Shown here piece by piece: positions 1 to 64,000 of a DNA stretch of 64,000 bases. Made by a program: the position numbers and the translations under genes. Under the pieces are notes generated by a model. The model was not told the DNA's origin. It saw only the letters and a program-made list of their open reading frames with translations, and did not search any database. Numbering within the stretch: the stretch's first letter is position 1; each line of letters begins with the position of its first letter. The DNA comes from Marinobacter sp. BW6 (GTDB lineage Bacteria > Pseudomonadota > Gammaproteobacteria > Pseudomonadales > Oleiphilaceae): NCBI RefSeq assembly GCF_008107725.1, contig NZ_VIRN01000054.1:62001-126000 (forward strand), read 5' to 3'.

Positions 1-2
1 AT

Positions 3-221
3 TCGCTTATTTCAGACACCGGGACTCTGGGGAGTGGGGTCGGTAGCCCGCTCACCCTTCAACCGAACGGTACGCAAGGCACAGATATGATTGTTTGGGA
101 CGTCCCACTCTGGCTTGAAGATGACAGCGACGGTGATGGTGCTCTCGATGATCCGGTTGGGCTGGCAACGTTCGGCGTCTATCGGGGCCACGACAGAGTG
201 ATCTACTGGCAGGAACGATAA
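3..221 (+). CDS. C-terminal end of a DUF6701 (MshQ-like) protein, 5'-truncated by the window
   Basis: The third reading frame is open from the window edge to TAA at 219-221. Its end reads ...LATFGVYRGHDRVIYWQER. An ending of the form FGIY+G.DR.IYWRE is, from memory, the typical terminus of DUF6701 proteins such as MSHA biogenesis protein MshQ, a large secreted or pilus-associated protein. An acidic LEDDSDGDGALDD stretch precedes it, like a calcium-binding loop. Only about 72 residues are visible, so signal peptide, LamG or other upstream domains cannot be judged. The gene converges on ntrC and is followed at once by a hairpin. The family call is from memory of the motif only. Confidence 0.6.
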   Translation, partial: SLISDTGTLGSGVGSPLTLQPNGTQGTDMIVWDVPLWLEDDSDGDGALDDPVGLATFGVYRGHDRVIYWQER

Positions 222-248
222 AAAAAGGGCAGGACCTGAGTCCTGCCC
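220..248 (-). terminator. Rho-independent terminator of ntrC
   Basis: A perfect 9-bp stem GGGCAGGAC/GTCCTGCCC (227-235 and 240-248) encloses a CTGA loop. A run of A residues at 220-226 becomes the U-tract when read on the minus strand. It lies 36 bp past the ntrC stop and could also slow convergent transcription from the left gene. Confidence 0.85.
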
Positions 249-283
249 CAAAACATCAACGAACCCCGGCGGCTCGCCAATCG

Positions 284-1711
284 TCAGTCGTCTTCGTGTT
301 CCGGATGATCCATCCCCAACTCATTGATCTTTCGGGTCAGCGTATTTCGCCCCCATCCCAACAGAATCGAGGCATCACGGCGGCGGCCGCCGGTGTGCTT
401 CAGGGCTGTTTCAATCATGATTTTCTCGAACTCGGGCACCGCCGTATCGAGAATCCCTTTCTTGCCCCGCTTGAGCTCCTGTTCGGCCCAGTTTTTCAGA
501 CCCTCCTGCCAGGTCGTTCCCGTGGTCGGTGTCTCCGCCTGGTGCAGCAGTTCCGGCGGCAGGTCATCAATGTGGATCTCGCGACCACTGGCCATCACGG
601 TCAGCCAGCGGCAGGTGTTCTCCAGCTGGCGGACGTTGCCCGGCCAGGGCAGGGTGGTGAGGTATTCCTCGGCCTCTTCGCGCAGGATCTTGGGCTCTAC
701 GGCCAGCTCTTTCGCGGCCCGTTTCAGAAAATGCTGCATCAGGCGGGGGATGTCTTCCCGGCGTTCGGCCAGCTTGGGCAGATGCACGCGAATGACGTTC
801 AGACGGTGGAACAGGTCTTCCCGGAAGGTGCCCGCCTGGACCAGCTTTTCGAGATCCTGGTGGGTTGCAGCGATAATCCGCACGTCCACCTTGATGGGCG
901 TTGTGCCACCCACCCGGTAGAACTCGCCATCAGCCAGAACCCGCAATAGTCGTGTCTGGGTGTCAGCGGGCATATCGCCGATCTCATCCAGGAACAGGGT
1001 TCCGCTATTGGCCTGTTCAAAACGGCCCTGACGGGCGGCGCCGGCGCCGGTAAACGCACCTTTTTCGTGGCCAAAGAGTTCGGATTCAATCAGGTCTTTT
1101 GGGATCGCGGCCATGTTCAGGGCGATGAACGGGTGGTTCGCCCTCGGGCTGTGGTTATGCAGCGCCTGGGCCACCAGCTCCTTGCCTGTGCCGCTCTCGC
1201 CGTTGATCAGCACGGTGATGTTGGAGTGGGAAAGCCGGCCAATAGCCCTAAAGACTTCCTGCATGGCCGGTGCTTCACCGATGATTTCGGCGTTACGTTG
1301 GGCCATCTCTGCCTGGGGTTCACCACTGGCACGTTTTTCGTGGCTATGGGCAACGGCACGTTTGACCAACGCTACGGCATCATCCACATCGAAGGGTTTT
1401 GGCAGGTATTCGAACGCGCCAGTCTGGTAGCTGGTTACCGCGCTTTCCAGATCCGAGTGCGCGGTCATGATGATGACGGGAACGTCCGGGTGAACGTCCA
1501 CAATCTGGGAAAGCAGGGTGATGCCGTCGACGCCGGGCATCCGGATATCGCTTACGATGGCATCCGGCTGCTCGTGTTCCAGCCGCATCATGATGCTTTC
1601 ACCACTGTCAAAAACTCGGGGCTGCATACCGGCCTGGTTAAGGGCGCGCTCCAGCACCCAGCGAATACTGCGGTCGTCGTCTATGATCCAGACGTTCGCC
1701 GGTTGGCTCAT
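284..1711 (-). CDS. ntrC: Nitrogen regulation response regulator NtrC (NR-I), sigma-54 activator
   Basis: This 475-residue protein has the full NtrC layout. The receiver domain (1-125) carries an acidic pocket DDD at 11-13, phospho-acceptor Asp55 in SDIRMPG, and Lys104. The AAA+ domain has Walker A GESGTGKE at 171-178, the sigma-54-contacting GAFTGA loop at 218-223, and Walker B LFLDEIGD. A Fis-type helix-turn-helix ends the protein. Phosphorylated by NtrB, this family binds enhancers and opens sigma-54 promoters such as that of glnA. An upstream extension of the frame is possible, but the ATG at 1711 has a strong GGAGG 7 nt away and forms an ATGA overlap with the ntrB stop, so translation is probably coupled. 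Confidence 0.96.
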   Translation of the reverse strand: MSQPANVWIIDDDRSIRWVLERALNQAGMQPRVFDSGESIMMRLEHEQPDAIVSDIRMPGVDGITLLSQIVDVHPDVPVIIMTAHSDLESAVTSYQTGAFEYLPKPFDVDDAVALVKRAVAHSHEKRASGEPQAEMAQRNAEIIGEAPAMQEVFRAIGRLSHSNITVLINGESGTGKELVAQALHNHSPRANHPFIALNMAAIPKDLIESELFGHEKGAFTGAGAARQGRFEQANSGTLFLDEIGDMPADTQTRLLRVLADGEFYRVGGTTPIKVDVRIIAATHQDLEKLVQAGTFREDLFHRLNVIRVHLPKLAERREDIPRLMQHFLKRAAKELAVEPKILREEAEEYLTTLPWPGNVRQLENTCRWLTVMASGREIHIDDLPPELLHQAETPTTGTTWQEGLKNWAEQELKRGKKGILDTAVPEFEKIMIETALKHTGGRRRDASILLGWGRNTLTRKINELGMDHPEHEDD

Positions 1712-2826
1712 GGGGTGTCCTCCAGAGGCAGGAAGATGATGAAGTCGGTGCGGCCTGGTTCGCTCTCGCATTCAACCAGTCCACGGTGTTGGCCGATGAT
1801 GCTCTGGGTTATGGAAAGGCCCAGACCGGTGCCACTGGCACGGCCACTGATCATCGGATAGAAAATGTTCTGCACGAGCTCCGGCGGAATGCCGGGGCCG
1901 TTGTCGATAACATCGATCCGGCACACCAGCCGATGGCGTCGGTTGCCAATCGTGAACTGACGCAGGGTCCGGGTGCGGAAGGTAATCGTCGGCGGCTCTT
2001 CGGAACTGGGGCCAGCCTGATTTTCAAAGGCCGCCTCCATAGCATTTCGGGCAATATTCAGGAACGCCTGAATCAGTTGCTCCTTGTCACCCTTGAACTC
2101 TGGAATGCTGGGGTCGTAATCCCGTTCGAAATTCAGTCGCCCTTTGCTCTCTGCCTCCAGCAGCGTGCCCACGCGTTCGAGGATTTCATGGATGTTGGTC
2201 GGTGCCAGCTTCAGCGCCTTGTTCGGGCCCAGCATCCGGTCAACCAGGCTTCTGAGCCGGTCTGCTTCGTCAATGATGACCCTAGTGTATTCCCGCTGAT
2301 CCTCACTATTGAGTTCCCGGTCAAGAAGCTGCGCCGCGCCCCGGATGCCTCCAAGCGGATTCTTGATCTCGTGTGCCATGCCCCGAACCAGAATACGGGT
2401 GGTCTCCTGCTGCGAGATGATGTCTTCCTCGCGGCTGATCCGCATCAGCCTGTCCCTGGGCTGGATTTCGATCAGTAGTTCCGTCGGTTCCAGACTGATT
2501 GGCGTTACGGAATAGTCGACCGTAAGCCGGGAGCCGCTTGTGAGAAGAAACTCGGCCTCCCGGCGGGTGTAGGATTGCCCGTTCCGGACGGCGGCAAAAA
2601 GTGTTTTCAGGGCGTCTTCGGATTCGACCAGAATGTCCTGGAAAGGCTGGCCGTGACTGCGGGTCATGCTGGTTTCGAACAGGCTTTCGGCGGCCGGATT
2701 GAGATACCGGATGGTCAGGTTATCTTCGAGTACCAGAACAGCCGTAGTAAGACTGTCGAGAATACTCTTGTATCCGGTTTGATGGGCCGAAGGCAGTGCC
2801 ATGCGTGAATCCCGTTGGTTCGACAT
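1708..2826 (-). CDS. ntrB: Nitrogen regulation sensor histidine kinase NtrB (NR-II)
   Basis: The 372-residue protein has an N-terminal PAS domain (about 20-125), then the dimerisation/phosphotransfer helix with His152 in GMAHEIKNP, then a GHKL ATPase with the N box, DNGPGIP and GTGLGLSI. In this family the kinase/phosphatase balance on NtrC is set by PII (GlnB), which is not encoded here. No transmembrane segment is seen, which fits a cytoplasmic sensor. The reading frame extends 12 codons upstream, but MSNQRDS at 2826 matches the usual length better and is preceded by a G-rich stretch (GGGGG, about 5-9 nt upstream of the ATG). It overlaps ntrC by four bases. Confidence 0.95.
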   Translation of the reverse strand: MSNQRDSRMALPSAHQTGYKSILDSLTTAVLVLEDNLTIRYLNPAAESLFETSMTRSHGQPFQDILVESEDALKTLFAAVRNGQSYTRREAEFLLTSGSRLTVDYSVTPISLEPTELLIEIQPRDRLMRISREEDIISQQETTRILVRGMAHEIKNPLGGIRGAAQLLDRELNSEDQREYTRVIIDEADRLRSLVDRMLGPNKALKLAPTNIHEILERVGTLLEAESKGRLNFERDYDPSIPEFKGDKEQLIQAFLNIARNAMEAAFENQAGPSSEEPPTITFRTRTLRQFTIGNRRHRLVCRIDVIDNGPGIPPELVQNIFYPMISGRASGTGLGLSITQSIIGQHRGLVECESEPGRTDFIIFLPLEDTP

Positions 2827-2845
2827 AGTGTGACCCCCGGAGTTT

Positions 2846-2861
2846 TGCAAAAAGCGAACCA
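2846..2861 (-). promoter_or_regulatory. Possible sigma-54 promoter ahead of ntrB
   Basis: Read on the minus strand, 2861-2846 is TGGTTCGCTTTTTGCA. It has the invariant GG and GC at -24/-12 spacing and a perfect TTGCA, but TT replaces CA in the -24 element. The predicted start would lie only about 9 nt before the ntrB ATG and would clip its weak ribosome site, which lowers confidence. It lies about 160 bp downstream of the NtrC box at 3021-3037. Confidence 0.3.
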
Positions 2862-3020
2862 CTTTGAACCATGTTCATAAATGAATGGGCAAAGTGCGGG
2901 CAGAGGGGCGTATCGGCGCTGAAAAGTGCCGTAAGCTGGTGCAAATGGAAAGAATGCCTCTGACCAGCCTGGAAACTTCGCCCTGTTGCTGATCAGAGTA
3001 TGGCTTTTTTCTGGTGCGTG

Positions 3021-3037
3021 CGCACCATAATAGTGCG
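3021..3037. promoter_or_regulatory. NtrC-binding box upstream of ntrBC
   Basis: The sequence CGCACCATAATAGTGCG is a 5-bp inverted repeat with a 7-bp spacer. It matches the NtrC consensus TGCACC-N5-GGTGCA in spacing and in most positions. It abuts a further half-site, TGGTGCG at 3012-3018, so three half-sites are clustered. It sits just after the DUF4124 stop and about 195 bp upstream of ntrB. In enterics a comparable NtrC site autoregulates ntrBC (glnLp); that role here is inferred. Confidence 0.6.
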
Positions 3038-3056
3038 GCCCGTTCGGTCTGCCCGG

Positions 3057-3581
3057 TTAGTTTAGTGCGGAAGGGCGATGAACGGTGAAGGTAATGGGTG
3101 AGCCGGTTTTCACCTGAACACCGTTTTCATCCACGATATGGACGCGGGCTTCATGGGATCCACGGAAGACGTTGTTGACGGTGATTGAGCCGGACGTGCT
3201 CTGCCCCACGGGCTGTCCGTCCAGAGTCACCTCGTATTTGTGGCCGGACTGGAGGCCAGGGGTGCTGCGCACCTCGAACTGGACATCGCCGCTGCCACTG
3301 TGGAAAGCCTGGTTGTTATCCGGATAGGCGAAGGAGACACTGTCGTAAACTGCGCCCTCTCGCTGGACTTCTTCACGGAGCTTTTCGGTTTCCTGAACGA
3401 CCTCTGGCTTGGGCAGGGTGATGGTCGTGACCGGCTTTACCTCAACCGCTTCAGCGCCTTCGCTGGGTTCGTCAGAGTAAGTGACGTTGCCGTAGGAATC
3501 GACGTTGCGGTATACCTCGGCAGAAACCGGAATTGCCAGAAAAAACAGAAGGCCGGTAACCAATCCAGACTTTGGATTCAT
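3057..3581 (-). CDS. DUF4124-domain secreted protein
   Basis: The 174-residue protein starts with a signal peptide (MNPKSGLVTGLLFFLAIPVSA, cleaved before EVYRN). The DUF4124 signature follows: YRNVDSYGNVTYSDEP, about residues 24-40. The middle is Glu/Val/Lys-rich and may be helical. The C-terminal half looks like a small beta-sandwich (HKYEVTLDGQPVG, EARVHIVDENG). The function of the family is unknown; location is probably periplasmic. A gene of this type between glnA and ntrB is, as I recall, also seen in Pseudomonas. The start has AGGTGAG about 7 nt upstream. Confidence 0.85.
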   Translation of the reverse strand: MNPKSGLVTGLLFFLAIPVSAEVYRNVDSYGNVTYSDEPSEGAEAVEVKPVTTITLPKPEVVQETEKLREEVQREGAVYDSVSFAYPDNNQAFHSGSGDVQFEVRSTPGLQSGHKYEVTLDGQPVGQSTSGSITVNNVFRGSHEARVHIVDENGVQVKTGSPITFTVHRPSALN

Positions 3582-3701
3582 AAGCTCACCTGTTATTGGG
3601 TTTCCCCGATTATCGGCGGCGCCCAGAGTCTTTTCAACGCCTGCGGCCCCGGATGTTGGTTACATATCGTTAAGGGCTGCAGGCACTGTGCTTTCGCTCA
3701 C

Positions 3702-3731
3702 AAAAAAAGCCCCGCACAGGGGCGGGGCTTT
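3702..3731 (-). terminator. Rho-independent terminator of glnA
   Basis: A perfect 10-bp stem AAAGCCCCGC/GCGGGGCTTT (3706-3715, 3722-3731) has a 6-nt loop and, on the minus strand, a run of seven U. It separates glnA from the DUF4124-ntrBC genes, so those probably rely on read-through or their own promoter. Confidence 0.88.
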
Positions 3732-3757
3732 GTCTGCTCGTCCTCTAAAGAGAGGTT

Positions 3758-5161
3758 TTAGCAGGAGTAGTACAGATCGAACTCGACCGGGTGAGTGGTC
3801 ATGTTCAGTTTCTCGACTTCACCGCGTTTCAGATCTACGTAGCCCGCGATCATATCTTCGGTGAATACGCCGCCACGTGTCAGGAACTCGTGATCCGCCT
3901 CCAGGCAGTCCAGAGCTTCAGACAGAGTCTCAGCCACTGTCGGAATGCTCAGAGCTTCTTCCTTCGGCAGGTCGTACAGATCCTTGTCCATGGCATCGCC
4001 GGGGTGGATCTTGTTCTGGATGCCGTCAAGGCCAGCCATCATCAGCGCTGCGAACGCCAGGTACGGGTTGGCTGACGGGTCAGGGAAGCGAACTTCAATA
4101 CGACGCGCTTTCGGGGTATTCACGTACGGGATACGAATAGAGGCAGAGCGGTTACGGGCAGAGTAGGCCAGCATAACCGGTGCTTCGAAGCCCGGAACCA
4201 GACGCTTATAAGAGTTGGTTGAGCTGTTGGTGAAGGCGTTGATGGCCTTGGCATGTTTGATCACACCGCCGATGTAGTACAGGGCGGATTCGCTCAGGCC
4301 AGCATAGCTGTCACCGGCAAACAGGTTCTTGCCGTCTTTGCTCAGGGACATGTGAACGTGCATGCCGGAACCGTTGTCACCTACAACCGGCTTGGGCATG
4401 AAGGTCGCAGTCTTGCCGTAGGCGTGCGCCACGTTATGTACGCAGTACTTGAGGATCTGAACTTCATCAGCCTTTTTGGTCAGCGTGTTAGCGCCAACAC
4501 CGATTTCGCACTGGCCGGCAGTGCCGACTTCGTGGTGGTGAACTTCGATGTCCAGGCCCATGGATTCCATAGCTGCACACATTGCGCCACGCAGGTCGTG
4601 GAGACTGTCAACCGGCGGAACCGGGAAGTAGCCGCCTTTAACGCCCGGGCGGTGCCCGATGTTGTTGCGATCGAAATCTTCGCCGGATACCCAGGCAGCT
4701 TCCTCAGAGTGGATGTGGTACATCGCACCCTGCATGTCTACGTTCCACTTTACGGAGTCAAACACGAAGAACTCCGGCTCCGGGCCGAACAGGGCGCCGT
4801 CTGCGATGCCGGTGGACTTGAGGTATTCCTCTGCGCGGCGGGCAACGGAGCGCGGATCACGCTCATAGCCCTGCATGGTAGAAGGCTCTACGATGTTGCA
4901 GGTGATGTTCACGGTGGTTTCTTCGGTGAACGGATCGAGTACAGAGGTCTCGTCGTCCGGCATCAGGATCATGTCGGATTCGTTGATGCCTTTCCAGCCC
5001 GCGATGGAGGAGCCGTCAAACATCTTGCCGTCTGCGAAAAAGTCTTCATCTACTTCGGTGGCAGGCAGTGTAACGTGCTGCTCTTTACCGCGACTGTCAG
5101 TGAAGCGCAGATCAACCCATTTGACTTCGTGCTCTTTGATCAAATCAACTGTCTTGGACAT
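3758..5161 (-). CDS. glnA: Glutamine synthetase, type I (GSI-beta)
   Basis: This enzyme makes glutamine from glutamate, ammonia and ATP and is the entry point of nitrogen assimilation. The 467-residue length and motifs are those of bacterial [19 protein letters not shown] near the N terminus, the active-site loop around [10 protein letters not shown], metal/ATP residues in [19 protein letters not shown], and the C-terminal [11 protein letters not shown]. The adenylylation tyrosine is present as about Tyr396 in DLYDLPKEE, so it is a target for the GlnE encoded at 14-17 kb. The ATG at 5161 follows GGAGC about 9 nt upstream. A sigma-54 promoter and NtrC boxes lie upstream. Confidence 0.98.
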
Positions 5162-5316
5162 TGTGCATGCTCCGTAAGTTATACCGCACAGGCGGCTGTA
5201 TTCATGTTCGTGGTGCCGGATCGCCCGGGTTAACGGGTTCCGATCTGTTTCTCAGGTTTGCGCAGCTTAGCAAATGCCGTTGCGTCTTACCTGCAAAATT
5301 CGGCTGATTTCGATAA

Positions 5317-5333
5317 AGCAAGGCGCTTGCCAA
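5317..5333 (-). promoter_or_regulatory. Sigma-54 promoter of glnA
   Basis: On the minus strand 5333-5317 reads TTGGCAAGCGCCTTGCT. Against YTGGCACGRNNNTTGCW it has both invariant GG and GC at correct spacing and departs only at one -24 base and the R position. The predicted start is near 5306, giving a leader of about 145 nt before glnA. The NtrC boxes lie 110-140 bp upstream of that start, the classic enhancer distance. Confidence 0.82.
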
Positions 5334-5416
5334 TTTTTAGGGCATGCTCCAGAACAGCGCAACTGCAAGGGTTTGGGGCATATCAGGAGGAAAATCGTCG
5401 CTCCGAGGCGGACACC

Positions 5417-5446
5417 TGCACTTAATTGGTGCACCTTGTTGGTGCA
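5417..5446. promoter_or_regulatory. Two overlapping NtrC enhancer boxes of glnA
   Basis: Box 1 (5417-5433) is TGCACTTAATTGGTGCA. Box 2 (5430-5446) is TGCACCTTGTTGGTGCA. They share the four bases TGCA at 5430-5433. Both have the TGCAC-N7-GTGCA spacing of the NtrC consensus; box 2 is close to ideal. The remainder of the 560-bp bipA-glnA divergent region (5162-5721) holds only the two promoters and leaders. Confidence 0.8.
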
Positions 5447-5510
5447 TTTATGGAGTGGGCGCCCTATCCGGGTGCGCTTGCCTTATATAAAGAATAGGCG
5501 TTTTTCTTCA

Positions 5511-5539
5511 TATTAACGACACAGACTTTTCGCTATACT
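5511..5539 (+). promoter_or_regulatory. Possible sigma-70 promoter of bipA
   Basis: TATACT at 5534-5539 matches the -10 consensus at five of six positions. The -35 region (TATTAA/TTAACG, 5511-5518) is weak. It would give a leader of about 175 nt before bipA. Confidence 0.35.
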
Positions 5540-5721
5540 GCGCGCCGCTTCATTTTTTACCCTGTCATTTCCAGATCCATGATCGGAAAGCATCGTTCAG
5601 GGTGCCGGGCAGCCAGCTCCGGTGAATGAGTTCATTTTACGGATTTGAGACGGCATGTGCTGGGATTCCCCCTGCGAACGACCTTCTCAGGTCATTGAGT
5701 GCATGCCGCAGGAATATTTTT

Positions 5722-7533
5722 GTGATTGAAAAACTTCGTAATATCGCCATCATCGCCCACGTTGACCATGGTAAAACCACCCTCGTAGACCAGCTTTTGC
5801 GCCAATCCGGTACCCTGGATCGGAAGGAGCTGGATAGCGAGCGGGTCATGGATTCCAATGATCAGGAAAAAGAGCGGGGCATCACCATTCTGGCCAAGAA
5901 CACGGCCCTGAAATGGAACGACTACGATATCAATATTGTGGACACCCCGGGCCACGCTGATTTCGGCGGTGAGGTTGAGCGGGTCATGAGCATGGTCGAT
6001 TGCGTGCTGCTGGTGGTTGATTCCATTGACGGCCCCATGCCCCAGACCCGGTTCGTTACCCAGAAGGCATTTGCCGCGGGCCTGCGCCCGATCGTCGTGG
6101 TTAACAAGATTGACCGTCCCGGCGCTCGTCCAGACTGGGTCGTGGACCAGGTATTCGACCTGTTTGACAACCTGGGAGCCACTGACGAGCAGCTGGACTT
6201 CCCGATTGTGTTTGCCAGCGCTCTGAACGGCATTGCCGGGATGGATCACGAAAACCTGGATGACAATATGGATGCCGTGTTCCAGGCGATTGTTGATCAC
6301 GTGCCGGCGCCGAACGTGGATCCGGATGGCCCGTTCCAGATGCAGATCTCCCAGCTGGACTACAACAGCTTCCTCGGTGTAATCGGTATTGGTCGTATCA
6401 TGCGCGGCAAGGTCAAGACCAATTCGCCGGTAACCGCCATTGGTGCCAACGGCAAGAAGCGTAACGGCCGTATCCTCAAGATCATGGGACACTCCGGTCT
6501 TCAGCGTGTGGAAGTCGACGAAGCTCAGGCTGGCGACATTGTCTGTGTCAGTGGCATGGACGAGCTCTTTATCTCTGACACCCTTTGTGATCAGGCCAAC
6601 GTTGAAGCTCTGCCGGCACTGACGGTGGATGAGCCGACCGTGTCCATGACCTTCCAGGTCAACGATTCGCCCTTTGCCGGCAAGGAAGGCAAGTACGTCA
6701 CCAGCCGGAACATCAAGGAGCGCCTTGAAAAGGAGTTGCTGCACAATGTGGCGTTGCGTGTTGAAGAGGGTGACTCCGCGGACAAGTTCAAGGTATCCGG
6801 CCGTGGCGAGTTACATCTGTCTGTACTGATTGAAAACATGCGTCGCGAGAACTTTGAGCTGGCGGTTGGCCGTCCGGAAGTTGTTATCCGCGAAGTTGAC
6901 GGCGTGAAGCAGGAGCCTTACGAGAACGTCATTGTTGATATCGAGGAGCAGCATCAGGGCGCCGTCATGGAGCAAATGGGTCTGCGTAAAGGCGACCTGA
7001 CCAACATGGTTCCGGATGGCAAGGGCCGGATGCGTTTGGACTATACCATTCCAGCCCGGGGCCTGATTGGTTTTCGGAACACCTTCCTTACCATGACTTC
7101 AGGCACTGGCATTCTGACTTCGACTTTCAGCCACTACGGCCCGATCAAAGTTGGCGATGTCACCAGTCGCCAGAACGGTGTCATCGTGTCCATGGCTACG
7201 GGTACCGCTTTTACCTACTCTCTGGAAACCCTGCAGAGCCGTGGCAAGCTGTTCCTGGATCCGGGGCAGGAAATCTATGAAGGGCAGTTGTGTGGTATTC
7301 ACAGCCGGGACAACGACCTGGTGGTCAACCCCACCAAGGCCAAAAAGCTCGACAACATGCGCGCCTCTGGCAAGGATGAAGTCATTGGTCTCGTGCCGCC
7401 GATCAAGTTCACCCTTGAGCAGGCGCTCGAGTTTATTGATGACGACGAGCTGGTGGAGGTGACACCGAAGTCCATCAGACTGCGCAAGAAGCTCCTGACC
7501 GAAAACGAGCGCAAGCGAGCCAACAAGAAGTAA
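5722..7533 (+). CDS. typA: Translational GTPase TypA/BipA
   Basis: BipA is a ribosome-associated GTPase of the EF-G family that supports 50S assembly and growth at low temperature or under stress. The 603-residue product has the P-loop AHVDHGKT at 12-19, switch [17 protein letters not shown], the guanine motif NKID, and the BipA-specific C-terminal domain. The open frame reaches back to 5626. I place the start at GTG 5722, giving [19 protein letters not shown], which matches the conserved N terminus and E. coli length (607) and has GCAGGA 8-13 nt upstream. The extra upstream codons are probably leader. Confidence 0.96.
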
Positions 7534-7564
7534 TTTTCTGATTGTTGTTTCGTGTAATGAGAAA

Positions 7565-7598
7565 GGGTCGGATGAATGAATCATCTGGCCCTTTTTTT
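7565..7598 (+). terminator. Rho-independent terminator of typA
   Basis: An 11-bp stem, GGGTCGGATGA/TCATCTGGCCC with one or two non-canonical pairs (7565-7591), is followed by seven T. Confidence 0.85.
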
Positions 7599-7645
7599 AT
7601 GGGCTTAAGCTAAACTCCGGTTAAATCCTCTGAACGGAGCGGTCA

Positions 7646-8608
7646 ATGCTCACTCTATACCCGGAAATCAAACCCAACGCCCAGCACCGTATTGCTGTTG
7701 ATCTGCCTCATGAGCTCTATGTTGAGGAAAGCGGGAACCCTGACGGGATACCGGTGCTCGTCGTTCACGGTGGGCCTGGTGGTGGGTGCGAGGACTATCA
7801 CCGTCGCTTCTTTGACGCCGAGAGATTCCGGATCATTCTGATGGATCAGCGTGGTGCCGGTCGATCCACCCCGCTGGCTGAGCTTGAGGGTAACAGCACG
7901 GACAAGCTGGTTGAGGATATGGAGGTGGTTCGTTTGTTCCTTGGTATCGACAAGTGGCTTCTGTTTGGCGGTAGTTGGGGGTCGACCCTGAGTCTTGTCT
8001 ATGCCCAGACTTATCCAGAGAGGGTCTCCGGCCTGGTTCTTCGGGGTATTTTTCTATGCCGACCTCGGGATATCCAGTGGTTCTATCAGGACGGCGCCAG
8101 CCGCGTGTTCCCGGATTATTGGTCTGACTTCGAAGCACAGATCCCGGAAGACGAGCGGGATAATATGGTGGCGGCCTATTACCGCAAACTGACCAGTTCC
8201 AACGAGCTGGAGCAGATCCAGGCGGCCAAGGCCTGGTCGGTTTGGGAAGGCCGGTGTGCAACTCTGCATCCTAACCCCAGGGTGGTTGAGCACTTTGGCC
8301 ATCCCCATGTGGCCATCGCGCTGGCCCGCATCGAATGCCACTATTTCATGAACTCCGCCTTTCTCGAGTCAGACCAAATCATTCGCGACGCGGACCGCCT
8401 GGCGGACATTCCCGGAATAATTATTCATGGCCGATACGATATGGTTTGCCCGCTGGACAATGCCCTTGCACTCAGCAGGGCCTGGCCGGAGGCAGAGTTT
8501 CAGATCATTCGCGACGCAGGTCACTCCGCTTCTGAGCCTGCCATAATCGATGCACTCATTCGTGGTGTTGAGTCCGTTGTTGCAAAAACTGACAAAAGTG
8601 CTGGCTGA
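7646..8608 (+). CDS. pip: Proline iminopeptidase (alpha/beta hydrolase, peptidase S33)
   Basis: This family releases N-terminal proline from peptides in the cytoplasm. The 320-residue protein has the oxyanion motif HGGPGGG at 41-47, the nucleophile elbow GGSWGS with Ser110, an acid in GRYDMVCP, and the histidine in DAGHS. A cap domain with WEGR lies between. There is no signal peptide. Length fits the family (about 315-325). It stands alone between a terminator and dtd. Confidence 0.93.
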   Translation: MLTLYPEIKPNAQHRIAVDLPHELYVEESGNPDGIPVLVVHGGPGGGCEDYHRRFFDAERFRIILMDQRGAGRSTPLAELEGNSTDKLVEDMEVVRLFLGIDKWLLFGGSWGSTLSLVYAQTYPERVSGLVLRGIFLCRPRDIQWFYQDGASRVFPDYWSDFEAQIPEDERDNMVAAYYRKLTSSNELEQIQAAKAWSVWEGRCATLHPNPRVVEHFGHPHVAIALARIECHYFMNSAFLESDQIIRDADRLADIPGIIIHGRYDMVCPLDNALALSRAWPEAEFQIIRDAGHSASEPAIIDALIRGVESVVAKTDKSAG

Positions 8609-8700
8609 ATTCCGTTTTCAGGGTTGCGGCCGGTAACGGCCATGGATACACTCTTGCTCGATCTTAATTTTTGCCTGTTCAATCGTCCTCAAGGCAGTTG

Positions 8701-9159
8701 ATGAAAGGATTGATCCAGCGAGTTTCGCAAGCCAGTGTTACCGTGGGCGGTGAGCAGATAGCCTCGATCGACACAGGCCTTCTGCTGTTGCTGGGTGTCG
8801 AAAAAGGAGATGGCGAGCGCGAGGCAAGGGAACTTTGCCGAAAAATCCTCACTTACCGTGTGTTTCCCGATGATGCAGGCCGGATGAATCGCAGCCTGCA
8901 GAATATCGGTGGGTCCCTTCTTGTTGTTCCTCAGTTTACTTTGGCAGCTGATACGTCTTCCGGAACCAGGCCCGGTTTCTCTCTTGCCGCGGAGCCGGAG
9001 CATGCCAATAAGCTATACGAATCGTTTATGGCAGATGCACGATCGCAGTTGGGGGCGGACAAGGTGAGTGAAGGGAGGTTTGGCGCGGATATGGAGGTTG
9101 GTTTAGTCAATGACGGTCCTGTCACGTTCATGCTTGAGAGTAAAAAAAAGGGTGCGTAA
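8701..9159 (+). CDS. dtd: D-aminoacyl-tRNA deacylase
   Basis: Dtd hydrolyses D-amino acids from mischarged tRNA. The 152-residue product starts MKGLIQRVSQASV and carries both family signatures: SGTRPGFS in the middle and the Gly-cis-Pro loop NDGPVTF near the end. The open frame extends ten codons upstream, but the ATG at 8701 gives the conserved N terminus. The ribosome site is weak (AAGG). Bacterial Dtd is usually about 145 residues, so this is slightly long at the C terminus (ESKKKGA). Confidence 0.95.
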   Translation: MKGLIQRVSQASVTVGGEQIASIDTGLLLLLGVEKGDGEREARELCRKILTYRVFPDDAGRMNRSLQNIGGSLLVVPQFTLAADTSSGTRPGFSLAAEPEHANKLYESFMADARSQLGADKVSEGRFGADMEVGLVNDGPVTFMLESKKKGA

Positions 9160-9400
9160 GTACTTGCACTAGTATTGTGCGCAGGCCGCCATGCGGGGCT
9201 CTGATGGTGCAAAAATATCGTGACAGTCTTTGGCGACACCGAGCGACGGCGTTCTAATATTTTGTTTATAAAGAATTAATGTGAATCTGGCCTCGGATTT
9301 GAAGTGCAACTGTAACGCTGCTCACAAGTGCGAAATAGCATAAATATTTGCGTTTCTGCTGCCAAAAGAGCTAAAAATGCACACCAGTTAATTTGCAAAA

Positions 9401-9415
9401 TGAGAATTATTGTAT
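9401..9415. promoter_or_regulatory. Fur-box-like sequence upstream of the porins
   Basis: TGAGAATTATTGTAT matches 11 of 14 specified positions of the 7-1-7 Fur consensus TGATAATNATTATCA. It lies in a visibly A+T-rich stretch of the 488-bp gap 9160-9647. The same gap also holds the Pho-box-like site at 9522-9539; I see no gene or terminator in it. One half of the site is poor. Confidence 0.3.
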
Positions 9416-9521
9416 TAAAACAGTTTCATCATTCAGAGCTTTAAGAAAGTTCTGTAAGTGTTTGAGCTGTATAGATCTGGAATCTGTCAGATTTAATCGA
9501 AAAAGAAGAAAAGTTACTCCC

Positions 9522-9555
9522 GTGTCATCAAACTGACATGGAGGTAATACAGAAT
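9522..9555 (+). promoter_or_regulatory. Pho-box-like promoter of the first porin
   Basis: GTGTCATCAAACTGACAT (9522-9539) resembles the PhoB box CTGTCAT-AAAA-CTGTCAC: two TGTCA-type repeats 11 bp apart, with one mismatch in each arm. A -10-like CAGAAT follows at 9550-9555, the usual distance for PhoB-activated promoters, where the box replaces the -35. Predicted start is near 9562, giving a leader of about 85 nt. PhoB control is inferred from the motif only. Confidence 0.4.
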
Positions 9556-9647
9556 CGGCCTCATCCAGCCTGACTGGTGAAGCCTTATAAAATCGGGATA
9601 AGAACCCGTCGCTAAAACCTGAGTTAACTCAAAAAGGAAGACGCAAC

Positions 9648-10661
9648 ATGAAAAAAACGCTCATCGCATCTGCTATTGCAGCCGCTACCTTCTCTGGCAG
9701 TGTTTTCGCCCAGTCTGAAATGTCAGCTTCCGAGCTGGCTGCCAAGATGGACTCCATGCCGTCCGTATACGGCAACATCCAGTACGTTCTGAAGCACACC
9801 AACGTTGATGGTGCTGGCTCAACCGTAGAGCACGCTGACAACGGCTCCACTCTGGGCGTGAAGCACGACCACGAAATCGCTCCGGGCATCACCGGCTTCT
9901 TCAAGCTGGAGCTGGAAGGCATCAATGCTGACGACAAGTCCAGCAGCAACGGTATCGATGCTCTGGATGAAGCTTACGTCGGTGTTAAGGGCGACAGCTT
10001 CGGTCAGGTTTGGGTTGGTTCTGACGACTCTGTATACGAAAGCGCCATTGTCAAAATCGGCAACTTCCACGAGGTTGGTTCTGATATCTTTGCCAACTAC
10101 GAGACCGGCGAAGGTGATCTGGTTCAGTACATGTCTCCGTCCTTCGGTGGCCTCACTCTGTCTGCCGCTGTTCAGGTTAACGGCGACAACGACACCAAAG
10201 GTGGTTCAGAGAAGTCTTACCCTTACCAGCTGGTTGCTACCTACGCGGTTGACGCACTTGAAATCTCTGCTGGTGTTGATTCCAACGACGGCGGTGCTGG
10301 CCCCAATAACGAAAACAGCTACGGTCTGACTGCAACATATAGCGCTGGTGACTTCAGCGTTATCGGTGAGTACCAGACTCGCAAAGACGTTAATGACATC
10401 GTTGGCGTGATGGGTGTTTACACCATGGGTGCGAATCAGTTCGCTCTGTCTTACCAGATGCTGGACGACGATGCCTCTGGCGACAAGAACGACACCATCA
10501 TTCTGCAGGCTCTGCACAACGTGTCGGATCACATGTACGTTTACTTCGAAGGCTACCTGTCTGGTGCGGACTCAGCTATCTATGAAGATCCGGACACTGG
10601 TGCTGCCAACGCCGGCGATGAGCAGTCCATCGCTTCTGTTGGTGCTGTTTACTACTTCTGA
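9648..10661 (+). CDS. Gram-negative general porin (OmpC/Porin_4-type), copy 1
   Basis: The 337-residue protein has a signal peptide (MKKTLIASAIAAATFSGSVFA, cleaved before QSEMSA). The mature part alternates short beta strands with Gly/Asp-rich loops and ends in the outer-membrane signature Phe (GAVYYF), as expected of a 16-strand trimeric porin. The substrate cannot be told. A short pre-barrel segment, SASELAAKMDS, comes before the first strand VYGNIQYVLKH. The start has AAGGAAG about 9 nt upstream. It is followed by its own terminator and by a close paralogue. Confidence 0.93.
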   Translation: MKKTLIASAIAAATFSGSVFAQSEMSASELAAKMDSMPSVYGNIQYVLKHTNVDGAGSTVEHADNGSTLGVKHDHEIAPGITGFFKLELEGINADDKSSSNGIDALDEAYVGVKGDSFGQVWVGSDDSVYESAIVKIGNFHEVGSDIFANYETGEGDLVQYMSPSFGGLTLSAAVQVNGDNDTKGGSEKSYPYQLVATYAVDALEISAGVDSNDGGAGPNNENSYGLTATYSAGDFSVIGEYQTRKDVNDIVGVMGVYTMGANQFALSYQMLDDDASGDKNDTIILQALHNVSDHMYVYFEGYLSGADSAIYEDPDTGAANAGDEQSIASVGAVYYF

Positions 10662-10689
10662 TCAGCCAACCGGCTAATCCAGTAGTATG

Positions 10690-10721
10690 AAAACCGGCGA
10701 CCTTGGGGTCGCCGGTTTTTT
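10690..10721 (+). terminator. Terminator after porin copy 1
   Basis: A 10-bp stem ACCGGCGACC/GGTCGCCGGT with a short loop is followed by a T run (10716-10721). Confidence 0.9.
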
Positions 10722-10798
10722 GATATTGGCAAAGGCAAGTCTTTGTAAAGATAATAAGATTGTTAAAACCTGAGATAATTTTATAAGGAAAATGACAT

Positions 10799-11821
10799 AT
10801 GCAAAAAAGGCTCATCGCATCGGCCATTGCAGCCACTACATTTTCTGGTGCATTGCTGGCTCAGGAGACTAGGTCAGCATCTGAGTTGGCCGCTCAGATG
10901 GATTCTATGCCAACGGTTTACGGCAACATTCAGTATGTTCTCAAACATACCAATGTAGATGGAGCCGGTTCCGAGCTGGAGCACGCAGACAATGGTTCTA
11001 CTCTGGGTGTTAAGCACGATCACGATATTGCACCTGGCATTACGGGTTTCTTTAAGCTGGAACTCGAGGGTATCAACGCTGACGATAAGTCTGAGAGCAG
11101 CGGCATAGATGCCCTGGACGAAGCCTACATCGGTATCAAAGGCGATAACATTGGCCAGATCTGGGTGGGCTCAGATGACTCAATTTATGAGGTCGCTGTC
11201 GACGAGGTTGCCCAATTCCATGAGGTGGGGTCTGACATCGGCTTTAATTACGAAACGGGTGAAGGCGACCTTGTGCAGTACATGTCACCCTCTCTCGGCG
11301 GTCTAACGGTTGGGGCAGCTGTTGAGGTAAGTGGTGATGCCGAGGGTAAGAAGTCATACCCATGGCAGCTCGCAGCTATGTATCAAATGGATGCTATCGA
11401 GCTAGCTTTCGCGGTCGATTCAAACGACGGTAGCAAAGACCTTGATCCAGACACGGCAGGCGTGCAGTTCAACAACGAAAACTCTTATGGCCTTCGTGCC
11501 AGCTATAACCTGGATAACCTTCGTCTGACAGCCTCCTACGAAACCCGCAAGGATGTTGCAGACGTTGTTGGTATGATGGGTATCTACACGATGGGCGCCA
11601 ATCAGTTCGCGCTGTCCTACCAGCTCCGCGATGAAGACTCCGCTTCTGGCGATCAGAACGACACCGTCATCCTGCAGGCTCTGCACAACGTATCGGATCA
11701 CATGTACGTCTACTTCGAGGGTTACCTCTCCGGTTCCGATGCCGCAGACGAGTACACCCTGGAAGGCGCGTCTGGCGACGAGCAGTCCATTGCAGCTGTT
11801 GGTGCTGTCTACTACTTCTGA
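10799..11821 (+). CDS. Gram-negative general porin (OmpC/Porin_4-type), copy 2
   Basis: This 340-residue paralogue shares the N-terminal segment (SASELAAQMDS, VYGNIQYVLKHTNVDGAG) and the C-terminal half (KDVADVVGMMGIYTMGANQFALSYQ, terminal GAVYYF) with copy 1. It differs in mid-barrel loops: a longer insert around SKDLDPDTAGVQFNN, and SIYEVAVDEVAQ in place of SVYESAIVKIGN. The signal peptide is MQKRLIASAIAATTFSGALLA. TAAGGA lies about 11 nt before the ATG. The terminator of copy 1 is in between, so copy 2 either uses read-through or a weak promoter in the 77-bp A+T-rich gap. Confidence 0.93.
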   Translation: MQKRLIASAIAATTFSGALLAQETRSASELAAQMDSMPTVYGNIQYVLKHTNVDGAGSELEHADNGSTLGVKHDHDIAPGITGFFKLELEGINADDKSESSGIDALDEAYIGIKGDNIGQIWVGSDDSIYEVAVDEVAQFHEVGSDIGFNYETGEGDLVQYMSPSLGGLTVGAAVEVSGDAEGKKSYPWQLAAMYQMDAIELAFAVDSNDGSKDLDPDTAGVQFNNENSYGLRASYNLDNLRLTASYETRKDVADVVGMMGIYTMGANQFALSYQLRDEDSASGDQNDTVILQALHNVSDHMYVYFEGYLSGSDAADEYTLEGASGDEQSIAAVGAVYYF

Positions 11822-11849
11822 TCAGCCAGCCGGCTAATCCTGTAGTATG

Positions 11850-11880
11850 AAAACCGGTGACCCTTGGGTCGCCGGTTTTT
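11850..11880 (+). terminator. Terminator after porin copy 2
   Basis: The stem ACCGGTGACCC/GGGTCGCCGGT, with one G-T-type pair, is followed by five T. It is a near-copy of the terminator at 10690-10721. Confidence 0.88.
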
Positions 11881-11915
11881 GCGTTTCTGAATCCCGAAAA
11901 AAACAGGGCGTTGAT

Positions 11916-12779
11916 ATGGCAACCGAACTGGAAATCAAACTCAGTGTTTCTGACGCGGCCCAGGCGCAGGCTTTGGAGTGGCTTTCCTCCCGTCCTGAGG
12001 TGCGCCCCGGAAAAACCAAATCGCTGATCAATCGCTATTTCGACACGCCCAGTGCCGATCTGAATCGGGCCAAAGCCGCGCTGAGGGTTCGCAAAGCGGG
12101 CGATGACTATATACAGACCCTGAAAACCCGGGGTGAATTCGTCGATGGCGCTCACCGGCGCGAAGAGTGGGAGTGGCCTGTCTCTGGTCCTGAACTGGAT
12201 TTGTCGTTGCTGGAAGAGACACCGCTGAATTCCGAGCTGGACCTCAGCAGTCTCCTGGTGGTGTTTGAAACCAACTTTCAGCGTCAGGTGCTCTGGCTGG
12301 AAGAAGGGCAGAGTGTCATCGAAATAGCCGTAGATTCCGGCAGTGTGGCTGGCAATGATGCCAGATGGCCGTTGCACGAGGTGGAATTTGAGCTGAAAAG
12401 CGGGGACGGCAGAAAGCTGGTGGCCTGGGCGCTCGAACTGGCCCGCGAAGTGCCGGTTTTCCTGAATCTCGTCAGTAAGGCCGAGCAGGGTTATTTTCTT
12501 GCGGGTTTGTATTGCCCGGACGTTGCTCACCAAAGTGAGCCGCTTTCAATAACTGAATTCCTTCAGACGTTGGGCGTCTGTTGGCTGCTCGACAAGCCGT
12601 TTCCCGCTGGCCAGTATGATTTGTCGCGTGTGGCAGCGGCGGCCGATACCGCAGGGTGTGGCGAGCTCTGGGCGCGTGTGATCGCTGAGCTGGCAAAGGG
12701 GACTGCCGTTCGTGAGCTGGCCGAAAGCTCCACGAATATGGGGATTCTTCAATTGCAGCTTGCGACTGGCGGGCAGTAA
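11916..12779 (+). CDS. CYTH-domain protein (inorganic triphosphatase YgiF-like, short form)
   Basis: The CYTH fold hydrolyses triphosphates in a beta-tunnel. The N-terminal ExExK signature is present (Glu4, Glu6, Lys8 in TELEIKL), followed by basic/acidic tunnel residues such as RVRKAGDDYIQTLKTRG and EVEFELKSGD. In E. coli ygiF lies directly upstream of glnE, as here apart from one intervening gene. E. coli YgiF is about 430 residues with a C-terminal CHAD domain. This protein is 287 residues, so CHAD is missing or reduced to a short helical tail. The ATG at 11916 follows AGGG about 9 nt upstream. Substrate is inferred from family. Confidence 0.8.
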   Translation: MATELEIKLSVSDAAQAQALEWLSSRPEVRPGKTKSLINRYFDTPSADLNRAKAALRVRKAGDDYIQTLKTRGEFVDGAHRREEWEWPVSGPELDLSLLEETPLNSELDLSSLLVVFETNFQRQVLWLEEGQSVIEIAVDSGSVAGNDARWPLHEVEFELKSGDGRKLVAWALELAREVPVFLNLVSKAEQGYFLAGLYCPDVAHQSEPLSITEFLQTLGVCWLLDKPFPAGQYDLSRVAAAADTAGCGELWARVIAELAKGTAVRELAESSTNMGILQLQLATGGQ

Positions 12780-12806
12780 GTATTGCATTCTAGAGCCTGG
12801 TGCTCA

Positions 12807-13985
12807 CTAGCCGGGTGAGTTGTTTTGTGATGGCTCTGCTTCGCCGGTCTCCTGGGCAGCCGAATGAGCGCGCCATTGCTTCAGGAATACCCGGTATCGC
12901 TCCAGTGCTTCCTCCACCACAGAGACTTCCGGCGTTTCGGCGGATTTAACCAGCACAATTAAACCTTTACCTTCAATTTCCTCGTTGGTCGGCGGATGGC
13001 AGATGACTTCATTGTCGTCGTCAATATAGGCGAGCGCTGTTCCAATGCCATGGCGCACCAGAGCACTGACAATATCGGCCCAATTGAGGTCGTCCAATTT
13101 CAGGTCGTACCGGTGGGGGTGGTCATGTTCGTAGTTGAAAAGATCTTCGAGAACCTTCTCGGAGCCGGGAGCCACGACGGAGCGCACCATGATTTCAGGG
13201 TAGGTTCGGACCGGGCGGAGGATCGTTCGGATACCGAGGGCCTTGAAGCGCCCGCGGTTCTCATCATTGACGCACTCGACGATGGTGTGGTTTCCGAGAT
13301 TCAACTCCGTCAATCGATGGGCGATGTCGAAGGTCAGGCTATCAGAATAAGGGTCAGCTTCATCTGCTGCGAGTACGATGATATGCCTCGCGCTGCCGGC
13401 GTGAACCGCTTTTAGCGCTTCAGAATCAAAGCCTGCACCGTGGTAGTGCACAACTCCGATGTCTGAGAGTTCGTTGGGAAGCCCCATCGGAAACTGACGA
13501 GTCAGGATCATGATGGGAATGGTCTCGTAGCCCGGAATCGCCCGAATCTGGGAGGCGAATCTCATGAAGTACTGGTCTCCGCCATGCTGGGGTGTGTTAA
13601 TGATGATGATGTGGTCATTCATTTTATAGATCCACCTTCCTGACAAAATGCGTTCCCGGCGGTAGAACCGGTATTCGATATAGTCGCTGACGATCAGTGT
13701 CAGCAAGGTAATTGAAGAGATAAACATCAGTACGATGGTGCTGAAACGGCCGACCATCGTCTGCGGTGCGTAATCACCGTAGCCCACAGTCACGAGAGTG
13801 GTCATGGTTAACCACGCGGCCTCGAACAGTGACAGGTCCTCCACCGTCCAGATGATCAGAACCTGTACCGACAGCAACACGCCCAGTATCGCGAACAGGC
13901 GCTTCATCCGGCTTCGAATGAGTCCGCCCATGGGCAGGTGGGTTTCCTGATGCTCCGGATTCAGGGGGCGGCGGTTTCTTTGCAT
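12807..13985 (-). CDS. Two-TM potassium channel with cytoplasmic RCK/TrkA-N-like domain
   Basis: The protein has a first membrane helix (about 29-47), a pore helix, the K+ selectivity filter TVGYGD at 66-71, and a second helix (about 80-102). A large cytosolic part follows with beta-alpha repeats (IIIINTPQHGGD, IMILTRQ, IIVLAADEADPYSDS), as in RCK/TrkA-N regulatory domains of MthK- or Kch-like channels. The usual GxGxxG is replaced by NTPQHGGD, so nucleotide or ligand binding may differ. The C-terminal tail is acidic. No candidate start has a good ribosome site; 13931 (MGGLIRS) and 13907 (MKRLFAI) are alternatives. It is divergent from glnE. Confidence 0.85.
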   Translation of the reverse strand: MQRNRRPLNPEHQETHLPMGGLIRSRMKRLFAILGVLLSVQVLIIWTVEDLSLFEAAWLTMTTLVTVGYGDYAPQTMVGRFSTIVLMFISSITLLTLIVSDYIEYRFYRRERILSGRWIYKMNDHIIIINTPQHGGDQYFMRFASQIRAIPGYETIPIMILTRQFPMGLPNELSDIGVVHYHGAGFDSEALKAVHAGSARHIIVLAADEADPYSDSLTFDIAHRLTELNLGNHTIVECVNDENRGRFKALGIRTILRPVRTYPEIMVRSVVAPGSEKVLEDLFNYEHDHPHRYDLKLDDLNWADIVSALVRHGIGTALAYIDDDNEVICHPPTNEEIEGKGLIVLVKSAETPEVSVVEEALERYRVFLKQWRAHSAAQETGEAEPSQNNSPG

Positions 13986-14065
13986 CCGTGTCGGCGGCCT
14001 GTTCAGTTGCGGGGAAGTTCGTTATACAGTACCGGAAATATAACAGAGAGACAGGGGTTTGCATT

Positions 14066-16972
14066 ATGTCCGAGCCGTGGCACAGCCTTCCGAAACCGCT
14101 GGTGGATGATGTCGCCGGTTGTTGGGAATCGGTGTTTCCGGAGGGAGTTCCGGCCTGGTTAACCTCATCAGAGGGAATGGATGACGCCGTGGTGACCACG
14201 GCGATAGCCCGCAGCCTTTTCCTGCGCCAGACTCTGGAGCGCCATCCCGGGCAGATTCAGGCCCTGATGGCCTCCCGTTCGCTGACAGAGCCCACCACGA
14301 CGGATTACCTGGAAAGCCGTTGGCAGGAGTATCTTTCTGAAGTCGATGGCGAACTGACGTTGCATTCGGCCCTAAGGCAGTTTCGCATGGAGACTCAGTT
14401 CCGGATTATATGGCGGGATCTGATGCGGTGGGCGGACCTGACAGAAACCATGGCGGCGACGAGTGTGTTCGCTGATATCTGTATTGATGGAGCGCTCAGT
14501 TGGTTGTACCGGGATGCGTGTGAACAGTATGGCACGCCCCGTGGCGCTGATCCGGTTTCTGGTCAGGAGGCAGACCAGAAAATGGTGGTCCTGGGTATGG
14601 GCAAACTGGGTGGTCGGGAGCTGAACGTGTCCTCGGACATCGACCTGATCTTTGCCTTTCCGAGCAAGGGGGAAACCGTCGGCGGGCGCCGCTCGATGGA
14701 CAATCAGCAGTTTTTCGTCCGCCTGGGGCAGCGGCTGATCCAGGCTCTGGACCAGATAACGGCGGATGGTTTCGTGTTCCGGGTAGATATGCGTCTCAGG
14801 CCCTACGGCCAGAGCGGAGCCCTGGCACTGAGTTTTGCCGCATTGGAAACGTATTACCAGGATCAGGGTCGTGACTGGGAGCGCTATGCCATGGTCAAGG
14901 CCCGTGTGGTGGCCGGCGAACAGAGAGCCGGCGAGGTCCTGATGGAGAGTCTACGCCCCTTCGTCTATCGCAAGTACATCGATTTCAGTGCCTTTGAATC
15001 CCTCCGCAGCATGAAAGCCATGATCGGCCGGGAGGTGCGCCGCAAGGGACTCGAAAACAACATCAAGCTGGGTAGTGGTGGTATCCGCGAGATCGAGTTT
15101 GTAGTCCAGGCGTTCCAGCTCATCCGCGGTGGACGGGATCGGGAGCTCCAGCAGCGGGAGTTGCTGGTCATTCTGAAAGAGCTTGAGGAGCTGGAGCTGC
15201 TGCCCTCGGCGGTGGTCAGTGAGCTTCGCGACGCCTATGTGTTCCTGAGAAACCTGGAACATGCGCTTCAGGGTATGGAGGATAAACAGACCCAACTGCT
15301 TCCGGAGGATGAACTCTCCCAGGCGCGGGTAGCCACGATCATGGGTTTTGAGAGCTGGCAGGCTTGTGAGCAGAGTCTCAAGGAGCACCGGGAGCGCGTG
15401 GCAACCCATTTTGCCAATATCATCACCACTGACGACGACGAGGATGAGGACCAGGCGTCCCTTGAAGAGGGGTGGTTCGAGCTCTGGTTGTCTGAAATGG
15501 AAGAGAGTACCGCAGCCGAGTGGTTGAAGTCCCGGGGGTATGAAGATCCCGGGAATACGTTGGCGGAGTTGGCTGACCTACGTGACAACCGGACCGTACA
15601 GAACCTTCAAACCCAGGGTCGGAGGCGTCTCAACCAGTTCATGCCCATGCTGCTTGAGGCGCTCACCCAGGTTGATAACCCTTCCGAGACTCTGTCGAGG
15701 GTGTTGCAGCTGGTAGAGGCCATTCTGCGGCGAACTGCCTACATGGTGTTGCTGCTGGAAAACCCGGGCGCCTGTACCCAGCTGGTCCGGTTGTGCAGTG
15801 AGAGTCCCTGGATTGCCCGGCAACTGGCGGAAACGCCGCTCCTGTTGGATGAGCTATTGAATGCCGAAAGCCTGTATCACCCTCCCGCCAAGGCCGAGTT
15901 ACAGGATGATTTGCGCCAGCAGATGCTGCGGATTCCGTTTGAAGATCTGGAAGAGCAGATGGAGTCCCTGCGGCATTTCAAGAAAGCTCACATCCTGCGG
16001 GTGGCGGCGTCCGAACTCAAAGGCACATTGCCGTTGATGAAGGTCAGTGACTACCTGACCTGGATTGCAGAGGTCGTTTTGGAACACGTGGTGGACGTGG
16101 CCTTCGCCAACCTGGTTAGCCGTCACGGGTATCCTCGAAGGCAAGATGGTTCTGCCTGTGAGACCGATTTCGCCATCATTGGCTATGGCAAGCTGGGTGG
16201 GATCGAGCTTGGGTATACCTCCGATCTTGATCTGGTGTTTGTGCATAAAGCTGATCCGGAGCTGGCTACCGACGGCGAAAAACCCATCGATAACGCGGTT
16301 TTCTACACCCGGTTGGGGCAAAGGATCGTCCACATCCTCAACACCCAGACGCCGTCAGGGCAGCTCTACGAGGTCGATATGCGCCTGCGGCCGTCCGGCA
16401 ACTCGGGTCTGTTGGTCAGCACTCTCCAGGCTTTCGAAAAGTATCAGCGAGAAGATGCCTGGACCTGGGAACATCAGGCGTTGGCCCGTGCCCGGGGCGT
16501 TGCAGGATGCAGCGAGACGCTTGAAGCGTTTGAGTCCATACGCCATGACATCCTCTGCCAGTCTCGCGACCGTGAAAAGCTTCGCACCGATGTGCTGGAA
16601 ATGCGGGAGAAAATGCGCGCCAGCCTCGCCACGCCGGAAAGCCGGCAGGCCGAGGTGTTTCATATCAAGCATGATAGCGGGGGCATCGTTGATATCGAGT
16701 TTATGGTCCAGTATCTGATGCTGGCCTGGTGCTCAGACCATCCGGAGCTGACCCAGTGGTCCGACAACATTCGCCAGATGGAAGAGTTGGGGCGCGCCGG
16801 TGTAATGGCGGTGGAAGATGCCGAGAAACTCAGGGAAACCTTCATTGCCCTCCGCTCGACCATACACCGGAGGGCGCTTCAGAACCTCAATAGCCGGGTG
16901 GACGGCGATGGCTTTACCGAAGAACGTGACTACATCCGCGCCATGTGGAAAAAAGTGATGATTGATGCCTGA
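14066..16972 (+). CDS. glnE: Bifunctional glutamine synthetase adenylyltransferase/deadenylase GlnE
   Basis: GlnE adds AMP to a tyrosine of each GlnA subunit when glutamine is plentiful and removes it when nitrogen is short, under PII control. The 968-residue product has two nucleotidyltransferase domains, each with the GKLGG...SDxDL signature: MGKLGGRELNVSSDIDL near residue 175 and YGKLGGIELGYTSDLDL near 705, with PII-responsive helical regions between and after. E. coli GlnE is 946 residues. The frame opens at a GTG at 13988, but the ATG at 14066 has AGGGG 8 nt upstream and gives the expected length. Confidence 0.97.
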   Translation: MSEPWHSLPKPLVDDVAGCWESVFPEGVPAWLTSSEGMDDAVVTTAIARSLFLRQTLERHPGQIQALMASRSLTEPTTTDYLESRWQEYLSEVDGELTLHSALRQFRMETQFRIIWRDLMRWADLTETMAATSVFADICIDGALSWLYRDACEQYGTPRGADPVSGQEADQKMVVLGMGKLGGRELNVSSDIDLIFAFPSKGETVGGRRSMDNQQFFVRLGQRLIQALDQITADGFVFRVDMRLRPYGQSGALALSFAALETYYQDQGRDWERYAMVKARVVAGEQRAGEVLMESLRPFVYRKYIDFSAFESLRSMKAMIGREVRRKGLENNIKLGSGGIREIEFVVQAFQLIRGGRDRELQQRELLVILKELEELELLPSAVVSELRDAYVFLRNLEHALQGMEDKQTQLLPEDELSQARVATIMGFESWQACEQSLKEHRERVATHFANIITTDDDEDEDQASLEEGWFELWLSEMEESTAAEWLKSRGYEDPGNTLAELADLRDNRTVQNLQTQGRRRLNQFMPMLLEALTQVDNPSETLSRVLQLVEAILRRTAYMVLLLENPGACTQLVRLCSESPWIARQLAETPLLLDELLNAESLYHPPAKAELQDDLRQQMLRIPFEDLEEQMESLRHFKKAHILRVAASELKGTLPLMKVSDYLTWIAEVVLEHVVDVAFANLVSRHGYPRRQDGSACETDFAIIGYGKLGGIELGYTSDLDLVFVHKADPELATDGEKPIDNAVFYTRLGQRIVHILNTQTPSGQLYEVDMRLRPSGNSGLLVSTLQAFEKYQREDAWTWEHQALARARGVAGCSETLEAFESIRHDILCQSRDREKLRTDVLEMREKMRASLATPESRQAEVFHIKHDSGGIVDIEFMVQYLMLAWCSDHPELTQWSDNIRQMEELGRAGVMAVEDAEKLRETFIALRSTIHRRALQNLNSRVDGDGFTEERDYIRAMWKKVMIDA

Positions 16973-17049
16973 GGCAAATTCAATTCCGGCAGAATTTCCT
17001 GCTAGAATGCCGGTTCCCCCGAAAAACGCTTTTTTAGGAGCAATGAAGA

Positions 17050-17976
17050 ATGTCGATGGCTGATCGCGATGGCGTTATCTGGCTGGACGGTGAAATGGTT
17101 CCCTGGCGGGAAGCCAAGACTCACGTCCTGACTCACACCCTGCACTACGGCCTGGGCTGTTTTGAAGGTGTGCGGGCCTACAATACCGCGAACGGTCCGG
17201 CCATTTTCCGCCTGAAAGAGCATACCGATCGACTCTTCCGCTCCGCCCATATCCTGAACATGAAAATGCCGTTCAGTAAGGACGAGATCAATGAAGCGCA
17301 GCGCGCGGCTGTTCGTGAAAACAACCTCGACGAAGCCTATATCCGTCCGATGGCGTTTCTCGGTTCCGAAGGTATGGGTCTCAGAGCCGATAATCTCAAG
17401 GTGCACGTAATGGTTGCGGCCTGGAGCTGGCCTTCCTACATGTCTCCGGAAGCCAAGGAGATGGGCATCAAGGTGCGCACGTCGTCCTATACGCGCCACC
17501 ACGTAAACATCACCATGTGTAAGGCCAAGGCGAACGGCAACTACATCAATTCGATGCTGGCCTTGAATGAGGCCATCTCCGGCGGCGCTGAAGAAGCCCT
17601 GCTGCTGGACAACGAAGGTTATGTTGCTGAAGGTTCCGGGGAGAACATCTTTATCATGCGTGATGGTGTGCTGCACACGCCGGAGCTCACCTCCTGCCTG
17701 GAAGGGATTACCCGCGCTACGATCCTGGATTTCGCCCACGAGCTGAACATTCCGGTCAAGGAACGCAGGATCACCCGCGATGAAGTCTACATCGCTGACG
17801 AAGCCTTCTTCACCGGCACAGCGGCTGAGGTGCTGCCGATCCGTGAGCTGGATGGCCGTGTGATCGGTGCCGGCAAGCGCGGCCCGGTGACCGAGAAGCT
17901 GCAGGGCATGTACTTTGATGCGGTCAAGGGCAAGCTGGCCGAGCACAGCGGTTGGCTGACTCACGTCAAAGGCTGA
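17050..17976 (+). CDS. ilvE: Branched-chain amino acid aminotransferase
   Basis: This fold-type IV PLP enzyme makes Leu, Ile and Val from their 2-oxo acids in the cytoplasm. The 308-residue product carries the PLP lysine as Lys160 in KAKANGNY, the substrate loop GLGCFEGVRAY, and the phosphate-binding region EGSGENIF plus TGTAAEV. AGGAG lies 9 nt before the ATG. A glnE-ilvE-LPS core order is also familiar from Pseudomonas. Confidence 0.96.
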   Translation: MSMADRDGVIWLDGEMVPWREAKTHVLTHTLHYGLGCFEGVRAYNTANGPAIFRLKEHTDRLFRSAHILNMKMPFSKDEINEAQRAAVRENNLDEAYIRPMAFLGSEGMGLRADNLKVHVMVAAWSWPSYMSPEAKEMGIKVRTSSYTRHHVNITMCKAKANGNYINSMLALNEAISGGAEEALLLDNEGYVAEGSGENIFIMRDGVLHTPELTSCLEGITRATILDFAHELNIPVKERRITRDEVYIADEAFFTGTAAEVLPIRELDGRVIGAGKRGPVTEKLQGMYFDAVKGKLAEHSGWLTHVKG

Positions 17977-18064
17977 TTCCAGAAAAGGTAGCAAGCCGCC
18001 GTTGACTGCTTCAGCCCGGCGGCTTTGTTGTTGAACACACCCTGTTTACTGGCGGGACGAGCAA

Positions 18065-18472
18065 ATGGCAGACGTTATCAAGGTACCGGTATCTTTCGGC
18101 GAGGTGCTGGACAAAATTACCATTCTCGAAATCAAGTCCGAGCGCATCAAGGACGAAACGAAGGTCAAGAACGTTCGGCTTGAGCTGGACGAATTGAGTG
18201 CCACCTGGGACGAGGCGGTAAAGGACAAGGCTGCTGAAATTGCCGATCTTCGCAAGCAACTGAAGACGGTAAACGAAGAGCTGTGGGTGATCGAAGACGA
18301 CATTCGTGATCAGGAAGCGGCTCAGGACTTTGGCTCGAGATTCATTGAGCTGGCCCGCGCTGTGTATGTGACCAACGACAAGCGCGCAGCCATCAAAAAA
18401 GACGTCAACCTGGCACTGGGGTCACGTTTCGTGGAAGAGAAGTCCTACCAGGATTACACCGCCCGCAAGTAA
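18065..18472 (+). CDS. DUF6165-type small protein of the LPS core cluster
   Basis: This 135-residue protein is soluble, charged and mostly helical, with likely coiled-coil stretches around ELDELSATWDEAVKDKAAEIADL and LRKQLKTVNEELWVIEDDIRDQE. The opening VPVSFGEVLDKITILEIKSERI is what I associate with DUF6165, a family of unknown function found next to LPS core genes. There is no signal peptide or catalytic motif. It follows ilvE by 88 bp and may be cotranscribed. It converges with the GT9 gene. A scaffold or regulatory role in LPS assembly is speculation. Confidence 0.7.
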   Translation: MADVIKVPVSFGEVLDKITILEIKSERIKDETKVKNVRLELDELSATWDEAVKDKAAEIADLRKQLKTVNEELWVIEDDIRDQEAAQDFGSRFIELARAVYVTNDKRAAIKKDVNLALGSRFVEEKSYQDYTARK

Positions 18473-18512
18473 CCGTCGACGTTTTGGCCGTAGGTTGTAA
18501 GGGTACCGATAG

Positions 18513-18538
18513 GTCGGATTAGCAAGGCGCAATCCGAC
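18513..18538. repeat. Short hairpin repeat between convergent genes
   Basis: GTCGGATT (18513-18520) and AATCCGAC (18531-18538) form a perfect 8-bp stem with the loop AGCAAGGCGC. Hairpins of the type GGTCGGATTAGC...AATCCGACA recur between genes in many proteobacteria, to my recollection. There is no T-run, so any terminator role for the convergent DUF6165 and GT9 genes would be weak. Confidence 0.5.
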
Positions 18539-18560
18539 AACGATCTCAAGCGGCGCCAAG

Positions 18561-19625
18561 TCAGTCAGACTCGGGCGCTGTTTTTGTATCTGATGTGGGG
18601 TGAGCTTCAATCCACTGATCCAGCATTCCCGTTGCATCTGCCACCGTGATCATCTCCATCGCCCCCTCGAACTCTGCTTTTGCCCCCCATCGCGCCTGTT
18701 CCACCGTTTTTCCGGTGAATTTTTCCAGAGCCTGAGGGTAACGATTCACGCACCACTCCAGTGAATTGTAAGGTCCGGACCGGTGCGGGTTGCTCGCCGC
18801 AAACAGCCCAAGCACATCGGTACCCACGGCACTGGCGATATGGGCAGGCCCGGTATCGGGTGCCACCACCAGATCGGCGTGGGTCATCAGGGCGGTCAGT
18901 TGCTTGAGGGTGTCCTTGCCGCAGATATTGTGGGCTTTTTCCTTCATTGCGGCTTCGATTGAGGCGCAATACTCGGCCTCGAAGGGGGCGGGACTGCCCA
19001 CCAGGATCACCTTCATTCCGTGTTTCTGTACTGCATGATCTGCCAGCTTGGCATAGCGCTCTGATGGCCAGTTTCGCAGGGTGTGGCTGGCACACGGGCT
19101 GATCACAAGGTTTCTGCGATCCGCTGACAGCTGGTCCCTGGCGAAATGATGGTCCGAGTCACTCAGGGGAATCTGCCAGTTAGGTGGGGCCGCCTCAAGC
19201 CCCAGAGGCTCCAGGAAGCTGGCGAGGCAGTCGCGCACATGCTGCTTGGGTGCCGGTTTGATTCGGCGGTTTATAAACAGGCCGTGAAGATCCTTGCTGC
19301 GGGCCTTGTCATAGCCAATCCTGGTGTGAGCGGGAATGCAGGCGGCTGCAAGGTTGGCTCGAAACGCCACCTGCATATGAAGCAGCGCGTCGAATTTGCG
19401 ACCCTGCATCTGTCTGCGAAGCTCGGCGTAACCTTTTCGGCCGGCCTTTTTGTCGAAAACAATGAATTCAACGCCGGGCAGATCGCCGATCAGCTTTGCC
19501 TCAATCTTGCCGATAACCCAGGTGATCTTCACGCCGGGAAGCTGCTCCTGGAGGCTCAGGACGACAGGTATCACGTGGGTCACGTCGCCGATGGCGGACA
19601 GGCGAAGAATGCAAATGGAGTTCAT
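18561..19625 (-). CDS. Glycosyltransferase family 9 (LPS heptosyltransferase-like)
   Basis: GT9 enzymes transfer heptose from ADP-heptose to the LPS inner core at the inner membrane. The 354-residue product starts MNSICILRLSAIGDVTH, the GT9 N-terminal signature. It has the C-terminal nucleotide-sugar motif APDTGPAHIASAVG (about 255-270) with GLFAASNPHRSGPYN after it. The WaaC/WaaF/WaaQ subtype cannot be settled by eye. The frame reaches 18 codons further up, but MNSICILR at 19625 fits the family. It is transcribed away from the Kdo kinase gene. Confidence 0.85.
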   Translation of the reverse strand: MNSICILRLSAIGDVTHVIPVVLSLQEQLPGVKITWVIGKIEAKLIGDLPGVEFIVFDKKAGRKGYAELRRQMQGRKFDALLHMQVAFRANLAAACIPAHTRIGYDKARSKDLHGLFINRRIKPAPKQHVRDCLASFLEPLGLEAAPPNWQIPLSDSDHHFARDQLSADRRNLVISPCASHTLRNWPSERYAKLADHAVQKHGMKVILVGSPAPFEAEYCASIEAAMKEKAHNICGKDTLKQLTALMTHADLVVAPDTGPAHIASAVGTDVLGLFAASNPHRSGPYNSLEWCVNRYPQALEKFTGKTVEQARWGAKAEFEGAMEMITVADATGMLDQWIEAHPTSDTKTAPESD

Positions 19626-19781
19626 CAGATATTGATCCGGTTCAGGTTGTGGCCGGGTGCTGTGGAGCTTTGTCGGCAATCATTGGTAAACTGGCCGCCA
19701 TTCTAACGCACTCGCGCGTGTCCGTCCCGGCGAGTGCGGGTGAGGCGTGTCTTCTTTCACTTTGGTGACCAGGTGTCCAGT

Positions 19782-20498
19782 ATGGTGGAGTCTGAAATCT
19801 GTATTCGGGAGAAGGCTTCGGCAATGCTGATTCACCCCGATTACGAGGGCAGGGTTGCCGAAGACTGGTTCAATGCCGCTTCCTGGGGCGATCAGGCCAG
19901 GCCGGTTAGCAGTGGCGGTCGCGGCGGTGCCTGGTTTTTGCAGGCCGGAGAGGACAGATTGGTGCTTCGGGAATATCGCCGGGGCGGGTTGATGGCGAAA
20001 TTTGCGCGATATGCCTATGCCTTCACTCGCGAGGCGGATGTACGCTCCTTTGCAGAATTCCGCTTGCTGAACACACTGGTCGGCCAGGGGCTTCCCGTAC
20101 CCCGGCCGGTTGCAGCCTGGTATCGGAAACTGTCACCGATTCAGTATCGGGCCGCTATCATCATTGAGCGGTTGGAGAACACGTCGCCGCTGGCTGATCT
20201 TATTCCCGAATTGGACGAAGAGGCCTGGGCGTCCATCGGAGAAACCATTCGTCGATTTCACGACGCCGGCGTCATGCATGCAGACCTTAACTGCTTCAAT
20301 GTATTGGTTCGAGGCGAAGAATACTTTCTGATTGATTTCGACAAGAGCAGGTTGATTACAGGCAGTGCCCCGGCGCGCTGGAAAGAGGCCAATCTTGATC
20401 GCTTCTCGCGGTCGCTTGTGAAGGTGGCCGGAGAGGGCGCCCGGGCAAAGGTCTGGAGTAATTTTATGAACGGATACAACAGGGGAATGGCCACTTGA
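19782..20498 (+). CDS. kdkA: 3-deoxy-D-manno-octulosonic acid (Kdo) kinase
   Basis: KdkA phosphorylates Kdo on Kdo-lipid A. The 238-residue product is a kinase-fold protein of the Kdo/WaaP family: GGRGGAW as glycine loop, VLREYRRGG with the ATP-binding lysine/arginine region, the catalytic loop MHADLNCFNVLV (Asp168, Asn170), and the metal site LIDFDKSR. The ATG at 19782 has AGGTG 8 nt upstream; the frame extends 16 codons further. Length is close to that of Haemophilus KdkA (about 241). It begins a four-gene run with end-to-end spacing. Confidence 0.88.
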   Translation: MVESEICIREKASAMLIHPDYEGRVAEDWFNAASWGDQARPVSSGGRGGAWFLQAGEDRLVLREYRRGGLMAKFARYAYAFTREADVRSFAEFRLLNTLVGQGLPVPRPVAAWYRKLSPIQYRAAIIIERLENTSPLADLIPELDEEAWASIGETIRRFHDAGVMHADLNCFNVLVRGEEYFLIDFDKSRLITGSAPARWKEANLDRFSRSLVKVAGEGARAKVWSNFMNGYNRGMAT

Positions 20499-21613
20499 CC
20501 CATCCACAACAGGGCGGATCGCTACCGTCGGTACTTTGTCTTACGGATGCCTGCGATCGTCCGGAGACTGAACTCTTTATCGGACTCAGAAAGGCCGGAT
20601 TCGACGTCGACGTCATGTGTAACCCGAAGGGCAGGAATTATCAGCGCCTCGTCGACGAGGGCATGGTTGCTTGTCCTATCGCCTTGAAGAACCGCTTTGA
20701 CAAGGAAGGCACTGAGGCCATCCGCCAACAACTGGCGAAGAAAAAATACGATGTCATCCACGCCTATAATCCCCGAGCCCTGGCCTGCGGATTGCGGGCT
20801 TCCCGGGGGACAGATATCAAGATCGTCGCCTATCGTGGTGTGATCGGTAACATCAGCTTTCTCAATCCGGAGTCCTGGATTACGTTCCTGCACCCACGTG
20901 TCAGCAAGATTGTCTGTGTCGCCGATGCCATCAAGGACTACCTCGCGAGCCTTCGGTTCCTGTGGATGCACATCCCTGAAAGAAAGCTCCAAAGAATCTA
21001 CAAGGGGCATGACCTGGATTGGTATCAGTCACCCAAGGCCGACCTTGGCCAGTTTGGCGTCCCGGAGGACGCATTCGTGGTGTGCTGTACCGGACGCAAC
21101 AGTCCTCGAAAAGGCTTCGATGACCTGATAGCGGCTATGGATAAGCTGGCAGAGGATGTGAATGCGCATTTGTTGTTGGTCGGGGATGTCATCGAAAACG
21201 GCGAGATTCAGGCGCAGGCTGCCGCCGCGTCTCACCCCGAACGCATTCACTTCACGGGGTTCCGTACCGATGCGCCGGCCATTGCCGCAGCTAGCGATGT
21301 GTTTGTGCTGCCTTCGAAGGAAAGGGAGGGGCTGCCCCGAGCTGTTATCGAGGCTATGGTCTATGGTGTGACGCCGGTGGTGACTAATGTTGGTGGCATG
21401 CCCGAGCTTGTGGAGGATGGCGTTAGTGGATTGGTGGTCCCGCCGGAAAATACCAATGAGCTGTCAAAGGCCATTGAGCGGCTGTACCGCGACCGGGAGC
21501 TGGCCGCCTCGCTTGGGCAAGCGGCGCGGCAAAGGATAGCCCGGGATTTTCACACCTCACAGACCGTCAGGGAGACGGGTGAGATATACAAAGCACTGAC
21601 GGGCAGGGATTGA
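20495..21613 (+). CDS. Glycosyltransferase family 4 protein
   Basis: This 372-residue GT-B fold enzyme has the GT1-superfamily C-terminal domain: GRNSPRKGFDDLI for the nucleotide-sugar site, then LPSKEREGLPRAVIEAM with the EX7E acid pair, then VPPENTNEL. The N-terminal acceptor domain contains HAYNPRALACGLRA. The start is TTG at 20495, overlapping the kdkA stop as TTGA, with AGGGGA upstream; coupling to kdkA is likely. Sugar and linkage are unknown. Context says core oligosaccharide assembly. Confidence 0.87.
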   Translation: MTHPQQGGSLPSVLCLTDACDRPETELFIGLRKAGFDVDVMCNPKGRNYQRLVDEGMVACPIALKNRFDKEGTEAIRQQLAKKKYDVIHAYNPRALACGLRASRGTDIKIVAYRGVIGNISFLNPESWITFLHPRVSKIVCVADAIKDYLASLRFLWMHIPERKLQRIYKGHDLDWYQSPKADLGQFGVPEDAFVVCCTGRNSPRKGFDDLIAAMDKLAEDVNAHLLLVGDVIENGEIQAQAAAASHPERIHFTGFRTDAPAIAAASDVFVLPSKEREGLPRAVIEAMVYGVTPVVTNVGGMPELVEDGVSGLVVPPENTNELSKAIERLYRDRELAASLGQAARQRIARDFHTSQTVRETGEIYKALTGRD

Positions 21614-22693
21614 ATGCGCCGGTATCTGTTTTTTGTTAACCAGCCCTATTCCTATTCAATCCTGCGCCCCCTCCAGGATGAGATTCGGCGCCGGGGTGGC
21701 GAGACAGCCTGGTTCGTAGCGGGTTGCTCGACGGCTCCGCTTCAATCGGACGAGCGACGTCTTGCCTCCGTTAAAGAGGTCATGGATTACAACGCAGACG
21801 CAACCTTTGTGCCCGGGGATTGGGCACCCTACTTTTTTCCAGGAATCAAAGTGGAGGTGTTCCATGGCATGGCCCGTAACAAGCGTGGGCACAGCAGCGA
21901 GGACGAAAGTGATCACTACCGGATTCGAGGATGGTTTGACCTCTATTGCACCCACGCCTTGAAAGACACGGAGAAATTCCGTGAGTTGGCAGCGCAATAC
22001 CAGCATTTCGGGGTCGCCCATACCGGCTGGCCCAAGTTGGATCCTCTTTTATCGCAACGAGAGGCGGGCAAGAGAAGTCGCTCTGAAAATGAATTGCCGG
22101 TGGTATTTTACGCCTCGACCTTTAGCCGATCCGTTACCTCGGCGCCGGAGCTTGTCGAGAAAATTGGTGAGCTTTCGAGGAACGGCCGCTGGAAGTTCAT
22201 TGTGACCCTGCATCCGAAGATGGATCCTTTCGTGGTGGATCAGTATCGCAAGCTGAGTGGCGAGAACCTTCGCTTCGTCGAGAGCGATGAAGATTTGTTG
22301 CCCCTGCTTCCTCAGGCAGACGTGATGCTTTGTGATACCTCATCCATCATGTTCGAATTCATGTTCCTGGATCGGCCGGTCGTTACCTTCAGAACTAAAA
22401 TGCCGGGTCCCTATCTGATCGACGTCCACGACGTGGAGAGCGTTGAGTCGGCGCTGGAGGAAGCGGTTAAGTACCCCGATGCGTTGATGAGAGAAACGCG
22501 AGCACTTTGCGATCAATTGCACAGTTTCCGCGATGGTCGTTCCAGCGAGCGGGTTCTTGATGCGGTTGAGGATTTCCTGATCAACAAACGTAGCCAACTC
22601 AAGCGCAAGCCGATAAATCTGTTGCGCAAACTGAAAGTCAGGCGCCGGTTGCGCAAGGAACTTGCACGTATGGCACCGGAAAGCTCAGGATAG
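21614..22693 (+). CDS. CDP-glycerol glycerophosphotransferase-like protein
   Basis: The 359-residue protein carries the hallmarks of the teichoic-acid glycerophosphotransferase fold: FHGMARNKRG (His84, compare WHGTPLKK), VTLHPKMDPF, and LCDTSSIMFEFMFLDRPV. These enzymes pass glycerol phosphate, or a related CDP-polyol, to a glycan. In a Gram-negative core cluster it might add a phospho-glycerol-type group. No CDP-glycerol synthetase (tagD) is in the window. The ATG follows the previous stop with no gap, and the C terminus is strongly basic (KLKVRRRLRKEL), suggesting peripheral membrane contact. Confidence 0.8.
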   Translation: MRRYLFFVNQPYSYSILRPLQDEIRRRGGETAWFVAGCSTAPLQSDERRLASVKEVMDYNADATFVPGDWAPYFFPGIKVEVFHGMARNKRGHSSEDESDHYRIRGWFDLYCTHALKDTEKFRELAAQYQHFGVAHTGWPKLDPLLSQREAGKRSRSENELPVVFYASTFSRSVTSAPELVEKIGELSRNGRWKFIVTLHPKMDPFVVDQYRKLSGENLRFVESDEDLLPLLPQADVMLCDTSSIMFEFMFLDRPVVTFRTKMPGPYLIDVHDVESVESALEEAVKYPDALMRETRALCDQLHSFRDGRSSERVLDAVEDFLINKRSQLKRKPINLLRKLKVRRRLRKELARMAPESSG

Positions 22694-22727
22694 ATGCTGC
22701 AAAGGTCCAGACCAGGAATCGAATAAT

Positions 22728-23774
22728 GTGAGCAGCGCCGCCAGTCCTATCAATGTCTTTGTTGCGAGCACTCCTTTGCAGCTGATCAGTTGCTCCGAGG
22801 CTCGTCACCACTATGGCTGCAGTATTGAAACGACACTTCTGATTATTGCCCGACCTGACAATCGGGAGACCGAGGAGCAAATTGCTTTCCTTGCCGAAGC
22901 GCTGGGCTGGCAGGGTATCGAAACCATCTATCTGAAAAAGAGTTCCTTTTATCTTCGTCTGGGAGCGGTTGCCAAGAGCCTTTCGCGACGAAAAATCGAA
23001 CGGTTGTTTATCGGAAACAAGTCCAGCTGGATCCATGAGGTGTTTTACAGGGGCTTCGATAGCGAACAGCTGATTTTTGTGGATGACGGCTTGGCGACGG
23101 TAACCTATTACCACGCCATTCACGACGAGGGTATTGCCTCCCGGATTTCAGCGGCCAAAAAACGGCTTCTGAAAACCATGGGCATCCGGATTCATCGCGT
23201 AGTTCCGGATGTGATCGCTTTCTTCACCTTCTTTCCTTTGCAGAGCTCGGAGCTGGTTCAGGTGCAAGTCCATGATTTTCCCGTGTTTCGCAAAACCTTC
23301 AAGACCTCTGCCCGAGACAGCAGGCAAATGCCCATGGTTGGATTTCTTGGCCAGCCCTTCGGTGGAGAAGAGCGGCTTCAGCAACTGAAACTGCAAATTC
23401 AGCACGTGGTGGAACGTCATCCTGAGAGCCGCGTTGTGTACTTTATGCACCGAAAGGAAAGCCGGGAAGAGTTGGAGAAGTTGCTGGCAGAATTTCCGCT
23501 CGAGATACGACAGGCCGGTCGTCCGATAGAGGTCGAGGTAGCTCTATCCGGAGAAATGTATCTGGCTTTCTACAGCTTTGCTTCAACCGCGCTGTTTACG
23601 CTGAAGAAGATTTTCCCGGAGATCCGGGTGTTCCAGATTGATGACGCCGCACTTGGCGCTCGGCTCCCCTATTATGAGGAGATAAGGAGTATGTTCAGGA
23701 GCGTAGGCGTGGAAACGACGCTCCTGCGGGGGTCACGACTTTTCGAAACGGGCCGGCCTGTCCAGAGTCCATAA
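22728..23774 (+). CDS. GT52/polysialyltransferase-like glycosyltransferase
   Basis: The N terminus INVFVASTPLQLISCSEA resembles the xxxTPLQL opening of lipooligosaccharide sialyltransferases (GT52) and bacterial polysialyltransferases. It also has the acidic motif DDG (119-121, in IFVDDGLAT) described for polysialyltransferases. The usual HP motif is not clear; VVYFMHRKES may stand in for it. Donor sugar is uncertain and no sialic-acid synthesis genes are in the window. I start it at GTG 22728 with AGGA upstream; the frame runs back to 22662. Its 3' end overlaps the convergent ligase gene by 42 bp. Confidence 0.5.
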   Translation: MSSAASPINVFVASTPLQLISCSEARHHYGCSIETTLLIIARPDNRETEEQIAFLAEALGWQGIETIYLKKSSFYLRLGAVAKSLSRRKIERLFIGNKSSWIHEVFYRGFDSEQLIFVDDGLATVTYYHAIHDEGIASRISAAKKRLLKTMGIRIHRVVPDVIAFFTFFPLQSSELVQVQVHDFPVFRKTFKTSARDSRQMPMVGFLGQPFGGEERLQQLKLQIQHVVERHPESRVVYFMHRKESREELEKLLAEFPLEIRQAGRPIEVEVALSGEMYLAFYSFASTALFTLKKIFPEIRVFQIDDAALGARLPYYEEIRSMFRSVGVETTLLRGSRLFETGRPVQSP

Positions 23775-25742
23775 CCCGGCATACTTGTTGAACGTTACCT
23801 GAGCATAGGTGACCGCTGTCAGATAACCCACAGAGCCGTCCAGAAAGCCGAAACGTATGAAGTAAACCTGCACGAACGTCATCAAGCCTCGCAGAGTAGG
23901 GTAGATCATGGTGCGGGTCTTCTTGCCTTTGCGATGCTTCTCCAGAGAACCAAGCCAGGCGTATTTCGCGCTTTTCTCCAGAGAATGGCCGAAATCCCGG
24001 TGTGTGTAGTGCGTCAGGCGGCCTCTGAGGGTTTTGATCTTGCGTCCTGATGGAATCAGTATCCGCTCGTGTACCAGAGCATCTGAAAAACTGACGCCTT
24101 CCCGACGGAACAGTCGGAGCGGTGCTCGGCCGCTGCGCCCGAAATCTAGGCGACTGCCATAAATCGTTACCGCCCAGGGAAGCTTATAGGCGTCCGCGTC
24201 AGGGTCTGCAAGGTGATCGTTGATCTCTTTTGCCAGCTCTGGTGTGACACGCTCATCGGCATCCAGTGACAGCACCCACTCACCGGTCGCTTTCTCAAGT
24301 GCGCGCTGCTTCTGGATGCCAAAACCGGGCCAGTCGGTGATTTCAACAACATCGGCCAATTCTCTGGCCAGTTCCACAGTCCTGTCAGTACTGCCGCTAT
24401 CCAGAACGATGATTTCGTCTGCAACCAGCCTCGCTGACTTCAGGCAGTCGGTAATATGGTCTTCTTCGTTTTTCGTGATAATGGTCGCTGAAACCTTCCG
24501 GGCCCTGTTTCGAACATAGGACGCGCTCAACTCAGTGAACATAGCCGAGGCGATGGAGGCAACCGCAAGCAGGTAGAAGGTAAGGAACAGGGTTCGATTG
24601 AATGTGGCTTCGGTCAGGCCAAAGAAAAAGTACCCAAGGGATACCATACAGCCAGCCGCCGCAAGGTGCGCCGTGGCGGCATGGCGGCTGGACAGGTTTC
24701 TGGCAAAGATGGCCAGCGGAATGAAAATAAGCAGGGCCCAGCTGAGAACGCCGGGAATACCGCTGGTGGCAGCGTTATTGAGCAGATCGTTATGGGCATG
24801 TCCCGTGCAACAGTCCAGGAAGTGCTCCGGCAGATTGCCAGTTGCAACTTCCGATTCTATGCGGTGGGTGTAGCCACCGAGGCCAGCGCCAGTCCAGGGG
24901 TTGTCGCTGAGCATATTCAAGGCCTGCCCCCAGACTTCCAGGCGAATTTCCATACCTGAATCCAGGTGCCCGTTGTGAAGCAAACCATTGAGTGAACTGG
25001 ACATGCGATCGCTGGTGATAATCGCGCCGGCGACGAGCAGTGGCACAACAACCAATCCGGCAATTCGAAGCCTTTTGCTGAGCAGCGGTACAAGCGCGAC
25101 CAGAAGAAATGGCAGAGCAACCAGATTGCTGCGGGTTTCAGACAGCATCGAAATCAGGACCGCAGCCGTTCCACCGGTGAAAAACAGTATCGCCAGGCCC
25201 GTCCGTTTATCCCGAATAAAAAACATGGCAGCAACGATCGTCAACATGCCCCCCAGAAGGGCGAGATTTCCGAAGCTGATCGGGTTGATCCCGCCACCGA
25301 AACGGGAATTCAACACCTGACCAAGCGCGCCCTGGCGGGCAGCAATGGTCACCAGAAAAATCCCGATGACAGACACAGCCATCAGTCCGATGGCAGCAAA
25401 AGTCGTGCGGGCGCCGATCCGCGCATAACTGATGGCAACAATGAGGGGCCAGAACAGGATAAACCTGGCGTGCGTGCCAAATGTCTTTCCGCCCTCGTAG
25501 TCAAAGCCTTCCAGGGTCCAGGACAGAAAGCTCACGAGAACGAAGAACCAGAAGGAAAAGTGCAGTAGCCTGAGCTCTTTGGGCTTGTCCCAGCCGGTTC
25601 TATACAGTGATTTCCGGGCACTGAGGGCCATGCCTGCAATGGCGAGCAAGAGGGTTGCGCCGGCCAGGATGCTCGAAGACAGCAGTGCGCCGCCGAGCCC
25701 GATGATCAGCAGTGCATGGAAGGCCAGTCTGGGGTTCAACAT
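23733..25742 (-). CDS. Fusion: O-antigen ligase (WaaL/Wzy_C) plus family 2 glycosyltransferase (WaaE-like)
   Basis: One uninterrupted 669-residue frame. Residues 1-405 are a polytopic membrane protein with about a dozen hydrophobic segments and a large periplasmic loop. The loop contains NPWTGAGLGGY (281-291) and GHAHNDLLN (314-322), the Wzy_C/WaaL signature. From about 416 a GT2 domain starts (SATIITKNEEDHI, IIVLDSGSTDRT), with its DxD in LSLDADERV (491-499) and the WaaE/KdtX tail (GSVGYLTAVTYAQVTFNKY). The first half joins lipid-linked glycan to core in the periplasm; the second adds a sugar, usually glucose, to inner core in the cytosol. The start overlaps the stop of the acyltransferase gene (ATGTTGA). 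Confidence 0.88.
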   Translation of the reverse strand: MLNPRLAFHALLIIGLGGALLSSSILAGATLLLAIAGMALSARKSLYRTGWDKPKELRLLHFSFWFFVLVSFLSWTLEGFDYEGGKTFGTHARFILFWPLIVAISYARIGARTTFAAIGLMAVSVIGIFLVTIAARQGALGQVLNSRFGGGINPISFGNLALLGGMLTIVAAMFFIRDKRTGLAILFFTGGTAAVLISMLSETRSNLVALPFLLVALVPLLSKRLRIAGLVVVPLLVAGAIITSDRMSSSLNGLLHNGHLDSGMEIRLEVWGQALNMLSDNPWTGAGLGGYTHRIESEVATGNLPEHFLDCCTGHAHNDLLNNAATSGIPGVLSWALLIFIPLAIFARNLSSRHAATAHLAAAGCMVSLGYFFFGLTEATFNRTLFLTFYLLAVASIASAMFTELSASYVRNRARKVSATIITKNEEDHITDCLKSARLVADEIIVLDSGSTDRTVELARELADVVEITDWPGFGIQKQRALEKATGEWVLSLDADERVTPELAKEINDHLADPDADAYKLPWAVTIYGSRLDFGRSGRAPLRLFRREGVSFSDALVHERILIPSGRKIKTLRGRLTHYTHRDFGHSLEKSAKYAWLGSLEKHRKGKKTRTMIYPTLRGLMTFVQVYFIRFGFLDGSVGYLTAVTYAQVTFNKYAGLWTLDRPARFEKS

Positions 25743-26641
25743 ACGCGGTCCGGGTTATAGGGGTTGATTTCGCCGGGTGGCCGATGGCGCATGCGCTTGT
25801 ACTCCCACTGATACTGCTCGGGGATTTCTCGCACGCATTGTTCGATGGCGTGATTCATGGCCGTAGTTGCGGCCACAGGGTCCTTGTCGCCGAGGCCCGG
25901 GCCGGTCTCGCGCACGACGATCCGGAATCCGGAAGCATCGGGCAGGCGTTCGGCATAGGTGATCAGCACGTTGGCGCCGGTGCGCTGGATCAGTTTGGAC
26001 ACCAGGGTCATGGTCTTCACTTCCATGCCAAAGAACGGCGCAAAGGCGTTGCCTTTGCCCCGGGGTGACTGATCCGGCAGAATCCCGGCAACACCGCCTT
26101 CCCGGAGAATCGAGGCAAGTCGGGCCAGTCCACGACGGTCGCCCCGCACCAGCTCAGAGCCAAGCCGCCCGCGCACCTTGATCATGTAGTCTTCGAACTC
26201 GGGCATATTCGGTGGGCTATAAAGCGCTGCCATCTTGTAGCGCGAGGAAAAGAACAGCCCGGCCAGCTCCCAGTTCCCCAGGTGCGGCGCGAGGAGAATC
26301 AGGCCCCTGTCGCCGGTCATGGCCTTGTCGATCAGTTCCAGCCCCTCGGTTTCCCGGATCAGGCCAAGGCATTTCTCCACCGGCCACTCCCACATCAGGG
26401 GGACCTCGAGCATCGTCATGCCGGTCTGGGCCAGGGACCTTTTCGACATAACTGCGCGTTCGGTGTCTGACAGCTCGGGGAGGCATATGGACAGGTTAAT
26501 GTCGGTTACCTGTCGCGACTTGGTGGGCAGTCGCCACACCAGATAACCCACGAAACGACCCACCCGCTGGGCGCCGGCAAGGGATAACCAGCCGGCAACC
26601 CTGAGCAGCCCGGCAATGACGAAATATTTGATCTTGCTCAT
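25736..26641 (-). CDS. Lipid A biosynthesis acyltransferase (LpxL/LpxM family)
   Basis: This family puts secondary acyl chains on lipid A at the inner membrane. The 301-residue protein has a hydrophobic N-terminal anchor ([20 protein letters not shown]), the HX4E catalytic motif in APHLGNWE, and the [19 protein letters not shown] block. It overlaps manC upstream by ATGA and the fused ligase downstream by 7 bp, forming a three-gene leftward operon. A second family member lies at 32.2-33.1 kb; which one acts first (LpxL) or last (LpxM) is not clear, though the other resembles E. coli LpxL more. Confidence 0.88.
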
Positions 26642-28059
26642 TTCCGGCCGTACCGATCCTCGTAACGAACAATGTCGTCTTCACCCAGATAAGAGCCCGA
26701 CTGGACTTCGATCAGTTCCAGATCGATGACTCCCGGATTCTCCAGCGAGTGCACCTGGCCAACCGGAATGTAGGTGGACTGGTTCTCGGTGACCAGATAG
26801 GTTTTCTCGCCGTTGGTGACCCGGGCGGTGCCACTGACCACGATCCAGTGCTCGGCGCGATGGTGATGCATCTGTACAGAGAGTTTGGCGCCGGGTTTGA
26901 CCGTGATGCGTTTGACCTGGTATCGGGCGCCATTGTCGATGGAATCGTAAACGCCCCAGGGCCGATAGACTTCCCGATGGTTCATGTGTTCGTGGCGACC
27001 ATCGGTTTTGATCCTTTCCACCACGGTTTTGACGTCCTGGACACTGTCTTTGTGAGCGACCAGAAGGGCATCCTTGGTTTCGATAACCACCAGGTTGTCC
27101 ACGCCAACCGTTGCTACCAGCCGGCTGTCGGCACGGACCAGCGTGTTGGCGGTATTGTGGGTAATCACGTCGCCGGTGAGGCTGTTGCCGTCCGCGTCCT
27201 TGTCACTGACTTCCCATAGCGCCGACCAGGAGCCGATATCGCTCCAGCCGGCATCCAGCGAAACCACGGCAGCCTTGTCGGTCTTCTCCATGACGGCATA
27301 GTCCACAGAGTCCGAGGGGCATTCCGCGAATCGTTCGGCGTTAATCCGGGTGAAATGCAAGTCATCGGCGGTATCTGCGATGGCGGCACGGCACGCGGCC
27401 AGGATGTCCGGGCGATGGGCTTCCAGTTCCTCGAGGTACTGACGGGCGCCAAACAGGAACATCCCGCTGTTCCAAAGGTACTCGCCGGAATCCAGGTAGC
27501 GATTTGCAGTCGCCTGGTCCGGCTTCTCGACAAACTTGTCCACCAGGTAGCTGTCGGGGCCAAGCTCCGTGCCACGATGGATGTAGCCGTAGCCGGTTTC
27601 CGGATGGTTCGGCACGATGCCGAAGGTAACCAGTTTACCCTCCCGTGCCAGCGGAATGGCTTTCTTTACCCCCTCCTGAAAGGCCATGACGTCCTTGATC
27701 AAATGGTCCGCTGCCAACACCAGCATCAGGGGATCATCGGCACCTTTGTCCGCAGCCTCGGTCAGCTGTAGCGCTGCCAATGCGATGGCCGGCGCCGTAT
27801 TCCGGCCACAGGGCTCCAGAATGATGCGCGTATCTTCGTGGCCGGATTGCCGCATTTGCTCCGCAGCCAGGAACCGGTGTTCCTCGTTGCAGATCAGAAG
27901 AGGGTTTGCTGCGTCCATGCCCTCAAGCCGCGCAACGGTGGCCTGCAACATCGACAGGGGACCGTTGGTCAGTTTCAGGAACTGTTTCGGATTCAGCTGG
28001 CGCGACATCGGCCAAAGGCGTGAGCCAGTGCCGCCAGCCATAATGACGGGGTGAATCAT
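26638..28059 (-). CDS. manC: Mannose-1-phosphate guanylyltransferase/mannose-6-phosphate isomerase
   Basis: This bifunctional type II enzyme makes GDP-mannose. The 473-residue product begins with the nucleotidyltransferase signature [13 protein letters not shown] (about 5-17), has KQFLKL and FVEKPD, and ends in a type II PMI cupin domain ([18 protein letters not shown]). Length is that of AlgA/WbpW/XanB. CGGAG lies 7-8 nt upstream of the ATG. Within this cluster it would supply GDP-mannose to a mannosyltransferase among the GT4 enzymes, or to an exopolysaccharide made elsewhere. Confidence 0.93.
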
Positions 28060-28191
28060 CTGTACACTCCGGGCTTGAGTTAAAGAATGCCAAGAAAAAC
28101 ATCAAAATCAGGCGCATCATCTTATCATAAGGCAACCATGATATTGTTCTGAGCAATCCGTAAACTGATTGGCCCGACACCAGGAATTGTG

Positions 28192-28986
28192 ATGAAGCTT
28201 CCGTTGTCTGTTTATTACATCACCCAGGACGAAGAACTGCGATTGCCAGAGTCACTTGCGAAGGTTTCCGGCTGGGTCGATGAGATTATCGTAGTCGATT
28301 CCGGAAGCACTGACCGAACCCGTGAAATTGCAGAAGCGGCGGGCGCCCGGTTTGTTCATAATGACTGGCAGGGGTTTGCCTGCCAGAAGGCCTTCGCCGC
28401 AAGCCTGTGCCGCAATGACTGGGTGCTGGATCTGGATGCGGATGAGGTGTTGTCGAACGAGCTTGTGGCCAACATCAAGGCCCTGTTTTCAAAGCCTGTC
28501 GACCCGAATATTGCGGGGTTTCGGATGCGCTGGGTGCTGTCCCAGCCAGATTCCCGGCATCCGTTCCGTCATGATAAATCGAAGAAAATCCTGAGACTCT
28601 ACAATCGGACCAAGGCGGTGATTGAGGCTGAAAAAGACAGCAACAATGACCGGCCCCAGGTGAAAGCCGGCCGGGTTCTGGATCTCAAGGGTGATGTATT
28701 GCATCGCACGCTGATTTCCCTTGAGCAGATGGAGCGCAAGTACTGCCAGTTGTCGACGGAGCAGGCCCGCTTTATTGCCGCAAAGGGACGGCGGATTTCC
28801 AGTGCCCGCCTGTTCGCCGAGTTTCCCGTGAAGTTCCTGAAGTATTACCTGTTGCACCGCCAGATTCTGAATGGTTGGTTTGGCCTTAGCGTCGCCATTA
28901 CTGCGGCCAATCGGAATTTTATGCGTCTTGCAAAGGCTCGTGAGATGCAAATGCTGGCTGAGTTTGAGCAGGAAAGTACCCGGTAG
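28192..28986 (+). CDS. Family 2 glycosyltransferase (WaaE/KdtX-like)
   Basis: The 264-residue protein has the GT-A nucleotide fold: LSVYYITQDEEL, IIVVDSGSTDRTREIA, and the metal-binding DLDADE. RFVHNDWQGFACQKAFA is typical of the WaaE beta-1,4-glucosyltransferase group. It is a stand-alone relative of the GT2 half of the 669-residue fusion. The frame includes a GTG just upstream, but AGGA lies 6 nt before the ATG at 28192. It is divergent from manC. Confidence 0.88.
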   Translation: MKLPLSVYYITQDEELRLPESLAKVSGWVDEIIVVDSGSTDRTREIAEAAGARFVHNDWQGFACQKAFAASLCRNDWVLDLDADEVLSNELVANIKALFSKPVDPNIAGFRMRWVLSQPDSRHPFRHDKSKKILRLYNRTKAVIEAEKDSNNDRPQVKAGRVLDLKGDVLHRTLISLEQMERKYCQLSTEQARFIAAKGRRISSARLFAEFPVKFLKYYLLHRQILNGWFGLSVAITAANRNFMRLAKAREMQMLAEFEQESTR

Positions 28987-29002
28987 GGCGCGCGCCCCAA
29001 AA

Positions 29003-30064
29003 TTACCTTTGAGTACCCAGCCGCTCGGCAACTGCTCTCAGATAAAGGGCTTCTGTTTGTTCAGCCATGGCTTTAACCGTCAGCGTTTCACGCGCGAATG
29101 CCACAGCGGACTGCTGGCTCTTTTTCAGAGTCTCCAAATCGGCGAGCGCCCGGGTCATCAGGTCGGCAAGGTCTCTATCCCGGTGTCCCGGTGTGAGCGA
29201 CGAAGTCGGGAGAAGATCCCGAGGCCCCGATACCGGAGTGGAGATAACCGGGCAGCCGTGGATAAGCGACTCCGCCAGCACATAGGGAAAACCTTCCCGC
29301 TCGGAACTGATCACCGTCAATTCGGCCGTGTCGTAGACGGACGCCAGATTTTCTTTGAACCCTGCCAGAGTGACTGAGTGCTCCAGTGCTAACTGACGGA
29401 TTAACTGTTCCAGTTGGGGCCGCTGGCTGCCCTCGCCGAAAATGGTGAGATGGCAGCGATATGCCGAGTCGCCGAGCATGGACCAGGCTCTGATCAGTGC
29501 ATCAAAACCTTTGACGGATTCGAGCCTTCCTACGGCGATGACATTGGTGACACCTGAGGGTAGCTCCGGGCCGTCGTCAGTTGTCATTCGCTGACTCTTG
29601 GAGTTCACGCCGTTATAGATCAGGTGTTTTCGGGGATGCCGCAGAGTTGCCAGAATCCGTGGGCTTACGGCAATGATCTCGTCGAGGCGATCAAATGCTT
29701 TGTGGCTGGACTTGGTGCCGTGCACCGTACCGATGAGCACACGGGCAAGTTTTTCGGTTTTACCTGTTAGTTGCGCAGCCTTATTGCCCTGGGCGTGAAC
29801 AATATCGGGTGATATTTCGCGAAGTCGCCTTCGGAGGGCCAGTTGAAGCCAGAGGTTCCGGCGTCCGAGTTGAACAGGCAGTGGATGAAAGTGGACGCCA
29901 GCAGGGAACCTGTCCCGGTAGGTTTTATGTCCCAGCACATGGACGCTATGCCCCCGTTCGTCCAGCGCGCCCGCCAGATCGGCGGTGTGTTTTTCCATAC
30001 CGCCCCAGGTGGTGCCGGGTGTGGCGACCAGTAGGGCGATGGTTAGTTTTGTGGGTGAAGTCAT
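29003..30064 (-). CDS. Glycosyltransferase family 4 protein
   Basis: This 353-residue GT-B protein has the N-terminal glycine-rich loop GTTWGGMEKHTADLA. Its C-terminal donor domain has VGRLESVKGFDALI, FGEGSQRPQLE and ISSEREGFPYVLAESL (EX7E). VHAQGNKAAQLTGK replaces the more common HxH in the acceptor domain. It overlaps the next GT4 gene by ATGA, so the two are probably cotranslated. Acceptor and sugar cannot be read from sequence. It converges with the GT2 gene 16 bp away. Confidence 0.87.
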   Translation of the reverse strand: MTSPTKLTIALLVATPGTTWGGMEKHTADLAGALDERGHSVHVLGHKTYRDRFPAGVHFHPLPVQLGRRNLWLQLALRRRLREISPDIVHAQGNKAAQLTGKTEKLARVLIGTVHGTKSSHKAFDRLDEIIAVSPRILATLRHPRKHLIYNGVNSKSQRMTTDDGPELPSGVTNVIAVGRLESVKGFDALIRAWSMLGDSAYRCHLTIFGEGSQRPQLEQLIRQLALEHSVTLAGFKENLASVYDTAELTVISSEREGFPYVLAESLIHGCPVISTPVSGPRDLLPTSSLTPGHRDRDLADLMTRALADLETLKKSQQSAVAFARETLTVKAMAEQTEALYLRAVAERLGTQR

Positions 30065-31176
30065 GATCGGGCGGCGGCGTTGGTCAGCACCTTTTCATAC
30101 ACCTTCAGGCTCGCTTCTGTCTGTGCTTCCAACCGGAAACGGTAAGGAATCTCGATGGCCGGCGGTTCGGCATCCAGCATCCGGGAAACGGACTGGGCGA
30201 ATTCCTCCACGTTGTCCGGTGTCACCAGCCCATCCCTGAAACAGGCCTGCAGGGTTTCTGCTGCTCCGCCCCGATTATAAGCCACGACAGGTGTGCCCGA
30301 AGCAAGGGCTTCGGTCACTGTCCTGCCAAAGGGCTCGGGCTTGGTGCTCATATGACAGACCACGTCAGAGAGCAGGTACAGATTGGTCATGTCATTGCGC
30401 TGGCCCAGAAGGCTGACCTTGTCGGTCAAATCCAGGCGTGCCCGCTCCTTTTCCAGCTCATCGAGGAAATGCTCCTTACCGGGTTCCGCCCCACCGACAA
30501 TAATGCCGTGGCAGTCGGGCCGCTCCTGCACCAGTTTCGCCATCATGGCCAGGAAATCCAGCTGGCCTTTCCAGCGGGAAATTCGCCCGGGCATCATGAT
30601 GATTTTCTTGCCCGCAAGCTGCGGGTATTGGCGGAACCAGCGGTCCAGCCATTGCTGGGTGAGCTCCCGTTGGTGAAAGGCATCCACATCGACACCCCGC
30701 TGTATGACGGTCAGCTTTTCTTCCGGCACCGGGTAGTTGTTCATCACGTAATCCCGCACACACTGGGACACAGCAATGATGTGATCGGCGCGAGTCATGA
30801 TGGCGCTGTAGGGGGTCACCGAATACATGCCGTGGAATGTGGAGACAACCGCCGGGCGCTCATGCCGGGGTATGCTTTTCAGGGCCAGGAAGATAATCCA
30901 GGCAGGCATGCGCGAGCGGACATGAACGATATCCGGCTTCAGTTCGAGAAGCAGTTTTCGCATCGGCAAAATCTGACCGAAAGACGCGGGGGTCTTCCGG
31001 TGTATAGGCATGAAAATATGCTGTGAACCCTGTCCCCGCAGTTGCTCGGCCATTGGGCCGCCCTTGGAAACGACAAAGGATTCGTGACCGCGTTTTACGA
31101 GGTCAGCGGCAAACTCTACGGTGCCTCTTTCCACGCCGCCACTGTACAGCGCTGGAAGTGCCTGAAGAATTCTCAA
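30061..31176 (-). CDS. Glycosyltransferase family 4 protein
   Basis: The GT-B fold is clear: LRILQALPALYSGGVERGT near the N terminus, VHVRSRMPAWI, PGRISRWKGQLDFL, and the EX7E region EPFGRTVTEALASG. I start it at TTG 31176, which overlaps the stop of the preceding gene (TTGA) and follows AAGGGGAT; this begins at the conserved LRILQ. An in-frame ATG at 31248 would add 24 non-conserved residues, overlap the upstream gene by 76 bp, and lacks a ribosome site. Length is 371 residues from the TTG. Role in core or surface glycan synthesis is inferred from neighbours. Confidence 0.86.
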   Translation of the reverse strand: MRILQALPALYSGGVERGTVEFAADLVKRGHESFVVSKGGPMAEQLRGQGSQHIFMPIHRKTPASFGQILPMRKLLLELKPDIVHVRSRMPAWIIFLALKSIPRHERPAVVSTFHGMYSVTPYSAIMTRADHIIAVSQCVRDYVMNNYPVPEEKLTVIQRGVDVDAFHQRELTQQWLDRWFRQYPQLAGKKIIMMPGRISRWKGQLDFLAMMAKLVQERPDCHGIIVGGAEPGKEHFLDELEKERARLDLTDKVSLLGQRNDMTNLYLLSDVVCHMSTKPEPFGRTVTEALASGTPVVAYNRGGAAETLQACFRDGLVTPDNVEEFAQSVSRMLDAEPPAIEIPYRFRLEAQTEASLKVYEKVLTNAAARS

Positions 31177-32168
31177 GGTTGGATCCCCTTGTGCAGGCGT
31201 TGATTGGTGCTCTGGCTCTTTGGCAGTAACCCGTTTTCGAGTATCCATCGCGCTGCGCGATTGGCTTCCCAGAGCGACTTGTCATGTTCGGCCCTGCCCG
31301 CCATCACGCTGGCGTGGTCCGTCCACTGGGCAACATACCCGTCCCGTACCAACCGCTCCACTCCTTCCACAACCCGGCTGCCGGATCTGGCCGGTAGCTC
31401 GAAAAGTCCCGTTGGCACCCCGGAAGTTGCCGCTTCACAGACCATGGACATGCTGTCAGGGGTCACCCAGACCGCTCGTGAGGCGGATAGTTGATGGCTT
31501 AGCCAGTCTTCGTGGGTCTGCTTGGGGTGAACAACGGTAACCTGCAGCCCGGCCATGTCGTCGAGGCGGTCCTGCAAGGGCTCTGGTGTTCGCCGTGAGG
31601 TGCTGATGGTCCAGCGCCAGTCAGAGTACTGGCCGATCAGGTGTGATATCTGTCCCAGGACGACATCGTCGTCCCAGTCGAAGTGGGGAGAAGGCCCGCC
31701 AATGAGCAATAACGCTTCCCGTTTCTCGGTGATTCTGGCCAGGGGTGTGATGGTATTCAGAACTCCCTCGGTTAACAAAACCCGCGGGCCTGATTGGACG
31801 CGATCATGGGCCGGAATCAAGGCGCCGCTGACCAGAGATAGCGGAAACGCGGGCTTCATAATGACCAGTGTCCGGGTTCCACGAAGTTTTCGCAGTGCAA
31901 GCAGTAATCGATGCGTGCCAGATCCAGCCGCGATGACAAGATCGGGTCGAGGCAGTGACGCCTCCATTCGGGGCGGAGAGGCCAGCAATGCACGCCATAG
32001 CGGTACCTTTATGCAGGAGGCATCAACCCAGTAGGTGCTTGCCCCGGCCAGGACGCGAAGCCGATTGCCAAGCCCTTTCAACTGATTCCGATGGCCCGGC
32101 TTATTGTCGGTCAGTAGCCACACCACGGGTGTGGATGCATCCTGCGTTCTGGGGTCGGGTTTGGCCAT
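31173..32168 (-). CDS. ELM1-family (mitochondrial fission ELM1-like) protein
   Basis: This 331-residue soluble protein opens with VVWLLTDNKPGHRNQLKGLGNRL, the ELM1 family signature. It has a GT-B-like second half with LLIGGPSPHFDWD and VTPDSMSMVCEAATSGVPTGLFEL. The bacterial members have no agreed function; they sit in LPS clusters and may be nucleotide-sugar transferases. It precedes two GT4 genes with a TTGA junction, and 47 bp separate it from the acyltransferase upstream. Confidence 0.8.
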   Translation of the reverse strand: MAKPDPRTQDASTPVVWLLTDNKPGHRNQLKGLGNRLRVLAGASTYWVDASCIKVPLWRALLASPPRMEASLPRPDLVIAAGSGTHRLLLALRKLRGTRTLVIMKPAFPLSLVSGALIPAHDRVQSGPRVLLTEGVLNTITPLARITEKREALLLIGGPSPHFDWDDDVVLGQISHLIGQYSDWRWTISTSRRTPEPLQDRLDDMAGLQVTVVHPKQTHEDWLSHQLSASRAVWVTPDSMSMVCEAATSGVPTGLFELPARSGSRVVEGVERLVRDGYVAQWTDHASVMAGRAEHDKSLWEANRAARWILENGLLPKSQSTNQRLHKGIQP

Positions 32169-32215
32169 GGTGTTCCGGCATGCATTGCCGGCCTCCGTGT
32201 TGCCTGAATTCTTCG

Positions 32216-33142
32216 TTACCGGCGTTTGTAGAACCCCGGATCGTTCTCATCCGGGCGGGTTTTGAAACGACGATGCATCCACAGGTATTGGTCCGGGGCG
32301 CGCCGCACTTCCCGCTCGATAGTCTGGTTGATTAATGTTGCATCCGTGAGATCATCGCCGCTGGGAAAGTTTTCCAGGGCAGGGTGGAAGTAAATGTCGT
32401 AACCCGGGCCTTCTTCGCGCCGGAAATGACTGAATGGAACCACCTTGCAGCCGCTGCGCTCTGCAATCCTGGACGTAGCCGTAATCGTGCCCGCCGGTAT
32501 TCCGAAGAACGGCGCAAAAACAATATCCTTGCGGCCGTAATCCTGATCGGTGGCATACCAGACCGCTCGATTTTTCTTCAGGCTGCGAAACAGGCCCCGA
32601 AGGTCTCTGGCGCCCAGCACAGTGCCATAGCGGCGTTCACGGGCTCTCGTCATAACCGCGTTCATCAGCGGGTTATTATGATCGCGCTGCATGACGTCTG
32701 CTTCTATGAATTCAGTCACCAGGCTCCCGCCCAGATCCAGAGTGCTGTAATGGCCGCCCAATAATAAAACGCCTTTGCCCTGGGCCAGAGCATGCTCGAA
32801 ATGCTCAAGGCCATGGACTTGCGTTATGCCTGTCAGTTTGGCCGGATCGCGAAACCAGGCGATGCCAAGTTCCAGTAAGCCAATACCATTGGCAATAAAC
32901 GCGCTCCGAACCAGGGCAGATTGCTGAGCGGCCGTGAGTTCCGGGAAGCAAAGCCGGATGTTCACCTCGGCGATGTGCCGACGACTGCGGGCAAGGCGGA
33001 ACGCCAACAGGCCCGCCAGCTTGCCAAGCCACCATTGAAAGCGTAATGGCAACCTGGATACGCACCACATCAAGGAGATTCCCAGCCAGGTGAGCCACCA
33101 GCGGGGATGGCGGTACGCTGAGTAATCCGTGTTTCGCGGCAT
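32216..33142 (-). CDS. lpxL: Lipid A biosynthesis lauroyltransferase (LpxL/HtrB-like)
   Basis: The 308-residue protein matches E. coli LpxL in length and N terminus (HPRWWLTWLGISLMW, compare HPRYWLTWLGI). It has the HX4D motif in GGHYSTLD and the blocks QRDHNNPLMN, ATDQDYGRKD and FAPFFGIPAG. It acts on Kdo-lipid A at the inner membrane. The frame extends to 33208; the ATG at 33142 gives the conserved start. It diverges from waaA, whose product makes its substrate. Confidence 0.9.
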   Translation of the reverse strand: MPRNTDYSAYRHPRWWLTWLGISLMWCVSRLPLRFQWWLGKLAGLLAFRLARSRRHIAEVNIRLCFPELTAAQQSALVRSAFIANGIGLLELGIAWFRDPAKLTGITQVHGLEHFEHALAQGKGVLLLGGHYSTLDLGGSLVTEFIEADVMQRDHNNPLMNAVMTRARERRYGTVLGARDLRGLFRSLKKNRAVWYATDQDYGRKDIVFAPFFGIPAGTITATSRIAERSGCKVVPFSHFRREEGPGYDIYFHPALENFPSGDDLTDATLINQTIEREVRRAPDQYLWMHRRFKTRPDENDPGFYKRR

Positions 33143-33284
33143 TTTCCGATATTTCTTCTTCACGTAAAGCGGGTCCTGAAAAGTCTGAATCGAATGATGT
33201 AGCCACACTGGCCCGAGCGATCAATCGGAAGCAAATCAATAGGTTTTGCGATATGATAACGCACTGTTTTGCCCGGAGTCCTCT

Positions 33285-34538
33285 GTGCTGCAATTTATCT
33301 ATTCCCAGCTGATTCGGCTGATTCTGCCGTTCATCCTGCTGCGCCTGTGGTGGAACGGACGTCGAGCTCCGGAGCTCAGGCGTAACTGGTACCAGCGCCT
33401 GGGTATCGTGCCCAGGGCGGGCGGCACGGTTGTATGGGTTCATGCCGTGTCGGTGGGGGAAACCATAGCGGCTGCGCCAATGGTGCGGCGTCTGCTGGCC
33501 CGAAATCCGGGTATCACTATCCTCATGACAGCCATGACAGACACCGGCCTATCTCAGGCGCGCAAGATGTTCGGTGATCAGGTGCAGTACGCCTACGCGC
33601 CCTATGACACGCCGGGTGCTATCCGGCGTTTCCTGGATCGGGCGAATCCCCGGATACTGGTTATCATGGAGACCGAAATCTGGCCAAACATGATTCGCCA
33701 GTGCAGGGCTCGCCGGGTTCCCGTATTTCTTATCAACGCCAGGCTTTCGGAGCGTTCCGCCCGGGGCTACGAGCGTATTCGAGGCCTTGCGGCCCCCATC
33801 ATGCGCAGTATCAGCTGGGTAGCGGCCCAGGCCGAGAAAGACGCTGAGCGGTTCCGGCGAATCGGGGTTGCACCTGACAAGGTGGCCGTTACGGGTAGTG
33901 TCAAATTTGACGTGGATATTCCGGAGGATGTGCGAGCATCGGCCACAGCGCTCCGACAGAAGCTGGCGGGTCGGCCAGTCTGGATTGCTGGCAGCACACA
34001 CGGGAACGAGAACGGTCAACTACTTGCGGCCCATGGGGAAGTCTTGACAGAGCATCCGAACGCTCTGCTTATTCTTGTACCAAGACACCCCGACCGGTTT
34101 GAGTCTGTGGCGGAAAATGCGGTCAAGGAAGGGCTGACACTGGCTCGTCGGTCGCTCGGACAGGACCCTGCCCAGGCCCAGGTGTATCTGGGAGATACCA
34201 TGGGGGAACTGATGATGCTTTACGGAGCCAGCGATCTGGCGTTCGTTGGCGGCTCGCTGATCGAGCGCGGCGGTCATAATCCTCTAGAGCCCGCCGGCTG
34301 GGGGATTCCGGTGTTTTCAGGCCCGCACATCTTCAATTTCGAGACTATTTACCAGCGTCTTCTCGATGACCGGGGGGTAAAACTGGTTGCCGATGTAGAT
34401 GATCTGGCCGCTCACGTGTCGTCTCTCTTTAGTGACAACCAGGAACGGGAGGCGATTGGTCAGAGAGCGTTGGCGGTTGTGAACAAGAATCGGGGGGCGC
34501 TGGACAAAGTGGTCGATGGGATCATTGAGCGGGTGTGA
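33285..34538 (+). CDS. waaA: 3-deoxy-D-manno-octulosonic acid transferase (Kdo transferase)
   Basis: WaaA adds Kdo to lipid IVA, the first step of core assembly. The 417-residue product has an N-terminal membrane anchor (LQFIYSQLIRLILPFILLRLWW), then WVHAVSVGE with the base glutamate, ETEIWPN, SVKFD, and the C-terminal CMP-Kdo site GGSLIERGGHNPLEPA. I start it at GTG 33285, which has CGGAG 7 nt upstream and aligns with the usual MLxxxY start; the frame extends to 33246. Presence of KdkA suggests a phosphorylated single-Kdo core, though whether WaaA is mono- or bifunctional cannot be seen. Confidence 0.95.
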   Translation: MLQFIYSQLIRLILPFILLRLWWNGRRAPELRRNWYQRLGIVPRAGGTVVWVHAVSVGETIAAAPMVRRLLARNPGITILMTAMTDTGLSQARKMFGDQVQYAYAPYDTPGAIRRFLDRANPRILVIMETEIWPNMIRQCRARRVPVFLINARLSERSARGYERIRGLAAPIMRSISWVAAQAEKDAERFRRIGVAPDKVAVTGSVKFDVDIPEDVRASATALRQKLAGRPVWIAGSTHGNENGQLLAAHGEVLTEHPNALLILVPRHPDRFESVAENAVKEGLTLARRSLGQDPAQAQVYLGDTMGELMMLYGASDLAFVGGSLIERGGHNPLEPAGWGIPVFSGPHIFNFETIYQRLLDDRGVKLVADVDDLAAHVSSLFSDNQEREAIGQRALAVVNKNRGALDKVVDGIIERV

Positions 34539-34556
34539 CAAGTCCGCCCAATAAGA

Positions 34557-34580
34557 GGCGGGCGAGCCTTCAGGCCCGCC
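34557..34580. terminator. Hairpin between convergent waaA and tolC
   Basis: GGCGGGC (34557-34563) and GCCCGCC (34574-34580) can pair around a 10-nt loop. There is no adjacent T-run on either strand, so terminator activity is uncertain. Confidence 0.4.
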
Positions 34581-34587
34581 CTGGTTG

Positions 34588-35970
34588 TTACTGGGCGGGG
34601 TTGTCCAAGGTCTTCTTTTCGTTGGCCAGCGCCTCGATGCCGGGTGCAGCAGCACTCAGCCAGTTGTTCAACTCGATCAGATCCTGAGGGCTTAGTGTGC
34701 CTGCGGCCTGTTTCAACTGAAGTGAGTTGATTACATAATCGTAGCGGGCGTTTGCATAATCCAACAGGGCGACATAGTAGGCCCGTTCTGCATCTAACAC
34801 TTCGACAATGTTCCTTGTTCCCACCTCATAGCCAGCTCGGGTAGCGTCCAGAGCACTTCGTCGGGAAATGATCGTCTGCTCCAGCGCAGAGGCTGTCTCA
34901 ACGTTATTGTTGACGGTGAGAAACAGGCTTCGAGTGGTAACCCGAACATCGCGCCGAACGGTGTTCAATGACTGTTCCGCGACAGTGACCAATGAGCGTT
35001 GTTGGCGGACACCGGCCTGAGTGCCACCGCCTGAATACAGGGGAACGTTCAGCGTAAGCCCGATAGTCCCGCGAGTCGTAGTACCATCCTGCTGGCTGGT
35101 AATCGGAGCGCTGGAACCATCAATACCATTCAGATCTGTTTTACCGTAGGACGCGTTCAGATCCACAGTCGGATAGTGTCCGGCCTTTGCTTCCCTGAGG
35201 CTGGCTTCGTTGGCATTCAGCTCATATAGAGCTGACTGGATAGACCAGTTCTGTTCCAGAGCGGTTGCTTCCCAGGCGGACGGGTCCATCGGATCCGGGC
35301 GACCCAGGGGGAAGTTTTGGCGCAGGTTGTCGAGTCTCTCCGCATACTCCCCGGTCAATCGGGCCAGTTGCTCTCTTGCCACGTTTAACCGGTTCTCTGC
35401 CGCAATGCGCTGGCTCTTGGTGTCGTCAAAGCTCGCTCGAGCCTCATAAACCTCAGTAATGGCAATCAGCCCTACATCAAAACGCTCTTGAGCCTGCTCA
35501 TACTGGCGCTGAATCGCTGCCTCTGCGGCCTTGGCAGTCGAAACGGTATCCTTGGCTCTCAGAACGTCGAAGTAAGCAGTTGCAACATCCAGGATCAGCT
35601 GCTGCTGGGCGAGGTTGTATTCGGCGCGAGCCGATTCTGTCTGGAACTTGCTCGCGTCGTAACGGAACCAGGCGTCGGCCCGAAACAGTGGCTGGGTAAG
35701 CTGAACGCCGTAATTCAGTTCCTGGTAGCTGTTGTCCTGGCTGGGGCCGTCCACATCGATGTAATTGCCCTCACCAAAGGCGCCGATCTGGGGGAGCAAT
35801 GCGCTCTGGCTGACATCGCTGGCCGCCTGCTGGGCTTCAAAGCTTGCCTGGGCTGCGGCAATGCCGGAGTCGTAGGAAAGTGCTTTCTCATAGGTCTCGA
35901 CCAGATCCATGGAAAGAGCGGGCTGGGCCGCCATGAGGCCAATAAGTCCGGAAAGCAATCGCTTCTTCAT
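34588..35970 (-). CDS. tolC: TolC-family outer membrane channel
   Basis: TolC forms the trimeric outer-membrane/periplasmic tunnel for efflux pumps and type I secretion. The 460-residue protein has a signal peptide (MKKRLLSGLIGLMAAQPALS), then two OEP repeats. These include LNYGVQLTQPLFR and its counterpart GLTLNVPLYSGG, long coiled-coil helices, and the GTRNIVEVLDAERAYY motif. AGGAGA lies 6 nt before the ATG. Placement next to nudF-yqiB-cpdA, divergently, is as in E. coli, except that thiC intervenes. Confidence 0.95.
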   Translation of the reverse strand: MKKRLLSGLIGLMAAQPALSMDLVETYEKALSYDSGIAAAQASFEAQQAASDVSQSALLPQIGAFGEGNYIDVDGPSQDNSYQELNYGVQLTQPLFRADAWFRYDASKFQTESARAEYNLAQQQLILDVATAYFDVLRAKDTVSTAKAAEAAIQRQYEQAQERFDVGLIAITEVYEARASFDDTKSQRIAAENRLNVAREQLARLTGEYAERLDNLRQNFPLGRPDPMDPSAWEATALEQNWSIQSALYELNANEASLREAKAGHYPTVDLNASYGKTDLNGIDGSSAPITSQQDGTTTRGTIGLTLNVPLYSGGGTQAGVRQQRSLVTVAEQSLNTVRRDVRVTTRSLFLTVNNNVETASALEQTIISRRSALDATRAGYEVGTRNIVEVLDAERAYYVALLDYANARYDYVINSLQLKQAAGTLSPQDLIELNNWLSAAAPGIEALANEKKTLDNPAQ

Positions 35971-36083
35971 TCTGTCTCCTGAATACAGTTACGCATCTTT
36001 GCCCGGCAGTCGGGGTGCGTGTCGGGCTGGCGGGCACGCAGCTTTGTTCCGTTTTACGGGCCGACGGGTCTGGTTGGCCATTA

Positions 36084-36112
36084 TGGACAATAATTGCCCG
36101 CAGCTCTACACT
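36084..36112 (+). promoter_or_regulatory. Sigma-70 promoter of thiC
   Basis: TGGACA (36084-36089) and TACACT (36107-36112) are separated by exactly 17 bp. They match five of six -35 bases and four of six -10 bases. The predicted start, near 36119, lies about 37 nt before the riboswitch. The tolC-thiC gap (35971-36363) otherwise holds only the riboswitch and its expression region. Confidence 0.5.
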
Positions 36113-36155
36113 TGCAAATGGCACCCATTTTGGGTGTCACGCATTACAGATTCGC

Positions 36156-36265
36156 GTCTTGACGGGGTGCTGGTCTGCTTTCCGAAAAACTGGGAGCAAC
36201 CGGCTGAGATTGCATCGCAGAACCCGCGACCTGATCCGGATAATACCGGCGTAGGGATTTAAGAC
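36156..36265 (+). promoter_or_regulatory. TPP riboswitch (THI element) controlling thiC
   Basis: The conserved core is present: GGGGTGC near the 5' end, CTGAGA (36204-36209), ACCC (36222-36225), and CCTGATCCGGATAATACCGG running into CGTAGGGA (ending 36257). GTCTT/AAGAC can close P1. Thiamine pyrophosphate binding should lower thiC expression. Downstream, GCTCC (36315-36319) could pair with GGAGC (36354-36358) over the ribosome site, suggesting translational control. That pairing is inference. Confidence 0.93.
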
Positions 36266-36276
36266 CACAGTGCTGA

Positions 36277-38241
<1,965 letters not shown>

Positions 38242-38302
38242 GCTTGAAGTAATACCCAACTAAAGGCTATCGTTCCAAGTCGATTCAACGACCGGACAAA
38301 AA

Positions 38303-38920
38303 ATGGCCAAACCGTTCCAGTTCAAAGCCGACGACGTCAACGTCGAAAAACGTGAAACCGTCTTCCAGGGCTTCTTCCGCATGGACAAGCTCTGGTTGAC
38401 CCACCCGCGTTTTGATGGCCGGGACATGCCGGTATTTACCCGCGAACTCTTTATTCGTGGCGACGCCACCTGTGTACTTCCCTACGATCCGGAACGGGAC
38501 GAGGTGGTTCTTCTCGAGCAGTTTCGCCTTGGTGCTCTGGGCCGGTATCAGTCGCCGTGGCTGCTGGAGCTCGTAGCCGGTATGAACGAAGACGGAGAGA
38601 GTCCTGAAGAAGTCGCCCAACGTGAGGGCCAGGAGGAGGCCGGGCTTACCTTTGAACCGCTGGAAAAAATCTGCGATTACCTGGTATCACCCGGTGGCAG
38701 CACCGAAATGATTCACCTGTTTTGCGGGCGCGTGAGCACCGAAAATGCAGGCGGTCTATATGGTATGGAACATGAACACGAGGATATCCGTGCCCATGTG
38801 GTGTCATCCGACGACGCCATAGCGATGATCCACGATGGTCGTATCAACAACGCGGCCGCCATTATTGCCTTGCAGTGGCTCGAGCTGAATCGGGCCCGTT
38901 TGAGGAAAGGGTGGCAGTGA
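38303..38920 (+). CDS. nudF: ADP-ribose pyrophosphatase (Nudix)
   Basis: NudF hydrolyses ADP-ribose to AMP and ribose-5-phosphate. The 205-residue product has a complete Nudix box at 93-115 (GMNEDGESPEEVAQREGQEEAGL, REXXEE intact) and the ADPRase features VVLLEQFRLG upstream and LVSPGGSTE downstream. The stop overlaps the yqiB start (TGATG). The nudF-yqiB-cpdA order is that of E. coli. Confidence 0.94.
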   Translation: MAKPFQFKADDVNVEKRETVFQGFFRMDKLWLTHPRFDGRDMPVFTRELFIRGDATCVLPYDPERDEVVLLEQFRLGALGRYQSPWLLELVAGMNEDGESPEEVAQREGQEEAGLTFEPLEKICDYLVSPGGSTEMIHLFCGRVSTENAGGLYGMEHEHEDIRAHVVSSDDAIAMIHDGRINNAAAIIALQWLELNRARLRKGWQ

Positions 38921-39405
38921 TGGGCGAGTGGACCATGAAACCCAGGCGGTACGTTCCGGATCTCAGGCAACTTGGTGCCCTGTGTGACGGAAACTATCAG
39001 AGGCTACAGAAGCTGAGGCAACTGGAAGTGGACGGTAAGCCCGTCTGCGAATTTGAGCTGCACCGGGAGAACCATTACCTGGGACGAGTCCGGATTCAGG
39101 TGCTCCAGACCGCAAAGTTCACCGAAACCCTTTTGCTTGAGCAGGTTCACAATTCCGGGCGTTGGTTGAACAACCCTCAAATGACCGTGCGGGTCTACCA
39201 CGACGCCAACATGGCGGAAGTGATCAGCTGCTATCGTGATCGCCAGATTGCCCCCGTCAACGATTACCCCAATCGCTTCATGCACCATCCGGATGAAAAG
39301 GTCCAGGTCAATGGTTTCCTCGCCGATTGGCTGGACTACTGCCTGCGCTTTGGTCATCTGCCCATGGAACATGCAGCCTGGTCTGCCGGTGAAGGCGTTG
39401 ACTGA
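38920..39405 (+). CDS. yqiB: DUF1249 protein YqiB
   Basis: The 161-residue cytosolic protein has the DUF1249 hallmarks: RYVPDLRQLGALCDGNYQRL at the start and MTVRVYHDANMAEVISC with YPNRFMHHPDEK later. Function is unknown. It always travels with nudF and cpdA in this group, as far as I recall. The ATG shares a base with the nudF stop; AAGGGTGG lies upstream. Confidence 0.9.
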   Translation: MGEWTMKPRRYVPDLRQLGALCDGNYQRLQKLRQLEVDGKPVCEFELHRENHYLGRVRIQVLQTAKFTETLLLEQVHNSGRWLNNPQMTVRVYHDANMAEVISCYRDRQIAPVNDYPNRFMHHPDEKVQVNGFLADWLDYCLRFGHLPMEHAAWSAGEGVD

Positions 39406-39607
39406 GGCGGCCTGTTACAGGCTTATCCTGTACTAAAGTGGTGTGGCTATGGCTCACCGATGTGCCATAGTTGTCAAAAATTGCAATATATCGTCTAAGC
39501 CTTGCCAGAATGTGACCCCGGTTCGATTCGAAAGTGATAAATCTGTGAATCGGCGTCGTACACTTGTGCTCAGACCACGTATTGCCAGCGAGTAGATCCA
39601 GAACGCC

Positions 39608-40414
39608 ATGACCACGAAGGAACAAGCCCGGCCACTGCGGGTACTTCAGCTGACTGATCCGCACCTGATGGCGCGTGCCGATGGAGACCTTTTGGGTGTC
39701 AAAACCCGGGAAAGCCTGCAGGCGGTTATTGCAGAAGTGCTGAAAATACACGGCCAGCCGGACCTGATTCTGGCTACCGGAGATCTTGCCCAGGATGGGT
39801 CGCTGGAAGCCTACCGCGTATTTGGCGAGAGCCTGAGCGTATTTTCCTGCCCATCAGTCTGGATTGCCGGTAACCATGATCATGCGGATAACCTGGTTAA
39901 AGCCGCTGGCGAGTACAATGCCTGCCACCGTCATGTGATCCGGGGAGGCTGGCAGTTCGTCATGCTGGACTCTTCCGTGCCCGGTAAGGTTTTTGGCGCT
40001 CTGGCTGAATCCGAGCTGGACTTTCTTTCGGAAACGCTTGAGCGGCATCCGGACTTACCGGCAGTGATTGCACTTCATCATCACCCGGTGGATATCGGCT
40101 CTGACTGGATGGAGAAAATTGGCCTCACCAATCGAGATGCGTTCTGGCAGGTGGTCGATCGATTCCCTCAGGTCAGGATCGTGTTGTGGGGGCATATCCA
40201 TCAGGAGCATGAGCGCGAACGCAACGGCGTGCAACTGATGGCCACGCCGTCCACCTGCATTCAATTCACTTCCGGTTCCAGCAAGTTCTCGGTTGAGGAT
40301 TTGCCGCCGGGCTACCGCTGGTTCGAATTCCACGATTCCGGCGACTTCGCCACGGAAGTCCGCCGGGCCGAAGATTTCCAGTTCGAACTGGATCAGAACA
40401 GCTCGGGTTACTGA
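39608..40414 (+). CDS. cpdA: 3',5'-cyclic-AMP phosphodiesterase CpdA
   Basis: CpdA hydrolyses cAMP and tunes CRP/Vfr signalling. The 268-residue metallophosphoesterase has DPH (Asp17, His19), [20 protein letters not shown], and the closing GHIHQE. There is no signal peptide. It is separated from yqiB by 202 bp, so a separate promoter is possible. Its stop overlaps the 3' end of convergent metE by 7 bp. Confidence 0.93.
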
Positions 40415-42687
40415 ATACTTTCCCTTAGTTCCCGGGCGGCAGCGACCATGCTTCTAAGGGCAGGGCGGACCTCTTCCCACTGACGAGTCTTAAGGCCGCA
40501 GTCCGGGTTCACCCATAGCCGCTCCACCGGTATCCGCTCTGCCGCCTTTATCATCAATGATCGAATCTGCTCGCTGTCAGGAATATTCGGTGAGTGGATG
40601 TCATAGACCCCGGGCCCGATGTCGTTCGGATACTGGAAACCACGGAAGGCGTCGAGAAGCTCCATGTCCGACCGGGAGGTTTCGATGGTAATGACATCCG
40701 CATCCATCCGGGCGATGGCTTCGATAATGTCGTTGAACTCTGAATAGCACATGTGAGTGTGGATCTGGGTTTCGTCGCGAACGCCGTTGGCGGCTATGCG
40801 GAATGCGTCGATGGCCCAGTCCAGATAGCTCTTCCAATCGGATTGCCTAAGCGGCAAGCCTTCCCTCAGGGCGGCTTCATCGATCTGGATAATTCTGACG
40901 CCCGAGGCTTCCAGATCAAGCACCTCCTCCCGGATAGCCAGTGCCAGCTGCAGGCAGCTCTCCTGTCTTGACTGATCGTCCCGAACGAATGACCAGTTAA
41001 GGATGGTGACTGGGCCGGTCAGCATCCCCTTCAGAGGCTTTTCCGTGAGAGATTGGGCATAACGGGTCCACTCGACGGTCATTGCCTTCGGGCGTGAGAT
41101 GTCGCCGAACAGGATCGGTGGTTTTACGCAGCGGGAACCATAGGACTGAACCCACCCGAACTGGCTGAAGGCATAGCCGTCCAATTGTTCGCCGAAATAC
41201 TCGACCATGTCGTTGCGTTCGGCCTCGCCGTGAACAAGCACATCGAGCCCCAGGGCTTCCTGCTCGGTAATGCAGTGGCGCACGTGCTCGCGAATCCGGG
41301 CGTTGTAGTCCGCCTCCGTGAGTTCGCCCTTGTGGAACTGCAAGCGGGTCTGGCGGATATCCCGTGTTTGGGGAAAGGACCCGATGGTAGTTGTAGGGAA
41401 GCGTGGCAGGCCAAGCTTCTGTTGCTGTATGGCGATGCGGTCCGGGTATGGGCTTTGCCGCTGGCCGAGTGCCGGTCTGACGTCTTTGAGTCGGGCCTGG
41501 ACAGACGCGTTATGGACTCGCTCTGACGTTTTCTGACTGTTGATGGCTACGGTCGATTCCACCAAGCTTTTTTGAACGGCTGCTCTACCGTGATTCAATG
41601 CGGTGGCTAGAGTATTCAGTTCATCCAGTTTCTGGGTAGCGAATGCCATCCAGTTGCGGATTTCCGGGTCCAGCTTTTCTTCGCTCGAGAGATCGACAGG
41701 CACGTGGAGCAGTGAGCAGGATGGCGCGAGCCAGAGGCGGCCACCCAATTTTTCGTGGACCGGTTCCAGCCAGTCCAGGGTCTTCTCAAGATCCGTTCGC
41801 CAGATATTCCGGCCATTAATGATGCCCAACGACAGTTGCTTGTGGGGCGGTAGCCAGTCGACCACCCGGGCGACTTCCTGTGGGGCACTGATGGCATCCA
41901 GGTGCAATCCTGCCACGGGCAACTCACAGGCTAGCTGCAAGTTTTCTCGCAACTCACCGAAGTAAGTGGTTACCAACAGCTTCGGAGCGCTGGTCTTGAG
42001 GTGGTGGTAGGCCAGGCTGAATGCGTGGCGCCAATCTGCGTCGAGGTCGGTGACGAGAGCGGGTTCGTCTACCTGTACCCAGTCCACGCCATGCGCGGCA
42101 AGCACATCCAGAAGCTTTGAATAAACGGGTAGCAGAGACTCCAGTAGCGAAAGCCGATCATGTTCGTCTTTGGTTTTGCCCAACCAGAGATAAGTGACCG
42201 GTCCGATAATTACCGGCTTCGGTGCCAGCCCTTGGGCTCGCGCCTCTGTGATCTGTTCGATCAGCCGGTCGGCCTTGAGCTGAAAGCGGGTGTTCTGGTG
42301 GAACTCAGGCACGATGTAGTGGTAGTTGGTGTCGAACCATTTGGTCATTTCCCCCGCCTGAACACCGCAGCAGGCCGACTCATGCCCGGAACGGCCCCGG
42401 GCTACCCGGAAATAGCGATCGAGTTCGCTACCTTCGGTGTCGTTCAACCGCTCAGGCAGATTGCCCAGGGTGAAGCTCATGTCCAGCACCTGATCGTAGA
42501 AGGAGAAGTCGCCAACAGGCACACGACTGAGGCGTTGCTGGCTATGCCAATGCCTGCGCCGAAGGCCGGCACCGGTAATCTGCAGTTCGTCCTCTGTGAT
42601 CTGGCCTTTCCAGAAGGCTTCCTGGGCAAATTTCAACTCTCGGCGGGCGCCAACTCGGGGGAACCCGAGGTTATGCGTGGTTACCAT
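40408..42687 (-). CDS. metE: Cobalamin-independent methionine synthase
   Basis: MetE transfers a methyl group from 5-methyl-tetrahydropteroyl-triglutamate to homocysteine. The 759-residue product has the two-barrel layout: the N-terminal half begins [17 protein letters not shown]. The catalytic C-terminal half starts near [12 protein letters not shown] and contains the zinc ligands in HTHMCYSEF and [18 protein letters not shown] lies about 7 nt before the ATG. It is divergent from metR, the usual regulator. MetE is long and abundant, so tight control is expected. Confidence 0.97.
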
Positions 42688-42779
42688 GGTCTTTCCTCTG
42701 CTTGATCCTGTGGTTTGCAAGAAAATGCAGAATATCGGGCTGGTGAAATGAAGAATAATGGTATTATTTCAGGTAACGA

Positions 42780-42792
42780 TGAATATTGGTCA
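42780..42792. promoter_or_regulatory. Candidate MetR operator in the metE-metR gap
   Basis: TGAATATTGGTCA matches the MetR consensus TGAA-N5-TTCA with one mismatch. A second partly symmetrical stretch, AATAATGGTATTATT, lies at 42754-42768. Either could serve the divergent promoters, but neither is an ideal site. Confidence 0.4.
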
Positions 42793-42806
42793 TATATGGA
42801 GTGTCG

Positions 42807-43697
42807 ATGATCGAGCGGAGCCATCTGGAGATTCTCAGGGCGGTCAATCAGCAGGGTTCTCTAACAGCAGCTGCCGAGCGCCTGCATCTGACCCAGTCTG
42901 CCCTCAGCCATTCCATTCGTAAGCTTGAGCAACAGCTAGGTACCGACATCTGGGTGCGTGAAGGGCGGCAGCTCAGGCTCACTCAGTCTGGTGACTATTT
43001 ACTGTCTCTCGCGAACAGGCTGTTGCCGCAGATGGAACATGCGGAAATGCTGATCGGTCAGTTTGCCAAGGGCCAGCGTGGCACGCTGCGCATCGGTATG
43101 GAGTGCCATCCGTGCTATCAATGGTTGTTGAAAGTGGTCGGGCCCTACCTGGAAGACTGGCCGGGGGTAGATGTGGATGTAAAACAGAAATTCCAGTTCG
43201 GTGGTATTGGTGCGCTGTTTGGTCACGATATCGATATGCTGGTGACTCCGGACCCCCTGCACCGCCCGGGTCTGGTCTTTGAACCGGTGTTCGACTACGA
43301 GCAGGTGCTTGTGGTGGCAGCGGACCACGCGCTGGCAGGTAAGGGATGGGTTGAACCCGAGGATCTGGAGAAAGAAACCCTGATCACCTACCCGGTGGAA
43401 ATCGAACGGCTGGATATCTATACGCGGTTCCTGCTGCCGGCTCACGCCAGCCCGGCAAGGCACAAAACCATTGAGACCACCGATATCATGCTGCAAATGG
43501 TCGCTGCAGGCCGCGGAGTGGCTGCGCTTCCGCGCTGGCTGGTAGAGGATTACAGTGCCCGGATTCCGGTTCGACCGGTTCAATTGGGCGAGGCGGGGAT
43601 CCCGAAACAGATCTTCCTGGGCCTTCGCGAACGCGACCGGGGCGTGGATTACCTGAATTCGTTCATGAAGCTGGCAAGTGAGGTTCGCTGGAGTTAA
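42807..43697 (+). CDS. metR: LysR-type regulator MetR
   Basis: The 296-residue protein has an N-terminal winged helix-turn-helix (MIERSHLEILRAV...LTQSALSHSIRKLEQQLG) and a LysR effector domain that in MetR senses homocysteine. Position divergent from metE supports the call. GGAG lies 5 nt before the ATG at 42807; the open frame runs seven codons further up from a TTG. Confidence 0.93.
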   Translation: MIERSHLEILRAVNQQGSLTAAAERLHLTQSALSHSIRKLEQQLGTDIWVREGRQLRLTQSGDYLLSLANRLLPQMEHAEMLIGQFAKGQRGTLRIGMECHPCYQWLLKVVGPYLEDWPGVDVDVKQKFQFGGIGALFGHDIDMLVTPDPLHRPGLVFEPVFDYEQVLVVAADHALAGKGWVEPEDLEKETLITYPVEIERLDIYTRFLLPAHASPARHKTIETTDIMLQMVAAGRGVAALPRWLVEDYSARIPVRPVQLGEAGIPKQIFLGLRERDRGVDYLNSFMKLASEVRWS

Positions 43698-43743
43698 CGT
43701 CTTCAGTTAAACTGCGCAAAAAATTCGTTCAGGAAACCAGACT

Positions 43744-44136
43744 ATGAGTGAGATACCCGCAGACCTGAAATACATTGAGACCCATCAATGGGTTCGCGTG
43801 TCCGATGACGGCACGGCGACGGTCGGCATAACCGATTTTGCCCAGGAGCAACTGGGTGATGTGGTATACATCGGTGTTCCGGATGTTGGCACTACCGTAA
43901 ACGGTGGAGAGGAAGCTGGCGTGGCGGAGTCTGTAAAGTCGGCTTCGGATGTGTTCAGTCCTGTGACTGGTGAGGTTATCGAGGTGAATGAGAGTCTCGA
44001 GGATGAGCCGGAGAAGGTGAATGAAGATCCCTATGGTGACGGCTGGCTTTACAAGGTCCGGCTTGAGGATGCTGGTGAGCTGGATGGCCTGATGGACTCT
44101 GCGGCTTATGCGGAGCATGTGGCTGCCGAGGGATAA
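43744..44136 (+). CDS. gcvH: Glycine cleavage system H protein
   Basis: GcvH carries the lipoyl arm that shuttles the aminomethyl group between GcvP, GcvT and Lpd. The 130-residue product has THQWVRV at the start and the lipoyl lysine as Lys65 in ESVKSASD. AGGAAA lies about 9 nt upstream. gcvT and gcvP are not in the window, so this copy stands alone and may serve lipoate relay as well as glycine cleavage. Confidence 0.96.
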   Translation: MSEIPADLKYIETHQWVRVSDDGTATVGITDFAQEQLGDVVYIGVPDVGTTVNGGEEAGVAESVKSASDVFSPVTGEVIEVNESLEDEPEKVNEDPYGDGWLYKVRLEDAGELDGLMDSAAYAEHVAAEG

Positions 44137-44167
44137 GACCACCGGTTGATCTCCGTGCAGGAGCGTG

Positions 44168-44265
44168 CGGGCAGGGCTGTCGAAAACACGCTCCTTGCGG
44201 CACGTCCATGTGACGCTTGGGCTCCGCCATCCATGGCTCCGCACAGTTTTCGACAGCCCTGCCCG
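44168..44265. repeat. Long inverted-repeat element (REP/MITE-like), perfect 20-bp arms
   Basis: CGGGCAGGGCTGTCGAAAAC (44168-44187) is repeated exactly in inverted form at 44246-44265. Imperfect pairing continues outward (GGAG.G versus C.CTCC) to about 44152 and 44276. Inside are nested short pairs (TGCGG/CCGCA and CCATG/CATGG). The whole could fold into a hairpin of roughly 125 nt. There is no open reading frame of its own, no T-run, and no obvious target-site duplication. It fills the gcvH-rlmI gap (44137-44343). Confidence 0.75.
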
Positions 44266-44343
44266 CCCACTCCCGTGCTTCTGTGCGATGCCTCGTGAAT
44301 TTCAATCGCGCATCCTTTTACCCTTGTTTGGCTGATATTTTTC

Positions 44344-45540
44344 ATGAATTTTCCGATTTTGTATCTTCGAAAAGGCGCAGAGCGCCGTCTTCGTGCTGGT
44401 CATCTCTGGGTTTACAGCAATGAGGTGGACACCCGCCGCAGTCCGCTGACGGATTTCGAGGCCGGTGTTCAGGCGGAGCTTCGGGCTTCCAATGACAAGC
44501 CTTTGGGTACGGTGTTCGTGAACCCTCATGCGTTGATTTGTGGCCGTTTGATCAGTCGGGACCCGGGCCACGGTATGACGCCGCAGCGGTTGACCCAGAG
44601 GATGGAGGCTGCGCTTGCACTTAGAGAGCGGCTTTTTGACAAGCCGTTTTACCGTTGGGTGTTTGGCGACAGTGACGGGCTTTCGGGGCTGGTGATTGAC
44701 CGGTTTGATTCCACGGTGGTGGTGCAGATTTCCACGGCCGGCATGGAGATGATGAAGGAGGCGGTTGTTCGGGCGGTGCAGCGGTTGGCACACCCGGAGG
44801 CGATCATCCTCAAGAACGATGGCAAGATGCGCAAAGTGGAGGGGCTGGATACCTACGTGGAGCAGGCCCATGGCGCTGAAGTGAGTCTGCTGGAGGTGGA
44901 GGAGAACGGTGTTCGGTTCGAGGTGCCGTTGGAAGGCGGCCAGAAGACGGGCTGGTTCTATGATCATCGAATGAATCGTGCCCGCTTGCAGGCCTATGCG
45001 CCGGGCAAGCGGGTGCTGGACGTGTTCAGTTATGTCGGTGGCTGGGGCATTCAGGCGGCTTGTGCCGGGGCCACTCAAGTGACCTGTGTCGACAGTTCGG
45101 CCGGCGCCATTGATTCGGTTCACCACAACGCCAGGCTTAACGGTCTGGACAATGTGGAAACCATTGAGGGCGATGCCTTCGAAGCCCTGAAGGCGCTGGC
45201 GGATGAGAAGGAGAAGTTTGATGTGGTGGTTCTTGATCCGCCGGCACTGATTCCCCGGCGCCGGGACCAGAAAGCGGGGGAAGAGGCCTATGCACGGCTG
45301 AATCAGTTGGGTCTGAGGTTGCTCGAGCGCGACGGCATACTGGTGTCCGCATCCTGTTCCATGCACCTGTCGCAGGAGAAGCTGGTGGACATCATTCGTG
45401 GCAGCGGCCGTAAGATTGACCGCTTTGTCCAGTTGCTGGAGCAGGGGCATCAGGCCCCGGATCATCCGGTGATTCCGGGTATTCCCGAGACCGATTACAT
45501 CAAGTCCTGCTTTGTTCGTTCACTGACGGGGTTCTTTTAA
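44344..45540 (+). CDS. rlmI: 23S rRNA (cytosine-1962-C5)-methyltransferase RlmI
   Basis: The 398-residue protein has an N-terminal PUA domain (YLRKGAERRLRAGHLWVYSNEV), the linker GLVIDRFDSTVVVQIS, and a Rossmann methyltransferase core with VLDVFSYVGGWGIQAACAGA for SAM. VVLDPPALIPRR and the catalytic Cys region SASCSMHLSQE follow. This fits RlmI/RlmO-type m5C enzymes. No clear ribosome site precedes the ATG at 44344. The gene lies just downstream of the inverted-repeat element. Confidence 0.9.
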   Translation: MNFPILYLRKGAERRLRAGHLWVYSNEVDTRRSPLTDFEAGVQAELRASNDKPLGTVFVNPHALICGRLISRDPGHGMTPQRLTQRMEAALALRERLFDKPFYRWVFGDSDGLSGLVIDRFDSTVVVQISTAGMEMMKEAVVRAVQRLAHPEAIILKNDGKMRKVEGLDTYVEQAHGAEVSLLEVEENGVRFEVPLEGGQKTGWFYDHRMNRARLQAYAPGKRVLDVFSYVGGWGIQAACAGATQVTCVDSSAGAIDSVHHNARLNGLDNVETIEGDAFEALKALADEKEKFDVVVLDPPALIPRRRDQKAGEEAYARLNQLGLRLLERDGILVSASCSMHLSQEKLVDIIRGSGRKIDRFVQLLEQGHQAPDHPVIPGIPETDYIKSCFVRSLTGFF

Positions 45541-45548
45541 TCCCGTCA

Positions 45549-46226
45549 TTAACCCCGCAGTGACATCACTTTCCAGCCGTTGTCCCGGGCAAATTGCTCC
45601 AGGGTCGGGTCCGGGTCGACGGCGACCGGGTTATCCACTTTCTTCAGCAGCGGCAGGTCGTTGTGGGAGTCGCTGTAGAACCACGCCCCCTCCAGTGTCC
45701 TGTTGTGGGCGGCCAGCCAGTCATCCAGCCGCGTTACCTTGCCATCCTGAAAGCTCGGAGTGCCAGCCACTTCGCCTGTATAACGGCCGTTGACCAGTTC
45801 CGGTTCGGTGGCTATCAGGTGTTCGATGCCGAGGGCCTCGGCAATGGGCTCGGTCACGAAACGGTTGGTGGCAGTTATGATCATCAGGGTGTGGCCCTGC
45901 TCCCGGTGGCTGTCCAGCAGCGCATTTGCACTGGCCTGCATCATGGGACGCACCTTTTTCTCCATGAAGGCTTCCCGCCAGGTTAGTAGCTCGCCCATGT
46001 TGTGGTTTGCCAGCGGCTGAAGGGCAAAGCCCAGGTAATGCAGGATATCCAGCTCGCCGTTCAGGTATTCCTGATAGAAGCGGTCGTTGGCAAGGCGGTA
46101 TTCCTCGGCATCGACAATGCCTTCCTCCACCAGAAAATCGCCCCAGGCGTGGTCGCTGTCGCCGGCCAGAAGGGTGTTGTCCAGATCAAAAATTGCGAGC
46201 GTCAAGCGGTTACCTCCGGTGTTCAC
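45549..46226 (-). CDS. HAD-IB family phosphatase (SerB/histidinol-phosphatase-like)
   Basis: The 225-residue HAD hydrolase has motif I FDLDNTLL with the Asp nucleophile, motif II in IITATNRF, and motif III/IV around FYSDSHNDLPLLK. Pseudomonas aeruginosa has a similar gene (PA0335) beside rppH-ptsP, reported, as I recall, to act as histidinol-phosphate phosphatase. The same synteny here makes that activity plausible, but the motifs alone do not fix the substrate. It is divergent from rppH. Confidence 0.82.
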   Translation of the reverse strand: MNTGGNRLTLAIFDLDNTLLAGDSDHAWGDFLVEEGIVDAEEYRLANDRFYQEYLNGELDILHYLGFALQPLANHNMGELLTWREAFMEKKVRPMMQASANALLDSHREQGHTLMIITATNRFVTEPIAEALGIEHLIATEPELVNGRYTGEVAGTPSFQDGKVTRLDDWLAAHNRTLEGAWFYSDSHNDLPLLKKVDNPVAVDPDPTLEQFARDNGWKVMSLRG

Positions 46227-46378
46227 AGGACTTGCAGGAAAGCGCCAAGTCTACCATGACCTGTCCCCGACGGCTCCGTTTGCCGAACCCTTGGGATTCT
46301 GTAAGAATGAGAGCAACTTGGACAAATCCGACCGGTGAATTTTTGAACCGGTCCACCGACTTTTAAGAGGACTGTGCC

Positions 46379-46909
46379 GTGATCGATTCAGACGGTTTCA
46401 GACCCAACGTCGGAATCATTCTGGCCAATCACAGAGGAGAAGTTCTCTGGGCAAGGCGAATAGGGCAGGACTCCTGGCAGTTCCCCCAGGGTGGCATCAA
46501 ACATGATGAATCCCCTGAGGACGCACTGTACCGGGAGCTTGGAGAGGAAATCGGCCTGTGTGCAAAGGATGTTGAAATCATCAGTTGCACACGAGGCTGG
46601 CTGAGGTATCGACTCCCGAGGAGGATGGTACGCCAAAACTCCCACCCCGTTTGTGTGGGCCAAAAACAGAAATGGTTCCTGCTGAGGATGTTATCACCGG
46701 ACGCGCAGGTTTGCGTGGACGGTACGGATTCACCGGAGTTCGACGGCTGGCAATGGGTAAGCTACTGGTATCCGTTGGGCCAGGTGGTCTCATTCAAACG
46801 AGAAGTATATCGACGCGCGCTGAGAGAGCTTGCGCCGCGGCTGTTCTACGACATGGATCAGTTGCACAGGGCGGAGCAGAATCAGCGTTTACAAGAACAC
46901 CAGAAATGA
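46379..46909 (+). CDS. rppH: RNA pyrophosphohydrolase RppH
   Basis: RppH removes pyrophosphate from 5'-triphosphate mRNA and starts RNase E-dependent decay. The 176-residue product has [15 protein letters not shown] at the start and an intact Nudix box (38-60, [20 protein letters not shown]). The tail is longer than the core enzyme and charged. The start is GTG 46379 with AGAGGA 8-9 nt upstream. It lies 15 bp ahead of ptsP, as in E. coli and Pseudomonas. Confidence 0.95.
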
Positions 46910-46924
46910 CGGACTGACACCGCC

Positions 46925-49231
46925 ATGCTGAGCATTCTGCGAAGTCTTGTACAAGAGGTAAACAGTGCCCGCGATTTGCAGGAGGCGCTGGATATCATTG
47001 TATCGCGGGTGCAGAAAGCCATGGGAACCGAGGTCTGTTCCGTTTACCTCCTTGATCCGGCCACCAATCGCTACATTCTAATGGCCACCGAGGGGCTTTA
47101 CCGCAAGGCGGTTGGCCAGGTGAGCCTGGCTTACTCCGAGGGCCTCGTCGGGCTAGTGGGCTCCCGTGAGGAGCCCATCAACCTGGAGGATGCCCCTTCT
47201 CACCCGCGCTACCGTTATTTCCCGGAGACAGGTGAGGAGCGATTCCGCTCTTTCCTCGGTGTTCCGATCATTCACCATCGCCGGGTTCTGGGCGTGCTCG
47301 TTGTCCAGCAGCGGGAGAGTTCCCGGTGCTTTGATGAGGGTGAAGAGGCCTTCCTGGTCACCGTTTCCGCTCAACTGGCGGGGGTCATCGCCCACAGCGA
47401 AGCCACCGGCGCCATCAGTGGACTCTCCCTGACCGGAGAGGAGACCCACGATGTCAGCTTCAACGGTGTGCCCGGTGCCCCCGGCGTAGCCATCGGCGAA
47501 AGCGTCGTGGTGTATCCGGCAGCGGATCTGGATGTTGTTCCGGAAAAACCAACCGAGGACATTGATCAGGAGTTGGCCCTTTTCCGATCGGCAGTTACAG
47601 CAGTTCGGGAAGATATAGAACGTGTGGCCAAGCGTCTGGCTTCTCAGTTACGCCCGGAAGAGCAGGCCCTGTTCGACGTTTACTTGAGAATGCTGGGCGA
47701 CGATGCTCTGCCCGGAGAGGTGGCTAACAAGATCCGGGAAGGTATCTGGGCCCAGGGCGCCCTGAAGCAGGTGGTTCAGCAGTACATTCGTCATTTCGAG
47801 ATGATGGATGATCACTATCTTCAGGAACGCGCTGTTGATATCCGGGATCTCGGTCGCCGCCTGCTGTCTCACCTGCAGGAGGGTGAGCAGAAACACTTGA
47901 ATTACCCCGAGCGGACGGTGCTGGTCAGCGAAGAGCTGACGCCAGCCATGCTTGGGGAGGTTCCCAAGGGGCAGTTGGTGGGGCTGGTGTCGGTCAAGGG
48001 GTCCAGTAACTCCCACGTAGCCATCCTGGCCCGAGCCATGGGCGTGCCCACAGTCATGGGGCTGGTGGACATTCCTGTGAATCAGCTCGATGGCAAGGAG
48101 CTGATCGTTGATGGCTTTGAAGGCCAGATATTTGCCTCACCTTCTGCGGACCTCCGCTCCTATTATCAGGCGATCTGTGACGAAGAAGACGAGCTGATCC
48201 GGGGGCTCGAAGTCCTCAAGGACAAGCCTTGCGAAACCACCGATCACCATCGAGTCTCACTATTGGTGAACACCGGTCTGATGACCGATGTTGTTCGCTC
48301 GCTCTCCCACGGTGCCGAGGGTATCGGTCTGTACCGGACCGAAGTGCCGTTCATGATCAAAGACCGGTTCCCCTCCGAGCAGGAGCAGCGTGAGTATTAT
48401 CGGGAACAGCTTGAAGCCTTTGCGCCCAGCCCGGTGACCATGCGGACGTTGGATATCGGCGGCGACAAGGCGCTGACCTACTTCCCGATCCAGGAGGAGA
48501 ACCCGTTCCTTGGTTGGCGAGGTATCCGGGTAACCCTGGATCATCCGGAGATTTTCCTGGTGCAGGTCCGGGCTATGCTCAAGGCCAGCGAGGGCCTGAA
48601 CAATCTCCAGATCATGTTGCCAATGATCTCCAATATCTCGGAGGTGGAGGAGTCCCTGCACCTGATCTACCGGGTGTATCACGAGGTTCGAGAAGAGGGC
48701 TACGACATTCACATGCCCAAAGTGGGTGTGATGGTCGAAATCCCCGCTGCCGTTTACCAGATTCGGGAACTTGCGGACCGGGTGGACTTTCTCTCTGTTG
48801 GCTCAAACGATCTGACCCAGTATCTGCTGGCGGTGGATCGTAACAACCCCCGGGTTGCGCAGCTCTATCATTCCTACCACCCGGCGGTGCTTCAGGCGCT
48901 GGTGCGCATTGCCCAGGATGCGCACTCGGTGGGCAAACCGGTTGGCATATGCGGCGAGCTGGCGGGTGATCCCGGTGGGGCGCTGCTATTGATGGCGATG
49001 GGGTACGACTCCCTGTCCATGAACGCGGCCAGCTTGCCGAAGGTCAAGTCGGTGATTCGCAGTGTTAGTCGGGAATGGGCCATTCAGTTGCTGGAGGACG
49101 TATTACTGCTGGATTCGCCTCACGTCATCAAGAGCTGCGTCGATCTGGCGTTGCGAAATGCCGGCTTCGGCCGCTATCTGCGGCCAGGCAAGTCAACGGC
49201 CATGGCGGTATCGGAGGCCGCCGTTTCCTGA
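46925..49231 (+). CDS. ptsP: Phosphoenolpyruvate-protein phosphotransferase PtsP (nitrogen PTS enzyme I)
   Basis: PtsP takes phosphate from PEP and starts the PTS-Ntr relay (PtsP-PtsO-PtsN), which links carbon/nitrogen status to regulation. The 768-residue protein has an N-terminal GAF sensor domain (about 1-160), the enzyme I N-domain, the phospho-His at His364 in SNSHVAILARAMG, and the PEP-binding barrel (GIGLYRTEVPFM, GVMVEIPAAV, SVGSNDLTQY, GICGELAG). It follows rppH closely and is probably cotranscribed. Confidence 0.96.
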   Translation: MLSILRSLVQEVNSARDLQEALDIIVSRVQKAMGTEVCSVYLLDPATNRYILMATEGLYRKAVGQVSLAYSEGLVGLVGSREEPINLEDAPSHPRYRYFPETGEERFRSFLGVPIIHHRRVLGVLVVQQRESSRCFDEGEEAFLVTVSAQLAGVIAHSEATGAISGLSLTGEETHDVSFNGVPGAPGVAIGESVVVYPAADLDVVPEKPTEDIDQELALFRSAVTAVREDIERVAKRLASQLRPEEQALFDVYLRMLGDDALPGEVANKIREGIWAQGALKQVVQQYIRHFEMMDDHYLQERAVDIRDLGRRLLSHLQEGEQKHLNYPERTVLVSEELTPAMLGEVPKGQLVGLVSVKGSSNSHVAILARAMGVPTVMGLVDIPVNQLDGKELIVDGFEGQIFASPSADLRSYYQAICDEEDELIRGLEVLKDKPCETTDHHRVSLLVNTGLMTDVVRSLSHGAEGIGLYRTEVPFMIKDRFPSEQEQREYYREQLEAFAPSPVTMRTLDIGGDKALTYFPIQEENPFLGWRGIRVTLDHPEIFLVQVRAMLKASEGLNNLQIMLPMISNISEVEESLHLIYRVYHEVREEGYDIHMPKVGVMVEIPAAVYQIRELADRVDFLSVGSNDLTQYLLAVDRNNPRVAQLYHSYHPAVLQALVRIAQDAHSVGKPVGICGELAGDPGGALLLMAMGYDSLSMNAASLPKVKSVIRSVSREWAIQLLEDVLLLDSPHVIKSCVDLALRNAGFGRYLRPGKSTAMAVSEAAVS

Positions 49232-49353
49232 TCACTGGCACGGTTTTCGGCAATATAGGGTGTGCACTCTAAATGCGGTTGTTATCTTGGTAACTGAAGT
49301 ATCCGGCGGTCCGCCTGACGGACCCGCATTCTTTATCCGGAAAAGGGAAGGCT

Positions 49354-50595
49354 ATGAGCTCGCCAGCTGATCATAAATCCGCTCCCCGCATCGGGCTTGC
49401 CCTTGGTGGCGGTGGTCCTTTGGGCGGGATTTATGAAATCGGAGCGCTTCGGGCGCTGGATGAAGCGCTTGATGGTCTCGATTTCAACAACATCGATGTT
49501 TATGTTGGCGTTAATGGTGGTTCTTTTGTGGCGGCAAATCTCGCCAACCAGATGACTACAGCGCAATTGTGCCGGATTTTCGTGCGCAATGAGGCGGAAG
49601 TCCACCCGTTCCATCCGGAGGTGTTCTATCGCCCGGCTCTCCGGGAGATCGGCAGTCGCTTGCTGGCAATTCCGGGCCTGGTTTCGACAGCGGTCAGTCG
49701 TTTCATCAACAACCCCTACGATCAGAGTCTGCTGGAAGCCATGACCATCCTGGCCCAAGCGGCGCCGGCCGGGTTGTTTGATAACGAAGGCCTGCATGAG
49801 TATCTCAAGCGGGCCTTTACCATGCTGGGCCGCACCAACGATTTTCGTCAGCTCAAGCGCAGCCTCTACATAGTCGCTGCCGATGTTGAGAGTACCGAAG
49901 CAGTCTGCTTTGGCGCTCCCGGCTTTGACCACGTGCCAATTTCCAAAGCCATCCAGGCCAGTACCGCATCGCCAGGTCTGTATGTGCCAGTGGAAATTGA
50001 CGGCCGCTATTATGTAGATGGCACGCTGCGTAAGGGCTTGCACGCCTCTGTGGCTTTTGAAGACGGGGCGGATCTGGTTTTTGCCGTGAATCCCCAGGTT
50101 CCTATCGATGCCAGCGCCGCGGTCCGGGCCGGCTCCATGAAACCGGGCGAGCTGACCCGCTCAGGTATGCCCAACCTTCTGTCACAGACCTTCAGGACCA
50201 TAGTGTACTCCCGGATGCAGTCGGGCATTGCCCAGTACGCCCGGGATTATCCCGACAAGGACATTCTGCTGTTCGAGCCTACCCGTGACGACGCCAAGCT
50301 GTTCTTCTCCAACGTATTCAGTTTCCAGTCCCGGAGAATGGTGTGTGAGCACGCCTACCAGATGACCCGGCGTGATCTTCTGAACCGTGCCGATCAGCTG
50401 GAGCCCAAGCTGGCGAAATACGGCATCACGCTGAGACGGGATCGCCTTGAAGACGAGCAGCGGACAATCAGTACCAGTCTTTATGGCGAAATGCTGCCAC
50501 TGTATGTCGCCAAGGGCAGGAAGAAAGAAGCCGAGAAGGGCCGATTGGCGGGTAGCTTGAGTAACGTGTCGCACCTCTTCTCAAAGGCGCAATAG
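49354..50595 (+). CDS. Patatin-like phospholipase family protein with altered nucleophile motif
   Basis: The 413-residue protein has the patatin glycine-rich oxyanion loop GGGGPLGGIYEIGAL (18-32) and the catalytic-aspartate motif VDGT (Asp222), with RSMQS-like helices after it. The expected nucleophile elbow G-x-S-x-G reads GVNGGS: Asn54 stands where Ser is expected. Either the activity is lost or the neighbouring Ser57 has taken over. There is no signal peptide. The C-terminal extension (about 240-413) is family-typical for larger bacterial patatins. Alone between ptsP and the convergent hslU. Confidence 0.8.
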   Translation: MSSPADHKSAPRIGLALGGGGPLGGIYEIGALRALDEALDGLDFNNIDVYVGVNGGSFVAANLANQMTTAQLCRIFVRNEAEVHPFHPEVFYRPALREIGSRLLAIPGLVSTAVSRFINNPYDQSLLEAMTILAQAAPAGLFDNEGLHEYLKRAFTMLGRTNDFRQLKRSLYIVAADVESTEAVCFGAPGFDHVPISKAIQASTASPGLYVPVEIDGRYYVDGTLRKGLHASVAFEDGADLVFAVNPQVPIDASAAVRAGSMKPGELTRSGMPNLLSQTFRTIVYSRMQSGIAQYARDYPDKDILLFEPTRDDAKLFFSNVFSFQSRRMVCEHAYQMTRRDLLNRADQLEPKLAKYGITLRRDRLEDEQRTISTSLYGEMLPLYVAKGRKKEAEKGRLAGSLSNVSHLFSKAQ

Positions 50596-50609
50596 TTCTC
50601 AGTGGGTGA

Positions 50610-50641
50610 GGGGCCAGATGACCGTTTCATCTGGCCCCTTG
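50610..50641. terminator. Hairpin terminator between patatin and hslU genes
   Basis: A perfect 12-bp stem GGGGCCAGATGA/TCATCTGGCCCC (50610-50621, 50627-50638) with a 5-nt loop. The following T content is low (TTGTTC), so strength is moderate. It serves convergent transcription. Confidence 0.65.
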
Positions 50642-50648
50642 TTCAGGC

Positions 50649-51977
50649 TTACAGAATATACCGGCTCAGATCCTCGTCTTCAGACAACTCTCCAAGCTTT
50701 TCATCCACGTATTCAGCGGTTACCTCGAAGCCATCGGTAACCTTGTCGCCGGCATCGAAGGACAGTGTTTCCAGCAAACGCTCGAGTACGGTATGCAGAC
50801 GACGGGCACCGATGTTTTCAGTGCTCTCGTTCACCTTCCAGGCAACCTCGGCAATGCGCGCAATGGCATCTTCCCGGAAGTTCAGTTTTACGCCTTCGGT
50901 GAGCATCAGCGCTTCGTACTGCTGCACCAGGGAGGCATCCGGTTCGGTCAGGATGCGCTTGAAGTCCTCGGGTGTCAGGGCCTGAAGCTCAACGCGGATC
51001 GGCAAGCGACCCTGAAGCTCCGGAATCAGATCTGAGGGCTTGGACAGATGGAACGCGCCGGAGGCAATAAACAGAATATGATCGGTGCGCACAGAACCGT
51101 ATTTCGTGCTCACGGTGCTGCCCTCGATTAACGGGAGCAGATCCCGCTGGACGCCCTCGCGGGAAACATCTGACGAAGTGTTCTCTGACCGCTTGGCCAC
51201 CTTGTCGATTTCATCCACAAACACGATGCCATTTTGCTCCACCGCCTGGATGGCTTTCTGCTTGATCTCTTCTTCGTTGACCAGCTTCGCAGCCTCTTCT
51301 TCCTTGGCGCGCTTGATTGCGTCCGCAACCTTCATCTTCCGGGTCTTGCGCTTGTCCGAGGACAGGTTTGAGAACATGCTCTGCAGCTGGTTGGTCATCT
51401 CCTCCATGCCCGGGGGCGCCATGATTTCCACCCCGGCGCTGGAGTTGCGCAGGTCGATCTCGATCTCCTTGTCATCCAGCTCGCCCTCCCGGAGTTTCTT
51501 CCGGAACAGTTGGCGTGTGGATGAATCGGAGCTACGCTGGCTGTCCTCACCGAAATCTCGGGGCGGCGGAAGCAGCGCGTCCAGAATACGCTCTTCCGCA
51601 GCATCCAGTGCCTGTTCTTCGTGGCGCTTCATTTCAGCTTCGCGCAGCATTTTGACGGCCATATCCGCCAGATCCCGGATAATGGATTCCACGTCACGGC
51701 CGACATAACCGACTTCCGTGAATTTCGTGGCTTCCACTTTCAGAAACGGTGCGTCGGCCAATTTTGCGAGGCGCCGGGCAATCTCGGTTTTACCCACACC
51801 CGTGGGACCAATCATCAGGATGTTCTTGGGTGTGATCTCGTCGCGCAGGCTGCTGTCCAGCTGCATCCGGCGCCAGCGATTTCTCAGGGCGATGGCCACC
51901 GCCCGCTTGGCTTCTTCCTGGCCCACGATGTGTTTGTTGAGTTCGTGGACAATCTCACGGGGAGTCATTGCAGACAT
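50649..51977 (-). CDS. hslU: HslUV protease ATPase subunit HslU
   Basis: HslU is the AAA+ unfoldase that feeds substrates to HslV. The 442-residue product has Walker A GPTGVGKT near residue 60, the GYVG pore loop (EVGYVGRD), the I-domain (about 110-240), Walker [10 protein letters not shown], and the C-terminal tail ending LSRYIL that docks into HslV. GGAGCG lies 7 nt before the ATG. It is 12 bp downstream of hslV. Confidence 0.97.
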
Positions 51978-51989
51978 GGTCGCTCCGGA

Positions 51990-52520
51990 TCAGTCGTTTT
52001 TGGAGAGCACTTCAAGGGTGCGATTGTGGTTGGTGTAGATACAGATATCGGCAGCGATATCCAGACCTTTTTCGACAATCTCGTGTGCGGACAGGTCGGT
52101 ATTTTCCAGCAGAGCGCGGGCCGATGCCTGGGCAAAGGGGCCGCCCGAACCGATGGCAATCAGGCCCTGTTCCGGCTCTATCACATCGCCGTTGCCGGTA
52201 ATGATCAGGGAGGCGGTTTTGTCCGCCACGGCCAGCAAAGCTTCGAGCCTGCGCAGCGCACGGTCTGTTCGCCAGTCTTTCGCCAGTTCCACCGCGGCCC
52301 TGGTGAGGTTGCCCTGGTGTTTCTCAAGCTGAGCCTCGAATCGCTCAAACAGGGTGAAGGCATCGGCGGTGCCGCCCGCAAAACCGGCGATCACCTGGCC
52401 GTTATAGAGGCGGCGAACTTTTCGGGCATTGCCTTTCATTACGGTGTTGCCCAGGGAAACCTGGCCGTCGCCACCCATGGCAACTTCGTCATCGCGCCTG
52501 ACGGAAAGAATGGTAGTCAT
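51990..52520 (-). CDS. hslV: HslUV protease peptidase subunit HslV
   Basis: HslV is the proteasome-like peptidase. The 176-residue product has the N-terminal MTTILSVRR, so that removal of Met exposes the catalytic Thr, plus [14 protein letters not shown] and the conserved block [17 protein letters not shown]. Order hslV-hslU is standard; a SPOR-domain gene and argS lie upstream in the same direction. Confidence 0.97.
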
Positions 52521-52610
52521 TTGGGCTCCAATTGCCTGATTGAAATTGGTATCCCGTTGTTATGGAGGCTTCTGGTGCGAATTCAAGGTGTTCGCACCGT
52601 GCCCGAAAGA

Positions 52611-53249
52611 TCAACCTTCCTTGGGGATCTTCCGGACCAGTGGCTGGATATTCAGGGAAACCAGTTTATCTATGGCGGAATTCATCTGGCTTCTGGAGGT
52701 GAAGGGGCCAACGTTGACGCGGTACCAGACCGAACCGTTGTCCAGGTCAATTCTCTGGGTACTTGCCCGCAAACCCTGGAAGGCAATCTGGGCCCGCTGT
52801 CGTTCGGCGTCCTCCTTGCTGCGGAAGGAGCCGGACTGAAGCAGATAATTAAAATCCGTTTGTGTCGGTCCGGGTGTGTATTCTTCGACTTTCGGCGGCA
52901 CCACCTCGGATTCCGGCAGCATCTCGTAGAAGCGGAACCCGGGTTTTTCCTCTTCCTTCGCGGTCTCTGCGGGCGTCTTCGCAGGTTTCTGGGCCGGTTT
53001 TTCAGTGACTGCTGGTTGCTGCGCACCCGGACTCGTTGGCAAGGAGTTCAGGTAGACAATAAACCCGATAAATCCGCCCACGGCCGCCAGGGACAGTATC
53101 CACTTGAGCGACAGGCTGCCGTGCTGGGATCGGGCGCTGGCGGTGGGCTTTGGGCGGGCAGCCTTCGGCTTTGCCTGCTTCGCAGATTTTTTGCGCGAAG
53201 TGGCTGAGGCTTTGGCAGGTCTGTCCTTGCGGGCGTAATCTCGGGACAT
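52611..53249 (-). CDS. SPOR-domain cell-division protein (FtsN-like)
   Basis: The 212-residue protein has a very basic cytosolic N terminus (about 1-45, Lys/Ala/Arg-rich), one membrane helix (WILSLAAVGGFIGFIVYL), and a Pro/Glu/Lys linker. A C-terminal SPOR domain (about 135-208, YLLQSGSFRSKEDAERQRAQ, WYRVNVGPF) binds denuded peptidoglycan. This is the FtsN layout, and ftsN precedes hslVU in E. coli. The linker is shorter than in E. coli FtsN (319 residues). Confidence 0.88.
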   Translation of the reverse strand: MSRDYARKDRPAKASATSRKKSAKQAKPKAARPKPTASARSQHGSLSLKWILSLAAVGGFIGFIVYLNSLPTSPGAQQPAVTEKPAQKPAKTPAETAKEEEKPGFRFYEMLPESEVVPPKVEEYTPGPTQTDFNYLLQSGSFRSKEDAERQRAQIAFQGLRASTQRIDLDNGSVWYRVNVGPFTSRSQMNSAIDKLVSLNIQPLVRKIPKEG

Positions 53250-53254
53250 TCGTC

Positions 53255-54940
53255 TTACATCTCTTCCGGTGCGCTGACGCCCAGCAAGTCCAGGCCGTTG
53301 GCGATTACCTGCCTGATGGCAAGATAGAGGCTGACCCTGGCATCGCGAATGGCGGTATCTTCAATCAATACCTTGTGGGCGTTGTAATACGTATGAAACT
53401 GGCCCGCCAGGTCCCGCAGGTAGTGCGTGAGATGGTGCGGTTCACGTTGCGCGGCGGAATTGGCAATGAGCTCCGGATACTTGGCCAGCTGGTTGGCCAG
53501 GTCCTTTTCCTCATCAAGCGTTAACAGTGAGAGGTCGCCGATGCATTCGTTACGGCCACGCTCCACGCCTTCCTCTGCCAGTTTTCGAAGCACGCTGCAG
53601 ATGCGGGCATGGGCATACTGGACGTAATAGACCGGGTTTTCATTGGTCTGGGAGCGAGCCAGATCGATATCGAAGGTCAATTGGGAGTCTACCCTGCGCG
53701 CGGCCAGGAAGAATCGGGTGGCGTCGCGGCCAACTTCATCAATCAGATCCCGGACGGTTACGTAGCTGCCAGCGCGTTTGGAGATTTTTACCTCCTGGCC
53801 GGAGCGGGTCACCATCACCATCTGGTGCAGTACATAGTCCGGCCATCCTTCCGGAATGCCGGCGCTCAGGGCCTGCAAGCCGGCGCGAACGCGGGTTACG
53901 GTAGAGTGGTGGTCGGCGCCCTGTTCGTTGATAACGGTGGTAAAGCCCCGTTGCCACTTGTCCAGGTGGTAGGCGACATCCGGCAAGAAGTAGGTGTAGC
54001 CACCGTCCTTCTTGCGCATGACCCGATCCTTGTCATCGCCGAACTCTGTGGTCTTCAGCCACATGGCACCATCCTGCTCGTAGGTGTAGCCATTTTCCTG
54101 CAGGCGTTTGACCGTGGCTTCAACCTTGCCGTCTTCGTACAAGGAAGATTCCAGGAAATAGACATCGAACTGAACCCCGAAGGCTTTCAGGTCCAGATCC
54201 TGTTCCCGCCGCAGGTAAGCGACGGCGAATTCGCGGATGGCATCGCGGTCTTCCGGGTCCGCCTTGGCGGTCACTTCCCGATCGTCCGCAGTAACGGTGT
54301 CGCCAGCAAGGTAGGCCTTAGCAACATCAACGATGTAGTCGCCCCGGTAGCCGTCCGCCGGCCAGTTCTCGTCGTCCGGCGTCAGACCTTTCACCCGCGA
54401 CTGAACGGAGAGTGCCAGGTTATCAATCTGGGCACCGGCGTCATTGTAGTAAAACTCCCGGGTCACATCGTACCCGTTCGCTTCCAGCAGCCGGCAAAGG
54501 CAGTCACCTATCGCCGCGCCACGGCCGTGACCAACGTGGAGGGGGCCTGTGGGGTTGGCCGAAACAAACTCCACCTGAACTTTTTCGCCCTGGCCCTGAT
54601 TGTTGCGGCCGAAGCGGTCGCCTTCATCCAGTATCGTGTTGACCACTTCGAAAGCACTGGCCGTGCTCATAAAGAAATTGATGAAACCGGGCCCGGCGAT
54701 CTCCACTTTCTCCACCGCTTTGCTCTGCGGCAGCTTCTCGATCAGCGCCTCCGCAAGTTTGCGAGGCGGACAACCGGCGGCCTTTGAGGCAACCAGAGCA
54801 ATGTTACAGGCATAGTCCCCGTGGGACTTGTCCTTGGTATTGCCTACCTGTGGGGTGAAGGACTGGTCCGCAGGCAGAGTGCCATCGGCTTGGAGTGCTG
54901 CCAGTGCAGACTGGAGCAGATCGGAAACGGTCTCTTTCAT
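53255..54940 (-). CDS. argS: Arginyl-tRNA synthetase
   Basis: ArgS charges tRNA-Arg. The 561-residue product has the class I HIGH motif as HVGH (135-138), the N-terminal Arg-tRNA additional domain, KISKRAG near the KMSK position, and the C-terminal anticodon-binding helices ([12 protein letters not shown]). It lies six bases upstream of the SPOR gene, so cotranscription is likely. Confidence 0.97.
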
Positions 54941-55038
54941 GCTGTCAGATGACTCGGTTTACAGGAGAATTGGGTTCGGGGCAGGAGGCCCGTTGAAAAC
55001 AGAAGGCGGCTATTATCGCGGAAAGTTGGGCTGCAAGC

Positions 55039-55066
55039 AAAAAGCCCGGCGGGTGCCGGGCTTTTT
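55039..55066 (-). terminator. Rho-independent terminator of the Ig-like lipoprotein gene
   Basis: A perfect 12-bp stem AAAAAGCCCGGC/GCCGGGCTTTTT with a GGGT loop and T runs on both strands (55039-55066). It directly follows the lipoprotein stop on the minus strand, upstream of argS. Confidence 0.88.
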
Positions 55067-55072
55067 GGACAG

Positions 55073-56815
55073 TTAGAGTGAAATAGATCGCTCTATCGGG
55101 GCTCCACCATAAGGGGATGGTGGGGTAAGTGTGACCGTTAACGAGGGTGTTGTTGTGAGGTCGTCGTCCTGACCCGCCAGAATGCATTGTGAAATCTGAT
55201 TGGCGGAGATGTAAGTGTTTTCAACTGAAAAGTCGCTAGTAGTGGAGAAAATCTCACCATCTTCAATTGAAAAGCTGATTGACGTTCCCGTCGGCAATGG
55301 AACCCTTTGACCTCCGGCAGTACTGCCGCTGGCGGTCACGCAATATTCATTTGCGTTGCCAGACGGCGTGAGAGTTGCCTTGATGCCTGCATCGCTAGCC
55401 ATGACAATATAACCCTGCGCCCAGATGGTAACCGGACCTTCGGTGCAGTTTTGAGTGTCTGGATCAAGGCAGCCCGAGCCGTCGTATACCCCATTAGGGC
55501 CGTCGTAGGAGCCGTTGCCATTGTCGTCAAAGAACTGATCTGTGCCATTGGTAAAAACGCGGTCGGTGGAGAAGTCCATGAACGCTTCTCCCGCCTCAAA
55601 TACAATTGATGAATCAGGGTTGAATTCCCCGTTATCAAATTCATCATTGCTGTTGAGGTCGCGAAAGCTCTCATCTCCGACGGAGCGCGCGAGGATAGCT
55701 ACTCGCCCGCTAGCAGGGCGTGGATCGGCACTGGTCCAAGTCACAGTGCAGATTCCCGAAGCGTCTAGCACGCAGTAGTTCTCGATGGAGCCCCCTGTCG
55801 TTGTGAAAGCAACAACCGTATTTCCCTCCAGGTTGTTGTTGTTGAACCTGTCCCCTGCGTTAATCGTCACTTGAATTGTTTCATTGTTATGGAATTGAGC
55901 ATTGGGCATAAAGGTGTCAATGCTCAATGAGAAACTATCCTGGTCGGGAACGAAGGCGTTGATGGAGATCGGTGGAGATATAGTGGAAGCGCTGCTGCCA
56001 TCTTCGCGGACTATGCTGGCGATGACGCGCACAACGGTGTTCTGTTCTCCTGCAATAACACGAGTGCGTGCAGTTCCGCCGGGTCCGGATGTTGTTGAAG
56101 TGCTATCCAGTCTTACATCTTCGGCGTTAGAACTTGCTTGGCTGGAGTAGCTCAGGGTGAAAGAGACTTCGGCCCCTTTGACGGGGTTACCCGTTTCGTC
56201 AACTACGTTAAATGAAACCACCGAATCGCTCGGCCGAGCAGTTGTTGCGTTGCCTGTTGGTGCAATTGAACTAGGTTCCGGAGCATTACTGGTCAAGTTG
56301 TAAGCAAACGCCTGAGCTATCTCAAGTGTCTGTTGTGCTGTGGCGCCACCAGGGCCAGTTGCGGTGATGGTATCGTTCCCGCTGCACCCATTAGCTTCAT
56401 ATTCAACTTCAATCAGACCAGAGGTTGTGGTTACTGGAGTGTTGACTAGGGATTCGCCTGAGGAGATGCATCGAGAAGTGAAAGTTATCTCGGTCTCGCT
56501 TCCAGCCATCAGTTCATTACCGTTGGCTGCATCTACGGCGGACAGGGAAAGGGTTGTTATGCCTCCCGCACTGAGGTTTTGGTTTGCGGCATTGATCTGG
56601 CCTTCGACAAAGGAGTCACTTGAGCCAGTCCCCAATGCCACGGAAGCGGTCGGTGTATTGGGCGAGTCCGAGGGCGTGGTCGGGCTTTCGCTAGATGTTC
56701 CCGAGCCACCAGAGCCAACGTTGACGATTGGGGCTGAACCATCATCCCCTCCGCACGCGGCAAGTACAACGGCTAGAGATAAAGCGGTTGTTCGTGCAAG
56801 GAATTTCCCTGACAT
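55073..56815 (-). CDS. Secreted lipoprotein with bacterial Ig-like (Big_1-type) domains
   Basis: The 580-residue protein starts with a lipoprotein signal (MSGKFLARTTALSLAVVLAAC, Cys21 as lipid anchor), then a Gly/Ser/Thr/Pro-rich linker to about residue 65. Tandem beta-rich domains follow. At least one carries the Big_1 phrase VVDETGNPVKGAEVSFTL; a second resembles it (FNNNNLEGNTVVAFTTTGG). Between them are Asp/Asn-rich loops (DLNSNDEFDNGE, DDNGNGSYDGPNG) like calcium-binding loops. It is probably on the outer membrane or surface; adhesion is only a guess. The reading looks lower in G+C than its neighbours. The ATG at 56815 has GGAG about 9 nt upstream; the frame extends to 56875. Confidence 0.78.
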   Translation of the reverse strand: MSGKFLARTTALSLAVVLAACGGDDGSAPIVNVGSGGSGTSSESPTTPSDSPNTPTASVALGTGSSDSFVEGQINAANQNLSAGGITTLSLSAVDAANGNELMAGSETEITFTSRCISSGESLVNTPVTTTSGLIEVEYEANGCSGNDTITATGPGGATAQQTLEIAQAFAYNLTSNAPEPSSIAPTGNATTARPSDSVVSFNVVDETGNPVKGAEVSFTLSYSSQASSNAEDVRLDSTSTTSGPGGTARTRVIAGEQNTVVRVIASIVREDGSSASTISPPISINAFVPDQDSFSLSIDTFMPNAQFHNNETIQVTINAGDRFNNNNLEGNTVVAFTTTGGSIENYCVLDASGICTVTWTSADPRPASGRVAILARSVGDESFRDLNSNDEFDNGEFNPDSSIVFEAGEAFMDFSTDRVFTNGTDQFFDDNGNGSYDGPNGVYDGSGCLDPDTQNCTEGPVTIWAQGYIVMASDAGIKATLTPSGNANEYCVTASGSTAGGQRVPLPTGTSISFSIEDGEIFSTTSDFSVENTYISANQISQCILAGQDDDLTTTPSLTVTLTPPSPYGGAPIERSISL

Positions 56816-57014
56816 TTCCAATCTCCATTTTTCCATTTGGGTATAGAAGCTATCCATAAAGCTGATTCCCTGCATGAGAATCGCATATATGATTTTTGCA
56901 ATTAAATATTATTTAATAGACTGATCGGATCTTAGCACAGGGTGCTCAAATGCAAATTAAGAGAACCCACTTTTGTGTAAAAAACTGTGAAATGATGGAG
57001 GGTTACGTCGCAAA

Positions 57015-59189
57015 TTAGCCTGTTTCCTGCGGATCAACATCAATCATCCATTTCACCCCTGCAGGCAGCTTTCTCTGGTCCAGCTCCTGGCAGACTCCGG
57101 TTAGTAAACTGTTCAGTTTTTTCCGGTTGCGAGCGTTGAGGATAAGTTGCGCCCGGTGCTTGTCGGCGCGTCGGGCAATCATGGCTGGCAGCGGCCCCCA
57201 GGTTTCGATGCCTGCGGTATTGGTAAGAGGCTTTATTGTATCCAGCACCTGCAGGCTCTTTTCCATTGTGTCGGCTTCTGCCCTGAAGATGGCCATGGCG
57301 CGGAATGGCGGGAATTGTCCTTCTTCTCGTTCTCTTAGGAGTTGGTCGGCGATATCGAGATACTGGCCTTCACAAAGCGTCTTCAGTAACGGATGGTCGC
57401 TGTGGCAGGTTTGCACCAGAACTTTGCCGGGTTTTGTGCCGCGGCCTGCGCGGCCGCTGACCTGCAGAAGGGTTTGAATAAGTTGTTCGGGAGCGCGAAA
57501 GTCCACGCTGAACAGTCCGCCGTCGGCGTTGACCACCACCACAAGTGTGACGTTGGGGAAGTCGTGTCCCTTCGCAAGCATCTGGGTGCCGACGAGCACG
57601 CACGGCTTGCCGCTGTTCACCTGATTCAGAATGCCCTGAATGCTGCCTTTGCGCTGAGTGCTGTCGCGATCCACCCGCACAACAGGCGTGTCCGGGAAAG
57701 CGTTGGCGAGAATATCTTCCGTTCTTTCTGTGCCCTGTCCAACAGGTTTGAAGGCTTCACTTTGGCATTTCGGGCAATGTTCCGTGGCTGCCGTCTGATA
57801 GTCGCAGTGGTGGCATCGCATTGCCCGGTCCCGGCGGTGGTAGGTCAGCCGCGTGTCGCAACGGGGGCACTCAACCATGTGGCCGCAGTCGAAGCACATC
57901 ATGACCGGGGCAAATCCACGTCGATTGACGAAGACCAGCGCCTGCTCACCTTTGGCCAGGGTCTGCTCAATGGCATTCAGGGCGGGCCGGGACAGGCCGC
58001 CTTCCAGCGGGCGGCTTCGGATATCCAGCAGGCTGATGGCAGGTGGCGCAGCATTACCGGCACGTTCCTCAAGCTTCACCAAGCGGTATTTGGCTTGCTC
58101 CGCGTTATGGACGGACTCCAGGGACGGAGTCGCGGAACCGAGAATGACTGGGCAGTTGTTCAGGTGGGCCCGATAGACGGCCAGGTCGCGGCCGGAATAC
58201 CGGAAACCTTCGCCCTGTTTGTATGAGCTGTCGTGTTCCTCATCGACGATGATGGTGCGCACGTTGGTGAAGGGCAGTAAAACAGCCGATCGGGTGCCTA
58301 CCAGGATAACCGGTTCACCGTTGCGGACTTTCAGCCAGGTTGTAAGGCGCTCACCGTCGTTTAGGGCTGAGTGCCATACTACAATCCGGCTGCCGAAGTA
58401 GTGTTGGAATCGGGCAACTGTTTGGGGTGTGAGGTTGATCTCCGGAACCAGTACCAGCGCCTGATCTTCGGTCCCGAGGTTTTGTTTCAGGTAGTGCAGG
58501 TAGATCTCGGTTTTTCCGCTGCCGGTGATGCCGTATAAGAGAAAGGCACCAAACCCTTCGCTTGGAGCAGCCAGCTCTTCTGCGGCTGAAGCCTGGGCCA
58601 TGGACAATTCCGGTCTGCGAGCAAGAAGCTCAGGGTCCTCACCGCGTGAATTCGGCCGGGGCGGCGAAACGGCCTCAATCAGTTGCTTCTCGCGCAGTGC
58701 GTTAAGCTGTGCCCGGGCGAAACCGGCCTGCAGAATATCCTTTGTCGGAGCACCCCTGGAGTGCTGGCTTAGCCAATCGATAAGTGCCTTCTGTTTATGG
58801 GCATTTGCAGGAAGTGTTGCTGCGTCGTCGAGTGTACGCCACCACTGTTCCATTTTTTCTTCGGCGATTCGCCCTCGTCTGAGGGCCGGGGGTAGGGCAG
58901 TGAACAGGCATTCGCCCAAGGGGTGTTGATAATAGTCGCTCGCCCAGCTGAGAAGTTTGAACGTTTCTTGCGGTAATGCGGGCCATTCCTCCATAACCGA
59001 TGACAGCGGCTTGAGCTTTATTCCCGGTGGCGGCTCAACGCCCACCTCTACAACGAGGCCGGTTGCCTGCTGCCGGCCAAAGGGGATTCGCACTCTCTGA
59101 CCCGGCGTCAATTCAAGGTCTTCGGGAATGATGTAATCAAAGAGTCGACGCAGAGGACGATTCAGGGCGATTCGTGCAATCAATGGCAC
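57015..59189 (-). CDS. priA: Primosomal replication-restart helicase PriA
   Basis: PriA binds stalled forks and reloads the replisome. The 724-residue product has the N-terminal 3'-DNA-binding domain (PLIARIALNRPLRRLFDY), Walker A GITGSGKTE, DEEH box IIVDEEHDSSYK, and eight zinc-binding cysteines in CFDCGHMVECPRC and CHHCDYQ/CPKC. GTG 59189 has GGAG 8 nt upstream; an earlier in-frame GTG at 59201 is possible. The 253-bp gap to rpmE follows. Confidence 0.95.
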   Translation of the reverse strand: MPLIARIALNRPLRRLFDYIIPEDLELTPGQRVRIPFGRQQATGLVVEVGVEPPPGIKLKPLSSVMEEWPALPQETFKLLSWASDYYQHPLGECLFTALPPALRRGRIAEEKMEQWWRTLDDAATLPANAHKQKALIDWLSQHSRGAPTKDILQAGFARAQLNALREKQLIEAVSPPRPNSRGEDPELLARRPELSMAQASAAEELAAPSEGFGAFLLYGITGSGKTEIYLHYLKQNLGTEDQALVLVPEINLTPQTVARFQHYFGSRIVVWHSALNDGERLTTWLKVRNGEPVILVGTRSAVLLPFTNVRTIIVDEEHDSSYKQGEGFRYSGRDLAVYRAHLNNCPVILGSATPSLESVHNAEQAKYRLVKLEERAGNAAPPAISLLDIRSRPLEGGLSRPALNAIEQTLAKGEQALVFVNRRGFAPVMMCFDCGHMVECPRCDTRLTYHRRDRAMRCHHCDYQTAATEHCPKCQSEAFKPVGQGTERTEDILANAFPDTPVVRVDRDSTQRKGSIQGILNQVNSGKPCVLVGTQMLAKGHDFPNVTLVVVVNADGGLFSVDFRAPEQLIQTLLQVSGRAGRGTKPGKVLVQTCHSDHPLLKTLCEGQYLDIADQLLREREEGQFPPFRAMAIFRAEADTMEKSLQVLDTIKPLTNTAGIETWGPLPAMIARRADKHRAQLILNARNRKKLNSLLTGVCQELDQRKLPAGVKWMIDVDPQETG

Positions 59190-59296
59190 TGAGTGCTCCA
59201 CTGGATGACGGGTGTCACGGTTTTTCCTTATCCTGTTTCAGTCGGCGGCCTGCCGCGAAATCCGGGGGTGGGCGAGTCCGGAAGTCGGTGTGGTGC

Positions 59297-59325
59297 TTGC
59301 CTGCAGCAATAATTGCAAGTAAGAT
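59297..59325 (+). promoter_or_regulatory. Sigma-70 promoter of rpmE
   Basis: TTGCCT (59297-59302) and TAAGAT (59320-59325) are exactly 17 bp apart and match four of six bases each. The predicted start near 59332 leaves a leader of about 120 nt. Confidence 0.45.
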
Positions 59326-59331
59326 TCGCGA

Positions 59332-59454
59332 TCTGTTTCCGGCAGGGCATGATTGTGCCCCGTCTTCTCAATTGATTCAAACATGCGGTGCCTGGCACCC
59401 GGGCCGATCAGACGCCCCGTGATCAGGTAGCGGCATGACCTAACGAGGTTCGCC
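59332..59454 (+). ncRNA. Structured leader of rpmE (candidate L31 autoregulatory element)
   Basis: The leader contains GGGCA/TGCCC (59345-59360), a near-perfect hairpin GGTGCC-T-GGCACC (59387-59399), and a pair around GATCAGACG...CGTGATCAGG before GAGG and the rpmE ATG. Gammaproteobacterial L31 leaders that bind their own protein have been proposed; whether this fits that motif I could not test. Confidence 0.35.
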
Positions 59455-59676
59455 ATGAAAGAAGGTATCCACCCCAAGTACGAAGAGATTACCGCAACCT
59501 GTTCCTGCGGGAATTCATTCAAGACCCGTTCTACCTACACCCATGATCTGCAGCTGGACGTATGCTCCCAGTGCCATCCGTTCTATACCGGCAAGCAGAA
59601 AGTTATGGATACCGGTGGTCGTATCGACCGTTTCCAGAAGCGTTTCGGTGGCCGTATCGGTGGCAAGAAAGACTGA
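59455..59676 (+). CDS. rpmE: 50S ribosomal protein L31 (zinc-binding type)
   Basis: The 73-residue protein carries the four zinc-ligand cysteines of the C+ form: CSC (Cys16, Cys18) and CSQC (Cys37, Cys40), and ends in the basic tail [16 protein letters not shown] lies about 8 nt upstream. Zinc-dependent replacement by an L31B paralogue is known in other bacteria; none is in the window. Confidence 0.97.
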
Positions 59677-59691
59677 TCCTGGTGGATTCGG

Positions 59692-59716
59692 AAAAGCGCC
59701 TGCGGGCGCTTTTTTT
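59692..59716 (+). terminator. Rho-independent terminator of rpmE
   Basis: The stem AGCGCC/GGCGCT (59695-59700, 59705-59710), extended by A-T pairs, has a TGCG loop and a run of seven T. Confidence 0.88.
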
Positions 59717-59891
59717 ATGCCCCGAGATCAGCATGTATTTATAAGATACATACGCAATTAGCCCTATTGACTGTTCACAAAATGTTCGTCGCCCACTTGT
59801 CGTTTCGGGTCTGGCGGGCCATAATGGCGCGCTCCGCTGGGCAAGCTCCGGCGGTTCATTACCTTTAAACGTGACAAACGGAACAGTGGCA

Positions 59892-61157
59892 ATGTCTCAA
59901 GATCTGAAAGAAGCAGCCCTTGAATATCACGCCAAGCCGCGGCCTGGTAAGCTGAGTGTTGAAATCACCAAGCCAACCAAGACTTCCCGCGACCTTTCCC
60001 TGGCGTATAGCCCCGGGGTTGCCGAACCGGTCCGCGAGATCGCAAAGGACCCGGAGAACGCATACAAATACACCGCCAAGGGTAACTTGGTGGCTGTTAT
60101 CTCTGACGGTTCTGCGATTCTTGGTCTGGGTAACCTGGGTCCGCTGGCAAGCAAGCCGGTTATGGAAGGCAAGGGCGTACTGTTCAAGCGCTTTGCCGGA
60201 ATTGATGTCTTCGATATTGAAGTCAATTCCGAAAGCCCGCAGGCGTTTATTGAAACAGTTGAGCGTATTGCAGATACCTTCGGTGGTATCAACCTGGAAG
60301 ACATCAAGGCGCCTGAATGCTTTGAGATTGAGCGAGCTCTGATCGAAAAGTGCAACGTGCCCATCTTCCACGATGACCAACATGGTACTGCTATTGTAAC
60401 TGCAGCCGGTATGATCAATGCCCTTGAGCTGCAGGGGAAAAAGATTGATGAGGCGAAGGTGGTGTGCCTGGGTGCTGGTGCCGCTGCAATTGCCTGCATG
60501 AAGCTGCTGATCAGCTGCGGCATTCGCTCTGAGAACATCTTCATGCTCGACCGCAAGGGTGTGATCCACTCTGGTCGTGATGATCTGAATCAGTACAAGG
60601 CGATGTTCGCCAACGACACTGACAAGCGTACCTTGGATGACGCTATTGATGGCGCTGACGTATTCTTGGGTTTGTCCGGTCCGGACCTTCTGACCGCCGA
60701 CCAGCTCAAGAAAATGGCTCCGAAGCCGATCGTTTTTGCCTGCTCCAACCCCGATCCGGAAATCAGCCCGGAAGTTGCCCTGGCGGCTCGCGATGATCTG
60801 ATTATGGCCACCGGCCGTTCTGATTATCCGAACCAGGTTAACAACGTGTTGGGCTTCCCGTTCATTTTCCGTGGAGCGCTGGACGTTCGTGCCACCACGA
60901 TCAATGAGGAAATGAAGGTGGCGGCTGTCAATGCAATCCGTGAGCTGGCCAAAGAGCCTGTGCCGCAGGAGATCTGCGAGGCTTATGGGGTGGAGAGCTT
61001 TGAGTTCGGGAAAGAGTACATCATTCCCAAGCCGATGGATGTCCGCTTGCTTGAAGTGGTGCCAGCGGCCGTTGCTCGCGCTGCCGTGGATTCCGGTGTT
61101 GCCCGTAATCCATACCCTGCGCATTACCCGCTCAAGTCCATGGACGACATTATCTGA
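59892..61157 (+). CDS. maeB: NAD(P)-dependent malic enzyme, short form (MaeB-like, no PTA domain)
   Basis: Malic enzyme decarboxylates malate to pyruvate. The 421-residue protein has SLAYSPGVAEPVREI, the substrate region DGSAILGLGNLGPLA with KPVMEGKGVLFKRFAGIDVFDIE, FHDDQHGTAIV, and the nucleotide-binding loop VCLGAGAAAIA. E. coli MaeB is about 759 residues because of a C-terminal phosphotransacetylase-like domain; this one ends at MDDII and lacks it. NADP versus NAD preference is unresolved. The frame starts at GTG 59871; ATG 59892 is the likelier start. Confidence 0.92.
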   Translation: MSQDLKEAALEYHAKPRPGKLSVEITKPTKTSRDLSLAYSPGVAEPVREIAKDPENAYKYTAKGNLVAVISDGSAILGLGNLGPLASKPVMEGKGVLFKRFAGIDVFDIEVNSESPQAFIETVERIADTFGGINLEDIKAPECFEIERALIEKCNVPIFHDDQHGTAIVTAAGMINALELQGKKIDEAKVVCLGAGAAAIACMKLLISCGIRSENIFMLDRKGVIHSGRDDLNQYKAMFANDTDKRTLDDAIDGADVFLGLSGPDLLTADQLKKMAPKPIVFACSNPDPEISPEVALAARDDLIMATGRSDYPNQVNNVLGFPFIFRGALDVRATTINEEMKVAAVNAIRELAKEPVPQEICEAYGVESFEFGKEYIIPKPMDVRLLEVVPAAVARAAVDSGVARNPYPAHYPLKSMDDII

Positions 61158-61176
61158 TCTGTCGTTCAGGATGATC

Positions 61177-61209
61177 AAAAAAACCGGCGGTGATCCCGCC
61201 GGTTTTTTT
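61177..61209. terminator. Bidirectional terminator between maeB and mrcA
   Basis: The perfect stem ACCGGCGG/CCGCCGGT with A and T runs on the two sides (61177-61209), and a TGATC loop, suits both convergent genes. Confidence 0.9.
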
Positions 61210-61225
61210 GTGCCTGCTTCTGATG

Positions 61226-63754
61226 TTAGAAGATTCTCCGTGACAGATCGTCTTCCTCAGAGCCTCCGTTACGATCACTCTCGGTTTCGGATGCCAGCGG
61301 TGGTGGCGCGTCCTCTTCCCGAAAGACCTCAAAAACACCGTCCTCACCCGGCCTGGCCCGCTGTCCCGTTTCGGGGTTGATCCGTATGTTTACGATGCCA
61401 TTGGGACGAGGCATAAAGGAAGAGGGTGCTCCTTCAAGCGACACTTCCATGTAGTCGAGCCAGATGGGTAGGGCGGTGCTGGCGCCAAACTCGCGTCTGC
61501 CGAGCGGTGCTGGTTGGTCGAGTCCGACCCAGGTGGTTGTGGCTACGTCGTGGTTGAAGCCGGCAAACCAGGTATCTTTCTGCTCGTTCGTGGTACCGGT
61601 TTTGCCGGCAATATCATCCCGGCCGAGAGCCAGTGCTCGTCTGCCTGTGCCGCGGCGAATCACATCCTGCATCATAGAGTGCAAAATATAGACGGCGCGC
61701 TCGTCCGCCAGTCTGCGCATCACACGAACCTTTGGCGGTTTGTCGCTGTTTTCCGAAGAGTTTTCGGCTGAATCTGCATTGCCTTCTTCGGTATCTGAAG
61801 TCGCTTGCTCTGCAACTTCGTTGCAGTTTTCTTCGCACAAAATGGTTTTCGGTGCCTGGTAGATGGTCTCACCGCGGAAGTCACTGATGGTTTCGATCAG
61901 GTAGGGCTCAACGTCATAACCACCGTTGGCGATCACGGCCATACCTCTGGCCAGTTCCATAGGGGTAAGCTGGCCGCTGCCCAGGGAAAGCGACAGGTCG
62001 TCTGGCATGTTTTCGACCGGAATCTCCAGCTGTGCCAGGTAATCCAGGGTGTTCTGTATACCCAGGTCGCGCAGAAGCCGAATGGAAACCAGGTTGCGTG
62101 AGCGATAGAGTGCTTCCCGAAGACGGGTCGGGCCATAAAACTGTCCGGAGGAGTTCTGGGGCCGCCACGCGGTCTCCAGCTCTGAATCGTCGAACACGAT
62201 TGGTGCGTCGTTATAAATGGTTGCCGGCGTCATGCCGCTTTCCAGGGCGCTCAAGTAGAGAAAGGGCTTAAAGGTGGAGCCGGGCTGTCTTCGTGCCTGT
62301 ATGGCCCGGTTATATTTGCTCTGACCGAAGCTGTAGCCCCCGCTCAGTGCCTCAATGGCACCGGTTTTGGCTTCCAGTGAAATCAGTGCGCCTTCTACCC
62401 TCGGAATCTGGGCGAGTGCCACGGTCACTACTGTGGGCTGCTCCGGCTCGTCAACCTGTGGCATGTTTTCCTTGGTGTCAGCTTCTGGGGAAGCCTGGGC
62501 CGGGTCCTGGGCGCGCACATAGACAACATCGCCTGGCGAAACAACATCTGAAGGTTTCTTGGGCTCTGGACCAGTGAGGTTTTCGGTTTTGTAGCGCTTT
62601 GCCCAGGTCATGGTTTCAAAAGGCATGACGGCGGAGCCGATGCGGCGTGCGTGTACACTCACTTCGCCAGATTCGTCGTCAACCTCCTTGACGACTGCGG
62701 GCAGCAAGGACTCTATCCGAGGGTAATTCAGAATCAGGTCGGATAATTCGCTGTTGGCCAGTGTTTCCTGGTCGATCTGGCCGATGGGGCCCCGGAAACC
62801 GTGGCGTCGATCATAGGCTTCCAGTCCATTCCTGAGTGCTTCGGTGGCAACTTGTTGCTTTTTGCCGTCAACCGTCAGGGTGACGGTATAGCCATCTGTG
62901 TAGGCGTCTTCGCCGAACCGCCTCACCATTTCCGATCTTGCCATTTCAGCAACATAGTCGGCGTCGACTTCGGTTTCCGTGCTGTTATAGCTGGCAGTAA
63001 TGGGGGCGGAGACCGCAAGTTCGTGGGCATCCGGAGTGATGTATTCCAGATCCCGCATGCGTCCGAGAATCCAGTTCCGGCGGATCATCGCACGGTCCGG
63101 GTTGGCCAGCGGGTTGAACGCTGAGGGCGCCTTGGGCAAGCCGGCGAGCATGGCCATCTGGGCCAGGGAAAGTTCCGAGACCGGTTTGTTGTAATAGACT
63201 TGCGCGGCAGCGGCAATTCCATAGGCCCGATTGCCAAGGTAGATTTTGTTCAGATAGAGCTCGAGGATGCGATTTTTATCCAGTTCACGTTCGATCTGAA
63301 GAGCCAGAAGTATCTCGTTGAACTTCCGGATAAAGGTTCTGTCCCGTGACAAAAAGTAATTTTTTGCAACCTGCATTGTGATGGTACTGCCCCCGGACTG
63401 GATCTCGCCGGTTGAGATCAGTTCGATGGCAGCCCGCGCCAGGCCTTTGATGTCGACCCCAAAGTGCTCGTAAAAACGCGAGTCTTCAGCTGCCATAAAG
63501 GCTTGTAACTGAATTGTTGGGATCTGTTCGATTGTGATGGGTGCCCTTCTCTTTTCACCGAATTCTGCTATTAATCTGTTGTCTTTGCTATAGACCCGTA
63601 ATGGTGTCTGAAGCTTGATGTCCAGAAGCTGATGAACCGGCGGAAGGCCAGGGCGAAGGTAAAGATAGAAGCCTGAGGTTACGATAACGGCGACACTCAG
63701 TCCGGTAAGAAACAACCAGGCGAAAAGGCGAGATGTGCGCAACAAATGAGACAT
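61226..63754 (-). CDS. mrcA: Penicillin-binding protein 1A
   Basis: PBP1A polymerises and cross-links peptidoglycan. The 842-residue protein has an N-terminal membrane anchor (LFAWLFLTGLSVAVIVTSGFYLYL), a GT51 glycosyltransferase domain with the catalytic Glu in EDSRFYEHFGVD and GGSTITMQVAKN, an ODD/OB insert, and a transpeptidase domain. The transpeptidase has SxxK in PGSTFKPF (about residue 495), SRN, and KTGTT (about 716). A low-complexity acidic insert (CEENCNEVAEQ...DTEEGNADSAENSSENSDKPP) lies shortly before KTG. No ribosome site is seen before the ATG. Confidence 0.96.
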   Translation of the reverse strand: MSHLLRTSRLFAWLFLTGLSVAVIVTSGFYLYLRPGLPPVHQLLDIKLQTPLRVYSKDNRLIAEFGEKRRAPITIEQIPTIQLQAFMAAEDSRFYEHFGVDIKGLARAAIELISTGEIQSGGSTITMQVAKNYFLSRDRTFIRKFNEILLALQIERELDKNRILELYLNKIYLGNRAYGIAAAAQVYYNKPVSELSLAQMAMLAGLPKAPSAFNPLANPDRAMIRRNWILGRMRDLEYITPDAHELAVSAPITASYNSTETEVDADYVAEMARSEMVRRFGEDAYTDGYTVTLTVDGKKQQVATEALRNGLEAYDRRHGFRGPIGQIDQETLANSELSDLILNYPRIESLLPAVVKEVDDESGEVSVHARRIGSAVMPFETMTWAKRYKTENLTGPEPKKPSDVVSPGDVVYVRAQDPAQASPEADTKENMPQVDEPEQPTVVTVALAQIPRVEGALISLEAKTGAIEALSGGYSFGQSKYNRAIQARRQPGSTFKPFLYLSALESGMTPATIYNDAPIVFDDSELETAWRPQNSSGQFYGPTRLREALYRSRNLVSIRLLRDLGIQNTLDYLAQLEIPVENMPDDLSLSLGSGQLTPMELARGMAVIANGGYDVEPYLIETISDFRGETIYQAPKTILCEENCNEVAEQATSDTEEGNADSAENSSENSDKPPKVRVMRRLADERAVYILHSMMQDVIRRGTGRRALALGRDDIAGKTGTTNEQKDTWFAGFNHDVATTTWVGLDQPAPLGRREFGASTALPIWLDYMEVSLEGAPSSFMPRPNGIVNIRINPETGQRARPGEDGVFEVFREEDAPPPLASETESDRNGGSEEDDLSRRIF

Positions 63755-63949
63755 TTTTTTCTGACAACTGTTGGATATAGGTCTATCATTTGAGAAATTG
63801 CTTTAGGAAGGAAGAGTCGCTTCACCGCTGCAATAGTTCTCAATTAAAGAAGAACACGCATTGTAGACGGAATGGTGAAGAAATTCTCTTAAATAAAAAA
63901 CACATAAGTTACGTAACCGGGTGCATCTAACCAGGTATAGGGTGAGCGC
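63755..63949. other. Divergent mrcA-pilM intergenic region
   Basis: This 195-bp region must carry the promoters of divergent mrcA and pilM. It is A+T-rich in its right half. I see no convincing promoter hexamer pair or repeat in it. The same gene pair flanks each other in Pseudomonas. Confidence 0.6.
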
Positions 63950-64000
63950 GTGTTTGGATTAGGAAAGAAATCCAGTGCAGTGCTGGGCGTGGATATAAGC
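63950..64000 (+). CDS. pilM: Start of type IV pilus assembly protein PilM, cut by the window end
   Basis: Seventeen codons are visible from GTG 63950: VFGLGKKSSAVLGVDIS. The FGxxxKKSxxxLGxDIS opening is the PilM start, an actin-like cytoplasmic ATPase in the pilMNOPQ inner-membrane platform. AGGGTGAG lies about 5-9 nt upstream. Position divergent from mrcA supports the call. Confidence 0.8.
   Translation, partial: MFGLGKKSSAVLGVDIS

Follow-up and report, generated by a model that had tools for sequence, protein, structure and literature searches.

A gene joining a WaaL-type ligase half to a WaaE-like glycosyltransferase in Marinobacter: a probable membrane-spanning LPS enzyme

The question raised by this locus is how an O-antigen ligase, expected to work in the periplasm, and a glycosyltransferase of the WaaE type, expected to work in the cytosol, come to lie in one reading frame, and whether their product is one enzyme with two activities. 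The gene occupies positions 23733-25742 (minus strand) of the window, by which is meant the whole stretch of 64,000 nucleotides that was analysed; it starts with ATG at 25742, stops at 23735-23733 and encodes 669 aa with no internal stop, the length and the uninterrupted frame being as originally predicted. Wzy_C (PF04932) matches residues 194-335 (E 4e-19; score 69.2 bits, cut-off 31.7) and Glycos_transf_2 (PF00535) matches residues 418-537 (E 4e-19, also exceeding the cut-off), and these matches bear out the presence of a ligase, N-terminal, and a WaaE-type GT2 domain, C-terminal, on a single chain. Two genes joined through an assembly or sequencing error would give the same picture, but a search for the domain pair across the gammaproteobacteria, which had been proposed as a check, found the fusion, free of stops, in 57 of the 151 family genomes (its own included) and in four of 368 other genomes of the class. 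Because the fusion recurs in independent genomes a joining error is excluded, its probability being vanishingly small, and nothing was found that would favour one. Only stop-free ORFs were tallied as fused, since the frames of G314 (696 aa) and G164 (752 aa) proved on translation to be two tandem genes with stops between them; a 643-aa frame in G294 joins a GT2 to a GT4-type enzyme and has no ligase, and no extra Pfam domain was recognised in the 762-aa ligase frame of G211. Separate translation of the GT2 from an internal start is not indicated, since among codons 381-425 only 401 (ATG) and 405 (TTG) are ATG, GTG or TTG and neither is preceded by a clear Shine-Dalgarno-like stretch, as judged by eye.

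The fusion is a real and conserved gene in Marinobacter and some of its relatives, and its distribution takes in four genus codes of the family and, elsewhere in the class, four more families. In the family search, which scored at most seven candidates per genome, a stand-alone GT2 match (E <= 1e-27) was present, among the matches listed, in none of the 57 fusion-bearing genomes as against 21 of the 94 fusion-less ones. A phylum-wide search of 398 genomes, its own included (at most three candidates scored per genome, E <= 1e-30), yielded among the matches listed only the window's own full-length fusion, and none of the plasmid (72,556) and phage (50,697) records had one place covering 80% of the fusion protein.

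The ligase half (residues 1-409; 24516-25742, minus strand) is of the WaaL type in its Wzy_C match above the cut-off, its 12 transmembrane helices, of which TM9 and TM10 flank a large loop, and its Arg, Arg and His residues. A PDB profile search gave WaaL (7tpg/7tpj, E 8e-25) as the best solved relative, and the best fold match was likewise 7tpg_B, with which residues 1-407 of an AF2 model aligned by VIA over 382 residues (Z 32.0, rmsd 3.4). Solved WaaL is alike in fold, large loop and R/R/H positions, but 7tpg stands alone (403-413 residues) whereas the fusion bears a GT2 after TM12. R191, R265 and H313 of 7tpg, positions that we take to be the catalytic set of WaaL, align with R204 (25131-25133), R267 (24942-24944) and H317 of an HAHND motif (24792-24794; all minus strand), which are kept in 57, 56 and 55 of the 61 fusions respectively. 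H313 of 7tpg, the counterpart of H317, is presumed to be the catalytic base, and a central catalytic His338 is described for WaaL in the available sections of PMC10449877.

A ligase is not fully separable by sequence from a Wzy polymerase, Wzy_C being common to both. The domain spans ligases, polymerases and protein O-oligosaccharyltransferases, and in some relatives (G139, G146, G119, G103, G061, G016, G041 and G044) an intact fusion has a second Wzy_C-type gene beside it or close by; both points lend substance to the alternative that the N-terminal half serves as a polymerase of the Wzy type, or as a ligase whose substrate is some other glycan. That alternative is made improbable by the extent of the fold match with solved WaaL, by the WaaL residues and by the setting of the gene. 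There are three Wzy_C genes in this genome, and the fusion is the only one within the LPS core cluster, where it is accompanied by a GT9 heptosyltransferase, a Kdo/WaaP-family kinase, WaaA, two lipid A acyltransferase-like genes and ManC; of the other two, one lies in a cluster bearing a Polysacc_synt (Wzx-like) flippase and one carries Wzy_C together with Wzy_C_2. Directly upstream of the fusion is a Lip_A_acyltrans family gene (25736-26641, minus strand), the stop of which overlaps the fusion start at 25736-25742, and a homologue occupies this place in all 23 named relatives (L033-L055). A ManC-type mannose-1-P guanylyltransferase/mannose-6-P isomerase, recognised by Pfam (26638-28059, minus strand), is the first of the three overlapping genes. 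The Glyphos_transf-like gene at 21614-22693 (plus strand) turns up repeatedly, both in fusion loci and in those of the GT2 relatives, homologues being found within the locus in 21 of the 23 named relatives (some about 5 kb off) and in eight of nine loci outside the family.

The large loop (residues 244-327; 24762-25013, minus strand), which holds R267 and H317, is predicted by hydropathy and AF2 to be periplasmic and is placed as in WaaL. Since it is followed by three helices and then by a basic stretch, RNRARK, just ahead of the GT2, the GT2 is predicted to be cytosolic, and the originally proposed arrangement of a periplasmic ligase loop and a cytosolic GT2 is upheld at the level of prediction by hydropathy, the AF2 model and the fold match. 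The model is modest (mean pLDDT 70, pTM 0.65), with a poor GT2 half and pLDDT below 50 at residues 313-318, H317 among them. Both the model and a hydropathy count give 12 helices, an earlier and cruder count having given 11, and over 65 fused ORFs an automatic count returned 12 in 59 and 11 in three others, so that this count is sometimes off by one.

The GT2 half (residues 415-660; 23763-24500, minus strand) contains a DAD sequence at residues 494-496 (24255-24263, minus strand), presumably the DXD-type metal/nucleotide-sugar motif of GT2 enzymes, and D448, D494, D496 and E497 are all retained in 61 of 61 fusions. Residues 4-250 of this half have 45.5% identity to a Klebsiella GT2 protein whose gene lies between waaA and coaD and which from that position we take to be WaaE. 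The separate GT2 gene of the window (28189-28986, plus strand; assigned by Pfam) has 31.8% identity to the same protein; the argument that the fused domain should have a distinct acceptor because a separate WaaE-like GT2 exists is therefore reversed, the fused domain being the better WaaE relative. A quick tree groups the 22 fused halves used, along with 10 stand-alone rows, in a single clade (SH-aLRT 97), which is sister to that of Klebsiella and Aeromonas WaaE (SH-aLRT 99). The fused half, with its GT2 domain and acidic motifs, is for this reason called WaaE-like and not WaaE, and given the sister position its donor and acceptor could differ from those of WaaE, which is a separate protein described, in the available sections of PMC5372535, as a heptose I beta-1,4-glucosyltransferase.

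We consider it probable, from sequence comparison and modelling, that the fusion is a bifunctional, membrane-spanning LPS enzyme. The cytosolic GT2 domain would add a hexose to lipid A-core, probably glucose and probably onto an inner-core heptose, as WaaE does; the lipid A-core would then be flipped by MsbA, and the ligase half, using R204, R267 and H317 on the periplasmic side, would move an undecaprenyl-PP-linked polysaccharide onto the core. Two narrower readings, one without and one with coupling of the two reactions, fall within this explanation and are not alternatives to it.

The reading without coupling is that of a neutral or convenient fusion of operon neighbours, yielding two independent core enzymes in which the ligase membrane domain does no more for the GT2 than anchor it and nothing is handed over. 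It accords with the nine class loci examined in which a separate ligase gene is directly followed by a GT2 gene, in the order of the fused halves (L072, L073, L074, L076, L082, L087, L098, L100 and L102), with the occurrence of the same GT2 type as a stand-alone gene in loci with unrelated ligases, and with the decay of the ligase half and retention of the GT2 described below. However, the covalent link is found across the four genus codes and the four further families, and none of the separate family GT2s placed in the tree could be recognised as having split off from the fused clade, nine of them falling in the WaaE clade and two in a more distant one. This is not something that pure neutrality would strongly predict, and we place this reading a little short of an even chance. 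In the ligase tree the 16 fused halves used share one clade (support 95), along with two stand-alone rows, and constraining the fused rows to one clade was not rejected (p-AU 0.517 for the GT2 halves and 0.172 for the ligase halves); the trees of both halves allow a single origin of the fusion.

Gaps in the ligase half have removed at least one catalytic position from six of the 61 fusions, while the GT2 motif is intact in all 61. Of the six genomes with a damaged fusion, five carry a second gene resembling a ligase, all of one type; the figure for intact fusions, with the threshold unchanged, is 13 of 51. The GT2 thus seems to be the retained function and the ligase half to be replaceable. 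What had been entertained as mosaic ligase halves in these six turned out to be in-frame gaps; the automatic helix count for G137, G095, G102, G027, G029 and G023 was 12, 12, 12, 7, 10 and 9, and manual reading by homologous segments gave 12, 12, 12, 8, 10 and 10, so an even number in all six was discarded as proof of topology, parity being clear in only three. dN/dS of the GT2 half was 0.025-0.096 (16 of 19 chosen pairs gave a value). The halves are separable in evolution, and the GT2 is kept in every fusion examined. Any coupling of core glucosylation to ligation, as put forward in the original prediction, is therefore not obligatory, a form countered also by the close relatives of the fused GT2 that occur as separate genes in loci whose ligases belong to a distant clade. 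A strict coupling, in which the ligase half would attach its polysaccharide to the very sugar that the GT2 half has added, has in its favour that fused halves cluster on both trees and that Brucella WadA is described as working so in the available sections of PMC9938171, but the strong constraint on the GT2 of damaged-ligase fusions fits it only if that sugar is structural or is required by the replacing ligase as well, and we regard it as possible but rather doubtful.

A more far-reaching proposal, which we offer tentatively and judge unlikely, is that these proteins are another class of two-sided O-antigen ligase, evolved on its own in the Gammaproteobacteria, in which the acceptor sugar is written in the cytosol and used in the periplasm after the flip, and in which acquisition of a second ligase has led to the ligase half being repeatedly cut in frame, its membrane domain being kept as an anchor for an indispensable inner-core glycosyltransferase. 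If this is true a ligase fold has been converted into a membrane mount. The case itself suggests that the two-sided ligase has arisen twice, with its domains in opposite order, and the fusion is common in a marine genus that is not known as a pathogen. The natural series of intact fusions, intact fusions with a second ligase-like gene and damaged fusions with a second ligase-like gene makes the need for coupling directly testable.

Brucella WadA, the glycosyltransferase of which is probably of family GT25, was absent from the original prediction. Among the papers listed in literature searches for ligase-GT2 fusions and for Marinobacter LPS, most of them judged by their listing, none was recognised as reporting the fusion protein, and no ligase-glycosyltransferase fusion besides WadA is described in the available sections of PMC9938171, PMC5372535, PMC6171495, PMC3210612, PMC10449877, PMC12419801 and PMC6461280. 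In those of PMC9938171 (Servais et al. 2023) WadA is described as a bifunctional O-antigen ligase whose glycosyltransferase domain supplies the last glucose of the core, the residue that then receives the O-antigen. Compared by that description, the two proteins are alike in combining within one polypeptide a 12-TM O-antigen ligase and a glycosyltransferase on the cytosolic side, in that both halves serve, in our case presumably, completion of the LPS core, and in the conserved His and Arg of the large periplasmic loop (PMC9938171), the disposition about the membrane being in our case predicted. They are unlike in that WadA comes from another bacterial class and adds its glucose onto Kdo (PMC9938171), whereas WaaE acts on heptose I, and in domain order, the glycosyltransferase (residues 1-266) preceding the ligase (267-703) in WadA (PMC9938171) and following it here. 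Because of this reversal the fusion, although WadA-like in outline, is not classed as a member; it looks like the reversed-order counterpart of WadA, the one two-sided ligase found described.

The single protein that the original prediction read as an O-antigen ligase joined to a WaaE-type glycosyltransferase is encoded by an uninterrupted frame of 669 residues on the minus strand (25742-23733), in which Pfam, with scores exceeding the curated cut-off in each case, places Wzy_C at residues 194-335 and Glycos_transf_2 at 418-537. Its nearest named relatives include the proteins of Marinobacter maroccanus, at 96%, and of M. flavimaris, at 95%. An acyltransferase-like gene (25736-26641) overlaps the start of the fusion with its stop and also overlaps a ManC-type gene (26638-28059). 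At its 3' end the fusion shares 42 bases (23733-23774) with a convergent polysialyltransferase-like ORF (22662-23774), a homologue of which adjoins the fusion in several close relatives. The surrounding 18.5-34.5 kb is an LPS-core locus, containing a GT9 heptosyltransferase, a Kdo/WaaP-family kinase, GT4 enzymes, a Glyphos_transf-like gene, two Lip_A_acyltrans genes, ManC, an ELM1-family protein and a Kdo transferase. The Glyphos_transf-like gene (21614-22693) recurs at fusion loci and at loci of related stand-alone GT2s in other families.

A profile built from 19 fusions had as its top match among PDB sequences the solved WaaL O-antigen ligase (7tpg/7tpj, E 8e-25). The AF2 model of the fusion (mean pLDDT 70, pTM 0.65) has 12 transmembrane helices, counted by eye, of which the ninth and tenth are separated by a loop of 84 residues, and VIA-align superimposed model residues 1-407 on 7tpg_B with Z 32.0 and rmsd 3.4 over 382 aligned residues, far ahead of the runners-up, which were FtsW chains (Z 15 and 13). 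In the alignment to 7tpg, R204, R267 and H317 fall on R191, R265 and H313, which we take to be the catalytic set of WaaL; model pLDDT is below 50 at residues 313-318. A central His338 is mentioned for WaaL in PMC10449877.

The GT2 half is poorly modelled (pLDDT blocks of 36-78) and matches GT-A folds at Z ~8, a weak score. It shares 45.5% identity with a Klebsiella protein whose gene sits between waaA and coaD, an interval that is presumably the place of waaE. Hydropathy segments numbered 11 by a first count and 12 by a second. With the ligase loop placed in the periplasm, the three helices that follow it and the basic stretch RNRARK behind the last of them lead to the prediction that the GT2 half lies in the cytosol.

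The fusion was found in 57 of 151 Oleiphilaceae genomes (own genome included), comprising 48 of the 112 from Marinobacter and 9 of the 39 from other genera, and each of the 57 was confirmed as a stop-free single ORF; the ligase half is full in 51 and gapped in six. A survey of 369 gammaproteobacterial genomes (own included) added four further fusions (in genomes G347, G362, G206 and G331), with an overall identity of 36-41% and both Pfam domains in all four. A phylum-wide survey of 398 genomes (own included) had no other full-length fusion among the matches listed at E <= 1e-30. In these surveys the sampling was even but incomplete, no more than a few candidates per genome were scored, and weakly similar fusions would escape. 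Within the family a stand-alone GT2 match (E <= 1e-27) was listed for 21 of the 94 genomes lacking the fusion, as against none of the 57 bearing it. The layout of non-fused Marinobacter clusters was taken from two genomes, G106 and G078, where a WaaE-type gene and a ligase of 27-28% identity lie between the same conserved neighbours; the fused and split versions therefore look like alternative core cassettes.

Phylogenies of the two halves, both quick searches without bootstrap, bear on the origin of the fusion. In the GT2 tree (75 domains, thinned from 118 above a score cut below which the window gene at 28189 fell) all 22 fused domains used formed one clade with 10 stand-alone ones (SH-aLRT 97); the sister clade (SH-aLRT 99) holds nine separate enzymes of the family together with the sequences from Klebsiella and Aeromonas. 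In the ligase tree (59 domains) the 16 fused domains, hand-chosen and exclusive of the damaged fusions, formed one clade with two stand-alone ones (SH-aLRT 95), in a set collected by a profile partly made from fusions and so possibly biased toward their relatives. Constraining the fused rows to one clade was not rejected for either half (p-AU 0.517 for GT2, 0.172 for the ligase), and a single fusion event is the simplest reading. Separate genes abut in the order ligase then GT2 at nine loci of the compared genomes (L072, L073, L074, L076, L082, L087, L098, L100 and L102) and in the opposite order at L078 and L083; the fusion probably derives from tandem genes. As for the ten stand-alone GT2s in the clade of the fused ones, they may either have split off later or be older than the fusion. 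In a genome of another family, G294, the same GT2 type is joined to a GT4-type glycosyltransferase (L104 3426-5354, 643 aa), and in G211 a 762-aa ligase frame (L102 834-3119), with ~340 residues before the ligase part in which no Pfam domain was recognised, has a WaaE-like GT2 gene directly after it.

The two halves have not been equally preserved. The GT2 residues D448, G450, S492, D494, D496, E497, H558 and E559 are intact in all 61 distinct fusions. Of the ligase residues, R204 survives in 57 fusions, R267 in 56, H317 in 55 and all three in 54. The seven fusions without the full set are the six gapped ones and that of G331, which has no large gap but carries Leu in the H317 column and His two columns before. 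Measured against window residues 9-400, with an alignment that is uncertain for the most diverged of the six, the gaps span 37 residues in G137 (both His gone), 71 in G095 (R267 gone, R204 and H317 present), 84 in G102, 131 each in G023 and G029, and 181 in G027, all three residues being gone in the last four. These damaged fusions, with the GT2 half intact, lie at L109 5610-7520, L110 5140-7101, L111 6632-8569, L112 4725-6398, L113 4714-6390 and L114 4665-6188. Wzy_C was not found (Pfam, E <= 0.001) in G027 and G102, the two of the six gapped fusions that were scanned as proteins, and G137 retains a partial match. Of 19 chosen pairs, 16 yielded a dN/dS value for the GT2 half, pairs with damaged fusions among them, and these values were 0.025-0.096; in four of the 19, saturation left the GT2 half, the ligase half or both without a value. 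The ligase half gave 0.36 between G023 and G029, 0.51-0.54 when these were paired with the intact G044, 0.17 for the intact pair G041-G044, and 0.20 and 0.35 for the two G102 pairs. Relaxed constraint on the ligase is thus visible in only some of the six, because G137 and G095 gave 0.13-0.21, close to intact pairs (0.06-0.18).

The 57 family genomes were searched with a stand-alone Wzy_C protein of G102, whose gene lies ~4 kb from the damaged fusion there. At the preset E <= 1e-15 such a second gene was present in 18, namely five of the six with damaged and 13 of the 51 with intact fusions (Fisher p 0.0097), and at E <= 1e-70, a cut picked after viewing the list, in five of six and five of 51 (p 0.00033); neither p-value is corrected for common descent of the genomes, and the query was itself taken from one with a damaged fusion. 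The second gene lies within ~10 kb of the fusion in G102, G095 and G029, 227 kb away in G027 and on a different contig in G137; the exception, G023, has another Wzy_C gene ~6 kb from its fusion. The fusion of G137 was compared with three intact ones, of which those of G062 and G114 are nearest to it; both these genomes have the second gene. The same stand-alone type, possibly the replacing ligase, occurs in four of the six damaged-fusion genomes (L165 2025-3407, L166 3907-5328, L167 2319-3722, L174 518-1963), with a weaker match in a fifth. The second gene could encode a polymerase; we infer that it is a ligase, and read its association with damaged fusions as ligase replacement. Acquisition of a second ligase would have made the fused one redundant and its half would then have been cut down, with the GT2 half kept since it could not be lost. 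In four Marinobacter genomes, G139, G146, G119 and G103 (loci L119, L120, L122 and L124), the fusion is intact and also has a second Wzy_C-type gene directly adjoining it.

In a literature search no paper was recognised as reporting the Marinobacter ligase-GT2 fusion, a putative LPS enzyme. In outline it would follow the same principle as WadA, the bifunctional O-antigen ligase of Brucella (PMC9938171). However, the Marinobacter protein has the reverse domain order and a WaaE-type GT2, and is therefore not classed as a member of the WadA group. The glycosyltransferase of WadA is probably of a different type from the WaaE-type GT2, and this, together with the domain order, suggests that the two fusions arose independently.
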